Below are positions 1-64,000 of a stretch of 64,000 nt of DNA, piece by piece; position 1 is the stretch's first letter, and each line of letters begins with the position of its first letter. A program made the position numbers and the translations under genes. The notes beneath the pieces are model-generated. The model ran no database searches and had not been told where the DNA came from. It saw only the letters and a list, made by a program, of their open reading frames with translations. Origin of the DNA: Cupriavidus taiwanensis LMG 19424 (GTDB taxonomy: Bacteria > Pseudomonadota > Gammaproteobacteria > Burkholderiales > Burkholderiaceae). Where the stretch lies: positions 1,172,001 through 1,236,000 of the forward strand of contig NC_010530.1 in assembly GCF_000069785.1 (NCBI RefSeq), written 5' to 3'.

Positions 1-33
1 GCCGTGTAAACCGTTGCGTGCGCGGCGCAATCC

Positions 34-414
34 CTAGTGCAGGCGAGGACGGTACCCCACGCCAAACCGGACGGACAAGGCGCTCAGGCGCTGGTCCAGC
101 GTCCAGAGGCGGGCACCGGGGGTGATCAGGGTCGAAGCCAGCAAGGTGACATCCACCAGGCCGCAGCCCAGCCCATACAGTTGCTCGCGCTCCAGCAGCG
201 AGATGACTTCTCCCAGCGTTGCCTGCCTGGCGGCCTGCAGCAACCCGATGTCGCCGAGCGTCTGCGCCCGCGGCGCCGGTGGCGTGCCGCAGGCCAGTTC
301 GGCCACGACCAGGGGATGGGTCAGCACCTGGTCTGCCTCCATCAGGCGGATCAGGGCGTCATTGCGCTGCCGGAAATGGCCCACCCACACCGAGGTGTCG
401 ACGAGCACGTTCAT
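34..414 (-). CDS. vapC: VapC-type PIN-domain toxin
   Basis: A 126-residue PIN-domain protein. The four acidic residues expected of the metal-dependent ribonuclease site are visible: Asp6 in LVDTSVW, Glu39 in VVAELACG, Asp88 in GLVDVT and Asp107 in LWTLDQRL. Known VapC toxins cleave tRNA or rRNA when freed from their antitoxin; the target here is unknown. The ATG overlaps the stop of the upstream antitoxin gene by four bases (ATGA), which is typical of translationally coupled pairs. Length is normal for the family (about 125-140 residues) and nothing suggests decay. Confidence 0.9.
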
Positions 415-617
415 TTGACGTCGGGTTCGGGATTGCGGCGCGGTACGTCTTGCATGCCGGGCGCTGCGCCGCCGAGGGCCGCGAGGCGCTTGGCGGCCTG
501 CACCCGAACGAATGTCTTGATTGCCTCGCGAAACAGGTCTGCCTTGTCCATGCCGGGGTCCGCCATCTCCAGTGCTTGTTCATACAGAGCGTCATCGATC
601 GTGACTGTCGTGCGCAT
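411..617 (-). CDS. vapB: VapB-type ribbon-helix-helix antitoxin
   Basis: A 68-residue protein starting [19 protein letters not shown], a typical ribbon-helix-helix DNA-binding N-terminus (VapB_antitoxin family). It is followed by a charged, proline-containing tail ([10 protein letters not shown]) of the kind that wraps the PIN toxin. The ATG at 617 has AAGGAG seven bases upstream. It overlaps vapC by four bases. It should neutralise VapC and autorepress the pair through the inverted repeat at 638-659. The antitoxin role is inferred from family and position. Confidence 0.88.
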
Positions 618-637
618 CGCAGGCTCCTTGAATCAGG

Positions 638-659
638 TTTGATGACAATATGCATCAAA
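638..659 (-). promoter_or_regulatory. Inverted repeat, probable vapBC autoregulatory operator
   Basis: TTTGATG at 638-644 and CATCAAA at 653-659 are perfect 7-bp arms around an 8-bp AT-rich spacer, ending 21 bp before the vapB start codon. This is the expected place for a VapB/VapBC operator overlapping the -10 region. The palindrome is seen; the role is inferred. Confidence 0.55.
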
Positions 660-823
660 AGCGGAATCAGGGCAAGGCCGCAATCGCTCGCGGACCGGAT
701 GCTGCCGACACGCTTGCAGTATTGGTTGCCGGTACCAGGGCGTCGATGAGAGATGTCGCATTCCGGGCCGGGCAGGCCTGGTGCCGGAGCCGCCGCGGCG
801 TCGCCCCCGGTCACGTTCCGTCG

Positions 824-2185
824 TCAGACCAGCGTGGCCAGGCCCAGTGTAAGCAGCAACGCCACCACCGAGATGATGGTTTCGCAGACCGACCAGGTCT
901 TGAAGGTCTGGGCCACGGTCATGTTGAAGTACTCCTTGACCAGCCAGAAGCCGCCGTCGTTCACGTGCGACAGGATCAGCGAGCCGGCGCCGGTGGTCAG
1001 CACCAGCAGTTCCGGGCGGGTGCCGGGCACGCTGGCGGCAATCGGCGCGACGATGCCCGCTGCGGTGGTCATGGCGACTGTCGCCGAGCCCGTGGCGATG
1101 CGGATCATCACCGCAACCAGCCAGCCCAGCACCAGCACCGAGACATTGGCGCCGGTGGCGACGTCGACGATGGCGGTGGAGATGCCCGAGTCCCGCAGGA
1201 TGCGGCCGAAGCCGCCGCCGGCGCCGACCACCAGCGTGATGATGGCGGTGGGCGCCACGCACTCGTTGGTGAACTTGAGGATGGTCTCGCGATTAAAGCC
1301 TCGCGCCTTGCCGAAGGTGTAGAAGCTCACCAGCGCGGCGATCAGCAGTGCCATCACCGAGTTGCCGATCAGCTTCAGGAAGTCGTTGGCGAAGGTCTTG
1401 GGCGTGGTGAACAGGTCGGCCCAGCTGCCGATCAGCATCAGCACTACCGGCAGCAGGATGGTGAACACCGTGATGCCGAAGCCCGGCAGCTCGTGCGATT
1501 CCTTGACGCGCTCATCCTCTTCGGTGAACTGCTCGGCGAGCGGGTTGTATTCGGGCAGCTTGACGTAGCGGTCCATCAGCCGGGCGAACAACGGTCCCGC
1601 CAGCGCCGCGGTGGGGATGCCGACAATCAGCGCATACATGATGGTCTTGCCGATATCGGCGCCGTATGCGGTCACCGCCAGCAGCGCGGCCGGGTGCGGC
1701 GGGATCAGGCCGTGCACCACCGACAGGCCGGCCACCATCGGAATGCCGACCAGCACCATCGACGTGCCGGTGCGCTTGGCGACGTTGAAGGCGATCGGCA
1801 CCAGCAGCACGAAGCCCACTTCGAAGAATACCGGCAGGCCGACGATGAACGCGATCGTGGCCATGGCCCAATGCACGTTCTTCGCCCCAAAGAAATCGAT
1901 CAGCGTATTGGCGATGCGCTCGGCGCCGCCGGACTCGGCCATCATCTTGCCGAGCATGGTGCCCAGGCCCACCACCAGCGCGATGTGGCCAAGCGTGCCG
2001 CCGACACCGGCTTCAAAGGACTTGACGATCTCGCTCATCGGCATGCCCACGGCAAAGCCGAGCAGCACCGAGACGACGACCAGGGTAATGAACGGGTTGA
2101 GCTTGTAGCGCGCGATCAGGACCACCAGGGCGATCACGGCGATCAGCGCATACACCAAGAGCGTGGTTCCGGTGACGGCACCCAT
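824..2185 (-). CDS. GntP-family gluconate/sugar-acid:H+ permease
   Basis: A 453-residue inner-membrane protein with about a dozen hydrophobic segments, and GntP-family blocks such as GGTLGHIALVVGLGTMLGKM, VVHGLIPPHP and GSATVAMTTAAGI. GntP proteins import gluconate and related aldonates by proton symport. ATG 2185 was chosen because AAGGAGA lies five bases upstream and the first helix begins at residue 8; a longer reading frame upstream has no such signal. It is the last gene of a minus-strand run (rpiR, deacylase, ridA, gntP) facing a KDG kinase and KDPG aldolase. The neighbours suggest a 2-amino-aldonate such as D-glucosaminate or its N-acyl form as substrate, but specificity cannot be read from sequence. 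Confidence 0.9.
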   Translation of the reverse strand: MGAVTGTTLLVYALIAVIALVVLIARYKLNPFITLVVVSVLLGFAVGMPMSEIVKSFEAGVGGTLGHIALVVGLGTMLGKMMAESGGAERIANTLIDFFGAKNVHWAMATIAFIVGLPVFFEVGFVLLVPIAFNVAKRTGTSMVLVGIPMVAGLSVVHGLIPPHPAALLAVTAYGADIGKTIMYALIVGIPTAALAGPLFARLMDRYVKLPEYNPLAEQFTEEDERVKESHELPGFGITVFTILLPVVLMLIGSWADLFTTPKTFANDFLKLIGNSVMALLIAALVSFYTFGKARGFNRETILKFTNECVAPTAIITLVVGAGGGFGRILRDSGISTAIVDVATGANVSVLVLGWLVAVMIRIATGSATVAMTTAAGIVAPIAASVPGTRPELLVLTTGAGSLILSHVNDGGFWLVKEYFNMTVAQTFKTWSVCETIISVVALLLTLGLATLV

Positions 2186-2335
2186 ATTGTCTCCTTGCGT
2201 GGAAAAAGAGCCGCTTGTGTGCGGCAGCAGAGTTTTGGCTTTCTTGTTTCCCTCCCGGTGGGGAGAGGTGGTGGGGTAGAGGGCGCGGCAAGCGCCTTTG
2301 CGGCTCACCTTGTGGTGATGCCGGCCCTCTCCCCG

Positions 2336-2363
2336 GCCCCTCTCCCGCGTGCGGGAGAGGGGC
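2336..2363. repeat. GC-rich intergenic inverted repeat
   Basis: GCCCCTCTCCCGC (2336-2348), a 2-base loop and GCGGGAGAGGGGC (2351-2363) form a perfect 13-bp-arm hairpin in the 218-bp gap between gntP and ridA. Related C/G-rich pieces (ccctcccggtggggagagg at about 2250) lie alongside. This is the look of a dispersed intergenic palindrome (REP-like), which can also act in 3'-end formation. Only one copy is in this window. Confidence 0.6.
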
Positions 2364-2403
2364 GCAAACAGTGGAGAAGCAGTGAATCAAGCCGGCAGCA
2401 GTC

Positions 2404-2796
2404 TCAGGCCGCCGGCTTCTTGTACGCGATGCAGTCGACCTCGACCTTGCAATCGACCACCATGCTCGACTGCACGCAGGCGCGCGCGGGCGGGTTGGCG
2501 CCGAAGTATTCCTTGAAGATCTTGTTGAACGAGGCGAAGTCGCGCGTATCGTCCAGCCACACGCCGCAGCGCACCACGTGCTCGGGGCCGTAGCCGGCCT
2601 CGGCCAGGATGGCCAGCACGTTCTTGATGGCCTGGTGGGTCTGGGGCACGATGCCGCCGTCGATGACCTCGCCGTTGACCATCGGCACCTGGCCCGAGAC
2701 GTAGAGCCAGCCATCGGCCGCGACCGCACGGGCAAAAGGCATATGCTGGCCGCCGGTACCGGTGCCGCCTTCGACGCCGAATCGTTTGATGTCCAT
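2404..2796 (-). CDS. ridA: RidA/YjgF-family enamine/imine deaminase
   Basis: A 130-residue RidA protein (cytosolic trimer in characterised members). It hydrolyses reactive enamine/imine intermediates released by PLP-dependent dehydratases. The conserved active-site arginine is Arg105 in PARACVQ and the conserved glutamate is Glu119 in KVEVDCIA; YVSGQVP is the usual family block. The ATG at 2796 has AGGAGT upstream, and an in-frame extension further upstream is ignored. It lies between the N-acyl-D-amino-acid deacylase and the gntP permease. Co-location with a PLP deaminase (5429-6706) fits its known chemistry, namely clearing the 2-aminoacrylate-like product of that enzyme. Confidence 0.93.
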   Translation of the reverse strand: MDIKRFGVEGGTGTGGQHMPFARAVAADGWLYVSGQVPMVNGEVIDGGIVPQTHQAIKNVLAILAEAGYGPEHVVRCGVWLDDTRDFASFNKIFKEYFGANPPARACVQSSMVVDCKVEVDCIAYKKPAA

Positions 2797-2849
2797 GAGT
2801 ACTCCTGGAAATGGGTTAGACAGGTGAGGGAAGCGGCGGTGCGTGCGCG

Positions 2850-4304
2850 TCAGTCCGCACCGCGGGGCAGGAAACGGCCGGCGCGCACGCCGGTGCTCTG
2901 GCGTTGCTGCCATGACAGCTCGCCGTTGACCCAGACCGAGGCGATGCCCTCGGCCGGTTGCATCGGATCGGTAAAGCTGGCGGCGTCGCGGATGGTGGCG
3001 GCGTCGAACAGCACCAGGTCGGCCCAGTAGCCTTCGCGCACGAAGCCGCGCTGGTGCAGGCCGAAACGCTCGGCCGACATGCCGGTCATCTTGTTGACGG
3101 CCACGGTCAGCGGGAACAGTTCGCGGTCGCGCGCGTAGTGGCCGAGCACGCGCGGGAACGCGCCCCACAGGCGCGGATGCGGCAGCGGGTCATTGGGCAG
3201 GCCGTCCGAGCCGACCACCGTGGCCGGATGGCTCAGGATGCGGTCGACGTCGGCGTCTTCCATGCAGTGGTAGACCGCGCCGGCGGGCATCAGCCGGCGC
3301 GCGGCTTCGTGCAGGTCGACCTGCCATTCGGTGGCGATGTCGGCTAGCAGCCGGCCGCTCATCTCCGGCGCGCCTTCGGACCAGGTCACCATGATGTCGA
3401 AATCGCTGGTGACCTGCTTCAGGTCCAGCGTGGAGGAACTGGCGGTGTAGGGATAGCAGTCGCAGCCAACCGGCTGCCAGCGCTGCGCGCCGTCGAGCGC
3501 GTCCAGCACCTCGGTGCTGCGGCCCCAGTTGGCCACGCCGGCGCACTTCAGGTGCGAGATCACCACCGGCACGCGTGCATGGCGGCCGATGCGAAAGGCC
3601 TCGTCCATGGCATCGAGGATCTCGGCGAATTCGCTGCGCAAGTGGGTCGCGTAGAGCGCGCCGGCGTTGGCCAGCGGCTCGGCCAGCGCCAGCACTTCCT
3701 CGGTCGGCGCGCAGAAGGCGTTGGCATAGGCCAGGCCCGTCGACAGGCCCAGCGCGCCGTGCTGCAGGGCTTCCTCCAGTTGCGCGCGCATCGCTTCGAT
3801 TTCCCGCGGCGTGGCGGCGCGGTCAAAGCGGTCCATATGGTTGCTGCGCAGCGCGGTATGGCCGACCAGCGCGGCGACATTGACCGCGGGTTGCGCGGCC
3901 TCGACCGCATCGACATAGGCCTTGAAATCCGGATAGCGGAAGGCGTCGGCATGGCCGAGCAGGTTCATCGGGTCGGGCGGATCGCCCGCCAGCGTGACCG
4001 GCGCGGCGCTGATGCCGCAGTTGCCGACCACCACCGTGGTCACGCCCTGCGACAGCTTGGGCGTCATCGCCGGCTGGCGCACCACGTTGGTGTCATCGTG
4101 CGTATGCACGTCGATAAAGCCAGGCGACAGCACCAGGCCATCGCCCTCGACCACGTGCGCGGCCGCGTCGGGGTCGATCGCGCCCGGCGCATCGATGCGG
4201 GCGATGCGGCCATCGCGCAAGGCCACATCGGCCAGGCGCGCGGCCGCGCCGGAGCCGTCGATCAGCGTGACGCAGCGGATCAGGGTATCGAACAGGTGTG
4301 GCAT
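2850..4304 (-). CDS. N-acyl-D-amino-acid deacylase (D-aminoacylase family amidohydrolase)
   Basis: A 484-residue amidohydrolase that matches D-aminoacylases almost residue for residue at the key sites: His67 and His69 (IDVHTHDD), metal-bridging Cys96 (VVGNCGIS), His221 (ATHLRSEF), His251 (VISHLKCAG) and catalytic Asp367 (VGSDGLPND). Family members hydrolyse N-acyl-D-amino acids to the free D-amino acid plus a carboxylate, with zinc. The start at 4304 is two bases after the rpiR stop codon, so the two are cotranscribed. Because the cluster ends in KDG kinase and KDPG aldolase, the acylated substrate may be N-acetyl-D-glucosaminate, which is itself an N-acyl-D-amino acid. That is inference; ordinary N-acyl-D-amino acids remain possible. 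Confidence 0.92.
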   Translation of the reverse strand: MPHLFDTLIRCVTLIDGSGAAARLADVALRDGRIARIDAPGAIDPDAAAHVVEGDGLVLSPGFIDVHTHDDTNVVRQPAMTPKLSQGVTTVVVGNCGISAAPVTLAGDPPDPMNLLGHADAFRYPDFKAYVDAVEAAQPAVNVAALVGHTALRSNHMDRFDRAATPREIEAMRAQLEEALQHGALGLSTGLAYANAFCAPTEEVLALAEPLANAGALYATHLRSEFAEILDAMDEAFRIGRHARVPVVISHLKCAGVANWGRSTEVLDALDGAQRWQPVGCDCYPYTASSSTLDLKQVTSDFDIMVTWSEGAPEMSGRLLADIATEWQVDLHEAARRLMPAGAVYHCMEDADVDRILSHPATVVGSDGLPNDPLPHPRLWGAFPRVLGHYARDRELFPLTVAVNKMTGMSAERFGLHQRGFVREGYWADLVLFDAATIRDAASFTDPMQPAEGIASVWVNGELSWQQRQSTGVRAGRFLPRGAD

Positions 4305-4306
4305 GG

Positions 4307-5212
4307 TCAGTCTCCCAGCGGCTGGCGGCTGTCGGGGACCTTGCCGGGGCCGCTGTCGCCGCGGTGGCTGTCGAGCACGTACTTGAGCCGGCGCAGGCGC
4401 TCCTTGCTCTGGTCCGGCTGCAACAGTGCGCACTGCGTGGCCAGCACGTCCAGCACCATCAGCATGGCGTAGCGCGAAGCCGATGGCTTGAAAATGAAAT
4501 CCGTCTCCAGCGTGCGCACCGGCAGCAGCACGTCGGCGCGCGCCGCCAGCGGCGAGCCCAGCGCGGTCACGGCCACCAGGCGCGCGCCGTACTCGCGCGC
4601 GATATCGCAGCTGGCCAGCATTTCCGGCACGCGGCCGCTGGCCGAGAACGCCAGCACCACGTCGTCGCGGCCGAGCGTCGCCGCCACCATCTTCTGCAGC
4701 AGCGCATCCTGGTAGCTGGCCACCGGCAGGCCCAGGCGCGCCAGGCGGTGGCGCGTTTCATCGGCCAGGAACGACGAGCCGCCGCCCATGCCAAAAGCGT
4801 AGACCATGCGTGCGCCCAGCAACAAGCGCGCGGCCCGCTCGATGCGCTCGGTATCCAGCAAGCCGCGGTTGGCTTCCAGCGCGGTGAGGATGTCGGCGTG
4901 GATGCTGTCGGCAAGCGTGGCCGGCGCGGATTCCGCGGCCGGAGCGTTGCCGGGCTGCAGAAAACGCGCGCCCACCGCCGCGGCCTGGGCCAGGCGCAGC
5001 TTCAGGTCGCGCACGTCGCGGCAACCGATGGCCTTGGCAAAGCGCGTCACGCTGGCTTCGCTGACGCCGGCCTGGCGGGCCAGCTCATTGATGCTCGCCG
5101 CCGCCGCGCCGGCCAGGTCTTCCAGCACCACCTGCGCCACCTTCTGCTCGGCCAGCCGCAGCGCGGGGCTGCGCTCGGCGATGCGGGTCAGGATGTCGAA
5201 GGGCGCGGTCAT
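4307..5212 (-). CDS. MurR/RpiR-family transcriptional regulator (HTH + SIS)
   Basis: A 301-residue protein with an N-terminal RpiR helix-turn-helix (about residues 1-80; ASINELARQAGVSEASVTRFAKAIG is the recognition region) and a C-terminal SIS sugar-phosphate-binding domain (about 120-255, including YAFGMGGGSSFLADE and VLAFSASGRVPE). RpiR regulators usually sense a phosphosugar of the pathway they control; KDPG would be the natural ligand here. ATG 5212 is preferred. A TTG at 5233 would add seven residues, and neither start has a strong ribosome site. It heads the minus-strand arm and diverges from the PLP enzyme across a 216-bp gap that holds two palindromes, which are candidate operators. 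Confidence 0.9.
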   Translation of the reverse strand: MTAPFDILTRIAERSPALRLAEQKVAQVVLEDLAGAAAASINELARQAGVSEASVTRFAKAIGCRDVRDLKLRLAQAAAVGARFLQPGNAPAAESAPATLADSIHADILTALEANRGLLDTERIERAARLLLGARMVYAFGMGGGSSFLADETRHRLARLGLPVASYQDALLQKMVAATLGRDDVVLAFSASGRVPEMLASCDIAREYGARLVAVTALGSPLAARADVLLPVRTLETDFIFKPSASRYAMLMVLDVLATQCALLQPDQSKERLRRLKYVLDSHRGDSGPGKVPDSRQPLGD

Positions 5213-5355
5213 GGTCTGGGGCGGGTTGGTCAAGCGGCTCGGGTCGCAATGTGACGAGGTCTGCAGTCGCAGCGGGCAGGGGCTATAACAGTGACTGGCG
5301 GCGCCGTGCCTGGCGCTCTTGCCGTCGCCGCACCGGGACCCGCGGTGGCGTCGTA

Positions 5356-5370
5356 TGTTACTTTATAACA
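5356..5370. promoter_or_regulatory. Candidate RpiR operator 1
   Basis: TGTTA-CTTTA-TAACA is a perfect 15-bp palindrome with 5-bp arms in the gap between rpiR and the PLP enzyme. Its architecture resembles operators of RpiR-type regulators such as HexR. A further half-site TATAACA sits at 5284-5290. Binding by the neighbouring RpiR protein is inferred from position. Confidence 0.5.
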
Positions 5371-5374
5371 GGGA

Positions 5375-5392
5375 TGAAATATCTTATTTTCA
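5375..5392. promoter_or_regulatory. Candidate RpiR operator 2
   Basis: TGAAA (5375-5379) and TTTCA (5388-5392) flank an 8-bp AT-rich spacer, five bases after operator 1 and about 36 bases before the start of the plus-strand operon. Placed here it could block transcription of the plus-strand arm. Role inferred. Confidence 0.4.
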
Positions 5393-5428
5393 GGGATATC
5401 ATTACGTCAATCAGATTTTTTCAGGGTG

Positions 5429-6706
5429 ATGACAGGCATGCGTGAAATAAAGTATCAGGCTGGCGTGATCGATCCGCTCAACAAGGCGCTGGGGCGGATG
5501 GAGGGTCCGATTGCCCCGGACGCGGCCGCCCAGACCGGCTGGAACCTGTTGCAGGAGGAACTGAGCCTGCCGGCCGCGGTGCTCTATGAAGACCGGCTTG
5601 CGCACAACCTGGCGTGGATGCGCCGCTTCATGAACGAATACGGCGTGCAGCTGGCGCCGCATGGCAAGACCACCATGGCGCCCAAGCTGTTTGCCCGGCA
5701 GCTCAACGCTGGCGCGTGGGGCATCACCCTGGCGACCGCGCACCAGACTGCCGCCGCGCATGCGCACGGCGTCAAGCGCGTGCTGATGGCGAACCAGCTG
5801 GTCGGCCGCCGCAATATGGAGATCATCGCGGACCTGCTGCGCGATCCCGACTTCGAATTCTTCGCACTGGTCGATTCGGCCGAGCTGGTCGACCAGCTCG
5901 GCAAGTTCTTCCGGCAGCGCGGACAAACGCTGCAGGTACTGCTCGAGCTGGGCGTCGAAGGCGGACGTACCGGCGTGCGCGACGACGCGCAGCAGCAGGC
6001 CGTGCTCGACGCGCTGGCGCGCTGGCCGGACGCATTGTCATTGGCCGGCGTGGAAATCTACGAGGGCGTGCTGAAGGAAGAAGCCGATATCCGCAAGTTC
6101 CTGCAGCGCACCGTCGCGGTGACAAGGCAACTGGCCGCGCAGGGCCGCTTCGGCCGCAGCCCGGTGGTGATGTCCGGCGCGGGCTCGGCCTGGTACGACG
6201 TGGTGGCGGAGGAATTCGCGCGCACCGACATCGGCGCGCCGATCGACATCGTGCTGCGCCCCGGCTGTTACCTGACGCACGACGTGGGCATCTATCGCGC
6301 CGCGCAGCAGCGCATCCTGGCGAGCAACCCGGTCGCGCAGAAAATGCGCGAGGGCTTGCTGCCGGCGCTACAGCTGTGGGCGTATGTCCAGTCGATTCCG
6401 GAACCGGATCGCGTCATCATCGGCATGGGCAAGCGCGATGCCGCCTTCGACGCAGGCATGCCGATCCCGGCGCGCCGTTACCGTCCCGGTGCCGAGGCGC
6501 CGGTGGACGTGCCCGCGCATTGGGAGGTCACCGGCATGATGGACCAGCACGCCTACCTGCAGATCAAGCCGGGCGACGACATCCAGGTCGGCGACATGAT
6601 TGCCTTCGATATCTCGCACCCGTGCCTGACTTTCGACAAGTGGCGACATATCCCGGTGCTGGATCGCGACATGCGCGTGATCGACATCGTGCAAACCTTC
6701 TTCTGA
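5429..6706 (+). CDS. PLP fold-type III D-serine dehydratase-like / D-amino acid deaminase (possible D-glucosaminate dehydratase)
   Basis: About 425 residues of the alanine-racemase-N / D-threonine-aldolase-like family (DSD1 type). The PLP lysine is Lys80 in APHGKTTMAPKLF. The C-terminal metal-binding H-x-C pair is His397/Cys399 in ISHPCLTF, as in eukaryotic-type D-serine dehydratase. Such enzymes use PLP and a divalent metal to remove ammonia from beta-hydroxy D-amino acids. D-glucosaminate is exactly such a compound, and its dehydration gives 2-keto-3-deoxygluconate (KDG), the substrate of the next gene, which starts 13 bases downstream. The start is uncertain among GTG 5426, ATG 5429 and ATG 5438. 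The family is firm and the glucosaminate specificity is inferred from the operon. Confidence 0.88.
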   Translation: MTGMREIKYQAGVIDPLNKALGRMEGPIAPDAAAQTGWNLLQEELSLPAAVLYEDRLAHNLAWMRRFMNEYGVQLAPHGKTTMAPKLFARQLNAGAWGITLATAHQTAAAHAHGVKRVLMANQLVGRRNMEIIADLLRDPDFEFFALVDSAELVDQLGKFFRQRGQTLQVLLELGVEGGRTGVRDDAQQQAVLDALARWPDALSLAGVEIYEGVLKEEADIRKFLQRTVAVTRQLAAQGRFGRSPVVMSGAGSAWYDVVAEEFARTDIGAPIDIVLRPGCYLTHDVGIYRAAQQRILASNPVAQKMREGLLPALQLWAYVQSIPEPDRVIIGMGKRDAAFDAGMPIPARRYRPGAEAPVDVPAHWEVTGMMDQHAYLQIKPGDDIQVGDMIAFDISHPCLTFDKWRHIPVLDRDMRVIDIVQTFF

Positions 6707-6719
6707 GGCAAACGGCCCC

Positions 6720-7655
6720 ATGAGCATCGACATCCTGGCCTATGGCGAGCCGCTGGTTGAGTTCAACCAGCAGCCGGACGATCCGTCGCGCTACCTGCAG
6801 GGCTTTGGCGGCGATACCTCCAACTTCTGCATTGCCGCTGCGCGCCAGGGCGCGAGCACCGGCTATATCTGCGCGGTCGGCGCCGATACCTTCGGCGAAC
6901 GCCTGCGCGCACTGTGGACGCAGGAGCGGGTCGACACGCGGCATGTGCATGTCGACGCCGGTGCGCCCACCGGGGTGTACTTTGTCTCGCACGACAGCCA
7001 CGGCCATCGCTTCGACTACCTGCGCGAAGGTTCCGCTGCCAGTCGCTACCAGCATGAACAGCTGCCGCTGGGTGCCATCGCGGCGGCGCGCTACCTGCAT
7101 CTGTCCGGCATCAGCCTGGCCATCAGCACCAGCGCGTGCGATGCCGGCCTGGACGCGATGGAGCATGCGCGCAAGGCCGGCACCAAGGTGACGCTGGACA
7201 CCAACCTGCGGCTGCGCCTGTGGTCGCTGGCACGCGCGCGCGGCATCATGCGCGAAGCCTTCCGGATGACCGACGTATGCCTGCCCAGCTGGGACGACAT
7301 CACCGTGCTGACCGGGCTGGACGACCGCGACGCCATCGCCGATTACCTGCTCGGCTGCGGCATCGGCCTGGTCGCGCTGAAGCTGGGGGAAGAGGGCTCG
7401 TATATCGCCACGCCGGAGTCCCGCAGCCTGGTGCCGGCCTATCCGGTCAAGCCGGTCGATGCCACGGGCGCGGGCGACTGCTTTGGCGGCAGCTTCGTCG
7501 CGCGGCTGGCCGCGGGCGCCGATCCGTTCGAGGCGGCGCGCTATGCCAACGTGGCGGCAGCGCTGTCGACCACCGGCTATGGCGCGGTGGCGCCGATTCC
7601 CGATGCGCAGACCGTGCTGGCGCGGCTGGCGCAGTCGGTATCGGTGATCGCCTGA
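6720..7655 (+). CDS. kdgK: 2-dehydro-3-deoxygluconokinase (PfkB family)
   Basis: A 311-residue PfkB/ribokinase-fold sugar kinase. The N-terminal substrate loop GFGGDTSNFCIAAAR (about residues 28-42) and the anion-hole/catalytic motif PVDATGAGDCFGG with Asp253 as base are intact. KdgK phosphorylates KDG to KDPG with ATP. It lies 13 bp after the PLP enzyme and 51 bp before KDPG aldolase, which makes the KDG assignment much stronger than the family alone. The ATG is preceded by a short TGAGGC sequence. Cytosolic. Confidence 0.92.
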   Translation: MSIDILAYGEPLVEFNQQPDDPSRYLQGFGGDTSNFCIAAARQGASTGYICAVGADTFGERLRALWTQERVDTRHVHVDAGAPTGVYFVSHDSHGHRFDYLREGSAASRYQHEQLPLGAIAAARYLHLSGISLAISTSACDAGLDAMEHARKAGTKVTLDTNLRLRLWSLARARGIMREAFRMTDVCLPSWDDITVLTGLDDRDAIADYLLGCGIGLVALKLGEEGSYIATPESRSLVPAYPVKPVDATGAGDCFGGSFVARLAAGADPFEAARYANVAAALSTTGYGAVAPIPDAQTVLARLAQSVSVIA

Positions 7656-7706
7656 GCCGTGGCCCGAACCTGATGTTTTCCTGAACCCATATACCGCGAG
7701 ATCGCC

Positions 7707-8351
7707 ATGTCCAACCAGACCTCCCCGCTGCTTCAACGCCTTGCCGATGTGCCGGTGATCCCGGTGCTGGAATTCCACTCCGTCGACGAGGCGCTGCACG
7801 TCAGCGAGGCGCTGGTGACCGGTGGCTTGCCGCTGCTGGAAATCACGCTGCGCACGCCAGTGGCGCTGGAAGCGATCCGGGCAGTGGCCGCGGCGCTGCC
7901 GCAAGCCTGCGTCGGCGCCGGCACGGTGCTGAACGCGGAGCAACTGCACGCCGTGCGTGAAGCGGGCGCCCAGTTTGCGGTCTCGCCCGGGCTGACGCCG
8001 GCGCTGGCTGCCGGCGCGCAAGGCGCGGGAATTTCGCTGCTGCCCGGCGTGGCCACCGCCAGCGAGGCCATGGCGGCCCTGGAAGCCGGCTTCACGTTCC
8101 TCAAGTTTTTCCCGGCACAGGCAGCGGGTGGGGTGCCGATGCTCAAGTCGCTGGGCGGGCCGCTGCCGCAGCTGCACTTCTGCCCGACCGGCGGCATCGA
8201 TGCCGCGCTGGCGCCGTCCTACCTGGCGTTGCCCAATGTGGTGTGCGTGGGCGGGTCGTGGGTAGTGCCCAAGGATGCCGTCGCCGGTGGCGACTGGGCC
8301 CGCATCCGCGCGCTGGCCCAGGAAGCCAAGGCACTGCGCACCAGGCCCTGA
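7707..8351 (+). CDS. eda: KDPG / KHG aldolase
   Basis: A 214-residue class I aldolase. Glu45 (LLEITLRT) and the Schiff-base Lys133 (FLKFFPA) fall at the same numbers as in E. coli Eda; CVGAGTVL and CPTGGI are phosphate-binding blocks. It cleaves 2-keto-3-deoxy-6-phosphogluconate to pyruvate and glyceraldehyde-3-phosphate. It is the last gene of the plus-strand arm and is followed by a strong bidirectional terminator. Confidence 0.95.
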
Positions 8352-8364
8352 GCTCGCCGCCAAA

Positions 8365-8400
8365 AGCAAAACGGCACGCCCGATGGCGTGCCGTTTTGCT
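8365..8400. terminator. Bidirectional intrinsic terminator between eda and the lipoprotein gene
   Basis: A perfect 16-bp stem (AGCAAAACGGCACGCC at 8365-8380, paired with 8385-8400) with loop CGAT. A-rich and T-rich ends within the arms let it work for both convergent genes. Confidence 0.9.
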
Positions 8401-8421
8401 GTGAATGCAGCCCTGGCCGGC

Positions 8422-8553
8422 TTACTTGTGGCGTTCTGCCGAGCTTTCCAGCTTCTGGCCGCCACGCTGAATGTCCTGGCCCAGGCCCGCCATCGTGTTG
8501 CAACCCGCCAACAGAGTGGCAAACAAAACGCACCAGATCCAACCTTTCTTCAC
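8422..8553 (-). CDS. Entericidin-like small lipoprotein
   Basis: 43 residues from GTG 8553, which has AAAGGAG eight bases upstream; a longer frame upstream has no such signal. The sequence is a short basic start, a hydrophobic stretch and lipobox LLAGC (Cys17), then NTMAGLGQDIQRGGQKLESSAERHK, the hallmark of the entericidin A/B family (EcnAB). These are tiny envelope lipoproteins; in E. coli the pair was described as an antidote/toxin module linked to stationary-phase lysis. Only one gene is present here. It converges on eda and shares its terminator. Confidence 0.88.
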   Translation of the reverse strand: MKKGWIWCVLFATLLAGCNTMAGLGQDIQRGGQKLESSAERHK

Positions 8554-8697
8554 GCCGGGCTCCTTTCGATAGGGTTCAGAATCGAGAGATTCTTCGAGTT
8601 TGGGATTGCCGCAGATTTTACCGCTGCTGCGCTGGGCTTTGATAGCTGGTATGTCGCAATTTGTAAATCGTGCAACCACCCGGGCAGCGCGCGGTGG

Positions 8698-10014
8698 TCA
8701 GGCCGGCGGCGCCAGCAGGGCCCGGGCGCGCTGCTGGATCGCTGCATGGGTCTGCAGCAGCCATACCGCGGGGAACGGTTGCGCCAGCAGGTAGCCCTGC
8801 ACGCTGTGGCAGCCCCAGGACCGCACGGCGTCGAGCTGCTGGCGGGTTTCGATCCCCTTGGCGCAGACCGACGCGCCGGCGCGCCGCGCGGCCCGGCAGG
8901 CCTCGCGCAGGCTGTCGGCACGGCCGAGTGCCTCGCGCGCATGGCCCAGTCCCCTCGCGTCCAGCGTGACGGCGTCCGGTTCCAGCGCTGCCAGGGCCTC
9001 GCGGCAGGCCGGGCTGTCGTCGAAATCACCCAGCGCCAGTTGCAGGCCACGCCGGCGCAGCGCGGCAAAGCGGTCAATAAGGTCCGCGTCGGTCGGCACC
9101 GTGCCGGCCGGCAGTTCGATGCACAGGTGCGCCGGCGCGATGCCGCCCGCGTCGAGCGCCTGCGCCAGGGCTTCCACCATTTGCGGACGATGCAGTTGCG
9201 CGCTCGAGGCCAGCAGGGTGAACCGGAGCGGACCGATGGTCGCGGCGGCGCGCACCAGCGGCAGCACGCTTTCCAGCAGCCAGTTGCCGATGCGGCCGAC
9301 CAGCCCGAGCGTTTCAACGCCCGGCAGGAAGTCCTGCGGCGCCACGCGGCCGAGCACCGGATGCTGCCAGCGCAGCCGCACGGTATAGCCGCTGACGGCG
9401 GCGCCGGCAAGGTCCGCGCGCGGCTGCAGTTGCAGGCTCAGTTCGCCGCGTTCGAGCGCGTCGGGCAGCGCAGCCAGCAATGGGGCCGCGGGCGGCGATA
9501 CCGGCTTGTCGGCGCGGGCCAGGCCAGCGCCGCCCTGGCGGTTGACCCGCAGCATGGCATCGAACGCCTGTTGCAGGCTGCGCTCGGCGGGGATGTCGGC
9601 ATGGTCGTTGGCCACGCCGATGCTGCAGGACAGGTGCAGCTCGAAGCCGTCCAGTGCGAACGGCCGGGACAGGTCGTCGGCCACGCGGCTGGCCACCTGG
9701 CCGGGATCCTGCACACCCGCCGGCAGCCGGGTGATGACCACCAGGTCGGCAGCCGCCAGCCAGTCCATGAAGGCGCCCGGCGGCAGCAGGCAGGCGATGC
9801 GTGCCTGCACGATGCCGCGCAGCCTGGCGGAACGGTCAGGCCCGAGGGTTTCGCAGGCGCTGGCAAAGCGATCCAGGCGGATCGCCAGGATCGCCGCCCG
9901 GTGCCCGGCCTGGGCGCGGCGAGCGGTCAGCGCGCTCACCAGCGCGGACGGCTGTATCGCGCCATCGCGGCCGCCGGCAGTGCCCTTGACGATATCGTCG
10001 GCGTCAGGATCCAT
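8698..10014 (-). CDS. Degenerate EAL-domain protein (with weak GGDEF-like N-terminus)
   Basis: 438 residues from ATG 10014; in-frame ATGs at 10041, 10101 and 10161 are also possible. The N-terminal half resembles a GGDEF fold without a GG[DE]EF motif. The C-terminal half (about 190-430) follows the EAL fold but the catalytic signature is lost: the E-A-L segment reads VRLRW, the metal-binding ExTE-like site reads ELPAGT, and DDFG reads DFDD. It therefore should not hydrolyse c-di-GMP, although it might bind a ligand or partner. A perfect Anr/FNR box lies upstream (10224-10237). Fold assignment is by recognisable spacing (LRWQHPVLG, GIET, VQGYLLAQP). Confidence 0.8.
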   Translation of the reverse strand: MDPDADDIVKGTAGGRDGAIQPSALVSALTARRAQAGHRAAILAIRLDRFASACETLGPDRSARLRGIVQARIACLLPPGAFMDWLAAADLVVITRLPAGVQDPGQVASRVADDLSRPFALDGFELHLSCSIGVANDHADIPAERSLQQAFDAMLRVNRQGGAGLARADKPVSPPAAPLLAALPDALERGELSLQLQPRADLAGAAVSGYTVRLRWQHPVLGRVAPQDFLPGVETLGLVGRIGNWLLESVLPLVRAAATIGPLRFTLLASSAQLHRPQMVEALAQALDAGGIAPAHLCIELPAGTVPTDADLIDRFAALRRRGLQLALGDFDDSPACREALAALEPDAVTLDARGLGHAREALGRADSLREACRAARRAGASVCAKGIETRQQLDAVRSWGCHSVQGYLLAQPFPAVWLLQTHAAIQQRARALLAPPA

Positions 10015-10223
10015 GCATGATTTTGCGTGCCGCCGGACCATGGCTTGCGGCGTACGCGTCTCCCCGTATCTGAACTGGTTCTTCGGCAGGCTGCCGGGCA
10101 TTCGTTGCCAGGCGGCAGCCATGCGTGCCGCGGCCGCTTGCGGGCCGCGAAGCCCGATCATAAGCGAAGGGAACGGAGAGGATCATCGCAGATGGCGCCA
10201 AAGTGATTCGGTCGCAACTGCAT

Positions 10224-10237
10224 TTGATCTGGATCAA
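10224..10237 (-). promoter_or_regulatory. Anr/FNR box
   Basis: TTGAT-CTGG-ATCAA matches the consensus TTGATNNNNATCAA exactly. It lies upstream of the minus-strand degenerate EAL gene. A class II arrangement would put the transcription start near 10189, ahead of every candidate start codon of that gene. The only other neighbour (10282-11595) ends here, so it is not the target. Confidence 0.75.
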
Positions 10238-10281
10238 AGCGGCCCGTACGGGGGGTGGCCGGCAGTGCCGGCCCCCGATGC

Positions 10282-11595
10282 TTAGCCGGTGGTTTCTTCT
10301 TCGGGCCCGTCCTGGGGCGGCAGGCGCTCGGCCAGCACCTTGTCGATGCGCTTGCCGTCCATGTCGACGATCTCGAAGCGCCAGTCTCCCCATTGCACGG
10401 TGTCCGCAATCTGGGGCAGCCGCCCCAGCAGCAACAGCAACATGCCCGACAGGGTGTGGTAGCGCTCCTTTTCCTCCTCGGGCACCTGGCGCAGGCCGAT
10501 GCGGTCTTTCAGTTCCGGAATGGGGATAAGGCCATCGAGCAGCCACGAGCCGTCGTCGCGCTGTACCGCCCATTGCTCGCCGGCGGCCTCGGCCTTGAAT
10601 TCGCCTGTGATGGCTTCGATCAGGTCCTGCAGCGTGACCAGGCCCAGCACCTCGCCGTATTCGTCGATGACAAAGGCGATCTGCCCGCCCGACGCGCGGA
10701 AGTTTTCCAGCAGTTCCATGCCGGTCACGCTTTCCGGCACGAACACCGCGGGCTGCACCGCGGCCTGCAGGTCGGCTTCCTCGCCGCGCAAGCGGCGCGC
10801 CAGCAACTGGCGCGCGCTGACCACGCCGATGATGTCATGCATGCCACCGCGCACCACCGGGAAGCGCGAGTGGTCGGATTCTTCGATGCGGCGCAGGTTC
10901 TCCTCCATGCTGGCTTCCACATCGAGGTAGACCACGTCGCCGCGGGGCACCATCAGTGACGCCAGCTGGCGGTCATCGAGCCTGAACACGTTGCGCACCA
11001 TGGTGTGCTCATGCTGCTCGATCACGCCGGCTTCGGAGCCCTCGACCAGCAGCGCATGGATTTCTTCCTCGGTCACGCCGGGGCCGCGGTCGACCTGGGT
11101 GCCAAGCAGGCGCAGCACCAGCCGCGTCGAACTCGACAGAAGCTTGACGAAGGGGGTCGAGGCCACCGCCAGCCAGCCGATCGGGCGCGCCACCAGCCGT
11201 GCGATGGTCTCGGGCGCCATCTGGCCCAGTCGCTTCGGCACCAGTTCGCCCAGCACGATGGAAAAATAGGTCAGGCCCGCCACCACGATTGCGGTGGCCA
11301 CATAGCCGGCGGTGGTTTCGGAGACGCCGAAACCCTGCAGCCACGCGCCCAGCGGCTGCGCCAGCGTGGATTCGCCGACCACGCCGTTCAGCACGCCGAT
11401 CGAGGTAATGCCGATCTGCACGGTCGAGAGGAAGCGGGTGGGGTCCTCCCCCAGCTTCGCCGCGGCAATGGCGCCGCGGTCGCCGTTCTCGATCTGGCGT
11501 TGCAGGCGTGCCTTGCGGGCTGTCACGAGTGCAATTTCTGACATCGCAAACAGGCCGTTCAGCAGAATCAGCGCCAGTAATATGGCAATTTCCAT
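10282..11595 (-). CDS. DUF21/CNNM-CBS-CorC_HlyC membrane protein ('hemolysin family')
   Basis: A 437-residue inner-membrane protein with an N-terminal DUF21/CNNM transmembrane domain (about 1-190, four hydrophobic segments). A CBS pair follows (about 205-335; RDVVYLDVEAS, SRFPVVRGG, VIDEYGEVLGLVTLQDLIEAI), then a C-terminal CorC_HlyC domain (about 345-425). Relatives are implicated in Mg/Co ion efflux or in ion homeostasis; the 'hemolysin' label is historical. The ATG opens directly into the first helix. Single gene on this strand; its 3' end is 44 bp from the Anr box. Confidence 0.93.
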   Translation of the reverse strand: MEIAILLALILLNGLFAMSEIALVTARKARLQRQIENGDRGAIAAAKLGEDPTRFLSTVQIGITSIGVLNGVVGESTLAQPLGAWLQGFGVSETTAGYVATAIVVAGLTYFSIVLGELVPKRLGQMAPETIARLVARPIGWLAVASTPFVKLLSSSTRLVLRLLGTQVDRGPGVTEEEIHALLVEGSEAGVIEQHEHTMVRNVFRLDDRQLASLMVPRGDVVYLDVEASMEENLRRIEESDHSRFPVVRGGMHDIIGVVSARQLLARRLRGEEADLQAAVQPAVFVPESVTGMELLENFRASGGQIAFVIDEYGEVLGLVTLQDLIEAITGEFKAEAAGEQWAVQRDDGSWLLDGLIPIPELKDRIGLRQVPEEEKERYHTLSGMLLLLLGRLPQIADTVQWGDWRFEIVDMDGKRIDKVLAERLPPQDGPEEETTG

Positions 11596-11788
11596 CAGGG
11601 TGCGCGCCCTCTGCGCGCCGGGTGTCTGAAAAGATCAAGCATACCATTCGCCTGTTACACAACGTCGCCACTGTGATGCGCCGGCCGCAAAGCGGGGCGC
11701 TTCGGCAAGCCATCGGCGGATCCATGGATGGCTGCGATTACCTGCCAGGTATTCGCAGCACCGCCTCCGCCATGCTGTAATAGCCCGC

Positions 11789-12682
11789 ATGGAAACCCTG
11801 ACCCCTGCCTCCGAGGCCACGCTCGACTTCCCCGGACTGCTGCGCTACTGGCGCGGCAAGCGCGGCTACAGCCAGCTTGCGCTGTCGCTGGCTGCCGGGG
11901 TGTCGCAGCGCCACATCTCCTTTCTCGAGTCCGGGCGTGCCCGGCCCAGCCGCGAGATGGTGCTGGCGCTGGCCGAGCGCCTGGGCGTGCCGCTGCGCCA
12001 GCGCAACCGGCTGCTGCTCGCGAGCGGCTTCGCCCCCGCCTACAGCGAACATGCGCTGAACGCGCCGCCGCTGCAAATGGTGCAGCAGGCGATCGCGCTG
12101 ATCCTGGCCAAGCAGGAGCCGTACCCGGCCGTGGTGCTGGACCGCTTCTGGAACCTGGTCGACGCCAATGCCGCCTACCGTCGCATGTTCCACACGCTGC
12201 TGGGCGGCCGCCCGCCGGCATCGCTCGCGGACGATCCGCACCGGGTCAACCTGATGCTGACCGTGTTCGATCCGGACGGCCTGTGGCCGGTGATCGAGAA
12301 CGCGCGCCAGGTTGGCCGCTACCTGTTGCGGCGCGTATGGCAGGAATTGCAGGTGCAGGCGCACGACCAGACCGCACGCGGCTTGTTCGCACGCATTGCG
12401 GACTGGCAGCCGGACCTGGTCGGTCCCGGCGGCGTGCTGCTGCCGGAGGATGACGGCAGCGACGGGCCGCCGCCGCCGCTGTTGCCCGTGGTGCTCCATG
12501 CCGGTGCGTTTCGTGCATCGTTGTTCTCGACGCTGACCACGCTCGGCATTCCGCAGGATGTCACGCTGCAGGAGCTGCGCATCGAATGCTTCTTCCCGGC
12601 GGACGACGCGACCCGCCTCCTGTTTGAAACGCAGGGCGGGGCGCATGAGCGGCCGGTCAAAAGCGGTAGCGCAGATAGATGA
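11789..12682 (+). CDS. XRE-family regulator with MmyB-like ligand-binding domain
   Basis: 297 residues. The HTH_3/XRE domain occupies about 16-75 (YSQLALSLAAGVSQRHISFLESGRARPSREMVLALAERL). The rest is the MmyB-like PAS-type domain (about 110-280; PAVVLDRFWNLVDANAAYRRMF is characteristic). Such regulators bind their own promoters and often neighbouring oxidoreductase or esterase genes; no obvious target gene is adjacent. Its 3' end overlaps the convergent pagL-like gene by 26 bp. Confidence 0.9.
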   Translation: METLTPASEATLDFPGLLRYWRGKRGYSQLALSLAAGVSQRHISFLESGRARPSREMVLALAERLGVPLRQRNRLLLASGFAPAYSEHALNAPPLQMVQQAIALILAKQEPYPAVVLDRFWNLVDANAAYRRMFHTLLGGRPPASLADDPHRVNLMLTVFDPDGLWPVIENARQVGRYLLRRVWQELQVQAHDQTARGLFARIADWQPDLVGPGGVLLPEDDGSDGPPPPLLPVVLHAGAFRASLFSTLTTLGIPQDVTLQELRIECFFPADDATRLLFETQGGAHERPVKSGSADR

Positions 12683-13286
12683 CGTGGAAGGTGGTGCCAG
12701 GATTGGGTTCCTTGATGCCGCCGTTGGACAGATGCTGGATGCGGTAGCCCGCGGCAAAGTTGCGGTCCTTGCCGAGCATCACGCCAAGACCGGCGTATTC
12801 CGAGAACTGGAACGCAGTGGAGAGGACGTGGTCGTCGGAGGTCCGCGTGCCGCTCAGCAGCCGCGCGCCCACCGACAGCTCGAGGAACGGCACCCAGGTG
12901 TGCCGCCACCATCCGATCCGTACCACCGGCGAAGCGCCGAACTCCCACAGATCGTTTGGATTGTTGTTGCTGTCGCTGAGCCAGCGCGCAACGTTGACCT
13001 CCCACTGCAGGTCCACCTGCCAGCCCTGCGGGTTGCCCCATGCCAGGCCCGAATCCCAAAGCATGGCAATCTCCGCCTTTTGCACGTGGTGGCTGTCGTC
13101 GAAGCCGTAGCCCAGCTGGACCGCCGGCGCCGCGCGTGCGGCCGTGCTCAGGCATCCGGCCAGCGCGAGCAGCGCCGCAATGGCGGTGCGGCGCGGCCGC
13201 TGCCACCGCCGCGCCGAAAAGGTTGGAAGGAAGGGGATGCAACGCGCATGGCTGTCGTGTCTGGCTTCTTGGTCTGGTCGGCACAT
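12657..13286 (-). CDS. PagL-like lipid A 3-O-deacylase (outer membrane)
   Basis: An outer-membrane beta-barrel protein ending in the C-terminal aromatic signature YLRYRF. The PagL motif is present: His185 and Ser187 in QHLSNGGIKEPNPG, with Glu193 near the expected third catalytic position. PagL removes the 3-O-linked acyl chain of lipid A. The export signal is probably the segment RRTAIAALLALAGCLSTAARAA (roughly residues 30-50), so the first 30 residues look too long. ATGs at 13286, 13349 and 13373 are all possible and none has a good ribosome site; the start is the weak point of this call. Convergent with the XRE gene. Confidence 0.8.
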   Translation of the reverse strand: MCRPDQEARHDSHARCIPFLPTFSARRWQRPRRTAIAALLALAGCLSTAARAAPAVQLGYGFDDSHHVQKAEIAMLWDSGLAWGNPQGWQVDLQWEVNVARWLSDSNNNPNDLWEFGASPVVRIGWWRHTWVPFLELSVGARLLSGTRTSDDHVLSTAFQFSEYAGLGVMLGKDRNFAAGYRIQHLSNGGIKEPNPGTTFHVIYLRYRF

Positions 13287-13539
13287 GGGAAGCACGTTGA
13301 AAGGATGCGGTGTCGTTGTCAGGCAAGCCAAGGGGGAAAACCGCCGCATGCAGCGCCCCAGGTCTGCCTCCATACCCTATTTGTAGTACACCGGAAGGCA
13401 CGCTGCGCAAGCCTGATGTGACCGGCGCCACGGCGCGGACAAGTATGCGCGGCGCACGCCAGGGCCATCGTGACAAAGCACAATCGTGCTAACATGCGCG
13501 GGCCGGTGCCGGCCGCCACGGCCAGTCCGGTTACGTTAC

Positions 13540-13688
13540 GTCTTCAGGGCGGGGTGAAAGTCCCCACCGGCGGTATGCCGCGACGCGCAGCGCGCGTCCG
13601 GCGAGCCCGCGAGCGCTCGCATTCCCGTGCGAGGTCAGCAGACCTGGTGAGAGGCCAGGGCCGACGGTCATAGTCCGGATGAAAGAAG
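13540..13688 (+). ncRNA. FMN riboswitch (RFN element)
   Basis: The conserved FMN aptamer blocks are all visible in order: tcttcagggcggggtgaaag near 13541-13560, CCCCACCGGCGGTAT at about 13562, AGCCCGCGAGCG, GGTCAGCAGACCTGGTGAGA near 13633, and GGCCGACGGTCATAGTCCGGATGAAAGAAGA near 13660-13688. It lies upstream of ribB, the usual target. Binding of FMN would shut down riboflavin synthesis gene expression. Confidence 0.97.
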
Positions 13689-13739
13689 ATGAACGGAGCT
13701 CGCCCGCATGGCCTGGCGCTTGCCTGGCCGTGTGGTTTG

Positions 13740-13766
13740 CCGCGCCCTGCGCATCGCAGGGCGCGG
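13740..13766 (+). promoter_or_regulatory. Strong hairpin in the riboswitch-ribB leader
   Basis: CCGCGCCCTGCG (13740-13751), loop CAT, CGCAGGGCGCGG (13755-13766): a perfect 12-bp GC stem between the FMN aptamer and ribB. There is no T-run after it, so it is not a classic terminator. It could be part of the expression platform or a Rho-dependent pause element. Role inferred. Confidence 0.5.
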
Positions 13767-13862
13767 TGGTCCGTGCGCGCGCCGACAGCGCGGCGCGCGG
13801 GTCGCGCAGTTTCGTTGACCCTTCCCCTGGAACGCCCATTGATGTTGAACCAGGAGCGTTTC

Positions 13863-14570
13863 ATGTCCAGCTTTTCCACCGAAGCCATTGTTCCCGCGGT
13901 GTCCGCGGAAATCCCTCCCCCTGCCACGGTCGCCGCAATTGCCGGCGCCGACGCGCGCGCGCTGGAATTGCGTATCGAACAGGCCCTCGAGGCCATGCGC
14001 GAAGGCCGGCCCGTGGTGCTGCTCGATGACGACGACCGCGAGAACGAGGCCGACCTGATCCTTGCCGCCGAGCGCCTGACCCATGCCAACATGGCCATGA
14101 TGATTCGCGAATGCAGCGGCATCGTGTGCCTGTGCCTGCCGACGGACAAGGTGCGCCGCCTGGGCCTGCGGCCGATGGTCGAGCACAACCGTAGCCAGTA
14201 CGGCACTGCCTTTACCGTTTCGATCGAAGCCCGCGAGGGGGTGAGCACGGGCGTCAGCGCGGCCGACCGGATCACCACCATCCGCGCGGCGATTGCCGAG
14301 GATGCGGGCGCCGATGCCGTGGTCAGTCCCGGCCATGTGTTCCCGCTGGTGGCGCGCGACGGCGGCGTGCTGGAGCGCCGCGGCCATACCGAAGGCTCAG
14401 TCGACCTGGCGCGCATGGCAGGGCTGTCGCCCGCTGCCGTGCTGTGCGAGCTGATGAACCCGGATGGCACCATGGCCCGGCGCGCCGAAGCCCTCGCCTT
14501 TGCCGACATGTACCGGTTGCCGGTGCTGACCATCGAGGACCTGGTCGCCTGGCGACGCCTGCACGGCTGA
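13863..14570 (+). CDS. ribB: 3,4-dihydroxy-2-butanone-4-phosphate synthase
   Basis: 235 residues from ATG 13863, chosen because AGGAG ends six bases upstream; ATG 13842 would add seven residues. It converts ribulose-5-phosphate to dihydroxybutanone phosphate plus formate, the four-carbon precursor of riboflavin. Motifs: [10 protein letters not shown] (metal-binding Glu near 60), [27 protein letters not shown] (His158) and [11 protein letters not shown] (His175). There is no fused GTP cyclohydrolase II domain, so this is a stand-alone RibB. It is controlled by the FMN riboswitch 175 bp upstream. Confidence 0.96.
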
Positions 14571-14673
14571 AGGCCGCGGGGATGCACGGATGCGGGCCCG
14601 CCGGCGCGCCGCAATCCGCGCATCCTGTGCGACAATGCGGATCGCTTTTTCCCGTCTACATGAGGGTAATTCC

Positions 14674-15258
14674 ATGATGTTCCGCATTGTTAAACACGCA
14701 GCAGCGCTCGCTGGCTGCGTGTTAGGCCTGGCCATGCCGCAGGCGCACGCCGATGACGGCGCCGCACCGGCCGCTGACGCGCCGGCCTCTGCATCCCGTC
14801 CGGCCGCTGCCGCTGGCCTCTACGAATGCCAGATCGCCGGCACCGGCACCGTGTTCCGCTCGACGCCCAAGGAAGGCTGCCGCCTGGTCGCCGCGCCCGA
14901 TCCCGGCGCACCCGACCCGCAGCGCTGGCTGCCGCTGATGGGTGCCAATGGCGTGATTTCCTATTTCGATCAATCGGCGGTGCGCCGCCAGGGCACGCAG
15001 GTTGGCGTGGTGGTGATGCGCAATTCGCCGTCAGGCGTGATCCGCACCGCCAGCGGCGAACCGATCCGTTCTTCGCTCAAACGCATGGTGCTGAACTGCG
15101 CCACGTCGATGTTCGCCGTGGTCGAGCAAACGCTCTATAGCAAGCGCTTTGCGCGCGGCGATTCCCTCTATACCATCCGCGCGCCGCAATACGGCACCTT
15201 CCAGGTGGCCGGCCCCGGCACCATCGCCGGGGAACTGCTGCGCAAGCTATGCCGCTAG
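14674..15258 (+). CDS. Exported protein, surface-adhesin-E-like
   Basis: 194 residues from ATG 14674 (GAGGG upstream). A signal peptide is clear (MMFRIVKHAAALAGCVLGLAM, cleavage after AHA near residue 27), followed by an Ala/Pro-rich linker. The C-terminal region (about 115-190; YFDQSAVRRQ, KRMVLNCATSMFAVVEQ) resembles the small periplasmic adhesin-E / CNP1 group. Four cysteines in the mature part could form disulfides. The family match is by general look and is not certain; function unknown. Confidence 0.75.
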   Translation: MMFRIVKHAAALAGCVLGLAMPQAHADDGAAPAADAPASASRPAAAAGLYECQIAGTGTVFRSTPKEGCRLVAAPDPGAPDPQRWLPLMGANGVISYFDQSAVRRQGTQVGVVVMRNSPSGVIRTASGEPIRSSLKRMVLNCATSMFAVVEQTLYSKRFARGDSLYTIRAPQYGTFQVAGPGTIAGELLRKLCR

Positions 15259-15293
15259 GCCAGGGCCGCGCGGCACCGCTGCGCCAGGCTGGC

Positions 15294-15725
15294 TTATTCG
15301 CCCACGTGGCGCGACTTCCATTGCCCGTTGGGCTGCTTGCAGAACCAGCCGCTCCAGTGCTCTTCGGCGCTGCCGCGCTTGAGCTCCGACTTCAGGCGCC
15401 GGCACGGCTGGCCCTTGTCTGTCTTGCTCTCGACCGGGGTGATGGTGCCGTCGATCTGCTGGCGCCGTCCGGCGGCCGGAAAGGTCCATGCCACGGACTG
15501 GCCATCGGCGGTGTCGTTCAGCGCAGACCGCACTGACTTGGCCAGCGACGCGCCTTCCTTGTCGTTGAGCGTGCCGATGATGGTGCCGCTCAGGTAGTTG
15601 TCGAAGTAAGCGTGCGCCGGTGCGGCGGCAGCGAACAGCAGCGCAGCCCCCAGCGCGCCCGCCAGGGCGGCACGCAGGGTGGGACGGGCGAGGCTGGCAG
15701 GGGAAGAGGTTTGCCGGGTCAGCAT
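15294..15725 (-). CDS. Exported RT0821/Lpp0805-type surface antigen
   Basis: 143 residues from ATG 15725, which has AAGGAG upstream; the frame stays open further upstream without a start signal. The signal peptide runs to about residue 36 (AAAAPAHA). The mature part has the COG4520-type pattern SVAWTFPAAG, QIDGTITPV, KGQPCRRLKSEL and WFCKQPNGQW. Two conserved cysteines may pair. Relatives are annotated as 17-kDa-antigen-like surface proteins of unknown function. Converges with the gene at 14674-15258. Confidence 0.75.
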   Translation of the reverse strand: MLTRQTSSPASLARPTLRAALAGALGAALLFAAAAPAHAYFDNYLSGTIIGTLNDKEGASLAKSVRSALNDTADGQSVAWTFPAAGRRQQIDGTITPVESKTDKGQPCRRLKSELKRGSAEEHWSGWFCKQPNGQWKSRHVGE

Positions 15726-15927
15726 GACGGCTCCTTGTGGCTTCACGGTGGCGTTGGAGTGGCATTGTAAGCGCAATGCGCGGCAGTGGACGACGGTTGC
15801 CGGCGCGGCACGCCAATCGTGGCCACCGGGCCGCGGTTGACACGTGCAGGGCCCTGACCTAGCGTTGATTTCTGCCCCCTTCGTGCCGCCGGCACGAGAG
15901 CGGTCCATTCCTGCGAGAGGAGATCCC

Positions 15928-16296
15928 ATGACGCTGCGCTATCTCACAATCGGCCTGGCCGCGGCCTGCGCCTTTGGCACGCTGCACGCTCAGACCGGCA
16001 AGGCCGACAAATTCAATCCGTACACCGACGGTGCCAAGCAGGGCGATTTCAATCCCTACACCGAAGGGGCGAAGCAGGACAAGTTCAGCCCGTACAGCGA
16101 CGGCGCAAAAAGCGATAACGTGACCTCGCTGAACCCGGGCGCGAGGCCCGACCAGATGGAGCCGATCCAGGGCGGAGCACAGAAGTCCTTCGACTCGTTC
16201 AGCCAGGGCGGCATGAACACCGGCAAGTTCGATCCCTATTCCGAAGGTGCCAAGAGCGGCAAGTTCGATCCCTACAGCGAGGGCGCTAAAAAGTAA
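15928..16296 (+). CDS. Exported protein of eight in-register 12-residue repeats
   Basis: 122 residues; ATG 15928 has AGGAG five bases upstream. After a signal peptide (cleavage after LHA near residue 21) the whole mature chain is a 12-residue repeat: F-[NSD]-P-Y-[TS]-[DE]-G-A-K-x-x-[KD]. Clear units begin at Phe29, Phe41, Phe53, Phe101 and Phe113. Three degenerate units (65, 77, 89) keep the register, so glycine falls at 35, 47, 59, 71, 83, 95, 107 and 119. I do not recognise the family. A second gene with the same core motif in 13-residue units is at 57009-57350. The acidic D-P-Y-x-[DE]-G core could bind cations, but that is a guess. Confidence 0.85.
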   Translation: MTLRYLTIGLAAACAFGTLHAQTGKADKFNPYTDGAKQGDFNPYTEGAKQDKFSPYSDGAKSDNVTSLNPGARPDQMEPIQGGAQKSFDSFSQGGMNTGKFDPYSEGAKSGKFDPYSEGAKK

Positions 16297-16625
16297 CAGT
16301 GTATTAAACCGGGCGGACGCGTTCCGGCCCCGCGCGACGAGCGAGCGCTGCTGCCTGCGGGCACCGTGGTCGCCGGCGCTTGGGGGCGGTGTGACCTCAT
16401 CGCCCGGAAAGCCAAGCGTGGTGCGGCTTTCGAGGTACCTCGCCAACATTTTGTTTCAAACCTTGCGTGATCGAAACGTGACTTTTGCGTCTCGAATTGC
16501 TATGGTTTATTGCGCATCGCAACAAACCGGACACGGTGCCACGCGGGCATATAGCCCCGCGTCGGGGCCTCGCCACTCGGCGCCGCGCTCATCTCTTGCC
16601 GTGTCCTTCATCGTTCAGGCCGCTG
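16297..16625. other. Gap upstream of opgG
   Basis: 329 bases without a convincing gene. It must carry the opgGH promoter. An AT-richer stretch at about 16445-16530 is the likely place, but no clear -35/-10 pair was found. The reading frame of opgG stays open to 16485 without a start signal. Confidence 0.5.
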
Positions 16626-18263
16626 ATGCCGGCCGCTCCGATTCAACCGACCACCCTGGCATACATGTCACAGATCGCCACGCCACGACTATCCGAACCG
16701 TTTACCTTGCCCGCTGCTGGGCCAGGTGCCCGTCGCCGCGCGGCGCGGGCCGGCGCACGGATCGCGGCCTGGCTCGGCGGCGGCGCGCTGGCGTTGTGCG
16801 CGATGGCGGCCCATGCATTCGACTTCGACACCGTTGCGTCGCGCGCGCGCCAGCTGGCGGCGTCGCCCTACAAGGCGCCTGCGCAGAACCTGCCGCGCGA
16901 GTTGCGCGAGCTGACCTACGAGCGCTATCGCGAGATCGAGTACAAGCCCGAGCGCTTCGCATGGCGCGGCACGCGTTCGCCGTTCGAGCTGTCGTTCTTC
17001 CACGAGGGCATGGTGTTCGACCAGCCCGTGCGTATCCATGAAGTGGTGGGCAACAGCGTGCGGGAATTCCGCTTCGACCCTTCCGCGTTCAACTACGGCC
17101 CGCACAAGGTTGATGCCGCCAAGCTGAAGGGGCTGGGCTACGCCGGCTTCCGCATCCTGTATCCGCTCAACCAGGGCAAGCGCAAGGACGAGCTGGCGTC
17201 GTTCCTCGGCGCCAGCTACTTCCGCGCGCTGGGCAAGGACCAGTGGTACGGGCTTTCGGCCCGTGGCCTGGCAGTGGATACCGCGCTCAACTCGGGCGAG
17301 GAATTCCCGCGCTTCGTTGAATACTGGATCGAGCGCCCCGGCGTCAACGCCAAGGAAATCACCATCTATGCCCTGATGGACTCGCGCCGCATGAGCGGGG
17401 CGTACCGTTTCATCATCAAGCCGGGTGCGGAGACCGCGATGGAGGTCAAGTCGCGCCTCTACCTGCGCGAGAACGTGACCAAGCTCGGCCTGGCGCCGCT
17501 GACCAGCATGTACCTGTACGGCGAGAACCAGCCGTCGCCAGCGCAGGATTTCCGCCCCGAGGTGCACGACTCGGACGGCCTGTCGATCCACCTGGGCACC
17601 GGCGAATGGGTCTGGCGTCCGCTGGTCAATCCCAAGCGTCTGCTGGTGACGTCGTTTGCCGCGACCAATCCGCAGGGGTTCGGGCTGATGCAGCGCGACC
17701 GCAGCTTCAACAGCTACCAGGAAATCGGCGCGTGGTATGAGCGCCGGCCCAGCGGCTGGGTGCAACCGCGCGGCAACTGGGGCTCGGGCCGGGTGGAACT
17801 GGTGCAGATCCCGACGCCGGACGAAACCAACGACAACATCGTTGCGTACTGGGTGCCTGACAACCCGCCCAAGCCCAGGCAAGCCTTCGACTACGAGTAC
17901 CGCCTGCTGTGGCAGAAGGACGGCGAGCAAGAGCCGCCGCTGTCGTGGGTGACCCAGACCCGCCTGGGCCAGGGGCAGACGCGCAGCAAGGAAGACACGA
18001 GCTTTTCGCTGGTGGTGGACTTCGAAGGCCCGGCCTTCCGCAGGCTGCCGGCGGACGTGCGCATCGACCCGGTGGTTTCGGCCGATGCCAACGGCGAGCT
18101 GTTGAAGACGTCGGTGCAGCGCAATGACGCGACCGGCGGCTGGCGCATGACCATGCTGATGCGCCGCAAGGACGAAACCAAGCCGGTAGAGTTGCGCGGC
18201 TATCTTCGCAACGGCAATACAACCCTGTCCGAGACGTGGAGCTACATCTTACCCCCCGGCTAA
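16626..18263 (+). CDS. opgG: Glucan biosynthesis protein G (periplasmic)
   Basis: 545 residues from ATG 16626; ATG 16665 would give 532 and is also plausible. A signal peptide ([18 protein letters not shown]) sits behind a long basic leader, which is common in OpgG. The mature protein matches OpgG/Mdo[36 protein letters not shown] and [12 protein letters not shown]. OpgG works in the periplasm on branching or release of osmoregulated periplasmic glucans made by OpgH. Its last 28 bases overlap opgH, so the two are translationally coupled. Confidence 0.95.
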
Positions 18264-20860
18264 AGCAGCGACCGGCCCAGGCGGCGGCATGCGAGCGCTA
18301 TCTCGACCGCCTGCCCGTATCGCCTGAAGTGCGCAGCGAACTGCTGGCCGACAGCGCCAGCCTGGCCGCCGCGGCGGCATCGGTCACGCCGCTGGCTGCG
18401 GTGACGCCGGTGATCCCGGTCACGGCCGACGGCCGCGACGCGCAGGAGGCCATCACGCGCCTGCAGTCGAGCCTGGCCGGCAAGGACACGCCGCCGGCGC
18501 ACGGCAGCAGCGCCTACGCCTCGGTGCAGCGTCGCTTCGCCATGGCCTACGGCAATCCGCAGGTGGGCGGCGCGCCTTTGCTGCGCCGGCGCGACGACGG
18601 CACCGTAAAGGTGGACACCGGCCCCGCGCCCGAGCGCAGCTCGATGGTGCCGCGCCAGTGGCCGCCGCATATCGTCACCGGCTGCATCCGCAACACGTGG
18701 CGGCGCATGCTTGGGCGCCCCCCGGTTCCCGAAACGTGGGACACCCTGCACGACGGACCCGATGCCGAAGGCAAATGGCATCCAGCCGGCTCGCACCGCC
18801 GCTGGGTGCTGCTGGGCCTGGTCGGGATCCAGACCGTGCTGGCCACGTACTTCATGACCAACGTGCTGCCGTACCACGGTGCCGATCCGCTGGAGATTGC
18901 CATCCTGGTGCTGTTCGCCATCCTGTTCTCATGGGTGTCGGCCGGCTTCTGGACCGCGATGATGGGCTTCCTGGTGCTGGCCAAGGGCGGCGACAAGCAT
19001 CTGATCTCGCGCTCGGCGGCGCCGGACCGGCCCGATGCGCCGATCGCGTCCGAGGCCCGCACGGCGATCATCATGCCGATCTGCAACGAAGACGTGACCC
19101 GCGTCTTCGCGGGTTTGCGCGCCACCTATGAATCGCTGTCGCGCACACCGCACCTGTCCAACTTCGATTTCATCGTGCTGTCGGACAGCGGCAATCCGGA
19201 CCTGCGCACCGCCGAGCACGATGCCTGGATGGAACTGTGCCGCGCGGTCGGCGGCTTCGGCCGCATCTTCTACCGCTGGCGGCGCCACCGCGTGAAGCGC
19301 AAGACCGGCAACGTGGCCGATTTCTGCCGCCGCTGGGGCAGCAAGTACCGCTACATGGTGGTGCTCGACGCCGACAGCGTGATGAGCGGCGACTGCCTGG
19401 CCACGCTGGTCCGGCTGATGGAAGCCAACCCCGGCGCGGGCATCATCCAGACCGCGCCGCTCGCGGTGGGCCGCGAAACGCTGTATGCGCGCGTACAGCA
19501 GTTCGCCACGCGCGTGTACGGGCCGCTGTTTACCGCCGGGCTGCACTACTGGCAGCTGGGCGAGTCGCACTACTGGGGCCACAACGCCATCATCCGCGTC
19601 AAGCCGTTCATCGAGCATTGCGCGCTGGCGCCGCTGCCGGGCCGCGGCCCGCTGTCGGGCGAGATCCTGTCGCACGACTTTGTCGAGGCCGCGCTGATGC
19701 GCCGCGCCGGCTGGGGCGTGTGGATTGCCTACGACCTCGAAGGCTCGTACGAAGAACTGCCGCCGAATCTGCTCGACGAGGTCAAGCGCGACCGCCGCTG
19801 GTGCCAGGGCAACCTGATGAACTTCCGGCTGTGGCTCAAGCAGGGCTTCCACGTGGTGCACCGCGCGGTGTTCCTGACCGGCATCATGGCGTACCTGTCG
19901 GCGCCGCTGTGGCTGCTGTTCCTGCTGCTGTCCACGGCAATGCTGGCCAAGCATGCGCTGGTGCCGCCGGAATACTTCACGCAGCAATACCAGCTGTTCC
20001 CGACCTGGCCCGAATGGCATCCGGAGAAGGCCCTGGCGCTGTTCTCGGCCACGGCCACGCTGCTGTTCCTGCCCAAGCTCGCCAGCGTGGTGTTGCTGAT
20101 GAAGCAGGCGCGGCGCTACGGCGGCGCGGTGCAGCTCTTTGCCAGCATGCTCATCGAGGTGCTGCTGTCCGCGCTGCTGGCGCCCACGCGCATGCTGTTC
20201 CATACCAAGTTCGTGGTCGCGGCATACAGCGGCTGGGGCATCTCGTGGAAATCGCCGCCGCGTGAAGATGCCGAGACCACCTGGGGCGAAGCGTTCCGCC
20301 GCCACGGCTGGCATACCGCGCTGGGGCTGGCGTGGGGCGGGCTGGTGTACTGGCTGAACCCGTCCTATGTGCTGTGGCTGCTGCCGATCGTCGGTTCGCT
20401 GGCGCTGTCGATCCCGCTGTCGGTGATGCTGTCGCGCGTCTCGCTGGGGCGCGCTTCGCGCAACGCGGGGTTGTTCATGATCCCGGAAGAAACGCTGGTG
20501 CCGCGCGAGATCGTCGAAACGCAGCAGCATGTCGAAAACGCTGCCGAAACGCCGAACTTCGTCGACGCCGTGGTGGACCCGGTCACCAACGCGCTGATGT
20601 GCGCGACCGCGACGCCGCGCGTGGTGCAGCCAGAATCGGCGCGCAAGCGCCACGAAAGCCTGGTCGAGCATGCGCTGACGCACGGGCCGCGCGCGCTGAC
20701 CCCGGCGCAGAAGCACGTGCTGCTTGGCAACCCGTTCGCGCTGGCGCGCCTGCATGAACTGGTGTGGGGCTCGCCGCTGGCCGACGCCGGCTGGAAGGAC
20801 ACGCGCATGCTGGTGCGGCGCGCCGCCAACGTGGTGCCGCTGCGCCCCCGCGCCGCTTAA
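18236..20860 (+). CDS. opgH: Glucans biosynthesis glucosyltransferase H
   Basis: 874 residues from GTG 18236. A processive GT2 glycosyltransferase in the inner membrane that makes the beta-1,2 glucan backbone from UDP-glucose. Visible: an N-terminal cytosolic tail, two helices near 190-245, a GT2 core with [10 protein letters not shown] (DxD, about 377), a DRRWCQGN Q-x-x-R-W-type acceptor motif (about 519), then several C-terminal helices. Length is close to E. coli OpgH (847). It overlaps opgG by 28 bp and is followed by a perfect terminator. Confidence 0.96.
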
Positions 20861-20874
20861 GGCGTATTGCCTGA

Positions 20875-20910
20875 AACAAGAACGGCCCGCATCAGCGGGC
20901 CGTTCTTGTT
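20875..20910. terminator. Bidirectional terminator after opgH
   Basis: AACAAGAACGGCCCGC (20875-20890), loop ATCA, and a perfect 16-base complement (20895-20910) ending TTCTTGTT. It serves opgH and the convergent gene ending at 20927. Confidence 0.9.
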
Positions 20911-20926
20911 GGCACTGGCGCGTGGC

Positions 20927-21532
20927 TCAGCGCAGCGCAGCGCTGCAGATCGGGCCGTTGATATAGACGTCGCCGATGCGGCGCTCGCCGCGGTCCTTGC
21001 GGGTCATGTAGCGGAACAACATGCTGACGCCCAGCTTGGTCAGGATCTCGACATCGCGGTTCGCGCAGATATTGCGCTGCAGCGGCGCGGCATAATTGAC
21101 CTCGAAGCTGGCCAGGTCGAGCATCGGCCCCCGGTAGTTGGTCAGTTCCAGTTGAAACAATACGTGCTTGCCCGGAACCGACTGGCAACGGCGCAGGCGG
21201 GTTTCGCCGTCGATCTCGATCGGCAGGGCATCGTTGAGCTGACGGCAGGCGCGCGCCAGCACGTTGTCGGGACGGGTGGCGTTGCGCAGCAGTTCGGGCA
21301 CGCCGGCGGCGCCGGTGTTCTGGCCGGTGGCCGCGCCCTTGAGCATGCGGGCGACCGGGTCGGCTTCATCGGACGCGGGAACCAGCAACGGGACATTGGC
21401 GACATTGGCGACATTGGCATTACGCAACTGCGCCGGCGCCGCGCTGGCCGTCAGCGGCAGCGGCAGCAGCAGCACGGCAGCGAGGGCGGCGGTGCCTAGC
21501 GAAGCAGAAAGCGGCGTTGGTCGTATTCTCAT
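20927..21532 (-). CDS. Exported protein of unknown function (paralogue of 63242-63820)
   Basis: 201 residues with a signal peptide (cleavage after TASA near residue 31). The mature part starts with a short N-A-N-V-A tandem repeat, which reflects a 9-bp DNA repeat near 21390-21420. The conserved core holds CRQLNDALPIEID, RRCQSVPGKHVLFQLELT, RNICANRDVEILTKLGVSMLFRY and a final Cys. The same cysteine spacing and the I-C-x-N-x-D-V...L-x-K-L-G motif recur in the gene at 63242-63820. Not recognised otherwise; likely periplasmic with two disulfides. Confidence 0.8.
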   Translation of the reverse strand: MRIRPTPLSASLGTAALAAVLLLPLPLTASAAPAQLRNANVANVANVPLLVPASDEADPVARMLKGAATGQNTGAAGVPELLRNATRPDNVLARACRQLNDALPIEIDGETRLRRCQSVPGKHVLFQLELTNYRGPMLDLASFEVNYAAPLQRNICANRDVEILTKLGVSMLFRYMTRKDRGERRIGDVYINGPICSAALR

Positions 21533-21913
21533 GCAGGCTAATGTTGCGGGGACCTGTACTGTCGTCCCTCTCTGCGAGGCCGACGGCGACTCTTACGCCG
21601 ACAGGCTGGCATTGTACCCTCCACCCCGGCGCGCATGAAAGCCGCGCCCCGCGCGTTGTCGCGCCGCCGAGTTGCCATGCGCATGAACACCAAGGGCACT
21701 GACACCACTATTCACCAATCCTGCCAGGATTGCCAGCTTTGCCGGAGCCGGTTTGCGGCAGGCAAATCTGGCAGGCCGGTTTTTACGTGCCATCGCCCGC
21801 CACCTTTGCCGGTCCCGTCCATATTGGTTATGTTGTGCAACAATTGCACTTTCACCGGCGCTGCCCGCGCGGTCAGCGTGCGGGCAGCGCCATCGCCCTC
21901 GGATACTCTCCCC
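21533..21913. promoter_or_regulatory. Gap between the exported protein and the Bcr-type exporter, with palindromes
   Basis: 381 bases, no gene supported. Perfect inverted repeats are seen: CAATCCT-gcc-AGGATTG at 21716-21732 and GTGCAA-caa-TTGCAC at 21835-21849. The second lies 65 bp before the exporter start codon and is a candidate operator. Divergent promoters must lie here; none could be assigned with confidence. Confidence 0.5.
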
Positions 21914-23137
21914 ATGCCTCATCCCGCAAGCGCCGCCCCCACGTCGCGTTTTCCTGCCTGGCTGCTGATCTGCGGCTCGCTGATGGCGATCGCGCCGCTG
22001 TCGATCGATATGTACCTGCCGAGCTTCCCCACGCTGGCGGGCGATCTGGGCGTCGACATCGGGCAGGTCCAGCTGACCCTCGGCGCCTTCCTGGTCGGGC
22101 TTGCGCTCGGACAGGCTTTCTATGGTCCCTTCAGCGACCGCTTCGGGCGCAAGCCGCCGCTCTATGTCGGGCTATGTCTCTACGTGCTCGCCGCCATGGG
22201 CTGCGCGCTGGCGCGCAACGTGGAATCGCTGATGCTTTGGCGCTTCCTGCAGGCGCTGGGCGGCTGCGCCGGCATGGTGATGGCGCGGGCGGTGATCCGC
22301 GACCGGCTCGAGGCGCATGAATCGGCGCGGGCGTTTTCGTCGCTGATGCTGGTGATGGGCGTGGCGCCGATCCTGGCGCCGATCATCGGCGGCGCGGTCC
22401 TGACCGTATCGGGCTGGCGCGCCATCTTCTGGGTGCTGTCCGGGGCCGGCCTGCTGATCCTGCTGCTGGTCCACCTGCGCATGGAGGAATCGCTGGACCG
22501 CCGCCATGCGGCGCCGCTGCGGCTCGGCACCGTGGCCCGCAGCTACGCGGAACTGCTGCGCGACCGCGAGTTCCTCGGCTACTCGCTGTCAGCCGGGTTC
22601 GGCTCGGCCGGCATGTTTGCGTATATCTCGGGTTCGCCCTTCGTGCTGATCGAACTGCACGGCATCGCGCCATCGCACTATGGCTTTGTGTTCGGTGCCA
22701 ATGCGCTGGGGCTGATCACGATGTCGCAGCTCAATGCCCGGCTGGTGCGCGGCCGTTCGCTCGACCAGGTGCTGGGCGCCACGCTGCTGGCGGCGCTTGC
22801 CGCTGGCATGGTGCTGGCCGTCGCAGCGCTGGCGGGGATGGCGGTGCTGCCGGTACTGCTGGGTGGGTTCTTCGTGTTTATCGGCGCGCTGGGCTGCGTC
22901 TCGCCGAACGCTTCGGCACTGGCGCTTGCGCACCAGGGGCACCGCGCCGGCACGGCTTCGGCGTTGATGGGCACGTTGCAGTTTTCGCTGGGCACGCTGG
23001 GCGGCGCCGCGGTCAGCGTGTGGCGCGACGGCAGCGCGCTGCCGCTGGGCGTGGTGATGGCGGCCTGCGGCGCGGGCGCGGTGCTGATGCGCCATTACGG
23101 GCGATCGGGTGCGCGCGCGCGCCCGGGCGCCCGCTGA
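21914..23137 (+). CDS. Bcr/CflA-family MFS drug exporter
   Basis: 407 residues, 12 predicted helices. The start at ATG 21914 gives a chain that begins just before helix 1 (FPAWLLICGSLMAIAPLSIDMYLPSFP, with the Asp-Met-Tyr-Leu-Pro motif of the Bcr/CflA drug:H+ antiporter-1 group). MFS motif A is GPFSDRFGRKPPLY and motif C-like glycine-rich helices follow. Proton-driven export of bicyclomycin, chloramphenicol or similar compounds is known for the family; the substrate here is unknown. An in-frame extension to 21635 is non-coding in character. Confidence 0.92.
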   Translation: MPHPASAAPTSRFPAWLLICGSLMAIAPLSIDMYLPSFPTLAGDLGVDIGQVQLTLGAFLVGLALGQAFYGPFSDRFGRKPPLYVGLCLYVLAAMGCALARNVESLMLWRFLQALGGCAGMVMARAVIRDRLEAHESARAFSSLMLVMGVAPILAPIIGGAVLTVSGWRAIFWVLSGAGLLILLLVHLRMEESLDRRHAAPLRLGTVARSYAELLRDREFLGYSLSAGFGSAGMFAYISGSPFVLIELHGIAPSHYGFVFGANALGLITMSQLNARLVRGRSLDQVLGATLLAALAAGMVLAVAALAGMAVLPVLLGGFFVFIGALGCVSPNASALALAHQGHRAGTASALMGTLQFSLGTLGGAAVSVWRDGSALPLGVVMAACGAGAVLMRHYGRSGARARPGAR

Positions 23138-23158
23138 CAACCGGCGCCGCGCGCCCGC

Positions 23159-24028
23159 TCAGGCGGCCTGCTGTGCTGCGGCATGCTCCGCGGCGGCGTG
23201 CGGCAACCCGGCCTGTTGCACCACTACCATGTGAGCCGGCATCGGCGCCGCGTAGCCGGCCTGGCCAAAGCACTCGCGGATGATGCGGTTGGTGTCGAAA
23301 TACACTTGCCAGTAATGATCGTTGTGGCAATAGGGCCGCACCGCCAGTACCGGACCGACCAGCGTGAATTCCAGGATCTCGACGTCGACCGGCGGCTCGG
23401 CCAGCACGTTGGGGATCTCGGCAATGCGGGTCTTCAGCAGCGCCGCGGCTTCGGCCACGTCGGTGCTGCCGGCCAGCTGCGCTTTCAGTTCCACGCGCCG
23501 GAACGCATTGGCGGTGAAGTTCTGGATGGTGTCGCTGAAGATCTTGTTGTTGCCGATCACGGTCTGCACATTGTCCGGCGTGTCCAGCGTGGTCGCGAAC
23601 AGGCCGATCTCGCGCACGGTGCCGGTGGTTCCGCCAATGGTGACGAAGTCGCCGACCTTGAACGGCCGCAGTACCACCAGGAATGCGCCGGCGGCGAAGT
23701 TCGCCATCAGCCCGGACCAGGCCATGCCGATGGCCACGCCTGCGGCAGCGATCAGCGCGGCAAAGGTGGTGGTCTGGATGCCGAAGTAGCCGAGGATGCC
23801 GATCACCAGCACCACGTTCAGCGTCACGGTGACGATGGAACCGACATAGCGCAGCAGCGTGGGATCGACCTTCTGCTTGCCGAGCGCGTTCTGCACCATG
23901 CGCACGACAAAGTGGATCAGCCAGCGGCCAATGACCCAGAAGGCGAGCGCCGCCAGGATCTTGACGCCGAATTCGGTGGCGTAGGAGACCACCAGGGTTC
24001 TGAGGTTATCGAAGGTAGAGGCGTCCAT
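23159..24028 (-). CDS. mscS: Small-conductance mechanosensitive channel MscS
   Basis: 289 residues from ATG 24028 (AAAGGA upstream). Three N-terminal helices, with TM3 glycine/alanine packing AALIAAAGVAIGMAWSGLMANFAAGAFLVVLRPFKVGDFV, then the beta domain and the alpha/beta domain, ending in an Ala/His-rich tail. It opens under membrane tension on osmotic downshift. Length matches E. coli MscS (286). It follows amtB on the same strand with a 214-bp gap holding a hairpin. Confidence 0.94.
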   Translation of the reverse strand: MDASTFDNLRTLVVSYATEFGVKILAALAFWVIGRWLIHFVVRMVQNALGKQKVDPTLLRYVGSIVTVTLNVVLVIGILGYFGIQTTTFAALIAAAGVAIGMAWSGLMANFAAGAFLVVLRPFKVGDFVTIGGTTGTVREIGLFATTLDTPDNVQTVIGNNKIFSDTIQNFTANAFRRVELKAQLAGSTDVAEAAALLKTRIAEIPNVLAEPPVDVEILEFTLVGPVLAVRPYCHNDHYWQVYFDTNRIIRECFGQAGYAAPMPAHMVVVQQAGLPHAAAEHAAAQQAA

Positions 24029-24187
24029 TGGCGTAGTCCTTTCGAGTTGGTGTAACCGGCCAGCCGCCGACCCAACATCCCCCGAACCAGCCGGCTGCGG
24101 CGTGCGAGCCCCTGCGCGTTGCGCGCAATGACCGGGCACGGCAATTATTGAGAGGCCGCGTGCCGAAGTGCAAGCAAATAATTGTTA

Positions 24188-24214
24188 AGACAAGCCGCCT
24201 TGCACGGCTTGTCT
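24188..24214 (-). terminator. Probable terminator of amtB
   Basis: AGACAAGCCG (24188-24197) and CGGCTTGTCT (24205-24214) form a perfect 10-bp stem with a 7-base loop, 29 bp past the amtB stop codon. On the minus strand it is followed by TTAACAATTATTT, a weak T-rich tract. Confidence 0.6.
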
Positions 24215-24242
24215 GTTTATATCGCAAATGCGCTGGCGCGGA

Positions 24243-25445
24243 TTACCAGTTGGTTTCGCGCTCGGGTGTCGCGGAAATCCGGTGCACGGTCAGGTCCGCG
24301 CCATTGAACTCGCCTTCGGGGTCGAGGCGGATGCCAACCAGCCGCTTCAGCGTGCCATAGACCAGCGTGCCACCGGCCAGCGCCACCACGATGCCAAGCA
24401 GGGTGCCGAGCAGTTGCGCGCCGAGCGAGACCCCGCCGAGGCCCCCCAGCGCCTTCACGCCGAAGATGCCCGCGGCGATGCCGCCCCAGGCACCGCACAG
24501 CCCGTGCAGCGGCCAGACGCCGAGCACATCGTCGATATGCCACCTGTTTTGCGCCAGGGTGAACATATAGACGAACAGCGCGCCCGCCACGGCACCCGTG
24601 ACCAGCGCGCCAAGCGGATGCATCAGGTCCGAACCAGCGCATACCGCCACCAGGCCGGCCAGCGGCCCGTTGTAGACGAAGCCCGGATCGTTGCGTCCGG
24701 CCAGCCAGGCGGCCAGCGTGCCGCCAGTCATCGCCATCAGCGAATTGATCGCCACCAGGCCGCTGATCTTGTCGACGGTCTGCGCGCTCATCACGTTGAA
24801 GCCGAACCAGCCCACCGCAAGAATCCAGGCGCCCAGCGCCAGGAACGGGATGTTGGACGGCGGATGCGCGCTGATGCGGCCGTCCTTCTGATAGCGGCCG
24901 CGGCGCGCGCCCAGCAGCAGCACCGCAGGCAGCGCAATCCAGCCGCCCAGGGCATGCACCACCACCGAGCCGGCAAAATCGTGGAAGGGCGCGCCGGCGA
25001 TGCGCGTCAGCCAGTCCTGGACGCCGTAGCGCTGGTTCCACACCATGCCTTCGAAAAACGGATAGACAAAACCCACCAGCACGAACGTGGCAACCAGTTG
25101 CGGATTGAAACGCGAGCGTTCGGCAATACCGCCGGAGATAATCGCCGGAATGGCGGCGGCAAAGGTTGCCAGGAAAAAGAACTTGACCAGTTCGTAACCG
25201 TTTTTCTGGGCCAGCGTTTCGGCGCCGGAAAAGAACTGCACGCCATAGGCGATGGTGTAGCCAATAAAGAAATAGGCGATGGTGGACACCGCGAAATCCA
25301 CCAGGATCTTTACCAGCGCGTTGACCTGGTTTTTCTTGCGCACCGTGCCCAGTTCCAGGAAGGCAAAGCCGGCGTGCATGGCCAGCACCATGATGGCGCC
25401 AAGCAGGATAAACAGCGCGTCGGTGCCGGTCTTCCAGTTGTCCAT
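24243..25445 (-). CDS. amtB: Ammonium transporter
   Basis: 400 residues with 11 predicted helices and no cleaved signal. The twin pore histidines are seen in VVVHALGGW and PLHGLCGAW. ATG 25445 has GAGGT upstream. AmtB passes ammonia across the inner membrane under nitrogen limitation. No glnK (PII) gene is next to it, unlike the common glnK-amtB pair. A sigma-54 promoter at 25479-25494 and an NtrC-like box at 25616-25632 point to nitrogen control. Confidence 0.95.
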   Translation of the reverse strand: MDNWKTGTDALFILLGAIMVLAMHAGFAFLELGTVRKKNQVNALVKILVDFAVSTIAYFFIGYTIAYGVQFFSGAETLAQKNGYELVKFFFLATFAAAIPAIISGGIAERSRFNPQLVATFVLVGFVYPFFEGMVWNQRYGVQDWLTRIAGAPFHDFAGSVVVHALGGWIALPAVLLLGARRGRYQKDGRISAHPPSNIPFLALGAWILAVGWFGFNVMSAQTVDKISGLVAINSLMAMTGGTLAAWLAGRNDPGFVYNGPLAGLVAVCAGSDLMHPLGALVTGAVAGALFVYMFTLAQNRWHIDDVLGVWPLHGLCGAWGGIAAGIFGVKALGGLGGVSLGAQLLGTLLGIVVALAGGTLVYGTLKRLVGIRLDPEGEFNGADLTVHRISATPERETNW

Positions 25446-25478
25446 AGTGACCTCATGCTCAAAATGGGCGCATCCGTA

Positions 25479-25494
25479 TGCAAAAAGCATTCCA
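25479..25494 (-). promoter_or_regulatory. Sigma-54 promoter of amtB
   Basis: On the minus strand TGGAATG-CTTT-TTGCA matches TGGCACG-N4-TTGCW with exact GG-to-GC spacing. The predicted start near 25468 leaves a 22-base leader to the amtB ATG. Confidence 0.75.
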
Positions 25495-25615
25495 GAGTCG
25501 GCCGCATCCTGGTGCCGGCTGCACCGTAGCGGGTAAAGATCCGCACCGGCATGCCGCGGGCGGTCCATCCCTTGGCGCATGGTGGCATCGGCCAGCTGCC
25601 AGCGGCCGGACCGCG

Positions 25616-25632
25616 TGCGCCAAAATGGCGCG
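25616..25632. promoter_or_regulatory. NtrC-like enhancer site
   Basis: TGCGCCAAAATGGCGCG contains a perfect palindrome GCGCCA-aaa-TGGCGC, close to the NtrC consensus TGCACCA-N3-TGGTGCA (one transition per arm). It lies about 155 bp upstream of the predicted amtB start, a normal enhancer distance. Confidence 0.6.
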
Positions 25633-25942
25633 AACAAGGGGGCTTTGCGCGACCTGTTGTGGTGCGTCGCCCTATTTGGGGGAATCTGTCCTATGCTGAG
25701 TAGTTTTGGGGGCGCGATTTCAGGCCAACCGCCCCGGCCCGGCAAAATGGGGCGCCTGGCAAGTGCGAACAGCAGGGGAAATTGCCCGCTAACCGGCCTC
25801 AAGCAAGGATTTGCGGGTTTTTTTGTCGCATTGGTGCCACTGGGGATTGCTCAACGCGCGACGGGCAGATTAGACTGCGCCGATCGATGGCCGGCCGCGA
25901 GGCCGGCACATCGGTGACGACGACCAACAAGGGAAATCAGCC

Positions 25943-26224
25943 ATGAATAAAGGTGAACTGGTATCGGCCATCGCCGCGGAAGCAGAATTGAGCAATGCCG
26001 CCGCCGAGCGTGCGCTCAACGCAGCGCTGGACAGTATCAAGAAGGCAGTGGCAAAGGGTGATTCTGTAACGCTGGTGGGTTTCGGCAGCTTCGCCGCCGG
26101 CAAGCGCGCTGCCCGTACCGGCCGCAATCCGCGCACCGGCGAAACCATCAAGATTCCGGCCGCCAAGACGGTCAAGTTCTCGGCAGGCCAGGGTTTCAAG
26201 GACGCCGTGAACAAGAAAAAGTAA
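25943..26224 (+). CDS. hupB: DNA-binding protein HU
   Basis: 93 residues, a standard [63 protein letters not shown] (beta-arm with RNPRTGE) and a C-terminal helix. It bends and compacts DNA. ATG 25943 begins the canonical MNK start. Single gene closed by a textbook terminator. Confidence 0.96.
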
Positions 26225-26247
26225 GCAGTTTGCGTCCAAAGCGAAAG

Positions 26248-26273
26248 AAGCGGCCTGGCAGGCCGCTTTTTTT
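26248..26273 (+). terminator. Intrinsic terminator of hupB
   Basis: AAGCGGCCT (26248-26256), loop GGC, AGGCCGCTT (26260-26268), running into seven T residues (26267-26273). Confidence 0.93.
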
Positions 26274-26400
26274 ATGTGCCGGTCCCTGCGCCAGCGGGGG
26301 CGACGCGGCGCCATGACGCCGCAACGGCGCGGCGATCCGGGTTAAACTGCCGGCGCCCGCAGCCGGCAATCCCGCCCCCGCAATCTTCGTTTCCCGCATC

Positions 26401-26886
26401 ATGAATGACCTGTCCCACCAGCTTTCCATGACCGTGCTGATGACGCCGGACATGGCCAATTTCTCTGGCAACGTCCACGGCGGCACCATCCTCAAGTACC
26501 TGGACATGGTGGCGTATGCGTGCGCCAGCCGCTATGCCGGCCGCTACGTGGTCACGCTGTCGGTAGACCAGGTCGTGTTCCGCCAGCCCATCCACGTGGG
26601 CGAGCTGGTGACCTTCCTGGCATCGGTCAACTACACCGGCCGCAGCTCGATGGAGATCGGCATCAAGGTGGTGACCGAAAACATCCGCAGCAAGCTGGTG
26701 CGCCACACCAACAGTTGCTATTTCACCATGGTGGCGGTGGACGACAACGGCACCCCCGCCGAGGTGCCGCCGCTGGAGCCGCGCGACGAGGTCGAGCGCC
26801 AGCGCTTTGCCGCCGCGCAGCAGCGCCGCGCGCTGCGCCAGGAAATGGAAAAGCGCCACGGCGACATCAAGTCGTCGGTGAACTGA
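26401..26886 (+). CDS. Hot-dog-fold acyl-CoA thioesterase (YciA/BACH type)
   Basis: 161 residues. The N-terminal hot-dog domain carries DMANFSGNVHGGTILKYLDMVAYACASRYAG, with the Asn/His-Gly-Gly motif of the acyl-CoA thioesterase family, then SVDQVVFRQPIHVGELV. A charged coiled tail (EVERQRFAAAQQRRALRQEMEKRH) follows. It hydrolyses acyl-CoA to free acid and CoA; chain-length preference is unknown. Followed after six bases by creA. Confidence 0.92.
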   Translation: MNDLSHQLSMTVLMTPDMANFSGNVHGGTILKYLDMVAYACASRYAGRYVVTLSVDQVVFRQPIHVGELVTFLASVNYTGRSSMEIGIKVVTENIRSKLVRHTNSCYFTMVAVDDNGTPAEVPPLEPRDEVERQRFAAAQQRRALRQEMEKRHGDIKSSVN

Positions 26887-26892
26887 GTATCG

Positions 26893-27390
26893 ATGCGTGA
26901 TACAGCCATGAAGTCCCCACACCCACTCGTTCGACTCCTGTTCGCCGCCGCTTGCGCCAGCGCCGCCGCGGTTGCCGGTGCCGAGGAGATCGGCAGCGTC
27001 AGCACCAATTTCCGCATGACCGGATCCGACAAGGTCGTGATCGAAGCCTATGACGACCCGCAGGTGGACGGCATTACCTGCTACGTGTCGCGCGCCCGCA
27101 CCGGCGGCATCAAGGGCCAGCTCGGCATGGCGGAAGATCCGCCCGAGGCCTCGATCGCTTGCCGGCAGGTGGGGCCGATCGGCTTCAAGGGGCCGATCAA
27201 GCAGCAGGACAATGTCTTCTCCGAGCGCATGTCGATCCTGTTCAAGGCGCTGCACGTGGTGCGCGCGGTCGACCGCAAGCGCAATACACTGGTCTACCTG
27301 ACGTATTCGGACCGCATTGTCAGCGGCAGCCCGCAGAACAGCGTGACCGCGGTGCCGGTGCCGGCGGGCACGGTGATTCCGGTGAAATAA
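26893..27390 (+). CDS. creA: CreA family exported protein
   Basis: 165 residues from ATG 26893 (ATG 26908 also possible). Signal peptide to about residue 30 (AAAVAGA), then the CreA domain: [41 protein letters not shown], and [27 protein letters not shown]. Periplasmic, conserved across proteobacteria, molecular function not established. It lies six bases after the thioesterase gene. Confidence 0.9.
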
Positions 27391-27415
27391 GCGCAGCGGC
27401 CGGGGCGGCCCGTCA

Positions 27416-28258
27416 TCAGCGGGCCAGCGCCGCGGTCTCCGCCTGGCAATCGCGCGATGGCCGCGCACCGGCAGCGCGCGCGGCAGCCACTTCACTGCGT
27501 GCCCGTTCCAGGTCTGCGCGGAAGGTGGGATCGGCATGCAGCCGTGCCACGGTGGCCGCCGCCATGGTGCGGCCCGCGTTGACATCGCTCTGCCAGTGCA
27601 CGTTGCACACCACGCGGCTTTGCCCGAAGGCCTGGCCGCGCGCCAGCAGTTCATTGGCGCGCGCGGGCTCGATCTCGGTCAGGATCAGCGCCCAGGCCCA
27701 GCCGATGGCGCTGTGGCCGGACGGGTAGGAACCATCCTTCTCCAGCTTGGCGGCCTCGGCCTGCGTGCACATCGGGGTCTTGTTGGCCACGAACGGGCGG
27801 GTGCGCTTGTAATGGTCCTTGGCCTTGTACGTGGACAGGCCGGCATCGACCAGGCTGCGGCGCAGCAGCATGTTCAGGTAAGGCGTGTCTTTTTCGCTGA
27901 CCGGCACGCCCAGCGCGCAGGAGAAGGTGCTGGCGGCCTGCGGGAACGTCAGCTCGGCATCGTCGGACGCCAGCTGCCAGCGTGGCGAACCGCGCAGCGG
28001 ACCGGCCTGGCGCGCGGCGTCCTCATCCAGCGCCAGCGCGGCCGATCCAGATGCCGGCGGCGCGGGCAGCAGCTGCAGGCTGTCGGGACGCGCATCGGCG
28101 GCGAGGTAGCCGGCCGGCACCCCGGGACGCAGCTCCGGCACCGCGGCCAGGTTGGTGCCACCGGCGGCGCAGCCGCCCAGCAGCGCGGCGAGCGCTGCCG
28201 CGCCAAGCATCCGCATGGGTTGGGAGAGGGAGGAATCCGGCTTGGCTTGGTCCGTCAA
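27416..28258 (-). CDS. PAP2/PhoN-type class A acid phosphatase, probably a lipoprotein
   Basis: 280 residues. The three phosphatase motifs are intact: K-x6-R-P in KAKDHYKRTRPF, PSGH in GSYPSGHSAIG, and S-R-x5-H-x3-D in SRVVCNVHWQSD. A hydrophobic N-terminal segment ends in LLGGC, a good lipobox, so it is probably anchored in the envelope. TTG 28258 was chosen for the AGGA seven bases upstream; ATG 28216 or 28210 would be just before the hydrophobic segment. It is expected to hydrolyse phosphomonoesters in the periplasm. Confidence 0.9.
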   Translation of the reverse strand: MTDQAKPDSSLSQPMRMLGAAALAALLGGCAAGGTNLAAVPELRPGVPAGYLAADARPDSLQLLPAPPASGSAALALDEDAARQAGPLRGSPRWQLASDDAELTFPQAASTFSCALGVPVSEKDTPYLNMLLRRSLVDAGLSTYKAKDHYKRTRPFVANKTPMCTQAEAAKLEKDGSYPSGHSAIGWAWALILTEIEPARANELLARGQAFGQSRVVCNVHWQSDVNAGRTMAAATVARLHADPTFRADLERARSEVAAARAAGARPSRDCQAETAALAR

Positions 28259-28307
28259 TTTGTTTTCCTGGTAAGGGATCGGATCGATGCAGTCCCGCCG
28301 CCCCGGC

Positions 28308-30056
28308 TTACGCGGCGGCGTCGAACAGCTTGCGCAGGTTCGATTTCATGATCTTGCCATTGGCATTGCGCGGCAGCATGTCGTGGTAAATCAGGATACG
28401 CACCGGCACCTTGAAGGCTGCCAGCCGCGCGCGCACGAAATCCTGCAGCTCGGCTTCGCTCGCCTGCATGCCCGGTTTCAGGCTCACCACGGCGGCCGGC
28501 TCCTCGCCCAGCGTCCGATGCGCCAGGCCGACCACCGAGGCGTCCATGACCGCCGGATGCTCGTACAGCGCGCTTTCGACTTCGATGCAGTAGATGTTCT
28601 CGCCGCCGCGGATCAGCATGTCCTTCATCCGGTCGACGATATAGACGTAGCCTTCGTCATCCAGCCGGGCAATGTCGCCGGTGCGCAGCCAGCCATCGAC
28701 GAAGGTCTGGGCGGTGGCCTCGGGCTTGTTCCAGTAGCCGCGCACGACATTGGCGCCGCGCACCATCAGTTCGCCGGTTTCGCCGGGCGGCAGCGCCTGG
28801 CCGCGGCCGTCCACCACCTTCATCTCGCCGATAGGCAGCGCCGGGCCGCTGCTGTCCGGGCGCATCACGTATTCTTCGGCGCTGTGGCTGGTAAAGGTTG
28901 ACGAGGTTTCGGTCATGCCCCAGCCGATCCCCGGCGCGGCGTGCGGGAATACTTCGCGGATGCGCCGGACCAGCTCGGGCGAGGCGGGCGCGCCGCCGTA
29001 GTTGATGTTCTCCAGCGACGACAGGTCGAAGCGGCCGCGCTCGGGATGCTCCAGGATCTGCCAGGCGATGGTCGGCACGCCGCCGGCCGCGGTGCAGCGC
29101 TCGCGTTCGATCAGTTCCATGCCGCGCAGCGCGTCCCAGCGGTGCAGCAGTACGATCTTGCCGCCGGTGGCGATGGCGCCGTTGAGCACCGCCATGCAGC
29201 CGGTGACGTGGAAGAAGGGCACAGCCAGCAGCATCGATTTCTGCGGCGCGGCCGGATCCGGCGCAGGGATCGGCTCGCCGCGGCGCAGCAGGTTGCGCAG
29301 CGGACTGAAGCCGCCGGCCACGGCTACCGAGGTGGAATTGCGGTGCGTGCCGAGCGCACCCTTCGGCTTGCCGGTGGTGCCGGAGGTGTAGAAGATGGTG
29401 GCGTCGTCGTCGGGGTCGATGTCGACCGCGGGCGGCGCCTGCTCCGGCAGTGCCGCCCAGCTCGACGAAGGGCCGATCACGCTTTCCAGCGCCATCACGC
29501 GCGGCTCGGCCGGCGCGGCGCCCGCGCGCGAGACGTAGATGCGTTCCAGCGCCGGGCAGCCGGGCAGGTGTTCGAGGATGCGGTCGAGCCGCTCGGCATC
29601 GACGATGGCGATGCGGCTGCCGGAATCGGCCAGCCCATATTCCAGCTCCTGGCCGGTCCACCAGGCATTGAGCGGGGTCACGATGGCGCCGGCCAGCAGT
29701 GCGCCGTAGAACGCCACCGGCCACTCGGGCAGGTTGCGCATGGCCAGCGCCACGCGGTCGCCCTTGCGCACGCCGTCGCGCACCAGCGCCTGGGCCATGG
29801 CGATGGCGGCGCGCAGAAACGCATCGTAGGAGACCCGCTCGTCCTCGTACACCACGAAGGTGCGATCGGCAAACGCGCGCGTGGCCAGCAGCAGCTCACG
29901 CAGCGTGGGCGGTGCGTTTTTCCAGACGGTGGTGGGAACGCCGCGGATCACGCGCGTTTCCGTTTCGAACGGCGCGCCCGGCGCGGTCAGGCGGGCGTGG
30001 GCGTCGGCCAGCGACATGACTGGCCAGTTGCCGGCCAACTGCGGATTGCTCGACAT
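28308..30056 (-). CDS. AMP-forming acyl-CoA synthetase/ligase
   Basis: 582 residues; ATG 30056 has GGGAGG upstream. ANL superfamily: P-loop-like TIFYTSGTTGKPKGALGTHRN, A5 GWGMTETSS, A7 GWLRTGDIARLDDEGYVYIVDRMKDMLIRGGENI and A10 Lys in NANGKIMKSNL. It activates a carboxylic acid to the acyl-adenylate and CoA thioester. A short-chain dehydrogenase follows upstream on the same strand (30154-30918), suggesting a small lipid or xenobiotic acid pathway. Substrate unknown. Confidence 0.92.
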   Translation of the reverse strand: MSSNPQLAGNWPVMSLADAHARLTAPGAPFETETRVIRGVPTTVWKNAPPTLRELLLATRAFADRTFVVYEDERVSYDAFLRAAIAMAQALVRDGVRKGDRVALAMRNLPEWPVAFYGALLAGAIVTPLNAWWTGQELEYGLADSGSRIAIVDAERLDRILEHLPGCPALERIYVSRAGAAPAEPRVMALESVIGPSSSWAALPEQAPPAVDIDPDDDATIFYTSGTTGKPKGALGTHRNSTSVAVAGGFSPLRNLLRRGEPIPAPDPAAPQKSMLLAVPFFHVTGCMAVLNGAIATGGKIVLLHRWDALRGMELIERERCTAAGGVPTIAWQILEHPERGRFDLSSLENINYGGAPASPELVRRIREVFPHAAPGIGWGMTETSSTFTSHSAEEYVMRPDSSGPALPIGEMKVVDGRGQALPPGETGELMVRGANVVRGYWNKPEATAQTFVDGWLRTGDIARLDDEGYVYIVDRMKDMLIRGGENIYCIEVESALYEHPAVMDASVVGLAHRTLGEEPAAVVSLKPGMQASEAELQDFVRARLAAFKVPVRILIYHDMLPRNANGKIMKSNLRKLFDAAA

Positions 30057-30153
30057 GGACTGCCTCCCGGAACTGCACTGCAGATTGAGGGAAATGCAGG
30101 AAAGCGGCCGGCGCAGTCAGCGCCGGCCGCCTTGCAACGCTTGCGTCAACGCC

Positions 30154-30918
30154 TCAGATGGTCACGCCGCCGTCCACCACCATGGCCTGGCCGGTCATGA
30201 AGGTGCTGGCCGCGGAGGCCAGGAACACGGCCGCGCCGGCGATCTCGACGGGCTCGCCGATGCGGCGCAGCGGGGCGCCCTGGGTGGACTGCTTGTAGCG
30301 CTCGGGATCTTCCCACAGCGCGCGCGCGAAGTCGGTCTTGATCAGCCCCGGGGCGATGCAGTTCACGCGCACATTGTGCGGCCCGAACTCGACCGCAAGG
30401 TTGCGCGCCAGCTGGAAGTCGGCAGCCTTGGAAATGTTGTAGACGCCGATGGTGGGCGAGCCGCGCAGGCCGCCGATCGACGACACGATGATGATCGAGC
30501 CGTCCTTGCGGTCGATCATCTGCGGCGCCACCATCTGGATCAGCCAGTGGTTGGAGATGACGTTGTTGTCCAGTACCTTGCGGAACTGGTCGTCCGAGAC
30601 GCCGCTCATCGGCCCGTAGTACGGATTGGAGGCGGCATTGCAGACCAGCACGTCGATCTTGCCGAAGGCGCGGTTGGTCTCGTCGACCAGGCGCTGCAGG
30701 TCGTCCTTCGAAGAGATATTGGCCGGGACCGCAATCGCGGTGCCGGCGCCGTGGTGGGCGTTGATGGCATCCACCACTTCCTGGCAGGCCTCGGCCTTGC
30801 GCGAGGAAATCACCACCCTGGCGCCCTGTACCGCCATCTGCTCGGCAATGGCGCGGCCGATGCCGCGCGATGAGCCCGTGACGATGGCAACCTTGCCCGT
30901 CAGATCGAACAATGACAT
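30154..30918 (-). CDS. Short-chain dehydrogenase/reductase
   Basis: 254 residues; ATG 30918 has AGGAGA upstream. Classical SDR: TGSSRGIG cofactor loop (about 15-22), CNAASNP, catalytic Ser in IVSSIGG, Y-x3-K in YNISKAA, and CIAPGLIKTDF. The R after TGSS suggests NADP(H). The best-known relatives are 3-oxoacyl reductases or dehydrogenases. Probably cotranscribed with the acyl-CoA ligase, 97 bp away. Confidence 0.92.
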   Translation of the reverse strand: MSLFDLTGKVAIVTGSSRGIGRAIAEQMAVQGARVVISSRKAEACQEVVDAINAHHGAGTAIAVPANISSKDDLQRLVDETNRAFGKIDVLVCNAASNPYYGPMSGVSDDQFRKVLDNNVISNHWLIQMVAPQMIDRKDGSIIIVSSIGGLRGSPTIGVYNISKAADFQLARNLAVEFGPHNVRVNCIAPGLIKTDFARALWEDPERYKQSTQGAPLRRIGEPVEIAGAAVFLASAASTFMTGQAMVVDGGVTI

Positions 30919-31155
30919 GGAGTCTCCTGTATGGCTGTGCCGGTCTCAGCGATGCTGGCCGGCTTGTGCTGGCGGCGGCGTGCCGCGCTGTTGTCCTGCG
31001 GACGCGCCCGCGGGGCGGCATCGCCGGGACATTATGTGGCGCTGCCATGGCCGCGTCCACAGCGCGGAGTGCCGCGTAACGGCCTTATCAGCATTCTTTC
31101 TGCGGGCAATGCGCGCCGTGCATGGCGCGGATGCTGCATCGCGCAACCGCGCGCT

Positions 31156-32022
31156 TCAGCTGCCCGCGGATGCCTCTTCGGGTGCCAGCAAGGCGGGAAG
31201 CGCCGCCATCAGCCCGTCCTGCAGCTCCTGGTCCAGCAGGAGGCCAAAGCGGTCCGACAGGACCTGCACCACCGCGTCGGCATGCCGGAGGTGCGTACGG
31301 CGCACGCTGCCGTCCGGTGCCCGTTCGGCCAGTTCGCCGTTGGCCAGTGTTACCCGCGTGCCGCCGTCGGTGCGTGCGGCCATCAGGCGCTGCAGGAAGA
31401 CGCTGGCGGGGTGCGTCGAGACATACCAGTTGCGCGCCACGAAATCGATCGGCAGCTGCGGCGTCAGGTCGAAGCGGTAGATCGGAATCCAGCCCGCCTC
31501 GCCGCGCGCCTGCAGATCACAGGTGTGGAAGGCGCTGGCGCCAGCCTGTGCCGGGGCGGGCGCCAGCCGGTAGGGAAAGCCATCGTCGGCCGGCTCCGAC
31601 AGCGCCATGGCGCGAAACGGCGTGGGGCCGCCGAAGCCGACATCGGCCAGATAGCTGCGGTGCGCCACTTCCACGCGCAGCAGCATGTGCGAGGTCATGG
31701 TCGGCACGTCGTCCGGCACGCCCCAGCGCACGCGCGCGGCCAGCGGCGTTACCTCGAAGCCGAGCGCGCCGAGCCCGGCGGCGAGCAAGGTATTGAGTTC
31801 GAAGCAGTAGCCGCCGCGCCGGCGCGTGACCAGCTTGTCGAATACGGCATCCAGCTCGATGCGCACCGGGCGGCGCAGCAGTGGATCGACGTTCTCGAAC
31901 GGAATGCCGGCGAGGTGCGCGGCCAGCACCGCATCCAGCGCTTGCAGCGTGGGCGAGGGCGGCGCGGCAATGCCCAGGCGCGCCAGCCAGGCGTCCAGTT
32001 GGGCGGCGTCGAGGGTAGTCAT
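31156..32022 (-). CDS. nat: Arylamine N-acetyltransferase
   Basis: 288 residues. The cysteine-protease-like triad is intact: Cys in RRGGYCFELN (about residue 73), His in TMTSHMLLRVE (about 111) and Asp in YLADVGFGGPT (about 126). IPFENVDPLL is the family N-terminal block. It transfers acetyl from acetyl-CoA to arylamines or hydrazines. It ends a two-gene minus-strand unit with a Crp/Fnr regulator 27 bp upstream. Confidence 0.94.
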   Translation of the reverse strand: MTTLDAAQLDAWLARLGIAAPPSPTLQALDAVLAAHLAGIPFENVDPLLRRPVRIELDAVFDKLVTRRRGGYCFELNTLLAAGLGALGFEVTPLAARVRWGVPDDVPTMTSHMLLRVEVAHRSYLADVGFGGPTPFRAMALSEPADDGFPYRLAPAPAQAGASAFHTCDLQARGEAGWIPIYRFDLTPQLPIDFVARNWYVSTHPASVFLQRLMAARTDGGTRVTLANGELAERAPDGSVRRTHLRHADAVVQVLSDRFGLLLDQELQDGLMAALPALLAPEEASAGS

Positions 32023-32049
32023 GGTATGCGGGACTCCGGTAGGGTGCGG

Positions 32050-32751
32050 TCAGTTGAGCGTTTCGAGCGCCGGCAGATCGAGCAGTTCGATGCCGCCATA
32101 TTGCAGACGCAGCAGGCCCTGCGCTTCGAGCTCGCGCAGTGCGTGGTTCACGGTCTGGCGCGACAGGCCCAGCATCTGCGCCAGCTGCTCTTGCGCAATG
32201 CGCACACGGCGTACGGCGCTGGCGTGTGGCAGGTTGCCGTAGCCATGCGCCATCGCGGCCAGCCGCCGCGCGACACGGGCCGCCGGCGGCAACAACTGCG
32301 CTTCCTCGACGTAGTGGAAGGCCTCGCGGGTCTTGGCGGCCAGCAGTTGGCCGAACGCCTGCCACCATGCCGGCTGCTGCGCGAGGCGCTGCGCCAGGGC
32401 GGCGCGCGGCACATGCCACAGCGTGGCGGCGGTGGCCGCGCGCGCGTCATGCGTGCGCGGCAATCCGTCGAACAGGCAGATCTCGCCGAACCAGGTGCCC
32501 GGCTCCAGCAGCCCCATCACCGCGGCCTTGCCCGATTCGCCGCTGGTGTGGATCTGCATGGTGCCGCTGGCGACACAATACAGGCCATCGAAGCGATCGC
32601 CGCGCGCAAACAGGGTTTCGCCCGCGACCAGCCGGCGCAGGCTGCCGTCGTCCAGCAGGGCCTGCCGCAGCGCTGGCGGCAACTGGCTGAACCACGCGCC
32701 GGCGCGCACCGCGGCAAGTGGGTCGCTGCATGGCACCATGGGGTTCGACAT
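32050..32751 (-). CDS. Crp/Fnr-family transcriptional regulator
   Basis: 233 residues: cNMP-binding-like domain (about 20-135; VAGETLFARGDRFDGLYCVASGTMQIHTSGESGKAAVMGLLEPGTWFGEICLFDG) and C-terminal HTH_Crp (about 160-225; RIAQEQLAQMLGLSRQTVNHALRELEAQGLL). It lacks the N-terminal cysteine cluster of FNR, so it is not an oxygen-sensing Fe-S protein, and the ligand is not evident. It sits 27 bp upstream of the N-acetyltransferase gene and could regulate it. Confidence 0.92.
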   Translation of the reverse strand: MSNPMVPCSDPLAAVRAGAWFSQLPPALRQALLDDGSLRRLVAGETLFARGDRFDGLYCVASGTMQIHTSGESGKAAVMGLLEPGTWFGEICLFDGLPRTHDARAATAATLWHVPRAALAQRLAQQPAWWQAFGQLLAAKTREAFHYVEEAQLLPPAARVARRLAAMAHGYGNLPHASAVRRVRIAQEQLAQMLGLSRQTVNHALRELEAQGLLRLQYGGIELLDLPALETLN

Positions 32752-32951
32752 CGTATTCGCGGCTGCGCCTGAGCGGGGTGTGGGGCGAGGAGATCAGGGT
32801 GTGGCGGGCGCGTCAGTCCCATGCCGGTCTCCATGTCCTGGCGCCGGCCGGAATGTCAAAAACCTGACAGACCGGCCAGTGCTCGACCACTACTATAAAT
32901 CCACCTCGCGCCGCCGCGCGCGCACCATAGCGCAGTCCAGGAGACGCCCCC

Positions 32952-33449
32952 GTGAAAACCCTGATCGAACATCTCGCCAACTACGCCGCCTATCATCGCG
33001 ACCCGCGCAACATCTTCACCCATTTCCTGGGCATCCCGCTGATCGTGCTGGCGGTGACCACGCTGCTGGCGCGGCCGGCCCTGGCGCTGGGCGATGGCAA
33101 TACCTACCTGACGCCCGCCATGCTGCTGTACATCCTGTCGTGCCTGTTCTACCTGCGCCTGTCGCTGGGCTTCGGGGTGGCGATGGCGTTGATCCTGGCG
33201 GTGTTCCTCTATGCGGGCGCGCATATCGCGGCGATGCCGACGGACTGGTGGCTCGCGATCGGCATCGGGCTGTTCGTAGTGGGATGGGTGATCCAGTTCA
33301 TCGGCCACTATTACGAGGGGCGCAAGCCCGCGTTCGTCGACGACCTGGTCGGCCTGCTGATCGGCCCCTTGTTCCTGGTTGCAGAAACCGCCTTTGCATT
33401 GGGCCTGGCGCGTGATACGCGCGATGCCATGGCGGCGCGCGCGCACTGA
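32952..33449 (+). CDS. Mpo1-like / DUF962 membrane protein
   Basis: 165 residues with four hydrophobic segments. Conserved DUF962 features: YHRDPRNIFTHFLGIPLIVLA at the start and WVIQFIGHYYEGRKPAFVDDLVGLLIGPLFL near the end, with the histidines thought to bind iron. The yeast relative Mpo1 is a dioxygenase acting on 2-hydroxy fatty acids in alpha-oxidation; whether bacterial members do the same is not settled. Its stop codon abuts the histidine kinase stop codon on the other strand. Confidence 0.9.
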   Translation: MKTLIEHLANYAAYHRDPRNIFTHFLGIPLIVLAVTTLLARPALALGDGNTYLTPAMLLYILSCLFYLRLSLGFGVAMALILAVFLYAGAHIAAMPTDWWLAIGIGLFVVGWVIQFIGHYYEGRKPAFVDDLVGLLIGPLFLVAETAFALGLARDTRDAMAARAH

Positions 33450-34808
33450 TCAGGGCTGCCCGGCGGGCAGCCGCAGACGGGCGGCCAGACCGCCCAGCGG
33501 GCTCGCTGCCAGCACCAGGCCGCCGTCATACAGCGCGGCGATTTCCGTGACGATGGCGAGCCCCAGGCCGCTGCCGGCGGCGGCCTCGTCCAGCCGGCCA
33601 AAGCGCGCGGTTGCCAGCGCCTGTGCCTCGGGCGGCATGCCCGCGCCGTCGTCCTCGACCAGAATCTCCAGCACGCCTGAGTCCTCGCGCAGCGTGACGC
33701 GCACGCGCGTGCGCGCCCACTGGCAGGCGTTGTCGAGCAGGTTGCCCAGCATCTCGACCAGGTCCTGGCGGTCGCCGGCGAAATGCCCGCCACCGTCGAC
33801 CGTCAGCGCCAGCGCCCGCTCCCGATGCAGGCGCGCCAGCGCGCGCGTCAGCTCGCGCACCGCGGGGGCGGCCTCGATGCGCTGGCCCCGGGCCGCGGCC
33901 GCGCCGGCGGCACGGGCGCGCGCGAGGTGGCGGTCCACCTGGCGCCGCATCGCTTCGACCTGGCCCGACACCGCTTGCGCCGCGGTGCCAGGCAACGCCG
34001 CGGCCTCGTTGGCCAGCACCGCAAGCGGGGTCTTGACCGCATGCGCCAGGTCGGCAGCCTGGCGGCGCGAGCGCTCCAGCGCCTGCGCATTGCGTGCCAG
34101 CAGGGCATTGATCTCGGTCACCAGCGGTTCCACCTCAGCGGGCCAGGCACCGCCCAGGCGTGCCTCGCGCCGCGCCTGCATGGCACTTAGCGCGCGCCGC
34201 AGCCGCGCCAGCGGGGCCAGGCCGAAACGCACCTGCGCCGCCACCGCGAGCATCAGGCCCAGCCCCAGCGCCGTCAGCGACCAGGCCAGCGTCTGGTTGA
34301 AACTGCGGCGCGCGGCGCGCAGTTCGGTGCGGTCCAGGGCCACGGCAATTTCCACCGGGGTATCGGCGGAGGCCAGCACCAGTTGTCGCGACACCACCAG
34401 CAGCGACTGGTGGTTCGGACCGGAGCGCACGTCGGCGTGCCCATCGGTGGCGTCCGACGCGTCAGGCAGGCGGTGCAGCACCGCCGACGGCATCTCGGTA
34501 TCCCACAGCGAGCGCGAGCGCAGCAGCGTGCCGGGTGCCCGCGCCTGCCAGTAGGCGCCGGAATAGGGCAGTTCGTAGCGGGGATCGGCGGGACTGCGGT
34601 TCAGGACCAGCCTGCCGTCTGCGCTCCAGTCCAGCGCCGCGGCAAGGCTGGCGAGCTGGTGGTCGAGCTGGCGCACATAGGTATGGTTGACGTGGCGCTC
34701 GAACAAGGCCGAAAGCAGCCAGCCGCCGACCCCCAGCGCCGCGGCGAGCCAGATCGCCGCCACTGCCAGCAGGCGCAGCGCAAGCGAGCGGCGCAGTCGT
34801 GCCGGCAT
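33450..34808 (-). CDS. Sensor histidine kinase
   Basis: 452 residues: TM1 (about 10-35), a periplasmic loop (about 36-165), TM2 (about 170-195), HAMP, then the HisKA-like segment with His in QAADLAHAVKTPLAVLANEA. The HATPase_c domain has the N box EMLGNLLDNACQWA, G1 DDGAGM and G2 GSGLGLAIV. The arrangement and the partner gene resemble PhoQ/QseC-like sensors. The start codon directly follows the response-regulator stop codon, so they are cotranscribed. Signal unknown; the PepSY protein of the same operon may modulate it. Confidence 0.93.
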   Translation of the reverse strand: MPARLRRSLALRLLAVAAIWLAAALGVGGWLLSALFERHVNHTYVRQLDHQLASLAAALDWSADGRLVLNRSPADPRYELPYSGAYWQARAPGTLLRSRSLWDTEMPSAVLHRLPDASDATDGHADVRSGPNHQSLLVVSRQLVLASADTPVEIAVALDRTELRAARRSFNQTLAWSLTALGLGLMLAVAAQVRFGLAPLARLRRALSAMQARREARLGGAWPAEVEPLVTEINALLARNAQALERSRRQAADLAHAVKTPLAVLANEAAALPGTAAQAVSGQVEAMRRQVDRHLARARAAGAAAARGQRIEAAPAVRELTRALARLHRERALALTVDGGGHFAGDRQDLVEMLGNLLDNACQWARTRVRVTLREDSGVLEILVEDDGAGMPPEAQALATARFGRLDEAAAGSGLGLAIVTEIAALYDGGLVLAASPLGGLAARLRLPAGQP

Positions 34809-35483
34809 CTAGGGGCGCGCCTCCGGCGGCGGGCGCAGCCGATAGCCCTGGCCGCGCACGGTCTCGATGATGTCTACGCCAAGCTTGCGCCGCAGCCGGC
34901 CGACAAAGACCTCGATGGTATTGCTGTCGCGATCGAAGTCCTGCGCGTAGATGTGCTCGGTCAGCGCGGTCTTGCTGACGATCGCGCCCGGGTGGTGCAT
35001 CAGGTAGTCCAGCACGCGGAATTCGTGGGCGGTCAGCACCACCGGCGCGCCGTCCACGCTGACCGTGCCGGCGCGGGGATTCATCCGGACCGGGCCACAC
35101 TGCAGCTCGGGCGCGGGCATGCCGTGCGCGCGCCGGATCAGTGCGCGGATGCGCGCCAGCAGCTCTTCCATGCGGAACGGCTTGGACAGGTAGTCGTCGG
35201 CGCCCGCATCGATGCCTTCGACCTTCTCGGTCCAGCTGTCGCGCGCGGTCAGGATCAGCACCGGCGCATTCACCTGCGCGGCGCGCCAGCGGCGCAGCAC
35301 CGAGAGCCCATCCAGCCGCGGCAGGCCCAGGTCGAGGATGACAGCGTCATAGGGCTCTTCCGCGCCCAGGTGCCAGGCGTCCAGGCCGTCGGCGGCAGTG
35401 TCGACGGCGTAGCCGGCGTCGGCCAGGCTCGCCCGGACCTGCGCGGCAAGGGTGGCTTCGTCTTCGACCAGCAAGATGCGCAT
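34809..35483 (-). CDS. OmpR/PhoB-family response regulator
   Basis: 224 residues from ATG 35483 (CAGGA upstream). Receiver with acidic pair Glu7/Asp8, phospho-acceptor Asp51 (VILDLGLPRLDG) and Lys in DDYLSKPF; winged-helix output domain from about 125 (VVLTAHEFRVLDYLMHHPG, NTIEVFVGRLRRKLG, VRGQGYRL). It shares an operon with the histidine kinase downstream and a PepSY protein 16 bp upstream. Confidence 0.95.
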   Translation of the reverse strand: MRILLVEDEATLAAQVRASLADAGYAVDTAADGLDAWHLGAEEPYDAVILDLGLPRLDGLSVLRRWRAAQVNAPVLILTARDSWTEKVEGIDAGADDYLSKPFRMEELLARIRALIRRAHGMPAPELQCGPVRMNPRAGTVSVDGAPVVLTAHEFRVLDYLMHHPGAIVSKTALTEHIYAQDFDRDSNTIEVFVGRLRRKLGVDIIETVRGQGYRLRPPPEARP

Positions 35484-35499
35484 GGATGTCCTGGCCGGG

Positions 35500-35850
35500 T
35501 CAGGGTTTGCGGCGCGCGCCTTCCAGCCCCCGCCCCTTGGCCTTGAGCAGGGCGGCGGTGCGTGCATCGTATTCGAGCTTGGCCACCGAGCCGCCGGGCA
35601 GCAGCAGCTTGACCTCGTATTGCCAGATGCCGTCGTCGTGATCCAGTTCCACTCCGATCACGTCGCCCGCGTACTGGCCCGAAACGGTGTCGAGGATGCG
35701 CGACAACGGCAGGATTTCGCCGGACTGCACGGCTGCGCGCGCGCGATCGGCATCCTTGTCGGCGTGCGCGGCGGGTACCGCCGCCAGTGCCAGCAGCGCC
35801 GCGGCCACCAGCGCGCGCGGGCGCAGCAGGGCGTGTAAGCAAGCGTTCAT
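35500..35850 (-). CDS. PepSY-domain exported protein
   Basis: 116 residues, signal peptide to about residue 30 (AAVPAAHA), then one PepSY unit (DVIGVELDHDDGIWQYEVKLLLPGGSVAKLEYDARTAALL). Such proteins are often first in operons with PhoPQ-like systems and may act as periplasmic modulators or inhibitors; that is inferred. The gene runs into the response regulator after 16 bp. Confidence 0.88.
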   Translation of the reverse strand: MNACLHALLRPRALVAAALLALAAVPAAHADKDADRARAAVQSGEILPLSRILDTVSGQYAGDVIGVELDHDDGIWQYEVKLLLPGGSVAKLEYDARTAALLKAKGRGLEGARRKP

Positions 35851-35960
35851 GGGCCGCAGTTTGCACCAAAACAGCTGAATGCGGGCTGAACGCAGCGCTC
35901 AGGGCACGTTCAGCCGGCGCTGCCGACAATGGCCGTCCAGCCATCCGGAAAGCTCGAGCC

Positions 35961-36299
35961 ATGCCGTTCGCACCTTCATCAGTCCGTTGTCCGCGCTTGT
36001 TGTCAGCCGCCGCCAGACCCGCGCTTTTTCGACGGCTGGTACTGGCGGCGGCGCTACCGTTGTTGCTGCTGAGCGTGGCGAGCGTGTTCGGCCTGCAGGC
36101 CGGTTGGCCCGCGTCCTGGTATGCCTGGCGGCATGTCGATGCGAGCCTGCCGCTGGTCGCGCTCGGTGCGCTGGCGGCTGGCCCGCTGCTGGCAATCTGC
36201 ACCGAGGATCGAGCGCGAACGGTAGCGTCCAGACGCGCGCGCAGCGTTGCGCGCGGGCCTTCTCGCGGCAGCCATGCATGCCAAAACGGGGGGACGTAG
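35961..36299 (+). CDS. Small putative membrane protein
   Basis: 112 residues if ATG 35961 is used. Two hydrophobic segments (RLVLAAALPLLLLSVASVFGL and LPLVALGALAAGPLLAI) joined by WPASWYAWRHVDASL, then a basic tail. It diverges from the PepSY operon. No family recognised and the ribosome site is weak. It may be real or a chance open frame; the hydrophobic periodicity favours a real protein. Confidence 0.45.
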   Translation: MPFAPSSVRCPRLLSAAARPALFRRLVLAAALPLLLLSVASVFGLQAGWPASWYAWRHVDASLPLVALGALAAGPLLAICTEDRARTVASRRARSVARGPSRGSHACQNGGT

Positions 36300-36334
36300 G
36301 CCGCTTTCGCGCTTGCACTGAGGCAAAGCCGCGA

Positions 36335-36362
36335 CAAAACCCGGGGTTTTCACCGGGTTTTG
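36335..36362. terminator. Hairpin upstream of the tailed HU gene
   Basis: CAAAACCCGG (36335-36344) and CCGGGTTTTG (36353-36362) are perfect 10-bp arms around an 8-base loop. The T-rich arm ends suggest a terminator for the small membrane gene, insulating the strong promoter that follows. Confidence 0.55.
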
Positions 36363-36385
36363 CGCTTCGCATGCACGAAAACCCC

Positions 36386-36412
36386 TTGACTTACGGTACT
36401 TTCCGCTATGAT
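36386..36412 (+). promoter_or_regulatory. Strong sigma-70-type promoter of the tailed HU gene
   Basis: TTGACT (36386-36391), 15-base spacer, TATGAT (36407-36412). Near-consensus boxes, which is rare in this GC-rich window. Predicted start near 36419 gives a leader of about 84 bases. Confidence 0.7.
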
Positions 36413-36502
36413 TCAGTGGGCGTCGATCAGGCGATTGCGCAACGCTCAGTAGCAATGCATAACACCTGCCGGCATCCATCTGTTCAACTTACGAATATCG
36501 AT

Positions 36503-36961
36503 ATGGCGACCAAAGCGAAACCGACCGCGAAGACTGCAACCAAGCCCGCCGCCAAGAAGGCTGCGGCAACCAAGGCACCCGTGAAGGCTGCCGCCAAGAA
36601 GGCCACGCCGGCCAAGAAGGCTGCTCCCGCCGCTGCACCCGTTGCGCGCCCGCTGAAGGACACCTTCAACAAGTCGAGCCTGGTCGCTCACCTGGTAGCC
36701 CAGACCCAGCTGGAAGCCAAGGCCGTGAAGACGGTGCTGGCCCATCTGGAAAACACCATCGTCGGCGCGCTGAACAAGAAGGGCGCTGGCGAGTTCACGC
36801 TGCCCGGCCTGCTGAAGGTCACGGCGCAGCAAGTGCCGGCCAAGAAGAAGCGCTTCGGCAAGGACCCGTTCACCGGTGAAGAGCGCTGGTTCCCGGCCAA
36901 GCCGGCCAGCGTCAAGGTCAAGGTCCGTCCGCTGAAGAAGCTGAAGGACGCCGCAGCCTGA
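36503..36961 (+). CDS. HU-family DNA-binding protein with lysine/alanine-rich N-terminal tail
   Basis: 152 residues. The first 47 are a histone-H1-like tail of K/A/P repeats (KPAAKKAAATKAPVKAAAKK). The rest is an HU-like fold (NKSSLVAHLVAQTQLEAKAVKTVLAHLENTIVGALNKKGAGEFTLPGLLKV) with a modified beta-arm (KRFGKDPFTGEERWFPAKPASVKVKVRP). Such tailed HU proteins are typical of Burkholderiaceae and probably compact the nucleoid. It has its own strong promoter and terminator. Confidence 0.93.
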   Translation: MATKAKPTAKTATKPAAKKAAATKAPVKAAAKKATPAKKAAPAAAPVARPLKDTFNKSSLVAHLVAQTQLEAKAVKTVLAHLENTIVGALNKKGAGEFTLPGLLKVTAQQVPAKKKRFGKDPFTGEERWFPAKPASVKVKVRPLKKLKDAAA

Positions 36962-36983
36962 TCTGCGCCAGTTGTCCAGAAAG

Positions 36984-37013
36984 AAAAGGAGCCGCTTGCC
37001 GGCTCCTTTTTTT
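36984..37013 (+). terminator. Intrinsic terminator of the tailed HU gene
   Basis: AAAAGGAGCCG (36984-36994), loop CTTGC, CGGCTCCTTTT (37000-37010) continuing into TTT. Confidence 0.93.
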
Positions 37014-37089
37014 ATTGCCGCCGGCGCCAATCCGGCAGCGTTTAATCCAGGTCAAGCCGGTGGCGATATTCCCCACCTAGAATCCACTA

Positions 37090-37175
37090 CGTCATGGGTG
37101 CGGGGGCGCTCCCCATGACAGAGCTTCCGTCTTCCGGAAGCTTCCGCCCGCGGCTGCAATGGCCGCGGGTTTTTT
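37090..37175 (+). ncRNA. Candidate structured small RNA with its own terminator
   Basis: Between the HU terminator and the next gene lie three consecutive stems on the plus strand: GTCATGGG/CCCATGAC (37091-37098 with 37112-37119), AGCTTCCG/CGGAAGCT (37122-37129 with 37135-37142), and the terminator stem CCCGCGGC/GCCGCGGG (37147-37154 with 37162-37169) followed by T6 (37170-37175). A -10-like TAGAAT is at 37078-37083; no good -35 is seen. The HU gene already has a terminator 80 bp earlier, so this looks like a separate transcript of about 85 nt. No Rfam family recognised. Confidence 0.55.
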
Positions 37176-37204
37176 ATTGGGCGGCCGCCCGACGGCATGG
37201 CGGG

Positions 37205-37573
37205 TCAGGCCACCAATTGCTTGGCGTAGGTGGCGCGCGCCATCTCGCACACTTCCACTGACACCTGCACATTCTGCCCGGCACCGCCACCCGAGCGCAC
37301 GGCTTCGGCAATCACATCGCAGACCGATTGCGCCAGCGCCTGACGGACCGCGGTATCGCGCCCGTCCAGAATCGACAGGCGTGCGTGGACAAAGGCCCGC
37401 TCGACCGCATCGATGCCCTGGCGATAGGTCGACAGCGTGATGCAGCGCGACTTGATGTCTGCTTCCTGGAACTGGCCGGAAGCCAGCAGGGCGGCATTGG
37501 CCTCATCCAGCAGTTCTTCCTGCGAGCAGTTCAGGCGGGTGTTTTCAGTCAGTTCGATGACGAGGTGAGGCAT
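37205..37573 (-). CDS. 5-carboxymethyl-2-hydroxymuconate isomerase family protein
   Basis: 122 residues from ATG 37573 (CAGGA upstream). Tautomerase-superfamily CHMI: Pro2 as catalytic base after Met removal (MPHLVIELTENTRL), and ADIKSRCITLSTYRQG with the conserved Arg. CHMI isomerises a ring-fission product in homoprotocatechuate degradation. No other hpc genes are nearby, so the true substrate may differ. Confidence 0.88.
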   Translation of the reverse strand: MPHLVIELTENTRLNCSQEELLDEANAALLASGQFQEADIKSRCITLSTYRQGIDAVERAFVHARLSILDGRDTAVRQALAQSVCDVIAEAVRSGGGAGQNVQVSVEVCEMARATYAKQLVA

Positions 37574-37703
37574 GGCGGTCCTGGCGCAAAGCTCCGGCAC
37601 GGGGCCGGCGACAGCGAGCATGATACGGGATCGCTGCGGCGGCGGGCGCCAGGGCCTGTGCAACGGGCGACCCGGTCGCGCGCGTGCCTAGGTCGCCAGA
37701 TGC

Positions 37704-37729
37704 AAAACGGGGCACCCGTGGGCGCCCCG
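37704..37729 (-). terminator. Intrinsic terminator of the HAD-like gene
   Basis: On the minus strand CGGGGC...GCCCCG (37724-37729 with 37708-37713), extended by an inner CCC/GGG pairing, is followed by TTTT (37707-37704), 25 bp past the stop codon at 37755. Confidence 0.7.
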
Positions 37730-37754
37730 CTGGAGTTTGCATGGCAGCGGCAGG

Positions 37755-38351
37755 TCAGGCGTGAACGGCGCTCACTTCGCGGGCGGGTGCCAGCGCACTG
37801 CCGAAGCGGGCGGGGTTGTCCCGCGCCAGTTGTTGCAGCTGAGCCAGCTTGGCCTTGAGGCCGGCGTCCAGCTTGGGCGCCGGCATGACCGTCGACGGGC
37901 ACGCGACGCCCAGGATATCCAGCGCCTGCTGGAAATTCTCCAGTGTCAGGCCGATGGCCGGGTCGACCCTGACCAGATGCTCGCGCAGCGCCTCGGGCAT
38001 GGATTCGGCCGGCGCGCAGGACAGGATTGCATAATGGACGGGGCGAGCGCCCTGCGCAAAAAACGCTTCGATCTCGGCGCCGTGTCCACCGGCGACGGGC
38101 GGCGTCATGGCTTCGACCTGCAGATCCAGTTGTTGCAGGATGGCCGCCGGGGTGCCGCGGCGCCACGCATCCGCAACCACCACACGGGCGCCGGCCACGC
38201 CAAACAGCCTGCGCACGAAGCCAAGGGCGACGGGGTCAAAGAACCGGACGTCGCGCGGCGTGCCAGTATCCGGAATGCCGCCCAGACGGGCGCGGGAGCG
38301 GTCGGAGTACAGGACGCCGGGTACGTCCAGCATGATGAGTCGTTCAGCCAT
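37755..38351 (-). CDS. HAD-like protein (HAD_SAK type) with altered catalytic motif
   Basis: 198 residues from ATG 38351 (AGGA upstream). The N-terminus LIMLDVPGVLYSD aligns with the HAD motif I D-x-D-G-[TV]-L, but the second Asp (general acid/base) is Pro11. The rest shows a HAD-like pattern (VRFFDPVALGFVRRLF, ARVVVADAWRR) and an Ala/Leu-rich C-terminal helix region. It resembles the HAD domain group associated with RNA-repair 'Swiss army knife' proteins. With the second Asp missing, phosphatase activity is doubtful; binding or a different reaction is possible. Family assignment is moderate. Confidence 0.7.
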   Translation of the reverse strand: MAERLIMLDVPGVLYSDRSRARLGGIPDTGTPRDVRFFDPVALGFVRRLFGVAGARVVVADAWRRGTPAAILQQLDLQVEAMTPPVAGGHGAEIEAFFAQGARPVHYAILSCAPAESMPEALREHLVRVDPAIGLTLENFQQALDILGVACPSTVMPAPKLDAGLKAKLAQLQQLARDNPARFGSALAPAREVSAVHA

Positions 38352-38537
38352 GGTTTCCTGTGCGAGTGCCCAGTTCAGTTGGTGTGAAACAAGGTTACTC
38401 GCCACAACCGCGCTGTCACGTTACCGCGGCGGGTCCAGTTGCAACATATCTGTAACTTCGTCGTGGAAGACGTAAATGCCGGTTACGTCGTCATGACAAA
38501 TGTTTCGACCCGACACATCTTTGCCGCGCCTGCCGCG

Positions 38538-40163
38538 TCAGGGCTGCTCGAAGCGAAAGCGTGCCACGTCGCCCGCTAGCGCGGCAGCCTGCTGGTCGAG
38601 GCGCGCCGCCTGACCGGCCAGCTCGTCCACCAGCGCCGCATTCTGCCGGGCCGTCTGGCGCAGTTGGGCCGCCGCCTGCGTGGCGCCCTGCACGCTGTCG
38701 GCCTGCTCGTCCGCGAGGCTGCGCAGTCCCTCGGCCAGTGCATGGCTGTGGCCCACCGTCGCGGCAATCCGGTCCATCGCCGCAACCACGCTGCCGCTCA
38801 GGCTCGCGCCTTGCTGGATTTCATGCGTGGCATGGTCGACGATGCCGCCGATCTCGCGCGCCGCATCGGCGCTGCGCTGTGCCAGCGCGCGCACTTCCTG
38901 CGCCACCACGGCAAAGCCGCGGCCTGCGGGGCCCGCGCGCGCCGCTTCCACGGCTGCGTTCAGCGCCAGGATATTGGTCTGGAATGCGATGCTTTCGATC
39001 ACGCCGACGATCTCGGCGATATGGCGCGAATGCCCGTGCAGGGCATCCATCGCGCCCCGCATGCGTTGCACCACGGCAGCGCCGTCATCGGTGGCGGCGC
39101 GCGCCGCGTTCGCCATCTCGCTCGATTCGGTGGCCTGCGCATGTGCGGCGGCCACGCGTGCCGCCAGAGCCTGCATGCTGTCGGTGGTTGCGTCGACGGC
39201 ACGGGCCTGCTGCTCGGTACGCGCCGACAGGGCCCGGTTGCCGGCAGCGATCTGCTGGCTGGCCGCAGTGATCTCGCGGGCGCTGGCCTGGATGCGTGCC
39301 AGCACGCCGGCCAGCTGGTCGCGCATGCCGGCCACATGGTGCAGCATGCTGCTGTGGTCCGCGGGGCGCAGCGCGATCGGGGCGGTCAGGTCGCCTGCGG
39401 CAATGCGCCGGGCGATGTCGGCGGCAACGCGCGGCTCGCCGCCCAGTTCGGCGCGCAGGCTGCGCGCGGCAATCCACGCCAGCGCGACGGCAGCGAGCAG
39501 GCTGGCGCAGAGCAGGGCGGCCATCCAGGCCTGGGCGCGCAGCTGGCTGCCGGCCACGCTGGCGACGGTGGCGGCGGCTTGTCGTTCCTGCTGGCGGCGT
39601 ACGGCCTCGACCTGGCTGCTGAGCCGCTGCAGCTGCTCGGTGACGAAATGGCCGTCGACCGACACCGCGCTGTCGAACTGCAGCGGATCGAGCGGCTGCT
39701 TGCGCAGCAATGCCACATAGGACTGCGCCAGCTCGCCGGCGCGCTGGCGTTCACGCAGCAGCGGCGCCGCCTGGGCCGGGGCGGCCTGCTGCACGCCAGC
39801 CAGGGCTGCGTCCAGCTGCAACAGCGCCGCCGCGATCTCGTCGGCGGCGCCGTCGCGCTCGGTGCTGCTGGTGGCCATGGTGAGCGCCAGCTGGGCACGC
39901 CCGAGCGCGGCCAGCGCCGATTGCGCCCGCTCCGCCGAGATGGCGCCGTGCATGTCGTGCTGGTACAGGGTATCGGTGCGGGCCTTGATCGAGACCAGGT
40001 TGGCGATACCGGTCAGGCCGACCGCGGCGCCGAATAGGTAGACCAGGGCAAAGGCGGCGCACAGGCGCGCCACCAGCGGCAGGCGGCCCAGCCGCGCCAG
40101 CCAGCGCGCGGCGGCAACTGGCCGACGGTGGCCGGGCAGGGATGTCTTGAAGACTTGCAACAC
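38538..40163 (-). CDS. Methyl-accepting chemotaxis protein
   Basis: 541 residues from GTG 40163 (GGAG eight bases upstream); an extension to 40331 is basic and lacks a start signal. TM1 about 35-57, a periplasmic four-helix-type domain (about 58-210), TM2 (about 215-235), HAMP, then the signalling domain with hairpin tip [24 protein letters not shown] and [22 protein letters not shown]. There is no C-terminal NWETF-like CheR tether. Ligand unknown. Confidence 0.93.
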
Positions 40164-40411
40164 GGAGAGGACTCCAGACGGGCGCGCCGGCGTGACCAGC
40201 CTGCGCAGCCCGGGCTTGACCCGATTCGCCGCTCGCGCTGCGCTCTCTGTACGGGACAGTCGCCGCGGCGCACGGGATCGTCGTCCATCAACGTGACGCC
40301 GACGTGACATTCGCGCAAGATGCACTGTCATCGTGCTGTCATGTGGATGTCATGCAATGTGGGGCCTCGCCGCGTCCCTGACCGCTCCCGCACCATCCCC
40401 CGCCTGTCCCT

Positions 40412-42262
40412 ATGAATGGCCTGACTGTCGCCACGTTCCAGTACGATTCCGCGCCCGACGCTGGCAGCGTTGCCCCGGGCCAGACCGTGTTGGCGCCGGC
40501 GCGTCTGCCGCCACTGCATGCCGTGTTCCAGCCGATCGTGCAGGCCGACAACGGGGGCATCCTGGGCTACGAAGCGCTGATCCGCGGGCCGGTAGGCTCG
40601 CCCTGGTCCGCACCGGACGCGCTGTTCCGGCTGGCGCAAGGCGTGCCCGCCACCATCGCGCTGGAGGTGGAAGCGGCGCGCACCGCGCTGGCCACGTGGC
40701 GCAGCTTCGATCTGCCCGGCAAGCTCTTCCTCAATTTCAGCCCGCTGACCTTGCGCCACCTGCTGGCGGACCATGGGCGCCTGATGGCGGCCCTGCTTGA
40801 AGCCGGCATCGCTCCGTCACGGCTGGTGATCGAGATTACCGAGCAGACGCCCATCGGCGACGCCGCCAGCTTCGGCATGGCCATGGCGGTGTTGCGCGAA
40901 CTCGGCATGCAGTACGCGCTGGACGATTTCGGCACCGGGCACGCCAACCTGGACCTGCTTGCCCACCTGTCGCCGCATTTCGTCAAGATCGACAAGTCGC
41001 TGGTGCGCGGCATCGCGTCCTGCTCGCGCCGGCTGGAGATCCTGCGCGCGCTGCTGCGCATGATGAGCGCCTTTGGCGGGCGCGTGATTGCCGAGGGCAT
41101 CGAAGACGAGGATGAACTGGCCGTGGTGCGTGACCTGGGCGTGACCGGCGCCCAGGGCTATTACGTCGGACGACCGGTGGCGCGACCTGCGGCGCAGGTC
41201 GCCTTGCACGTGCGGCAGGCGCTGGCATCGCGACGCATTGCCGTGTTTCCGCAGATGGTGCGATCCGGCTGGTCTGGCATTACCGCGGGAAGGCTGCTGC
41301 GGCCGGCGCCCACGGTGTCGCCCTCGGCCAGCAACGATGCGGTGCTGCGAACCTTCCAGGACCAGCCCGACCTGCAAGCCGTGGCGGTGGTCAATGACGA
41401 AGGGCGGCCGCTGGCCATCATCGGCCGCCAGGCCTTTATCGACCGCTACGCGGCGCCGTTCCACCGCGAGCTCTATGGCAAAAAGGCGTGCATTGCCATG
41501 GCCAATCGCGATCCGGCGTGCTTCGACCAGCGAGCCAGCCTGGAGGATATGGCGCAGATCCTGTCGGGCGAGAATACGCGCTCGCTCGCCGACGGCTTCG
41601 TGATCACCGACCAGGGCCGCTATATCGGGCTCGGCACCGGTGCCGACCTGATCCGGGCGATCACCGAGGTACGCATGGAAGCGGCGCGCTACGCCAATCC
41701 GCTGACCTTCCTGCCGGGCAATATCCCGCTGAACCAGCATATCGAGCGCCTGATCGACGCCGCCAGCGAGTTCCATGCCTGCTATGTCGACCTGAACCAC
41801 TTCAAGCCGTTCAACGACAAGTACGGCTACTGGAAAGGCGACGAAATGCTCAAGGGTGCGGCCGCGATCCTGGCCGAGGCCTGCGACCCGGCCCGCGATT
41901 TCCTGGGCCACGTGGGCGGCGACGATTTTCTCGTGCTGTACCAGAGCGGCGACTGGGCCGAGCGCATGCGCGCCGCGATCCGTCGCTTCAACGATGCGGC
42001 GCGGGCCATGTATGCACCGCCGGATCGCGCCGCCGGCGGCATGCACGGCGAAGACCGGCACGGGCGCCCGGTGTTCTTTCCGCCGGTATCGATGGCAGTG
42101 GGCGTGGTGTGCGTCAGCGGCGACGGCGTAGCCGGCCTGCAGCGCCTCGGCAGCCAGCAGATTGGTGCGGCGGCGGCCGTGGCGAAGCGCGAGGCCAAGC
42201 GCTCGGCCGATGGCATGGCCGTGCTCGACTTCCTGGCGCTGTCGGCGACGCTGCCGGCGTAG
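40412..42262 (+). CDS. EAL-CBS-GGDEF c-di-GMP protein
   Basis: 616 residues in the order EAL (about 35-275), CBS pair (about 295-420), GGDEF (about 430-600). The EAL site looks complete: EALIRG, FLNFSP, EITEQTP, DDFGTG, KIDKSL, AEGIE. The GGDEF motif reads GGDDF (about residue 506), a conservative change; activity is possible but uncertain. The CBS pair may bind adenine nucleotides and tune the output. It converges with the pseudo-receiver regulator six bases downstream, and there is no transmembrane segment, so it is cytosolic. Confidence 0.93.
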   Translation: MNGLTVATFQYDSAPDAGSVAPGQTVLAPARLPPLHAVFQPIVQADNGGILGYEALIRGPVGSPWSAPDALFRLAQGVPATIALEVEAARTALATWRSFDLPGKLFLNFSPLTLRHLLADHGRLMAALLEAGIAPSRLVIEITEQTPIGDAASFGMAMAVLRELGMQYALDDFGTGHANLDLLAHLSPHFVKIDKSLVRGIASCSRRLEILRALLRMMSAFGGRVIAEGIEDEDELAVVRDLGVTGAQGYYVGRPVARPAAQVALHVRQALASRRIAVFPQMVRSGWSGITAGRLLRPAPTVSPSASNDAVLRTFQDQPDLQAVAVVNDEGRPLAIIGRQAFIDRYAAPFHRELYGKKACIAMANRDPACFDQRASLEDMAQILSGENTRSLADGFVITDQGRYIGLGTGADLIRAITEVRMEAARYANPLTFLPGNIPLNQHIERLIDAASEFHACYVDLNHFKPFNDKYGYWKGDEMLKGAAAILAEACDPARDFLGHVGGDDFLVLYQSGDWAERMRAAIRRFNDAARAMYAPPDRAAGGMHGEDRHGRPVFFPPVSMAVGVVCVSGDGVAGLQRLGSQQIGAAAAVAKREAKRSADGMAVLDFLALSATLPA

Positions 42263-42268
42263 CGTGGC

Positions 42269-43024
42269 TCAGTTGCCCGATGATCCGGGCACGGTGGTCC
42301 GGCCAGTCGCCTTTGGCAGCCTGGGCGCGATGCTCTCTTCCAGCACGTCAAGCCGGTAGCCGTGCGCGTAGACCACCTTGATCACGATGCCGTTGGCCAC
42401 GCCGATACGCAATGTCTTGCGCAGGCGCGAGATCAGTCCCGCCAGCGCCCGCGACAGCGGTGGCAGTTCGTGCCGCCAGATCGCCTGCTGGATGCGCTCG
42501 CTGGCCAGCACCCGGCCGACGTTGGAAAACAGCATCATTGCCAGGTCGAACTCCTTCGGCGTCATGGCGATGCGCTCGCCATGCAGCGTGGCAAACCGGC
42601 CCGTGCTGTTAAGCTGGTAGGGGCCGGCCTGGACCACCAGGCCCTGGCGCACGCGTTCGCCGGTCACGCGCCGGCGCAGGGCCGCGATGCGGGCCATCAG
42701 CACGCGCGCATTGAGCGGGCGGCAAACGTAGTCGTCGGCGCCGGCATCGAGTGCATCGACCAGCTTGTCTTCGCAGTTGTCGGCAGCCAGCAGGATGATG
42801 GGCACGTCGCGCGCGCGGGCACCGCGCACCGCACGTACCACGTCCAGGGCGGGCAGGTCGGGCGGCGCATCGTCGATCATCACCATGTCGTACGGCTCCC
42901 GACTGACGCAGTGGATCAGCTCCCGCCCAGTCTCGAACACGCGGCAACGGAAGCCGGCGCCCTCCAGCAGTTCGGCCACGGTTCGGAGTTGGGGCGAATA
43001 GCCCATGAGCAGCGCAATATTCAT
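42269..43024 (-). CDS. OmpR-type regulator with pseudo-receiver domain
   Basis: 251 residues from ATG 43024. The receiver fold is recognisable but altered. The N-terminal acidic pair is missing (MNIALLMGYSPQL), the acceptor region is VMIDDAPPDLPALD (Asp51/52), and the conserved Lys-Pro reads Arg-Pro (DDYVCRPLNARVL). The winged-helix domain is normal (IAMTPKEFDLAMMLFSNVGRVL, LSRALAGLISRLRKTL, VVYAHGYRL). There is no histidine kinase nearby. It probably works without phosphorylation. Convergent with the EAL-CBS-GGDEF gene. Confidence 0.88.
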   Translation of the reverse strand: MNIALLMGYSPQLRTVAELLEGAGFRCRVFETGRELIHCVSREPYDMVMIDDAPPDLPALDVVRAVRGARARDVPIILLAADNCEDKLVDALDAGADDYVCRPLNARVLMARIAALRRRVTGERVRQGLVVQAGPYQLNSTGRFATLHGERIAMTPKEFDLAMMLFSNVGRVLASERIQQAIWRHELPPLSRALAGLISRLRKTLRIGVANGIVIKVVYAHGYRLDVLEESIAPRLPKATGRTTVPGSSGN

Positions 43025-43425
43025 CGAAGGCGGACCACAGGGCAGGAGTCGAACCGCAAGGCGAAGGCCGGACAGCGGAGGGGGGGCGCGGCAGGCGAAC
43101 GCAATGCCGCGCCCAGCCCGGAAGCGTATTAAAAGTGCAGTCAGAAAGACAATCAGACATTGCTGAAATATCTGTCGATTTTTCTGATTCGCTGCGTGCT
43201 TCGAGCATGGGTATCGCGAGACCGCGGCCGCCTTGCCGGCACTACGAAAAGTTGTCCACAGGAACTGTGGACAAGCGGGTCGACGCTGCCCTGACAACGG
43301 CCTGGCGCCGTCATGCCATCGGCGTGCCAAAAAAGAAGGCAGCGCCGACGGGCGGCGCCTACATCCGGACCATGCTGTGCCAAAATAGCGCGCATCGCGA
43401 CCCGGTCAGGGACACACGCCCACCG
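43025..43425. promoter_or_regulatory. Divergent control region between the pseudo-receiver regulator and cls
   Basis: 401 bases without a supported gene. It includes AATCAGA/TCTGATT arms (43151-43157 and 43193-43199) in an AT-richer stretch that may hold promoters, and the paired TTGTCCACA repeat at 43252-43274. The cls reading frame stays open upstream to 43135 but lacks a start signal. Confidence 0.5.
43252..43274. promoter_or_regulatory. Two inverted DnaA-box-like sequences
   Basis: TTGTCCACA (43252-43260) and TGTGGACAA (43266-43274) are perfect 9-bp arms separated by GGAAC. Each arm differs by one base from the DnaA box TTATCCACA. It could be a DnaA-responsive promoter element or an operator for another protein; position is 152 bp before the cls start codon. 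Confidence 0.45.
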
Positions 43426-44862
43426 ATGCTGCAGAGCCCGAGCGTCATTGCCATCATCGTGCTGGCCTTTCACGTCGTAGGCGTGGTGGCCGCGCTGCAT
43501 GCCGTCATGACGGTGCGCACCGCGCCGGGCGCGATCGCCTGGGCCGGCTCGCTGCTGATGATGCCGTACTTCACGCTGGTGCCTTACCTGATCTTCGGGC
43601 GCAGCACCTTTGCCGGCTATGTCGATGCGCGCCGCTTTAACGACGACCGGCTGCGCGAAATCCGCCACGGCATGACCCCGCGCGAGCGCGAAGCCCGCAG
43701 CGCCTGCGTGGTCCACGCGCCGGTCCAGGCCTGCATGCGCGCGCTGCCGCGCCTGACCGGCATGCCGTGCCTGGCCAACAACGATGTGCGCCTGCTGGTC
43801 GACGGCGAGCAGACCTTCGAAGCGATCTTCGCGGCGATGGCGCGCGCCAGGCAGGTGTTGATCGTGCAGTTCTTCATCGTCCATGACGATGCGCTGGGCC
43901 AGCGCCTGCAGGCGCTCATGTGCGAGCGCGCGCAGGCCGGCGTCAAGGTGTACTTCCTGTTCGACCGCATCGGCTGCCACGCCATGTCGCGCCGTTATGT
44001 GCGCACGCTGCTCGATGCGGGTGTCGAGGCGAGGGCGTTCTCCACGCACCGCGGTTTTGTCAATCGGTTCCAGCTCAACTTCCGCAACCACCGCAAGCTG
44101 GTGATCGTCGACGGCTGCGAAGCCTTCGTCGGCGGCCACAATGTCGGTGTCGAATACCTGGGCCAGCGACCGCCGCTGGCCCCCTGGCGCGACACCCATA
44201 TCGCGCTGCGCGGCAGCGCCGTGCTGGACTTGCAGATGGCGTTCGCCGAAGACTGGTACTGGGCCGCGCGCGAGGTGCCGCACTTGCTGATGCCGCCGCC
44301 CGAAGCGGGCGGGCGCATGACCTGCCAGGTGGTGCCAACGGGTCCGGCCGATGCGCAGGAAACCTGCTCACTGTTCTTTGTCGAGGCCATCCAGTCGGCG
44401 CGCCACCGCCTGTGGATCACGTCGCCGTATTTCGTCCCGGACGAGGCCGTGTTTGCGGTGCTGCGGCTGGCGGTGCTGCGCGGCGTGGATGTCCGCATCC
44501 TGATCCCGGCGCGGCCGGACCATCTGGTGGTCTATGCCGCCTCGACGCTGTACGCCCACCAGGCCATTGCCGCGGGCATCAAGATCTATCGCTACCAGCC
44601 GGGCTTCCTGCACCAGAAGGTGATCCTGATCGACGACGAGGCCGCTGCCGTCGGCACCGCGAACCTGGACAACCGCTCCTTCCGGCTCAATTTCGAACTG
44701 ATGGTGCTGACCGCCGACAAGGGCTTTGCGGCGCAAGTGGCGGCCATGCTCGAGGCCGACTTCGCGCAAGCCCGTCGTGTCGGCCTGGACGAGTTCCTCG
44801 CCGCGCCGGCACCGCTGCGCGTGGCGATGCACGTTGCCAAGCTGTTCGCTCCCATCCTCTGA
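43426..44862 (+). CDS. cls: Cardiolipin synthase (phospholipase D superfamily)
   Basis: 478 residues from ATG 43426 (ATG 43372 is an alternative). Two N-terminal helices (about 5-60), then two PLD domains with H-x-K-x4-D motifs NHRKLVIVDG (about 224) and LHQKVILIDDE (about 399). It condenses phosphatidylglycerol into cardiolipin in the inner membrane. Length fits ClsA-type enzymes (about 480). Confidence 0.93.
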   Translation: MLQSPSVIAIIVLAFHVVGVVAALHAVMTVRTAPGAIAWAGSLLMMPYFTLVPYLIFGRSTFAGYVDARRFNDDRLREIRHGMTPREREARSACVVHAPVQACMRALPRLTGMPCLANNDVRLLVDGEQTFEAIFAAMARARQVLIVQFFIVHDDALGQRLQALMCERAQAGVKVYFLFDRIGCHAMSRRYVRTLLDAGVEARAFSTHRGFVNRFQLNFRNHRKLVIVDGCEAFVGGHNVGVEYLGQRPPLAPWRDTHIALRGSAVLDLQMAFAEDWYWAAREVPHLLMPPPEAGGRMTCQVVPTGPADAQETCSLFFVEAIQSARHRLWITSPYFVPDEAVFAVLRLAVLRGVDVRILIPARPDHLVVYAASTLYAHQAIAAGIKIYRYQPGFLHQKVILIDDEAAAVGTANLDNRSFRLNFELMVLTADKGFAAQVAAMLEADFAQARRVGLDEFLAAPAPLRVAMHVAKLFAPIL

Positions 44863-44917
44863 GCCGGTGCCGCGGCTCATGCCAGGCGCCACAACACAAG
44901 CTTGTGACAGTTTGATT

Positions 44918-44960
44918 GTGTACACTGTTCACTATAAGACTGTGTACATCATGAACTGTT
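44918..44960 (+). promoter_or_regulatory. Probable tetR autoregulatory operator pair
   Basis: GTGTACACTGTTCAC (44918-44932) is a near-perfect 15-bp palindrome. GTGTACA recurs at 44942-44948 followed by TGAACTGTT (44952-44960). Both lie in the 120-bp leader of the TetR gene, with TATAAG (44933-44938) between them as a possible -10. Confidence 0.55.
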
Positions 44961-44982
44961 ATGCGTTTTCCGGGAGGCCCGC

Positions 44983-45627
44983 ATGAGCCGCGAGACCTCC
45001 GCACCGCCCGCGCGGACGACTTATCGACATGGCGACCTGCGCCGCGCGCTGCTCGACGCCGGCATCGACCTGGCGCGCGAGGGCGGTCCCGACGCCATCG
45101 TGCTGCGCGAAGCGACCCGGCGCGCCGGCGTGGTACCCAATGCCGCGTACCGGCATTTCGCCAGCCGGCAAGACCTGCTGCAGGCGGTGCGCGCGTGGGC
45201 CTTGTCTTCGCTGGCAATCGCCATGGAGGCCGAAATCGGCGGGCTGCGCCCAGGACGCGGCGCCGCCGCGCATGCGCGCGCCTGTTTGCGTGCGGTGGGC
45301 ACCGGTTACCTGCGCTTTGCCCTCACGGAGACCGGCCTGTTCCGCACCGCGTTCTCAGTGCCCGATGCCGTGGAAGACGACGCCGACCCGGCCAAGGCAG
45401 GCAATAGCGGCCTGAACCCGTTTCAACTGCTGGGCGCGGCGCTGGACCAGCTGGTGGAAGCAGGCGTGCTGCCGGCCGAGCGGCGCCCGGGCGCCGAATA
45501 TCTGGCGTGGTCGGCCGTGCACGGCCTGGCAATCTTGCTGATCGACGGCCCCTTGCGCAGCCGCGCCACCGAGCAGGCCGAGGTTCTTGGCCAGCGCGTG
45601 CTCGATATGGTCGAGAAGGGCCTGTAG
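44983..45627 (+). CDS. TetR-family transcriptional regulator
   Basis: 214 residues; N-terminal TetR HTH (about 14-60; RRALLDAGIDLAREGGPDAIVLREATRRAGVVPNAAYRHFASRQDLLQAV) and a C-terminal ligand domain with a TetR_C-like pattern (ALTETGLFRTAF, LAWSAVHGLAILLIDGPL). Effector and target unknown; no oriented partner gene is adjacent, so autoregulation through the upstream palindromes is likely. Confidence 0.92.
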   Translation: MSRETSAPPARTTYRHGDLRRALLDAGIDLAREGGPDAIVLREATRRAGVVPNAAYRHFASRQDLLQAVRAWALSSLAIAMEAEIGGLRPGRGAAAHARACLRAVGTGYLRFALTETGLFRTAFSVPDAVEDDADPAKAGNSGLNPFQLLGAALDQLVEAGVLPAERRPGAEYLAWSAVHGLAILLIDGPLRSRATEQAEVLGQRVLDMVEKGL

Positions 45628-45678
45628 CAAGGCCCTTCCCGACGGGCCTGTATCGACCGACCCCTGCTGCCGCGGCAT

Positions 45679-45797
45679 AAAAAAATGCCACGATGGCGGG
45701 GACCATCGTGGCAACGTAAGGAGCCAGGAAGGGGGGCAACCTGGCTCTGTCGGGCACCCAGGGTCGGGTGCAGAAACAATGTATTCCGTTGTTTCTC
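45679..45797 (-). ncRNA. Candidate small RNA with four hairpins and C-rich loops
   Basis: On the minus strand, 5' to 3': stem GAAACAA/TTGTTTC (45795-45789 with 45779-45773), stem GCACCC/GGGTGC with loop GACCCT (45771-45766 with 45759-45754), and stem GAGCCAGG/CCTGGCTC with loop TTGCCCCCCTT (45747-45740 with 45728-45721). Last comes a terminator stem TGCCACGATGG/CCATCGTGGCA (45713-45703 with 45696-45686) followed by T7 (45685-45679). No minus-strand gene lies upstream for 880 bp, so the terminator is unexplained unless a transcript starts here. C-rich loops are a feature of sRNAs that pair with Shine-Dalgarno sequences. Confidence 0.6.
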
Positions 45798-45803
45798 ATA
45801 TGA

Positions 45804-45846
45804 ATATCGGACACTTCTTAAATATGCTTTTATTTTGTCCCGATAT
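45804..45846 (-). promoter_or_regulatory. Inverted repeat flanking the probable promoter of the candidate sRNA
   Basis: ATATCGGACA (45804-45813) and TGTCCCGATAT (45836-45846) are arms that match except for one extra base. They enclose a 22-base AT-rich segment immediately upstream of the sRNA candidate. No clear -35/-10 pair could be assigned; an activator- or repressor-controlled promoter is a reasonable guess. Confidence 0.4.
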
Positions 45847-45983
45847 AGGCACCCGCACGCCCCTCGCTTGCCCTGGCATGCCATGCCGTGGCGAAGCACC
45901 GCGGAATGCAGGCCGAGCCGCGTGGTCTAACTTCCGGGCCTGGCAGGTCCGGCAGGCCGAACGCTGACGGCGCGGAGGGCATC

Positions 45984-46316
45984 ATGCAATACGGAATCGG
46001 AGTGATCGTGGTCGCCGCCGCCCTGGCAGGGTGCGTGGCGTATCCGTATGCCGGGGACCCGTATCCGGCATATCCCGGCTACACAGTGTCGACGCCGTAC
46101 TACCAGGCCTATCCGGCCTACCCCGCGTATCCGGCGTACGGCTATCCGTACTACCGTCCATGGCCTGCCTATGGCAGTTTCGCGTTCATTTACGGCGGCG
46201 GCGGACACGGTGGTCATTGGCACGGCCATGGCCACGGGGGGCGAGGTGGCTGGCATGGCGGGCATGGCGGCGGGCATGGCGGGGGCGGCAGCAGAGGCGG
46301 CGGGAGGGGGCACTGA
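45984..46316 (+). CDS. Small lipoprotein with Tyr/Pro repeats and Gly/His tail
   Basis: 110 residues; ATG 45984 has GGAGGGC upstream. A hydrophobic start with lipobox ALAGC (Cys17), then Tyr-Pro-Ala tandem units (AYPAYPAYPAYGYPYY), a short hydrophobic patch, and a Gly/His-rich tail (HGGHWHGHGHGGRGGWHGGHG). The tail could bind transition metals. Similar low-complexity envelope proteins occur in Burkholderiaceae without known function. Confidence 0.8.
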   Translation: MQYGIGVIVVAAALAGCVAYPYAGDPYPAYPGYTVSTPYYQAYPAYPAYPAYGYPYYRPWPAYGSFAFIYGGGGHGGHWHGHGHGGRGGWHGGHGGGHGGGGSRGGGRGH

Positions 46317-46370
46317 GAGGCAGGGCGCGCGGATGGCAAGGCTGAGCCGCCAGGGTTACCATCGGCCTAA

Positions 46371-46574
<204 letters not shown>

Positions 46575-46597
46575 CGCGCCTGCGCTGCGAGGACGCG

Positions 46598-47023
46598 CTA
46601 GGGCAGCTGGCGCAGCTGACCGATGACGGACATCAGCCGCCCGTGCGCGACGATCACGCCGGACTCGTCTTGCAGCGCTTCCTGATAGCGCTTGCGGAAC
46701 CCGGGATCGGCCCCGTCGCTGAAGAGCTTTTCCGCGGCGCGTCCGACGGCACGGCAGGTGTCGTCGTGGTGTTCCTTTGCCTCCAGCTCTTCGTCGATCT
46801 CGATGATCAGGCGCGACAGCGGGTCGAGCCAGCGGAAGTAGTTGTCTTCAGTCACCAGCTGGACAAACAGGCCGGCCGGAATCGGCCCGTTCAGCCGTTC
46901 ATACTGTGCCCGGTCATAGCCGATGACTTCCTTGTGAACCTGCAGCAGGGCCGCGCGCAGCGCCTTCAGGCCTGAGCGGCGCGTTTCCTGCGTGGCGAGG
47001 AATTGTTCGTTGGGCATGCCCAT
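46598..47023 (-). CDS. Conserved-looking helical protein of unknown function
   Basis: 141 residues from ATG 47023 (CGGAGAG upstream; ATG 47017 also possible). All-helical pattern: ETRRSGLKALRAALLQVHKEVIGYDRAQYERLNGPIP, VTEDNYFRWLDPLSRLIIEIDEELEAKEHHDD and IVAHGRLMSVIGQLRQL. No signal peptide or membrane segment. I do not recognise the family. It ends 23 bp from the small plus-strand gene. Confidence 0.7.
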   Translation of the reverse strand: MGMPNEQFLATQETRRSGLKALRAALLQVHKEVIGYDRAQYERLNGPIPAGLFVQLVTEDNYFRWLDPLSRLIIEIDEELEAKEHHDDTCRAVGRAAEKLFSDGADPGFRKRYQEALQDESGVIVAHGRLMSVIGQLRQLP

Positions 47024-47267
47024 CTCTCCGCGTTTCTACGGTATCGGGTCCGGGCAGCGGTGCGTGGTCGCGCGCCTGTACCGCCAGCGCTCGCGCCGCG
47101 GTGACTGTCTGCCGGATATTCCGCGCGCGGCGTGCAGCCTGTGCCGGCACTGTCCCGCGCGCCTGCCAGTATAGGCAGGCCCCGCAGGGCGAGCCAGAGG
47201 CGGCGGCTAGCGAAATACCCGTATTTGCGCCGGTCCCGGCGCATGGTTGGCGGACATGGCGAGTCGC

Positions 47268-48389
47268 TCACGGCCCCTCGCTGGCATCCGGCGCCAGCAG
47301 GTCGGCCGCGCGTGAGCGCCGTGCATCGGCCGCGCGGAAATAACGGACCACTGTCGACACGCTGGCGTGGCCGGTCATGGCCATGGTTTCTGCGAGCGGC
47401 ACCTGCTGCGCCGCGGCTTCCGTGACAAAGCCCGAGCGCAGCGAATGCGCGGAATAGTCGCCATCCAGCCCCGCCAGCGCGCAGCGCGCCTTGACGATGC
47501 GGCTTACCGCCGCATCGGACAAGCCTTCGCCCACATGTCCGCCGCGCCGGATACGGCGAAACAACGGGCCGCGGTCGATTCCGGCGGCGGCCAGCCATGC
47601 CTCCAGGGCCTGTCCGGCGGCACCCGTGACGGGCTTGGCGATGTCGCTGCGCTCGCTGCCTGACTGGTTGGTCTTGGACCAGCCCATGACATAGACAAAG
47701 TCCCCCGGACCCACGCGCGTGAGGTGATCCATCGTGGCGCGCGCGACTTCCGAGCGGCGGCGTCCGCCGCTGGCCCAGGCGAACAACAGCAGCGCGCGGT
47801 CGCGCAGCCCGGCCAGTGTGTCATCGCAGGTATCCAGCAGGCGCAGCAGCGGCGCGCGCGTCAGCGCGGCCTTGCGAGCCTGCCGGTGTCCGCGGCGCGC
47901 GTAGGCGCGACGGGTGCTGGCCATCAGCTCGCGCACGCTGGCATCGGCGCATGGGTTGGGCAGGCCTTGCAGCCGGTGGGCCTTGGCGATGACCGCGAGC
48001 CGGTGGGTCAGCGTGGACAGCGCGGGCGGGCCGGGTCGCGCCTTGCATCCATCAGCGACCAGCGCCTGGTCGATGGCCGCGGGCATCTCGCAGACCGGGC
48101 CCTGCGGCGTCTGGCGCGTGGCGTGGTCGACGATGAACTGGATAACGACGGCAGGCGCGAGCGGAAGCCGCACTGGCTGCCGATAGCGCAGGGCATACCA
48201 GGCAGACCAGTAACGCAATGCGGAACGGTAGCTTGCCACCGTGTTTCGGGATTCACCTTCCTGGCGCAACGCGTTGGCCGCCTGCTCGGCGAGAGGATCC
48301 AGTTGGGACGTGCGGAGTGGGGCCGGTAAGTCGACATCAGCGGGAATCGGTGGGAAATAGGTCTCGTGGGCGTCGCGGATTTTAATCAT
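47268..48389 (-). CDS. Tyrosine recombinase / phage-type integrase
   Basis: 373 residues: an N-terminal SAM-like core-binding domain (about 30-170) and a catalytic domain with the full set of residues: Arg211 (SGGRRRSEV), Lys239, His315 and Arg318 (AHSLRSGF), His341 (TGHASVSTVV) and nucleophile Tyr350 (VVRYF). It resembles the recombinases found beside kfrA on plasmids and in genomic islands. It diverges from kfrA across a palindrome-rich, unusually AT-rich 113-bp gap. No attachment-site repeats were seen. Confidence 0.92.
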   Translation of the reverse strand: MIKIRDAHETYFPPIPADVDLPAPLRTSQLDPLAEQAANALRQEGESRNTVASYRSALRYWSAWYALRYRQPVRLPLAPAVVIQFIVDHATRQTPQGPVCEMPAAIDQALVADGCKARPGPPALSTLTHRLAVIAKAHRLQGLPNPCADASVRELMASTRRAYARRGHRQARKAALTRAPLLRLLDTCDDTLAGLRDRALLLFAWASGGRRRSEVARATMDHLTRVGPGDFVYVMGWSKTNQSGSERSDIAKPVTGAAGQALEAWLAAAGIDRGPLFRRIRRGGHVGEGLSDAAVSRIVKARCALAGLDGDYSAHSLRSGFVTEAAAQQVPLAETMAMTGHASVSTVVRYFRAADARRSRAADLLAPDASEGP

Positions 48390-48399
48390 AATAAATATG

Positions 48400-48424
48400 A
48401 TGTATGCTGTATCATATCATACAT
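48400..48424. promoter_or_regulatory. Palindrome 1 in the integrase-kfrA gap
   Basis: ATGTATG (48400-48406) and CATACAT (48418-48424): perfect 7-bp arms, 11-bp AT-rich spacer, starting 11 bp before the integrase start codon. Likely operator for KfrA or the recombinase; inferred from position. Confidence 0.55.
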
Positions 48425-48440
48425 AGATAAGGAATAACAA

Positions 48441-48461
48441 CCGATAAGCCTCCATTATCGG
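48441..48461. promoter_or_regulatory. Palindrome 2 in the integrase-kfrA gap
   Basis: CCGATAA (48441-48447), 7-bp spacer, TTATCGG (48455-48461), 41 bp before the kfrA start codon. KfrA proteins are known to repress their own promoter, so this is a reasonable KfrA operator. Confidence 0.55.
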
Positions 48462-48502
48462 ACCTTATTTGTGACTTTTCAGGAATTCGCCGGATATTCA
48501 TC

Positions 48503-49453
48503 ATGGAAACGCTGCGCAGCCGAGGGATCACCCGCGACGACGTCTGGCAAGCCGCCGACAGCCTGCTCAAGGCCGGCCAGCGGCCGACCATCGAACGCAT
48601 CCGCCTGCATCTGGGCCGAGGCTCGCCGAACACGGTCAGCCCCCACCTGGATGCCTGGTTTGCGGCGCTGGGCGGGCGGATCCAGGATCCGGAAGGGTTC
48701 GCGCCGGCGCCGGGCTGTCCTGAACCGGTCGCCGAAGCCGCGCGCTACTTGTGGGAGGCTGCGCTGCAAAGCGCCAGAACTTCGGCCGAAGCGGGGCTGG
48801 CGCAGCGGGAAGCTGCATTGGCGGCGGCCAGCGCGGCCCTGCAGCAGGAGCGCGAAGCGCTGGCGCAGGAACGCCAGGTCATGCGGGCGCGGCTTGAAGG
48901 CGCGGAGGCTGCCATGGCGGAACTGACACGCGCGCGCGACGAGGCGGCGGAGCGCGCCGCGCGCGCCGAAACGGCTGCGGCCGCGTGGCAGCAGCAAGCC
49001 GAAGCGCTGCGCGCCGAGCATGCCTCAGCGCTGGCCGCGCGCCACGCCATGCAGAACGATTTCGACGTACAGCGCGCAGCCTGGGACCAGGAGCGCGAAA
49101 CGCTCGCGCAGCGCACCGCCGCCAACGAGCGTCGCATGGCGCTGGAACTGGATGCAGCGCGCGTGGCCGCGCGGGAAGCGCAAGCGCTGCTCGACGCCGA
49201 ACGCAAGGCGGCGGTCGAGCGCCTGGCACGGGCCGCGGAGGCGGCGTCGCGCCAGGGCACCGAGATGACCCGGCTCGGCCAGGCGATCGCGGTGCTGGAG
49301 GAACGGGTGCGCCAGCGGGAAAGCCTGCTGGCAGAGTACCGGGAGCAGGCCGGCGCGGAATCCGCGGCCGCGGCGGCGCCACCACGGCGAAGCCGGCCGG
49401 CCCGCGTGGCGCTGTCCGTCGGCAAGGGGCGACGGCGTAGCCAGCGGCTGTAG
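48503..49453 (+). CDS. KfrA-like DNA-binding coiled-coil protein
   Basis: 316 residues. The KfrA_N DNA-binding domain is at about 5-70 (ITRDDVWQAADSLLKAGQRPTIERIRLHLGRGSPNTVSPHLDAWF). A long Ala/Glu/Arg coiled coil (about 80-290) and a short basic tail (RRSRPARVALSVGKGRRRSQR) follow. On IncP-type plasmids KfrA binds DNA, represses itself and forms alpha-helical filaments linked to plasmid stability. Here it sits with an integrase and a toxin-antitoxin pair, which suggests a plasmid-derived or integrative element. Confidence 0.88.
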   Translation: METLRSRGITRDDVWQAADSLLKAGQRPTIERIRLHLGRGSPNTVSPHLDAWFAALGGRIQDPEGFAPAPGCPEPVAEAARYLWEAALQSARTSAEAGLAQREAALAAASAALQQEREALAQERQVMRARLEGAEAAMAELTRARDEAAERAARAETAAAAWQQQAEALRAEHASALAARHAMQNDFDVQRAAWDQERETLAQRTAANERRMALELDAARVAAREAQALLDAERKAAVERLARAAEAASRQGTEMTRLGQAIAVLEERVRQRESLLAEYREQAGAESAAAAAPPRRSRPARVALSVGKGRRRSQRL

Positions 49454-49494
49454 GCCAGCCGGTGCTGCCCGGAAAAAGCGTCATGCTGGCGGTA

Positions 49495-49526
49495 ATCAAA
49501 TGAGCTATACTTAAGGCTCATTTGAT
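49495..49526 (+). promoter_or_regulatory. Operator-promoter of the DUF2384/RES pair
   Basis: ATCAAATGAGC (49495-49505) and GCTCATTTGAT (49516-49526) are perfect 11-bp arms. The 10-bp spacer holds TATACT (49506-49511), a good -10 box. An antitoxin dimer bound here would cover the promoter. Confidence 0.75.
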
Positions 49527-49536
49527 GAGGTTTGCC

Positions 49537-50052
49537 ATGCCGCGCATGCTCACACCCGAAGGCCATTATCCGCACGCACACCAACGCCGGCCAGCCCGCG
49601 AACTCAGCGTCAATAGCTACCTGGCGGTCTACGAGGCCACGCTTTCGACCGATGGCGCCATGTCGGTGATCCGGGCCATCCGCGAGGGCGTGCCGGCTTC
49701 CGACCTCAACCGGCTGGCCGAATCCATGGGCACGAGCAAGGAGCAACTGATCAAGACGCTGGATTTGCCGCGTGCCACCGTCGACCGCAAGGCGCGCGCG
49801 CACCAGAACCTGTCGAGCGAGCAGAGCGAGCGCGTGCTGGGCATGGTGCGGCTGGTGGGCCAGGTGCAGGCGCTGGTGGAAAGCTCGGGCGATGCGCGCG
49901 GCTTCAATGCGGCGCAGTGGGTGGCGCAGTGGCTGGAGCAGCCGTCCCCGGCGCTCGGCGGGCAGCGGCCTGCTGAATTGATGGATACCGTCGCCGGCCA
50001 GCGCATCGTCTCTGACCTGGTGGCCAGGATGCAGAGCGGGGCCTACGCTTGA
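49537..50052 (+). CDS. DUF2384 (Xre/MbcA/ParS-type) antitoxin
   Basis: 171 residues from ATG 49537 (GAGG six bases upstream; ATG 49525 and 49546 are alternatives). An Xre-like N-terminal helical region (AIREGVPASDLNRLAESMGTSKEQLIKTLDLPRATVDRKA) is followed by the ParS/MbcA toxin-binding C-terminal domain (SSEQSERVLGMVRLVGQVQALV, FNAAQWVAQWLEQPSPALGGQRPAELMDTVAGQRIVSDLVARM). It neutralises the RES toxin encoded immediately downstream and autoregulates through the 49495-49526 operator. Its stop overlaps the toxin start. Confidence 0.93.
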   Translation: MPRMLTPEGHYPHAHQRRPARELSVNSYLAVYEATLSTDGAMSVIRAIREGVPASDLNRLAESMGTSKEQLIKTLDLPRATVDRKARAHQNLSSEQSERVLGMVRLVGQVQALVESSGDARGFNAAQWVAQWLEQPSPALGGQRPAELMDTVAGQRIVSDLVARMQSGAYA

Positions 50053-50522
50053 GGCCGGCCTGGCGCATCGCGACCGACACGCCTCTCTACACCGCGGACG
50101 ATGCCAGCGGCGCCGGCGCGAAGGCGACCGGAGGGCGCTGGAACCGGCAGGGCACGCCCCTGATTTACGCGGCCTCGAGCATCGCGCTGGCGTGCCTGGA
50201 AACGCTGGTCCACCTGGGCTCGGCCGGCCTGCCGCTGAACCGCTACCTGGTCCGCATCGATATTCCCGACGACTTGTGGGCCGCGGCTCGGCACTTGACG
50301 GCCGCCAGCGCGCCGGTCGGCTGGGATGCCATTCCCGCCGGCAAGACCAGCCTCGACACCGGCGAGGCCTGGGTCCAAAGGGGCACCAGCGCCTTGCTGC
50401 TGGTGCCTTCCATCGTGATTCCCGAAGAGGTCAACGTGCTGGTCAATCCCTTGCACCCGGATGCCAGGCGGCTGACCTATACCAAGGTTCGCCGCTGGCA
50501 GTATGACGCGCGCCTGGCCTGA
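50049..50522 (+). CDS. RES-domain toxin
   Basis: 157 residues from TTG 50049, overlapping the antitoxin stop by four bases. RES domain with conserved residues in GGRWNRQGTPLIYAASSIALACLETLVHL (Arg, Tyr, Ser, Glu) and a C-terminal Asn-Pro (VNPLHPDARRLTY). Characterised RES toxins degrade or ADP-ribosylate via NAD+, lowering cellular NAD. The TTG start and overlap suggest reduced, coupled translation of the toxin. Confidence 0.92.
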   Translation: MRPAWRIATDTPLYTADDASGAGAKATGGRWNRQGTPLIYAASSIALACLETLVHLGSAGLPLNRYLVRIDIPDDLWAAARHLTAASAPVGWDAIPAGKTSLDTGEAWVQRGTSALLLVPSIVIPEEVNVLVNPLHPDARRLTYTKVRRWQYDARLA

Positions 50523-50529
50523 GGCACGA

Positions 50530-52107
50530 TCAGGTCGCGCCGGCGGCGCGCAGCAGGTGTTTCTGGATCTTGCCGCTGGTGGTCTTGGGCAGCGCTTCCA
50601 GGAAATGGTAGCGGCGCGGCCGCTTGTAAGCAGCCAGCCGGTCGCCTTGCAGCAGGAAGGCGTCGAGCTGGTCCGCGCTCAGCGTCTCCTCGCCGCGTGC
50701 GACCACATAGGCACCGACCACCTGGCCCCAGGTAGGATCGGGCTCGCCCAGCACCGCGACTTCCAGCACGCCGGGATGTTCGATCAGGGCGTCTTCCACC
50801 TCGCGCGGATAGACGTTCTCGGCCCCCGAATTGATCATGTAATCGATGCGGTCGCGGATCCACAGGTAGCCGTCGGCATCCAGGCTGCCGAGGTCGCCGG
50901 TGTGGTACCAGCCGTGCGCGAGCGCGCGCGCGTTGGCCTCCGGGCGGTTCAGGTAGCCCTGCATCATGCATGGGCCGCGCACCAGCACTTCTCCGACTTC
51001 GCCTGGCGCACATGGCTGGGACGGATCGGTCGGTGCGCCGTCCTCGCGCAGCCTGGCGACCACCAGTTCGTGTCCGAGCGCGGGCAGGCCGGCCGAGCCG
51101 GCGTGGCTCAGTTGTTCGTGCGGGTAGAGCACCGACATGCATGGCCCCATTTCCGTGGTGCCATAGACCTGCACCAGCCCCGCGCCGACCTTGCGGTCCC
51201 ATTCGCGGATCAGGTGCGGCGCCATCGACGCGCCGCCGTATTCCACCAGCCGCAGCGAGGACACGTCGCGCGCTTCGGCGTCCGGATGGTTGAGCAGCAT
51301 GGCGACCATGGTCGGCGCGGCGAAGAAATGCGTGACGCCCTCGGCTTCCACCAGTTGCCAGGCCTCGCCGGCGTCGAAGCGGCGCTGCAGCACCTGGGTC
51401 GCGCCCAGCTGCAGCCGGGGCAGGAAGCTGGTGTGCAGCTCGGCCGTGTGGTTCAGCGGTGCGATCGACAGGCCCACGTCCTCCCGCGACAGCATCATGG
51501 CCTGGTGCATCATCGCGTTGTGCTGCAGCTTGCTGCGATGCGTGTGCATGACGCCCTTGGGCCGGCCGGTGGTGCCGCTGGTGTACATCAGGATGCAGGG
51601 GTCGTTCTCGTCGACCATCACCGCGGGCAGCGTGTCGGGCTGGTCCGCCGCCAGCGCGTCGAGGCGGTGCGTGGCACAAGCCGGCGCCGGGTCGGCATCG
51701 GCATAGAGGCGCAGCGTGGTGCCGGGCGCCAGTTCGGCGGCTTTTTCCACGACGGCCGCGCCTTCCCGTTCGAACAGCAACGCCCTGGCCCCGCCGTCGT
51801 TCAGGATATAGGCCAGCTCCTGCGCCGCCAGCCGGTAATTGACCGGGTTATAGACCGCGCCGATGCGGGCCGTGGCCAGCAGGGTAAAGACAAAGGCCGG
51901 GGTGTTGTAGAGGAAGGCCGCCACCACGTCGCCCTTGCCGATGCCAAGCGACTGCAGCGCATGCGCGTGGCGATTGACCTCGGCATCGAGCTGCGCGTAC
52001 GTCCACGCGCGCCGCCCTGTGCCGATGCCGGTGACCAGCGCGGTCTTGCGCGGCAGGTTGCGCGCGGGCCAGGTGAGGGTGTCGCCAAGGGTGATGCCGC
52101 GGGTCAA
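50530..52107 (-). CDS. AMP-forming acyl-CoA synthetase (fatty-acyl-CoA ligase type)
   Basis: 525 residues from TTG 52107 (GGAGACC upstream). ANL motifs: CILMYTSGTTGRPKGVMHTH, YGTTEMGP, GWYHTGDLGSLDADGYLWIRDRIDYMINSGAENVYPREVE and Lys in KTTSGKIQKHLL. It activates a medium/long-chain or aromatic acid to its CoA ester. It ends seven bases from the RES toxin gene on the other strand; no pathway partner is adjacent. Confidence 0.92.
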   Translation of the reverse strand: MTRGITLGDTLTWPARNLPRKTALVTGIGTGRRAWTYAQLDAEVNRHAHALQSLGIGKGDVVAAFLYNTPAFVFTLLATARIGAVYNPVNYRLAAQELAYILNDGGARALLFEREGAAVVEKAAELAPGTTLRLYADADPAPACATHRLDALAADQPDTLPAVMVDENDPCILMYTSGTTGRPKGVMHTHRSKLQHNAMMHQAMMLSREDVGLSIAPLNHTAELHTSFLPRLQLGATQVLQRRFDAGEAWQLVEAEGVTHFFAAPTMVAMLLNHPDAEARDVSSLRLVEYGGASMAPHLIREWDRKVGAGLVQVYGTTEMGPCMSVLYPHEQLSHAGSAGLPALGHELVVARLREDGAPTDPSQPCAPGEVGEVLVRGPCMMQGYLNRPEANARALAHGWYHTGDLGSLDADGYLWIRDRIDYMINSGAENVYPREVEDALIEHPGVLEVAVLGEPDPTWGQVVGAYVVARGEETLSADQLDAFLLQGDRLAAYKRPRRYHFLEALPKTTSGKIQKHLLRAAGAT

Positions 52108-52260
52108 GGTCGGTCTCCGGTGGTGTCCGCTGCCGGGCGGGCAGGCGCTTGATGTCTTGTCAGCCGGACAATATAGAGCGGCGTGTCGGGCACACGGAAA
52201 TAACCATTTGCTCTTTCTTTATGCCGTTCGGCGGCAATGGCGTTCCTCGCCGGACAGATA

Positions 52261-52276
52261 CTGTATATTTGTACAG
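52261..52276 (+). promoter_or_regulatory. LexA (SOS) box
   Basis: CTGTATATTTGTACAG fits CTGT-N8-ACAG and matches most of the E. coli LexA consensus TACTGTATATATATACAGTA. It lies 38 bp before GTG 52299 of the helicase gene and contains TATATT, a possible -10. Confidence 0.8.
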
Positions 52277-52298
52277 TTTTTCGCTGTCCCGCATTCTT

Positions 52299-54617
52299 GT
52301 GTCCGCCGTGATCCCTCCCACTTCCGATACCCCGGCGCCGGCCACCGTGCCAGCGCAACCGGCGTACGTGGTCGCCGTGCGCGCGCTGTGCGAGTTCACC
52401 GCCAAGGCCGGCGACCTGGACCTGCGCTTCGTGCCGACCCCGTCGGCGCAAGACGGGGTGGCGGGGCACGGCGTGGTGACCGGCCGCCGCGGTGCGGGCT
52501 ACCAGGCCGAAGTGGCGCTGTCCGCGGATTTCGGTCCGCTCCATGTCCGGGGCCGTGCCGATGGCTACGATCCGGCTGCGAACCGGCTCGAAGAAATCAA
52601 GACGTTCCGCGGCGATGCCGCCGTGCCGGACAACCACCGCCACCTGCACTGGGCGCAAGCCAGGATCTACGGCTGGCTGCTGTGCCGCAAGCTGGGGCTG
52701 CCGGGGCTGGAGATTGCGGTGGTCTATTTCGACATCGTCAGCCAGCGCGAGCATCCGGTGGTGGCGCATTTCGACGCGCCAGCGCTCGAGGCATTCTTTG
52801 TCCAGTCCTGCGAGCGCTTCCTGCACTGGGCGCAGGCCGAGATGGCACACCGGCAGGCGCGCGATGCCGCGTTGGCGCAGCTGGCGTTCCCGCACCAGGG
52901 CTTTCGCCCGGGCCAGCGCGAACTGGCCCAGGCGGTCTACAACGCCAACCGCGCCGGGCGCCACCTGCTGGCGCAGGCGCCCACCGGCATCGGCAAGTCG
53001 GTCGGGACGCTGTTCCCCGTGCTCAAGGCCATGCCGGGCCAGCGGCTCGACAAGGTGTTCTTCCTCTCGGCCCGCTCCACCGGCCGCGCAGTGGCGCTGC
53101 ACGCCGCCGCAGCCTTGCGCGCCCATGGCGCGCAGCCGCTGCGCGTGCTGGAACTGACCGCGCGCGACAAGGCCTGCGAGCATCCCGAGCTGGCCTGCCA
53201 TGGCGAATCCTGTCCGCTGGCGCGCGGCTTCTATGACCGCCTGCCGGCCGCGCGCGAAGCGGCGCGCGCCGTGCCGGTGCGCGATCGGGAAGCGGTGCGC
53301 GCGCTGGCGCGCGAACATGCCGTCTGCCCTTACTACCTGGCCCAGGAACTGGTGCGCTGGAGCGACGTGGTGGTGGCCGACTACAACTACTACTTCGACC
53401 GCAGCGCGATGCTTTATGCGCTGACCGTGGCCAATGGCTGGCGCGCCAGCGTGCTGGTGGACGAGGCCCACAACCTGGTCGAGCGCGGGCGCGCAATGTA
53501 CACGGCGGAGCTGGATCCGCAAGCGCTGCGGGCGCTGCGCCGCAGTGCTCCTGCGGCGGTGTCCCGGCCGCTGGCGCGGCTGGCGCGGCAGTGGAACACG
53601 CTTGCGCGCCAGGGTGACGATGCCTACGAGGTCCTGCCGGACGTGCCCGCGGCATTTCGCCGTGCGCTGGACGAATGCTGTGCGGCGGCGCTGGCCTACA
53701 TGACCGAGCATCCGGGCGCGCACGATCCGGCGCTGCAGCGTTTTTACTTCGACGCGCTGCATTTCGCCCGCCTGGCCGAGCAGCTCGATGCAAATTCTCT
53801 GTTCGATATCCAGCGCACGCCACGCGGCCGGCGCGGCCACCATGCCCGGCTATGCCTGCGCAATGTCATCCCGGCGCCGTTCCTGCGCCCGCGGCTGGCC
53901 GCCGCGCATTCGGTCACGCTGTTTTCCGCGACCCTCGATCCGGCGGACTATTACCTGGACACGCTGGGCTTGCCGGCCGATTGCGCGCGCGTGCAAGTGC
54001 CATCGCCGTTTCGCGCCGACCAGCTCTCGGTACGGATCGCCTCGCGCATCTCCACGCGCTATGCGCGGCGCGAGCAGTCGCTGCCGGCCATCGTGGCGCT
54101 GATGGCGGACCAGTTTCGCGCGCGCCGCGGCAACTACCTGGCCTTCTTCAGCAGCCACGAATACCTGCAGCAGGCGGTCGCCCGCTTTGCCGTGTCGCAC
54201 CCGGACATCCCGCATTGGGTCCAGGCACGGGGCATGGATGAAGCCGCGCAGGCGGCGTTCCTGGCAGCCTTTGTCGAGGGCGGCGAGGGCATCGGCTTTG
54301 CGGTACTCGGCGGCGCATTTGCCGAAGGCGTGGACCTGCCGGGCGAGCGCCTGATCGGCGCCTTCGTCGCCACGCTGGGGCTGCCGCAGTTCAACGCCGT
54401 CAACGAACAGTTTCGCGCGCGCATGGAGCAGGCGTTCGGGCAGGGCTACGCTTATGCCTATCTGTATCCGGGGCTGCGCAAGGTGGTGCAGGCGGCCGGC
54501 CGCGTGATTCGCACGCAGCAGGACCAGGGCGTGCTGTATCTGATCGACGACCGCTTTGCCGCGGCGCAGGTACGCGGCTTGCTGCCGTCATGGTGGGAAA
54601 TCGCACCGGCGGCGTAG
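52299..54617 (+). CDS. DinG/XPD-like helicase with N-terminal RecB-type nuclease motif
   Basis: About 772 residues from GTG 52299 (GTG 52308 possible; the SOS box upstream rules out earlier starts). Order: a PD-(D/E)xK-like segment (RGRADGYDP...LEEIKTF, about 85-101); Walker A APTGIGKS (about 227-234); a cluster of four cysteines (KAC, LAC, ESC, AVC; about 292-345) of the XPD/DinG iron-sulfur type; DEAH box VDEAHN (about 387); and C-terminal motifs LFSATL, FFSSHEYLQ and QAAGRVIRTQQDQG. It should be a 5'-3' DNA helicase acting in repair, and the nuclease-like N-terminus suggests coupled cleavage. Confidence 0.9.
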   Translation: MSAVIPPTSDTPAPATVPAQPAYVVAVRALCEFTAKAGDLDLRFVPTPSAQDGVAGHGVVTGRRGAGYQAEVALSADFGPLHVRGRADGYDPAANRLEEIKTFRGDAAVPDNHRHLHWAQARIYGWLLCRKLGLPGLEIAVVYFDIVSQREHPVVAHFDAPALEAFFVQSCERFLHWAQAEMAHRQARDAALAQLAFPHQGFRPGQRELAQAVYNANRAGRHLLAQAPTGIGKSVGTLFPVLKAMPGQRLDKVFFLSARSTGRAVALHAAAALRAHGAQPLRVLELTARDKACEHPELACHGESCPLARGFYDRLPAAREAARAVPVRDREAVRALAREHAVCPYYLAQELVRWSDVVVADYNYYFDRSAMLYALTVANGWRASVLVDEAHNLVERGRAMYTAELDPQALRALRRSAPAAVSRPLARLARQWNTLARQGDDAYEVLPDVPAAFRRALDECCAAALAYMTEHPGAHDPALQRFYFDALHFARLAEQLDANSLFDIQRTPRGRRGHHARLCLRNVIPAPFLRPRLAAAHSVTLFSATLDPADYYLDTLGLPADCARVQVPSPFRADQLSVRIASRISTRYARREQSLPAIVALMADQFRARRGNYLAFFSSHEYLQQAVARFAVSHPDIPHWVQARGMDEAAQAAFLAAFVEGGEGIGFAVLGGAFAEGVDLPGERLIGAFVATLGLPQFNAVNEQFRARMEQAFGQGYAYAYLYPGLRKVVQAAGRVIRTQQDQGVLYLIDDRFAAAQVRGLLPSWWEIAPAA

Positions 54618-54745
54618 AAATTACACGGTGGCGCGGCGGATGCGGCATGCTGCAGCCATGGCCGGCCCCACGCATTGCCCGGCACTGGCCTGGAATGAAT
54701 CTGGCAGGCAGGCAGACCGTCACGCGCCCTTTGAAAGGAAACACC

Positions 54746-55069
54746 ATGCCGATGACCCAACACTACGCGGCCACCGAGCCGACCCGCACCGAAGTGGACA
54801 CGCTGTCCGGCGCCACCGTGCTGGAGTTCGGCGCCCCCTGGTGCGGCTACTGCCAGCGGGCACAGCCGGCGCTGGCCGAGGCCTTTGCCGTGCATCCCGA
54901 CCTGCGCCACCTGAAGATCGAAGACGGCAGCGGACGTCCGCTGGGCCGGTCCTTCCGCATCAAACTATGGCCGACGCTGGTATTCCTGCGCGACGGCCAG
55001 GAAGTGGCCAGGCTGGTGCGCCCGACCGAAGCGCAGCCGATCCGCGAGGCGATGCGCCGCATTGCCTGA
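54746..55069 (+). CDS. Thioredoxin-family protein
   Basis: 107 residues; ATG 54746 has AAAGGAA upstream. Thioredoxin fold with active site APWCGYCQRAQPAL (Cys-Gly-Tyr-Cys), cis-Pro in KLWPTLVFLRDGQEVARLV. CGYC differs from the usual CGPC and implies a different redox potential. No signal peptide, so cytosolic. It follows the helicase gene by 128 bp. Confidence 0.93.
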   Translation: MPMTQHYAATEPTRTEVDTLSGATVLEFGAPWCGYCQRAQPALAEAFAVHPDLRHLKIEDGSGRPLGRSFRIKLWPTLVFLRDGQEVARLVRPTEAQPIREAMRRIA

Positions 55070-55092
55070 CCACTGCAGGCGCCCCCGCCGGC

Positions 55093-55524
55093 TTACTTGG
55101 CGAACACCTGGCTCAGATCGCCGAATGCCTTGAACTCCAGCGCGTTGCCCGACGGGTCCAGGAAGAACATGGTCGCCTGTTCGCCGACCTGGCCCTTGAA
55201 GCGCACGTGCGGCTCGATCACGAACTGCGTGCCGGCCGCCCGCAGCCGGGCGGCCAGCGCCTCCCATTGGTCCATCGGCAGGATGGCGCCGAAATGGCGC
55301 ACCGGCACGTCGTCGCCGTCGACGGCGCTGGTGGCACCGTGGCCGCATTCCTCGGGCGACAGATGGGCCACTACCTGGTGTCCGTAGAAGTTGAAATCCA
55401 CCCACGCTTCGGAACTGCGGCCTTCCGGGCAACCCAGCAAACCGCCATAGAAACGCCGTGCCTCGGCCAGGTCGCGCACGGGAAACGCCAGGTGGAACAA
55501 GGGGATTGGGGAAGTCGTGCTCAT
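55093..55524 (-). CDS. VOC-family (glyoxalase/dioxygenase-like) protein
   Basis: 143 residues, two beta-alpha-beta-beta-beta units. Metal ligands are likely His11 ([11 protein letters not shown]), His in VRHFGAIL and Glu in [39 protein letters not shown] is typical. It resembles the extradiol-dioxygenase-like VOC proteins; substrate unknown. It diverges from a LysR regulator. Confidence 0.9.
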
Positions 55525-55657
55525 GGGGCTTGGTCAGGAGAGGGAAAGGGTTTGACGGGGTTTGACGGGGCTGGCCTGCCGGTGCGTTGATTGTAGTCAG
55601 CACAACCCTTAATATGAAGCGAATCATTTTTGCCCTGAGCATCGAAAATTTTTATAA

Positions 55658-56551
55658 ATGATCCGCTACTTCCAGACCTTCCTGACGGCTGCCGAAGCTG
55701 GATCGTTTTCCGCCGCGGCGGCGCGGCTGGCGCTGACCCAGTCGGCCGTCAGCACGCAGATCCGGCGCCTTGAAGAAGACCTCGACTGCCGCCTGTTCGA
55801 GCGCACCGGCAAGTCGGTCGTGCTCAGCGAAGCCGGGCACCGGTTGCTGCCGGAAGCGCGGCGCCTTGTCGAGCTTTACGCCGCAATGAAGGACCGCGCC
55901 GGCCCGCACGCCGATGCCGCGCCGGTGGAGCTGGGCGCGGTGTCGACGGTCCAATCCACCTTGCTGGCCGAGGCCATGCGGCATTTCCGCGAGCGCTTTC
56001 CTGACTCGCACGTGAATGTGGTGCCCGGCATGTCGACCCAGCTGCTGACGCAGGTCGATGCGCGCGAGCTGGATGTGGCCGTGCTGATCCGGCCGCGGCT
56101 GGGCTTGCCGCCGGAACTGAAGTGGGTGCCGCTGGTGCGCGAGCGCTTCGTCGGCATCGCGCCGGCCGGTGCGCCGCGGGAACTGCGCGCGCTGGTCGAG
56201 GCGCTGCCGTTTATCCGCTACAACCGCCACAGCACCGGCGGCCAGCTGGTGGATCAATACCTGAAGCGGCAACGGCTGTGGGTCAGGGAAGGGATGGAAC
56301 TGGACGAGCCGGCGGTGATCCTGCAGATGGTGGCGGCGGGCCTGGGCTGCGCCATCATTCCGGCCGAACTGGTGCCGCTGCGCGAGGCGGCCGGCGTGGT
56401 ACAGGTGCCGCTGCCGGGCGGGCCGCTCTATCGCGAGGTGGGTGTGCTGGTGCGGGAATCGGCGCTGCGCCGCGCGCCGGTCGAGGCGCTGATCGACGCC
56501 TTCGTGGCTGCCAGCGCGCGCCGGCAGCTCACCGAGGCGCACGAAGGCTAG
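55658..56551 (+). CDS. LysR-family transcriptional regulator
   Basis: 297 residues: HTH (about 1-60; [67 protein letters not shown]) and substrate-binding domain (about 90-290). It diverges from the VOC gene across 133 bp and is the likely regulator of that gene. Its last four bases overlap the convergent cupin gene. Confidence 0.93.
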   Translation: MIRYFQTFLTAAEAGSFSAAAARLALTQSAVSTQIRRLEEDLDCRLFERTGKSVVLSEAGHRLLPEARRLVELYAAMKDRAGPHADAAPVELGAVSTVQSTLLAEAMRHFRERFPDSHVNVVPGMSTQLLTQVDARELDVAVLIRPRLGLPPELKWVPLVRERFVGIAPAGAPRELRALVEALPFIRYNRHSTGGQLVDQYLKRQRLWVREGMELDEPAVILQMVAAGLGCAIIPAELVPLREAAGVVQVPLPGGPLYREVGVLVRESALRRAPVEALIDAFVAASARRQLTEAHEG

Positions 56552-56883
56552 CGGCTGCCGGGCAATACCATCGTGACCAGCACCGAGGCATCGGACACCG
56601 CCGTCACGTCGTAGCGCACGCAGGGCCCGAGGTAAAGCAGGTCGCCCTGGTGCAGCTGGCGTTCGCTGCCGTCCACGCGCACGCGGACCTCGCCTTCCAG
56701 GCATTGCACGGTCATGGGTCCATCCACGGCATGCGGGGGTACATGCTTGCCGGCCTTCAGCACCAGCCGCATGACTTCGAGGGGACCTTCCTTGAACAGG
56801 GCCTGGGTGGCGGTCTGGTCCAGCCGCGCGCCCAAAGGCAGCACGCTGGCGATCTGTCCGGAAGCAAGATGGGGAAGGGACAT
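56548..56883 (-). CDS. Small cupin protein
   Basis: 111 residues, one cupin domain. The motif 1 region VLKAGKHVPPHAVDGPMTVQCLEGEVRV has His at the expected metal site, and motif 2 is DLLYLGPCVRYDVTAV, where the usual final His is replaced. Such single-domain cupins often protect against aldehydes or act as small regulators; function unknown. Convergent with the LysR gene. Confidence 0.85.
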   Translation of the reverse strand: MSLPHLASGQIASVLPLGARLDQTATQALFKEGPLEVMRLVLKAGKHVPPHAVDGPMTVQCLEGEVRVRVDGSERQLHQGDLLYLGPCVRYDVTAVSDASVLVTMVLPGSR

Positions 56884-57008
56884 GCGCGGCTCCTCGCGGT
56901 GTTGTGGGGTGGCTTGTCAGGCGCGCCGGCGCCGGGCGGCGGCACGCTTTCTCAATCTAGCACCGGAGCGCGCGTATCCGTAGCACGCAGCGTGGTGTCG
57001 CAGCCAGA

Positions 57009-57350
57009 TCAGGCCGCGGCGGACGCGCGTGCGCGGCGATGGGCTGGCGCCTCTGACACACCGCTGCGGTCCATGCCCGCGATATCCAGGCCGGCCGCAC
57101 GGTGGGCACCGTCGGAGAACGGATCACGCTGATCGTTGACGCGCGCGCCATCGGTGAAGGGGTCGCGCTTGTCGTTGACGCGCGCGCCGTCGGTGAACGG
57201 ATCGCGCTTGCCGTTGTGCAGGACGTAGCCATGGCGGTCACCGGCTACGCCGCGGTCGTTCAGGCCTTGTGCCAGGGCAGGGGTGGCGGCAGCGATGGCG
57301 GCAAGGGAGAGGGACGTGGCAAGAAGGGCTTTGAGAGCGTTTTTATGCAT
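57009..57350 (-). CDS. Exported protein with 13-residue DPFTDGA repeats
   Basis: 113 residues. The signal peptide ends at about residue 28 (ATPALAQ). After a short linker come three 13-residue tandem units KRDPFTDGARVND, KRDPFTDGARVND and QRDPFSDGAHRAA (residues 48-86), encoded by near-identical 39-bp DNA repeats (about 57092-57209). A basic/Ala tail follows. The core [DN]-P-[FY]-[TS]-[DE]-G-A-[KRH] is the same as in the 12-residue repeats of the gene at 15928-16296. Family not recognised. Confidence 0.82.
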   Translation of the reverse strand: MHKNALKALLATSLSLAAIAAATPALAQGLNDRGVAGDRHGYVLHNGKRDPFTDGARVNDKRDPFTDGARVNDQRDPFSDGAHRAAGLDIAGMDRSGVSEAPAHRRARASAAA

Positions 57351-57527
57351 GTCTGCTGTTTTTAGGTGGGGACGGCTGGCCCGCGAGGGGCCGCGCAGGC
57401 ATGGCGGGTTTGCCGCCTGCGCCGTCCGGGTTCGCCTTTTGGGCGGTGCCGCGTGGAGATTTGCGCAGCACGGGGACGAAGTTTAGGTCAGTGAAACTAT
57501 TCCCGTGATGATTTAACTGTCCACTAT

Positions 57528-58991
57528 TCAGTCGTTTTTTTCATCCATCGTCCCGGGGACGACAGCTAGCCTGCGGGCGGTCTGCCAGCCGCCCCCCAGG
57601 GCCAGGAACACGTCGACCTGCCGCCCGGCAACCTCGCCCGCTGAAGCCGCCAGGGCAGCCTGTGCGGCGGCGAGGTCGCGCTCGGCGTCGAGATGCGCCA
57701 GCCAGGGCACGCGCCCTGCCTGCCACAGCCGGCGCTGCTGCTGCGCAACCTGCGTGGCGTGCTCGCTGGCGGCGTGCAGCGCCGCGTGGCGTTCCCGTTC
57801 GCGCGAGTAGGCCGACAGCGCGGTCTCGGTCTCCTGCAGGGCGCGCAGCACCACGCCGTCAAAGCGCGCCAGCGCGGCATCGGCGGCGGCTTCCAGGCCG
57901 TGGATGCGATGCCGCACGCCGTTGGTGGGCCAGCTCCAGCTCACCAGTGGTCCCAGGCTCCAGCGTGCCGTGGGCCCGCTGCCCAGATGGCTGAGCACGC
58001 CGGTCAGTCCGGCGCTGGCGCCGATGCGGATCGACGGATACAGGTCTGCCGTGGCCACGCCGATGCGAGCGGTGGCCGCAGCGAGTTCCCGCTCGGCCTG
58101 GCGCACATCGGGCCGCCGGCGCAGCAGCGCGGCGCCGTCGCCAACCGGCAGTGGCGCGCGCAGCGCGGGCTCGGCATCGCAGGCGACGTCGGCATCCGGC
58201 AGCGTCGCCGGCGCCTGGCCCAGCAACAGCGCCAGCCGGTAGCGCGCGGCGCTGCGCGCGGCTTGCAGCGGGGGCAGCGTGGCGCGCAGCGCTTCAGTGC
58301 GGGCACGCTCGCGCGCCACCTCGGCAGGCTCGGCGCGGCCCGCGGCAAGCAAGCGGCGGGTGGCGTCCAGCGTGCGCTGCTGCACTGCCAGCTGTTGCCC
58401 CGCGGCGTGCAGCGCGTGCGTCGCGGCGCAGCCTTGCACGTAGGCGCGCACGGTTTGCGCGGCCACGGCGACGCGCACCATGTCGAGCGTCGCCTCGCTG
58501 GCCTGCGCGCCGGCCAGCGCGGCCTCGTCGGCGCGCGCCAGCTTGCCGAAGAAGTCGATCAGATACGAGGCGCCGAGGCCCAGGTCGCCCAGGTTGAACA
58601 CCGGCGGCTGGGCCTGCTGCAAGAAGCTCTCGCCCGACAGCTGCGCGCGCGCAACGCTGGCGCCGGCGCTGCCCTGCGGCAGGTTTTCGGATTCCACTTC
58701 GTGCAGCAGCGCCAGCGCGCGGCGCAGGTTGGCGCTGGCGGCGCGGATGTCGGTGTTTGCCGCCAGCGCCTTCGTGATCAGCCGGTCGAGCCGTTCGTCG
58801 TCATAGAGGCGCCACCAGTCATCGGGCACGGGCGCGATCGCGACGTGCGGTGCCTGCGCACCTTGCAGCGGGCCATTGGCCACGGCATCGCGCACCGCCG
58901 CGCGATCGGGCACGCGATAGTCCGGTCCCACTGTCGTGCAGGCACTCAGGTAGGCGCACAGGCATGCCGCCCAGGCGCTGCGCGGCCTCAC
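57528..58991 (-). CDS. Outer-membrane efflux lipoprotein (NodT/OprM-type)
   Basis: 487 residues, lipobox LSAC (Cys18), then two OEP repeats of long helices (YRLALLLGQAPATLPDADVACDAEP, LRRRPDVRQAERELAAATARIGVATADLYPSI is the family signature). It forms the outer-membrane channel for the pump encoded upstream. Its start overlaps the fusion-protein stop by four bases (ATGA). Confidence 0.94.
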   Translation of the reverse strand: MRPRSAWAACLCAYLSACTTVGPDYRVPDRAAVRDAVANGPLQGAQAPHVAIAPVPDDWWRLYDDERLDRLITKALAANTDIRAASANLRRALALLHEVESENLPQGSAGASVARAQLSGESFLQQAQPPVFNLGDLGLGASYLIDFFGKLARADEAALAGAQASEATLDMVRVAVAAQTVRAYVQGCAATHALHAAGQQLAVQQRTLDATRRLLAAGRAEPAEVARERARTEALRATLPPLQAARSAARYRLALLLGQAPATLPDADVACDAEPALRAPLPVGDGAALLRRRPDVRQAERELAAATARIGVATADLYPSIRIGASAGLTGVLSHLGSGPTARWSLGPLVSWSWPTNGVRHRIHGLEAAADAALARFDGVVLRALQETETALSAYSRERERHAALHAASEHATQVAQQQRRLWQAGRVPWLAHLDAERDLAAAQAALAASAGEVAGRQVDVFLALGGGWQTARRLAVVPGTMDEKND

Positions 58992-59896
58992 GATCGCGGC
59001 CCCGTGCGCCGCGCGGCGCCAGGGTCGGGAGCCGGCTCGCGCACGGCCACCGTAGCGGTGCGGCCCGAGACCAGGCGCACGTCGGCCGGCACGTCTTCCA
59101 GCGCGATGCGCACCGGCACGCGCTGGGCCAGCCGTACCCAGTTGAAAGTGGGATTGACGTTGGGCAGCAGGTTGGAACCCGCGCTGCGGTCGCGGTCCTC
59201 AATGCCGGCGGCGATGCTCTGGACATGGCCGCGCAGGCGGCGGGGCTCGCCCATGATATGCACGTCCACGGGGTTGCCGACGTGGATGCGGTGCAGCTTG
59301 GTTTCCTCGAAATAGCCTTCCACGTGGAAGGAGCCGGCGTCGACCATCGACAGCACCGGTCGCCCGGTTGACACGTAGTCGCCCAGCCGCGGCAGCCGGT
59401 CGTTGAGGTAGCCCGCCACCGGGCTGCGCACGCTGGTGCGTTGCAGGTTCAGCCGGGCCAGCCGCACCGCGGCTTCGGCCTGCGCCAGCGCGGCCTGGCC
59501 CTGCTCGACGCGCGCACGCCCTTGCTCCGCGACTTCGGCGGCGACCACGCCGTCCAGGCTGTGGTTGCGTGCGGCCTCGCGCCGTGCCTGCGCCAGCGCG
59601 GCACGCTGGGTCGCCAGCGTCGCCAGCGCCTGCTCCAGGGCGAGCGCGTAGCGGTCGCGGTCGATCTCGAACAGCAGCTCGCCGGCCTGGACGTACTGGT
59701 TGTCGCGCGCCACCACGCGCGTGACCAGGCCCGATACGTCGGGCGCCACCTGGACGATGTCGGCACGCACGTGGCCGTCGCGGGTCCAGGGCGCGGCGGT
59801 GTAGTAGTCCCACAGGTGGCGCAGCACCAGCAGTGCGGCGATGGCGGCCATCAGCGTCGGCAGCACGGGAAGCAAGGGTCGGAGTCGGAAGGTCAT
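58988..59896 (-). CDS. aaeA: HlyD-type membrane fusion protein (AaeA-like)
   Basis: 302 residues from ATG 59896. One N-terminal membrane anchor (about 10-27), biotinyl-lipoyl-like halves (APDVSGLVTRVVARDNQYVQAGELLFEIDRDRY and RTSVRSPVAGYLNDRLPRLGDYVSTGRPVLSMVD) around a coiled hairpin, then a beta barrel. AaeA-like proteins link an FUSC pump to an outer-membrane channel for export of aromatic acids. Start and stop both overlap neighbours by four bases. Confidence 0.93.
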   Translation of the reverse strand: MTFRLRPLLPVLPTLMAAIAALLVLRHLWDYYTAAPWTRDGHVRADIVQVAPDVSGLVTRVVARDNQYVQAGELLFEIDRDRYALALEQALATLATQRAALAQARREAARNHSLDGVVAAEVAEQGRARVEQGQAALAQAEAAVRLARLNLQRTSVRSPVAGYLNDRLPRLGDYVSTGRPVLSMVDAGSFHVEGYFEETKLHRIHVGNPVDVHIMGEPRRLRGHVQSIAAGIEDRDRSAGSNLLPNVNPTFNWVRLAQRVPVRIALEDVPADVRLVSGRTATVAVREPAPDPGAARRTGPRS

Positions 59897-60111
59897 GACG
59901 GCAGTCCTGGCACCGCGGCAAAAACGGCGGCCACGGCGCCCAGGACGATCACATAGAGGGAAAGGTTGAACAGCGAGCGATGCCAGATGTGCCGGTAGCA
60001 ACCCAGCGCGGCCAGCACGATGCGCACGGCCGTGGCCACGGCAAAGGCCAGCACGGCCAGCACCAGCACACCGGGCACGAATACGCCGTAGAGGTCGATT
60101 TCACTAAGCAT
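59893..60111 (-). CDS. aaeX: DUF1656 small membrane protein (AaeX-like)
   Basis: 72 residues, two hydrophobic helices (VFVPGVLVLAVLAFAVATAVRIVLAALG and FNLSLYVIVLGAVAAVFAAV), the DUF1656 pattern. It always accompanies FUSC/HlyD pumps; role unknown. ATGA overlap with the fusion-protein gene. Confidence 0.92.
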   Translation of the reverse strand: MLSEIDLYGVFVPGVLVLAVLAFAVATAVRIVLAALGCYRHIWHRSLFNLSLYVIVLGAVAAVFAAVPGLPS

Positions 60112-60136
60112 GGGGAGCAGCGCGCAGGCCTGGGGA

Positions 60137-62128
60137 TCAGCGGGACGGGGTCATGGCGAGGGCGGGCAGCAGCGTGACCCGCAACACCACCAGCGCGCCC
60201 AGCGTGCCGCGCTGGCCGGTGGGGCCGCTGGCCGCCATGGACGCCATGGCGTCGTCCACGGCGGCGGCCAGGCGTGCTGACACCGGGACGCGATGGCCCG
60301 CGCGCAGTTGCGCGCGGAAATGCCGCGCCAGCGCGGCCAGCACGCGGCGCACCGGCTTGCGCGCTGGCTGCGGCAAGTCCGGCAGCGCCCTGCGCAGTGC
60401 CAGCGCGCAATAGCCGACCTGCAGCGCATGGAAGCCGTCCGCGGACAAAGCGTCGCCGGCCGCGCCCAGGCGCGGCACCAGTTGCCCCAGCCGGTCCAGC
60501 ATGCGCGCGCCCAGCCGCGCATCGCCATCGGCGGCACGCAACGTGGCGGCCTGCGCCAGGTCGCGCCAGCTGGCGCGCACCAGCCGGCGCGCTGCCGCGC
60601 GGGCGCCGAACGGGCGTGTCGCCACCGACCAGAGCGGCGCGAACAACATGGCCGCGGCGCTGGCCAGGCAGGTATTGAAGATGGCGAGGAAATCCGCGTC
60701 GAACACAGCCTGCACGTTGGCGAACGCGGCGGTGTTGACCGACAGCAGCATCGCGATCAGCTGGAACCCCGGCCGCGCCACCAGCAGGCCGATGCCTAGA
60801 TAGGGCAGCGCCAGCATCGCCGCCAGCGCTTCAAAGGTGTGCGCATGCGGCACCACCAGGAACAGGTAGCCGGACGAGATTGCCAGGCACACCGCGCTCC
60901 AGCGCGCGAAGGCGCCGGCCATGCGCCGCGGCTCGTCGACGGCGGCAAAGAAGCAGCAGGCGATCGACGCCACGACTACCGCCCCGGCGCCGTCCTCCCA
61001 GCCCGAGAAGATCCACAGCAGCCCCGCGCAGAACACCGCGAGTCCGCTGGACACCGCGCCGAACAGCAGCATGCCGTGGTCATGGTGGTGGCCGGCCGCT
61101 TCCGGCCCGGATTCTCCAAGGGCCGGCGGCGTGCCGGCGCTGCGGTCGCCGATGCCTTGCTGCAGCGCGCGGCATTCGGCGTACAGCGCGCACAGGCGCT
61201 GCAGCTGGTCGGCTGCCGTGGCGGCAAGTCCGTCATGCCAGCCGCGCGCGCCGGGGCGGGACGGGACCCCGCAGCCTTCGAGGGCCGCGGGAGGGGCCGT
61301 GGCCGCATCGCTGCCGAGCCATGCCGCCGTCGCCGCCAGCGCTTCGCGCAGCTCGGGCGGGATGCCGTCGGCGTGGCCGCGCAGCGCCTGCAGCACGCTC
61401 TCGAGCGACGACAGCAGCGGCATCAGCATGGTCATGCGCCGGCGCAGCGCGCGCGCATGGCGCAGCGTGTAGCTGCCTTCGGTGTCATAGGCCAGCTGGC
61501 TGATCAGCTGGTCAAGTTGCAGAATGTCGGCGGCAAGCCGGTGGCGGCTGTGATCGGCGCGCGGGCTGCCGCCGAGGATGTCGGCGGCCCAGGCCGCGGC
61601 GTCGGCCAGCCACGTGGCGGCGCGCGCCCGCAGCGCGGGGGCGACCCTGGCCGGAAACACCACCGAGCCCACCAGCCCGGCGCAGACGATGCCGATCACG
61701 ATCTCCTCGATCCGTGCCACGGCGATGTCGAAGATCTGCGCCGGCTGGCTGACCGCGGGCAAGGCCACGATCGGCAGCGTGTAGGCGGCCAGCAGGCACA
61801 CGTAGCTGCGCGGCGTGCGCTGCAGCAGCGAGAGGTACACCAGCACGCTGATCCACAGCGCGATCGCGCCCATCAGCACGAGCGGCATGTTGACCAGCTG
61901 CGGCACCGTCGCCACCGCCGCGGTGGCGCCCAGCACCGTGCCGGCGACGCGGTACGCCGCCTTCGAGCGGGTCGCGCCGGTGAGCGGATGCGAGACGAAG
62001 TACACCGTCGCCATCGCCCAGTACGGCCGCGCCAGGCCCAGCGCCAGCGCAAGGTAAAGCGCGAGCATGGCGGCAGCGAATGCCTTCAGCGAAAACAGCC
62101 ACTGTCGTGCATTCGGCCAGCTAGCCAT
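60137..62128 (-). CDS. aaeB: FUSC-family aromatic acid exporter (AaeB-like)
   Basis: 663 residues from ATG 62128. Two FUSC-type membrane blocks (about 15-170 and 355-520) with PYWAMATVYFVSHPLTGATRSKAAYRVAGTVLGA and PRRMAGAFARWSAVCLAISSGYLFLV, separated by a helical cytosolic region. Known members export hydroxylated aromatic acids and similar anions. First gene of the operon aaeB-aaeX-aaeA-OEP; a divergent LysR gene lies across 197 bp. Confidence 0.93.
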   Translation of the reverse strand: MASWPNARQWLFSLKAFAAAMLALYLALALGLARPYWAMATVYFVSHPLTGATRSKAAYRVAGTVLGATAAVATVPQLVNMPLVLMGAIALWISVLVYLSLLQRTPRSYVCLLAAYTLPIVALPAVSQPAQIFDIAVARIEEIVIGIVCAGLVGSVVFPARVAPALRARAATWLADAAAWAADILGGSPRADHSRHRLAADILQLDQLISQLAYDTEGSYTLRHARALRRRMTMLMPLLSSLESVLQALRGHADGIPPELREALAATAAWLGSDAATAPPAALEGCGVPSRPGARGWHDGLAATAADQLQRLCALYAECRALQQGIGDRSAGTPPALGESGPEAAGHHHDHGMLLFGAVSSGLAVFCAGLLWIFSGWEDGAGAVVVASIACCFFAAVDEPRRMAGAFARWSAVCLAISSGYLFLVVPHAHTFEALAAMLALPYLGIGLLVARPGFQLIAMLLSVNTAAFANVQAVFDADFLAIFNTCLASAAAMLFAPLWSVATRPFGARAAARRLVRASWRDLAQAATLRAADGDARLGARMLDRLGQLVPRLGAAGDALSADGFHALQVGYCALALRRALPDLPQPARKPVRRVLAALARHFRAQLRAGHRVPVSARLAAAVDDAMASMAASGPTGQRGTLGALVVLRVTLLPALAMTPSR

Positions 62129-62325
62129 GGAGCGGGGTCTTGAAGGGAAGGTTGGGGGCGCGTGCCGCCGCCTGCCGCTCCGCGCTTCATTGGGGGCGCG
62201 GTTTGGGCAGGGGCGGCATGTTGGGAGCGAAGTGTAGCGCCCCCTTTCGCATTCCATTCATGATTTAATATTGGCTTTCCCATTCGCGTTATTCATGGAG
62301 CGGCGGGCCCGCCCTCCACGCCAAC

Positions 62326-63231
62326 ATGCCCATCGATATCCGCGCACTGCGTTATTTCGTCGAGACTGCGCGGCTGCGCAGCTTTACCCAGGCCGCCTCG
62401 TCGCTGTTCGTGACCCAGTCCACCATCAGCAAGATGGTCCGGCAACTCGAGGATGAAATCGGCCAGCCGCTGCTGATCCGCGAAGGCAAGAGCGTGCGCC
62501 TGACCGATGTGGGCCGCGTGGTGTACGAGCGCGGCCAGGAGGCGCTGGGCGTGGTGCACCGGCTGACGCTGGAGGTCTCCGACCTGTCTTCGCTGGGGCG
62601 GGGGCAGTTGACGGTCGGCATCCCGCCGATGGTCAACCTGTTTTTCTCGCCGGCGGTCAGCGCGTTCCGGCAGCGCTATCCCAACCTGTCACTGACGCTG
62701 GACGAGCACGGCGGGCAGGTGGTGGAACAACTGGTGGCCAGCGGCGAGCTCGAGGTGGGCGCCACCGTGCTGCCCGGAGACAGCGGCCTGTCGCTGGAAA
62801 CGCGCCAGTTCGGCCGCTATCCGATCTGGGCGGTGGGGCCGCGCAAGGCGGCCTGGGCGCGCGGGCGCACCGTGTCGCTGGCGGCGCTGCGCGACGAGCC
62901 GCTGGTGATGCTGACCGAAGATTTTTCGCTGACGCGCAAGCTGCGGCAGGCCTTTCTGGAAGCCCGCATCGAGCCGCGCGTGGTGGCGCGCAGCGGGCAC
63001 TGGGACTTCCTGGCGTCGATGGCGGCGGCGGGGCTGGGCACCACCTTCCTGCCCCAGCCGCTGGCCGAGCGCCTGCAGGCGCAGGACACGCTGGCCATGG
63101 CGCGCCTGACCGAACCCGCGGTGGACTGGACCATGGCCCATATCTGGTCGCCGGGGCGCTACCTGTCGCACGCCGCGCGGGCGTGGCTCGCGGTATGCGA
63201 AGAGGTACTGGGGACCGGGCGAGCGGGCTGA
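62326..63231 (+). CDS. LysR-family regulator, probable activator of the Aae-type operon
   Basis: 301 residues; HTH about 1-62 (LRYFVETARLRSFTQAASSLFVTQSTISKMVRQLEDEIGQPLLIREGKSVRLTDVGRVVYERG), effector domain about 92-295 with GQLTVGIPPMVNLFFSP. It diverges from the efflux operon, the classic layout for LysR control. Repeated ATTCATG elements (about 62256-62262 and 62289-62296) in the gap may be part of its site. Confidence 0.92.
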   Translation: MPIDIRALRYFVETARLRSFTQAASSLFVTQSTISKMVRQLEDEIGQPLLIREGKSVRLTDVGRVVYERGQEALGVVHRLTLEVSDLSSLGRGQLTVGIPPMVNLFFSPAVSAFRQRYPNLSLTLDEHGGQVVEQLVASGELEVGATVLPGDSGLSLETRQFGRYPIWAVGPRKAAWARGRTVSLAALRDEPLVMLTEDFSLTRKLRQAFLEARIEPRVVARSGHWDFLASMAAAGLGTTFLPQPLAERLQAQDTLAMARLTEPAVDWTMAHIWSPGRYLSHAARAWLAVCEEVLGTGRAG

Positions 63232-63241
63232 GTCCGCCGGC

Positions 63242-63820
63242 TCACTTGCCGCGGCACTGGTCGGGCGGGATGTCGAGCAACACCAGCGGCTTCTGTCCGG
63301 CCGCATAGTGATAGCGCAGCCGGATTCCGAGCTTGCCCAGCACCGGCACATCCGGGTTGCGGCAGATGCCACGCTCCAGGATGGGCTTGGCGGTGGCCAT
63401 GAAATCACGGGTATCGTCGCGGCTCGCATCGATGCCGGAGACCTTCAGGTGAAAGTCGACGATCTTGCCCGGCCGCGCCACGCAGCCGTCAAAGCGCGTG
63501 GTGTCGTCGAGATCGACCGGGCCGGCGCGCATCAGCTCCTGGCAGGCCAGGCGCAGTTGCCGGTCGGCGTCGCCGGTGGTCAGGCGGGTGACGCCGTGCA
63601 TGCCGGTCGGCTTGCCGCGCACGGTGCCCAGCAGCAGCGTGGCCAGCTCGGACAGCGGCGGCGCGGCCACGGTCGCGGCCTGTGTGGCGGCTTGTGTGGC
63701 GGATGGTGTGGCGGGAAGAGCAAGTGTCGTGGCCAGCAACGACAGGTGGACGGCGGTGCGGCGCCAGCGGCAGAGAGCGGGGACGGGAACGGCGTGGACG
63801 GCGGCGGGGTCAGGGGGCAT
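63242..63820 (-). CDS. Exported protein of unknown function (paralogue of 20927-21532)
   Basis: 192 residues; the signal segment is probably HLSLLATTLALPATPSATQA. A short T-Q-A-A tandem follows, matching a DNA repeat near 63675-63710. The conserved core reads CQELMRAGPVDLDDTTRF, GCVARPGKIVDFHLKVSG, ERGICRNPDVPVLGKLGIRLRYHY and a final DQC. Cysteine spacing and the I-C-x-N-x-D-V...L-x-K-L-G block match 20927-21532. The start is uncertain (weak ribosome site). Convergent with the LysR gene, 10 bp apart. Confidence 0.8.
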   Translation of the reverse strand: MPPDPAAVHAVPVPALCRWRRTAVHLSLLATTLALPATPSATQAATQAATVAAPPLSELATLLLGTVRGKPTGMHGVTRLTTGDADRQLRLACQELMRAGPVDLDDTTRFDGCVARPGKIVDFHLKVSGIDASRDDTRDFMATAKPILERGICRNPDVPVLGKLGIRLRYHYAAGQKPLVLLDIPPDQCRGK

Positions 63821-64000
63821 GACGCAGACAGTACGGGGGCGGCGGTTGCGCTGCTACTTTAGCCCTGTGTCCTTGTGGCCGTTGTCAGGCGTTGTCCTAC
63901 GCCGCAACGTGGGCTTGCCGTGGCGGGCCTGGTCTGGCATGGCAGCGTTAGACTCGCGGCTTGATCAGCCGGCGTGCCGCCGGAGTCCTTCCAGGCGCTG
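63821..64000. other. Right end of the window
   Basis: 180 bases with no gene or element that I can support; presumably the promoter region of the exported-protein gene and the edge of the next gene. Confidence 0.4.

Follow-up and report, generated by a model that had tools for sequence, protein, structure and literature searches.

An intact intrinsic terminator on the minus strand of the 64,000-nucleotide stretch analysed here (the window), part of C3, a contig of 2,502,411 bases in a genome of three contigs and 6,476,522 bases, raises the question of which transcript it ends. Its hairpin (SL3, 45686-45713) combines a covarying, 100% complementary stem of 11 bp (45686-45696/45703-45713) with the loop UCCCCG, and is followed by a T7 tail at 45679-45685, read from the sequence in the minus-strand order 45685-45679. 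As the sequence-only reading had pointed out, no minus-strand gene lies upstream within 880 bp; the nearest ORF there that looks like a gene has its end at 46598, some 885 bp off. Since the plus strand carries no T-run after the stem, we rejected a role as terminator of the convergent TetR gene. A long U-tailed intrinsic terminator is a trait of Hfq-dependent trans-acting sRNAs, and in the window the 11-bp stem and T7 tail provide it.

Folding of 45670-45830 yielded z = -6.5, with 0 of 200 shuffles equally good, and together with covariation and the R1 and R2 scores points to a predicted sRNA of ~94 nt and three hairpins (45679-45772, minus strand). R1, made from relatives, scores the window's own element at 105.1 bits, and R2, which also takes in the window sequence, at 98.7 bits. 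To judge from a -10-like element and from where structural conservation stops, the 5′ end would lie at about 45772. The first hairpin, SL1 (45754-45771, minus strand; GCACCC-GACCCU-GGGUGC), has a covarying stem of 6 bp (45766-45771/45754-45759) and a loop that is not kept: its variants among family members include GACCCU, GGCCCGC, AUCCCGC and UGCAA, the last in 12 of 43 members by eye, and the C-rich SL1 loop that the sequence-only reading pointed out is thus no general trait. SL2 (45721-45747, minus strand; GAGCCAGG-UUGCCCCCCUU-CCUGGCUC) displays a perfect 8-bp stem (45740-45747/45721-45728) that covaries and a C-rich loop that is kept, reading UUGCCCCCCUU in RNA letters and TTGCCCCCCTT as DNA.

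The sequence-only reading had described four hairpins, with three perfect stems bearing C-rich loops ahead of the terminator. SL1, SL2 and SL3 are borne out, whereas the 5′-most hairpin (AGAAACAA/TTGTTTCT, 45772-45796, minus strand) is perfect in this genome, yet just 4 of 43 members keep at least 7 of the 8 pairs; we therefore rejected the four-hairpin structure and place this stem outside the RNA. The -10-like hexamer (45778-45783) falls inside it, and the hairpin is probably promoter DNA rather than transcript.

Comparison of family members indicates that the structure is under selection for pairing. An alignment of 27 distinct members has 98.3% of its pair cells intact and two-sided changes in 19 of 25 pairs (SL1 6/6, SL2 8/8, SL3 5/11), figures that lean towards the structure because the alignment was fitted to it; the covariation score, 0.359, exceeds both the shuffled mean of 0.129, where the shuffles leave relatedness in, and the scores of slid versions, none above 0.057. 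With plain MAFFT on 17 members, two-sided changes appear in 5 of 23 pairs. The SL2 and terminator stems vary while their C-rich loops stay: of the 43 members, 41 keep CCCC in the SL2 region and 38 in the terminator hairpin. The stems, on whose conservation in related genomes the sequence-only reading had made itself depend, are indeed conserved there, and the covarying stems, conserved promoter region, terminator and C-rich loops together uphold its view of a non-coding RNA gene. Two members have a decayed look: L045 (G069) has lost part of the terminator stem, and L098 (G075) SL1 and much of SL2.

Upstream of the predicted start, the consensus of 43 aligned members reads TTTa.Ga..t.TCCGAT.ttC..aTgAGAa.c..C..aaTAcA.T. 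It contains the predicted -10-like element TACATT (45778-45783, minus strand) and a conserved box, TTTAAGAAGTGTCCGATATTC (45802-45822, minus strand), near -43; the constancy of both is partly by construction, as the hexamer and the TCCGAT-like box were in the pattern that located all 43 members. The box harbours a partial dyad, TNNGA-N4-TCCGA, matched in 33 of 43 members and extended to a perfect palindrome, TCGGAATATTCCGA, in L083. We infer here the site of a predicted activator that would cover the -35 region, in a layout reminiscent of NarL/FixJ-type response-regulator sites. No second site for the full box was found in this genome at up to 3 mismatches. A sigma-70 consensus scan detected no promoter, a null result that fits an activated promoter and equally fits no promoter. 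On the plus strand, GGAAT (45903-45907) is followed after 17 nt by GTCTAAC (45925-45931), upstream of a small ORF at 45984, an arrangement resembling an ECF-sigma promoter; by eye, the reverse complement GTTAGAC recurs upstream of many members.

The family was accepted in 43 of 60 genomes of Cupriavidus (genus g1 of the genome searches) after the weak matches had been read, including the two decayed members. A first DNA search hit 17 of 60 relatives, every one of them among the 36 same-genus genomes and none among the 24 others. Within the genus, a DNA search matched 35 of 60 genomes, of which 27 gave long matches with identities of 72% and above, G077 a long match at 66% and seven the terminator only; R1 matched 45 of 60 at E <= 0.05, and R2 added G027. 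Places dropped on reading were two in G028, second places in G014 and G019 and weak ones in G066, G024 and G020, while second places in G007 and G017 proved to be an unrelated terminator and those in G026, G074 and G083 fell outside the set read. At ~1495-1535, L018 and L019 share nothing with the element beyond a similar stem, GCCACGATGG, which belongs to an unrelated terminator.

In a draw from the family, R2 at E <= 0.01 matched 39 of the 50 same-genus genomes listed (G028 was then dropped) and 12 of the 299 non-genus genomes listed, a 50 to 299 split that rests on the order among the genomes listed. Three of these 12 were read, the best match (G338) together with G318 and G239, and were rejected as plain terminators; the other nine all have E >= 1e-3. 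A draw from the order gave 3 matches in 250 genomes at E <= 0.001, two of them in Cupriavidus and the third, unread, in G506. The plasmid collection searched contained no match to the element. The RNA is conserved in Cupriavidus, and probably specific to this genus and functional there, as far as comparison of genomes can tell.

A convergent gene for a TetR-family regulator (PF00440, PF13305; 44983-45627, plus strand) is a frequent neighbour of the sRNA and not part of it; the closest named relatives of this gene are from Cupriavidus. Among the best 80 of 399 named loci with TetR relatives, the element is present in 13 (E below 1e-7), all from Cupriavidus by title, including C. necator, lacunae, numazuensis, pinatubonensis, laharis, agavae and plantarum. 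Six Ralstonia loci (L125, L127-L130 and L132) had no such match within 2.5-kb flanks, the only one listed having E 0.26 (L128); L118, titled Ralstonia, is not among the six and was taken as G010, a member of the genus with the RNA elsewhere on the contig. Six fetched loci (L079-L083 and L085) keep the RNA and have no TetR gene within ~1 kb, so a function tied to TetR was rejected; in four of them the RNA and a TetR gene appear to lie ~15-39 kb apart on the contig. Elsewhere in the window, a 373-aa ORF at 47268-48389 (minus strand) resembles a tyrosine recombinase by eye, and an FMN riboswitch scores 105.5 bits at 13536-13694 (plus strand).

We propose, with reasonable though far from full confidence, that the element encodes a free-standing, trans-acting Cupriavidus sRNA with few targets, expressed from an activator-driven promoter and using its SL2 loop on ribosome binding sites (RBSs) with G-tracts. 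According to this model, a DNA-binding activator would recognize the partial dyad over the -35 region and turn the promoter on, and the RNA would probably be held by Hfq at its U-tail. The SL2 loop, perhaps together with the terminator loop, would then pair with G-tracts at the RBSs of a small number of mRNAs, whose translation would fall.

Candidate targets were sought in 263 ORFs that a simple script identified over 464 kb of this genome, a set that takes the first ATG as the start, so that some starts are wrong, and that excludes ORFs below 200 codons and hence pilZ. A G5 tract within -20..-1 occurs in 1 of the 263 genes, nuoF (identified by TIGR01959, complex I), and such a loop therefore implies few targets; a narrow set of G-tract RBSs is possible. 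The nuoF RBS is perfectly complementary to the SL2 loop of the window over 11 nt, with a duplex energy of -21.9 kcal/mol compared with -16.4 for the next of the 263 genes. A search of five genomes for the exact loop complement returned 22 places, against 6 for the reversed pattern; among the 22, 5 are the element itself and 4 the nuoF RBS (in 4 of the 5 genomes). A looser, ATG-anchored pattern gave 27 places against 4 for its reversed control, which does not keep RBS-likeness; ten of the 27 belong to three genes, nuoF and a pilZ-domain gene in 4 of the 5 genomes each and a LysR-type regulator in 2, and 15 of the remaining 17 start ORFs of at most 100 codons that are probably not genes. In the part of the genome examined, nuoF is the best candidate target and the pilZ-domain gene the second.

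Wider comparison leaves the target part of the model weak. Of 15 genomes whose loop is UUGCCCCCCUU, 14 have the exact 11-nt match at nuoF; so do 5 of the 6 whose loop is of the UUGACC type, although this RBS suits the other loop type and the fit there is incomplete. Among 15 genomes without the RNA, 10 have GGGGGACAAG at nuoF and one (G028) the full match, and over 58 genomes the nuoF RBS is G-rich with or without the RNA. Likewise, the pilZ-domain gene, readable in 52 of 53 genomes, carries AAGGGGTCAG in 7 of 9 readable genomes without the RNA. Because RBSs of this sort are also seen where the RNA is missing, nothing points to co-evolution, and the targets do not track the loop; the analysis of 58 and 52 genomes leaves nuoF and pilZ unsupported as co-evolving targets, and we treat them as leads only.

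This lack of tracking, along with the depletion of the loop for RBS matches and the conservation of two loops of similar sequence, is what one might expect if the C-rich loops bound a protein or another G-rich RNA, as a sponge or by titration, instead of the RBSs of mRNAs. We know of no protein that reads CCCC loops in beta-proteobacteria. The experimentally studied C-rich-loop RNA B11 pairs with mRNA (PMC10470900), and we regard a sponge as an unlikely, if serious, alternative to a trans-acting sRNA with few mRNA targets.

Considerably less credible is the proposal of the sequence-only reading that the loops pair with ribosome binding sites in general and make the RNA a global anti-Shine-Dalgarno (anti-SD) regulator. 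The C-rich loops as such suit this proposal, and several diverged members carry CCCCUCC, which is nearer to the 16S anti-SD. Over the 263 genes, however, the SL2 loop matches at least 5 nt in 16 windows at RBSs, 21 in coding sequence and 24 at -60..-40, compared with a median of 40 RBS windows for shuffled SL2 loops, and the UUGACC-type and diverged-type loops match 11 and 14 RBS windows against shuffled medians of 30 and 29. The 16S anti-SD string, used as positive control, matches 61 RBS and 16 coding windows, a count of 61 that 19 of 200 of its own shuffles also reach. Because the loop is depleted for RBS matches relative to shuffles and the anti-SD string performs better, we rejected a generic anti-SD function. 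According to this negative test, a run of C in a loop is by itself no anti-Shine-Dalgarno signature.

A shade less probable still is a reading that gives the element no role in trans, and in which it would be a mere leftover terminator or else a terminated 5′ leader or attenuator belonging to some minus-strand transcript. A strong terminator in an intergenic gap convergent with TetR would agree with such an origin; yet the minus-strand ORFs beyond the element overlap the TetR gene in this genome, SL1 and SL2 covary, and the element and its promoter region are kept where the neighbour differs. That the region is coding, for example through the minus-strand ORF 45323-45814, whose frame is open in this genome, can practically be dismissed, as RNA lengths differ among members by non-multiples of three, these frame-shifting indels disfavour translation, and the changes in the stems are compensatory.

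Against known families, the narrow-target sRNA proposed here stands apart, as no Rfam family was matched to its standard by the element; among 11 other members the best hit was Atu_C7 in L105, with 22.1 of 45 bits. The closest likeness is to the 6C/B11 sRNA (RF01066) of mycobacteria and other actinobacteria, likewise a short RNA with two C-rich hairpin loops, either of which in B11 represses a reporter with six guanosines in its 5′ UTR (PMC10470900). The weak RF01066 match spans both C-rich hairpins (45681-45751); at 21.1 bits (E 1.2) it falls well short of the gathering score, 47, and 11 other members have no match at E <= 1. The two C-rich loops of 6C are present in most of our members (41 and 38 of 43 with CCCC), a resemblance only: 6C/B11 belongs to another phylum, no shared ancestry is shown, and the second loop of the element is the terminator loop.

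Betaproteobacterial double-hairpin RNAs (RF02278) share short, stable hairpins with the element. In Burkholderia cenocepacia this family comprises toxic small RNAs (ncS03, ncS05, ncS27 and ncS62) with a CU-rich unpaired stretch predicted over RBSs (PMC5688073). This genome has five RF02278 matches at E <= 0.001 (L020-L024), 2 over the cut-off and 3 below, none of them at the element, and none at E <= 10 within 45600-45950. The five carry UGUCUCCUC near the 5′ end, which the element lacks, and no CU-rich stretch complementary to ordinary RBSs was found in it, its SL2 loop scoring below shuffled loops. Multi-hairpin Burkholderiales sRNAs are represented by ncS54 (RF02871), whose model scores 16.5 bits where gathering requires 43 and covers no more than 45680-45727, and by ncS35, compared by description: in B. 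cenocepacia the latter has three hairpins when processed and is described as occurring in Burkholderia and not in other lineages (PMC5760752). On this analysis, our best guess is that the element resembles the mycobacterial 6C/B11 RNA and not a general anti-Shine-Dalgarno RNA.

For C. metallidurans, 35 putative sRNAs have been reported (PMC7563307), and the element may already have been detected among them. The matches listed in our literature search included no characterized trans-acting Cupriavidus sRNA and no description of the element. Cupriavidus species are model hosts for metal resistance, growth on hydrogen and CO2, bioplastics and nodulation. More speculatively, and in our estimation doubtfully, the sRNA may have converged on the 6C/B11 design, with its two C-rich loops addressing rare G-tract RBSs that include those of nuoF and the pilZ-domain gene; if so, respiration and surface or c-di-GMP behaviour would be linked to the signal of the activator that reads the upstream box. 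A family with covarying stems in 43 of 60 genomes offers a well-defined start for experiments and, possibly, a proposal to Rfam.
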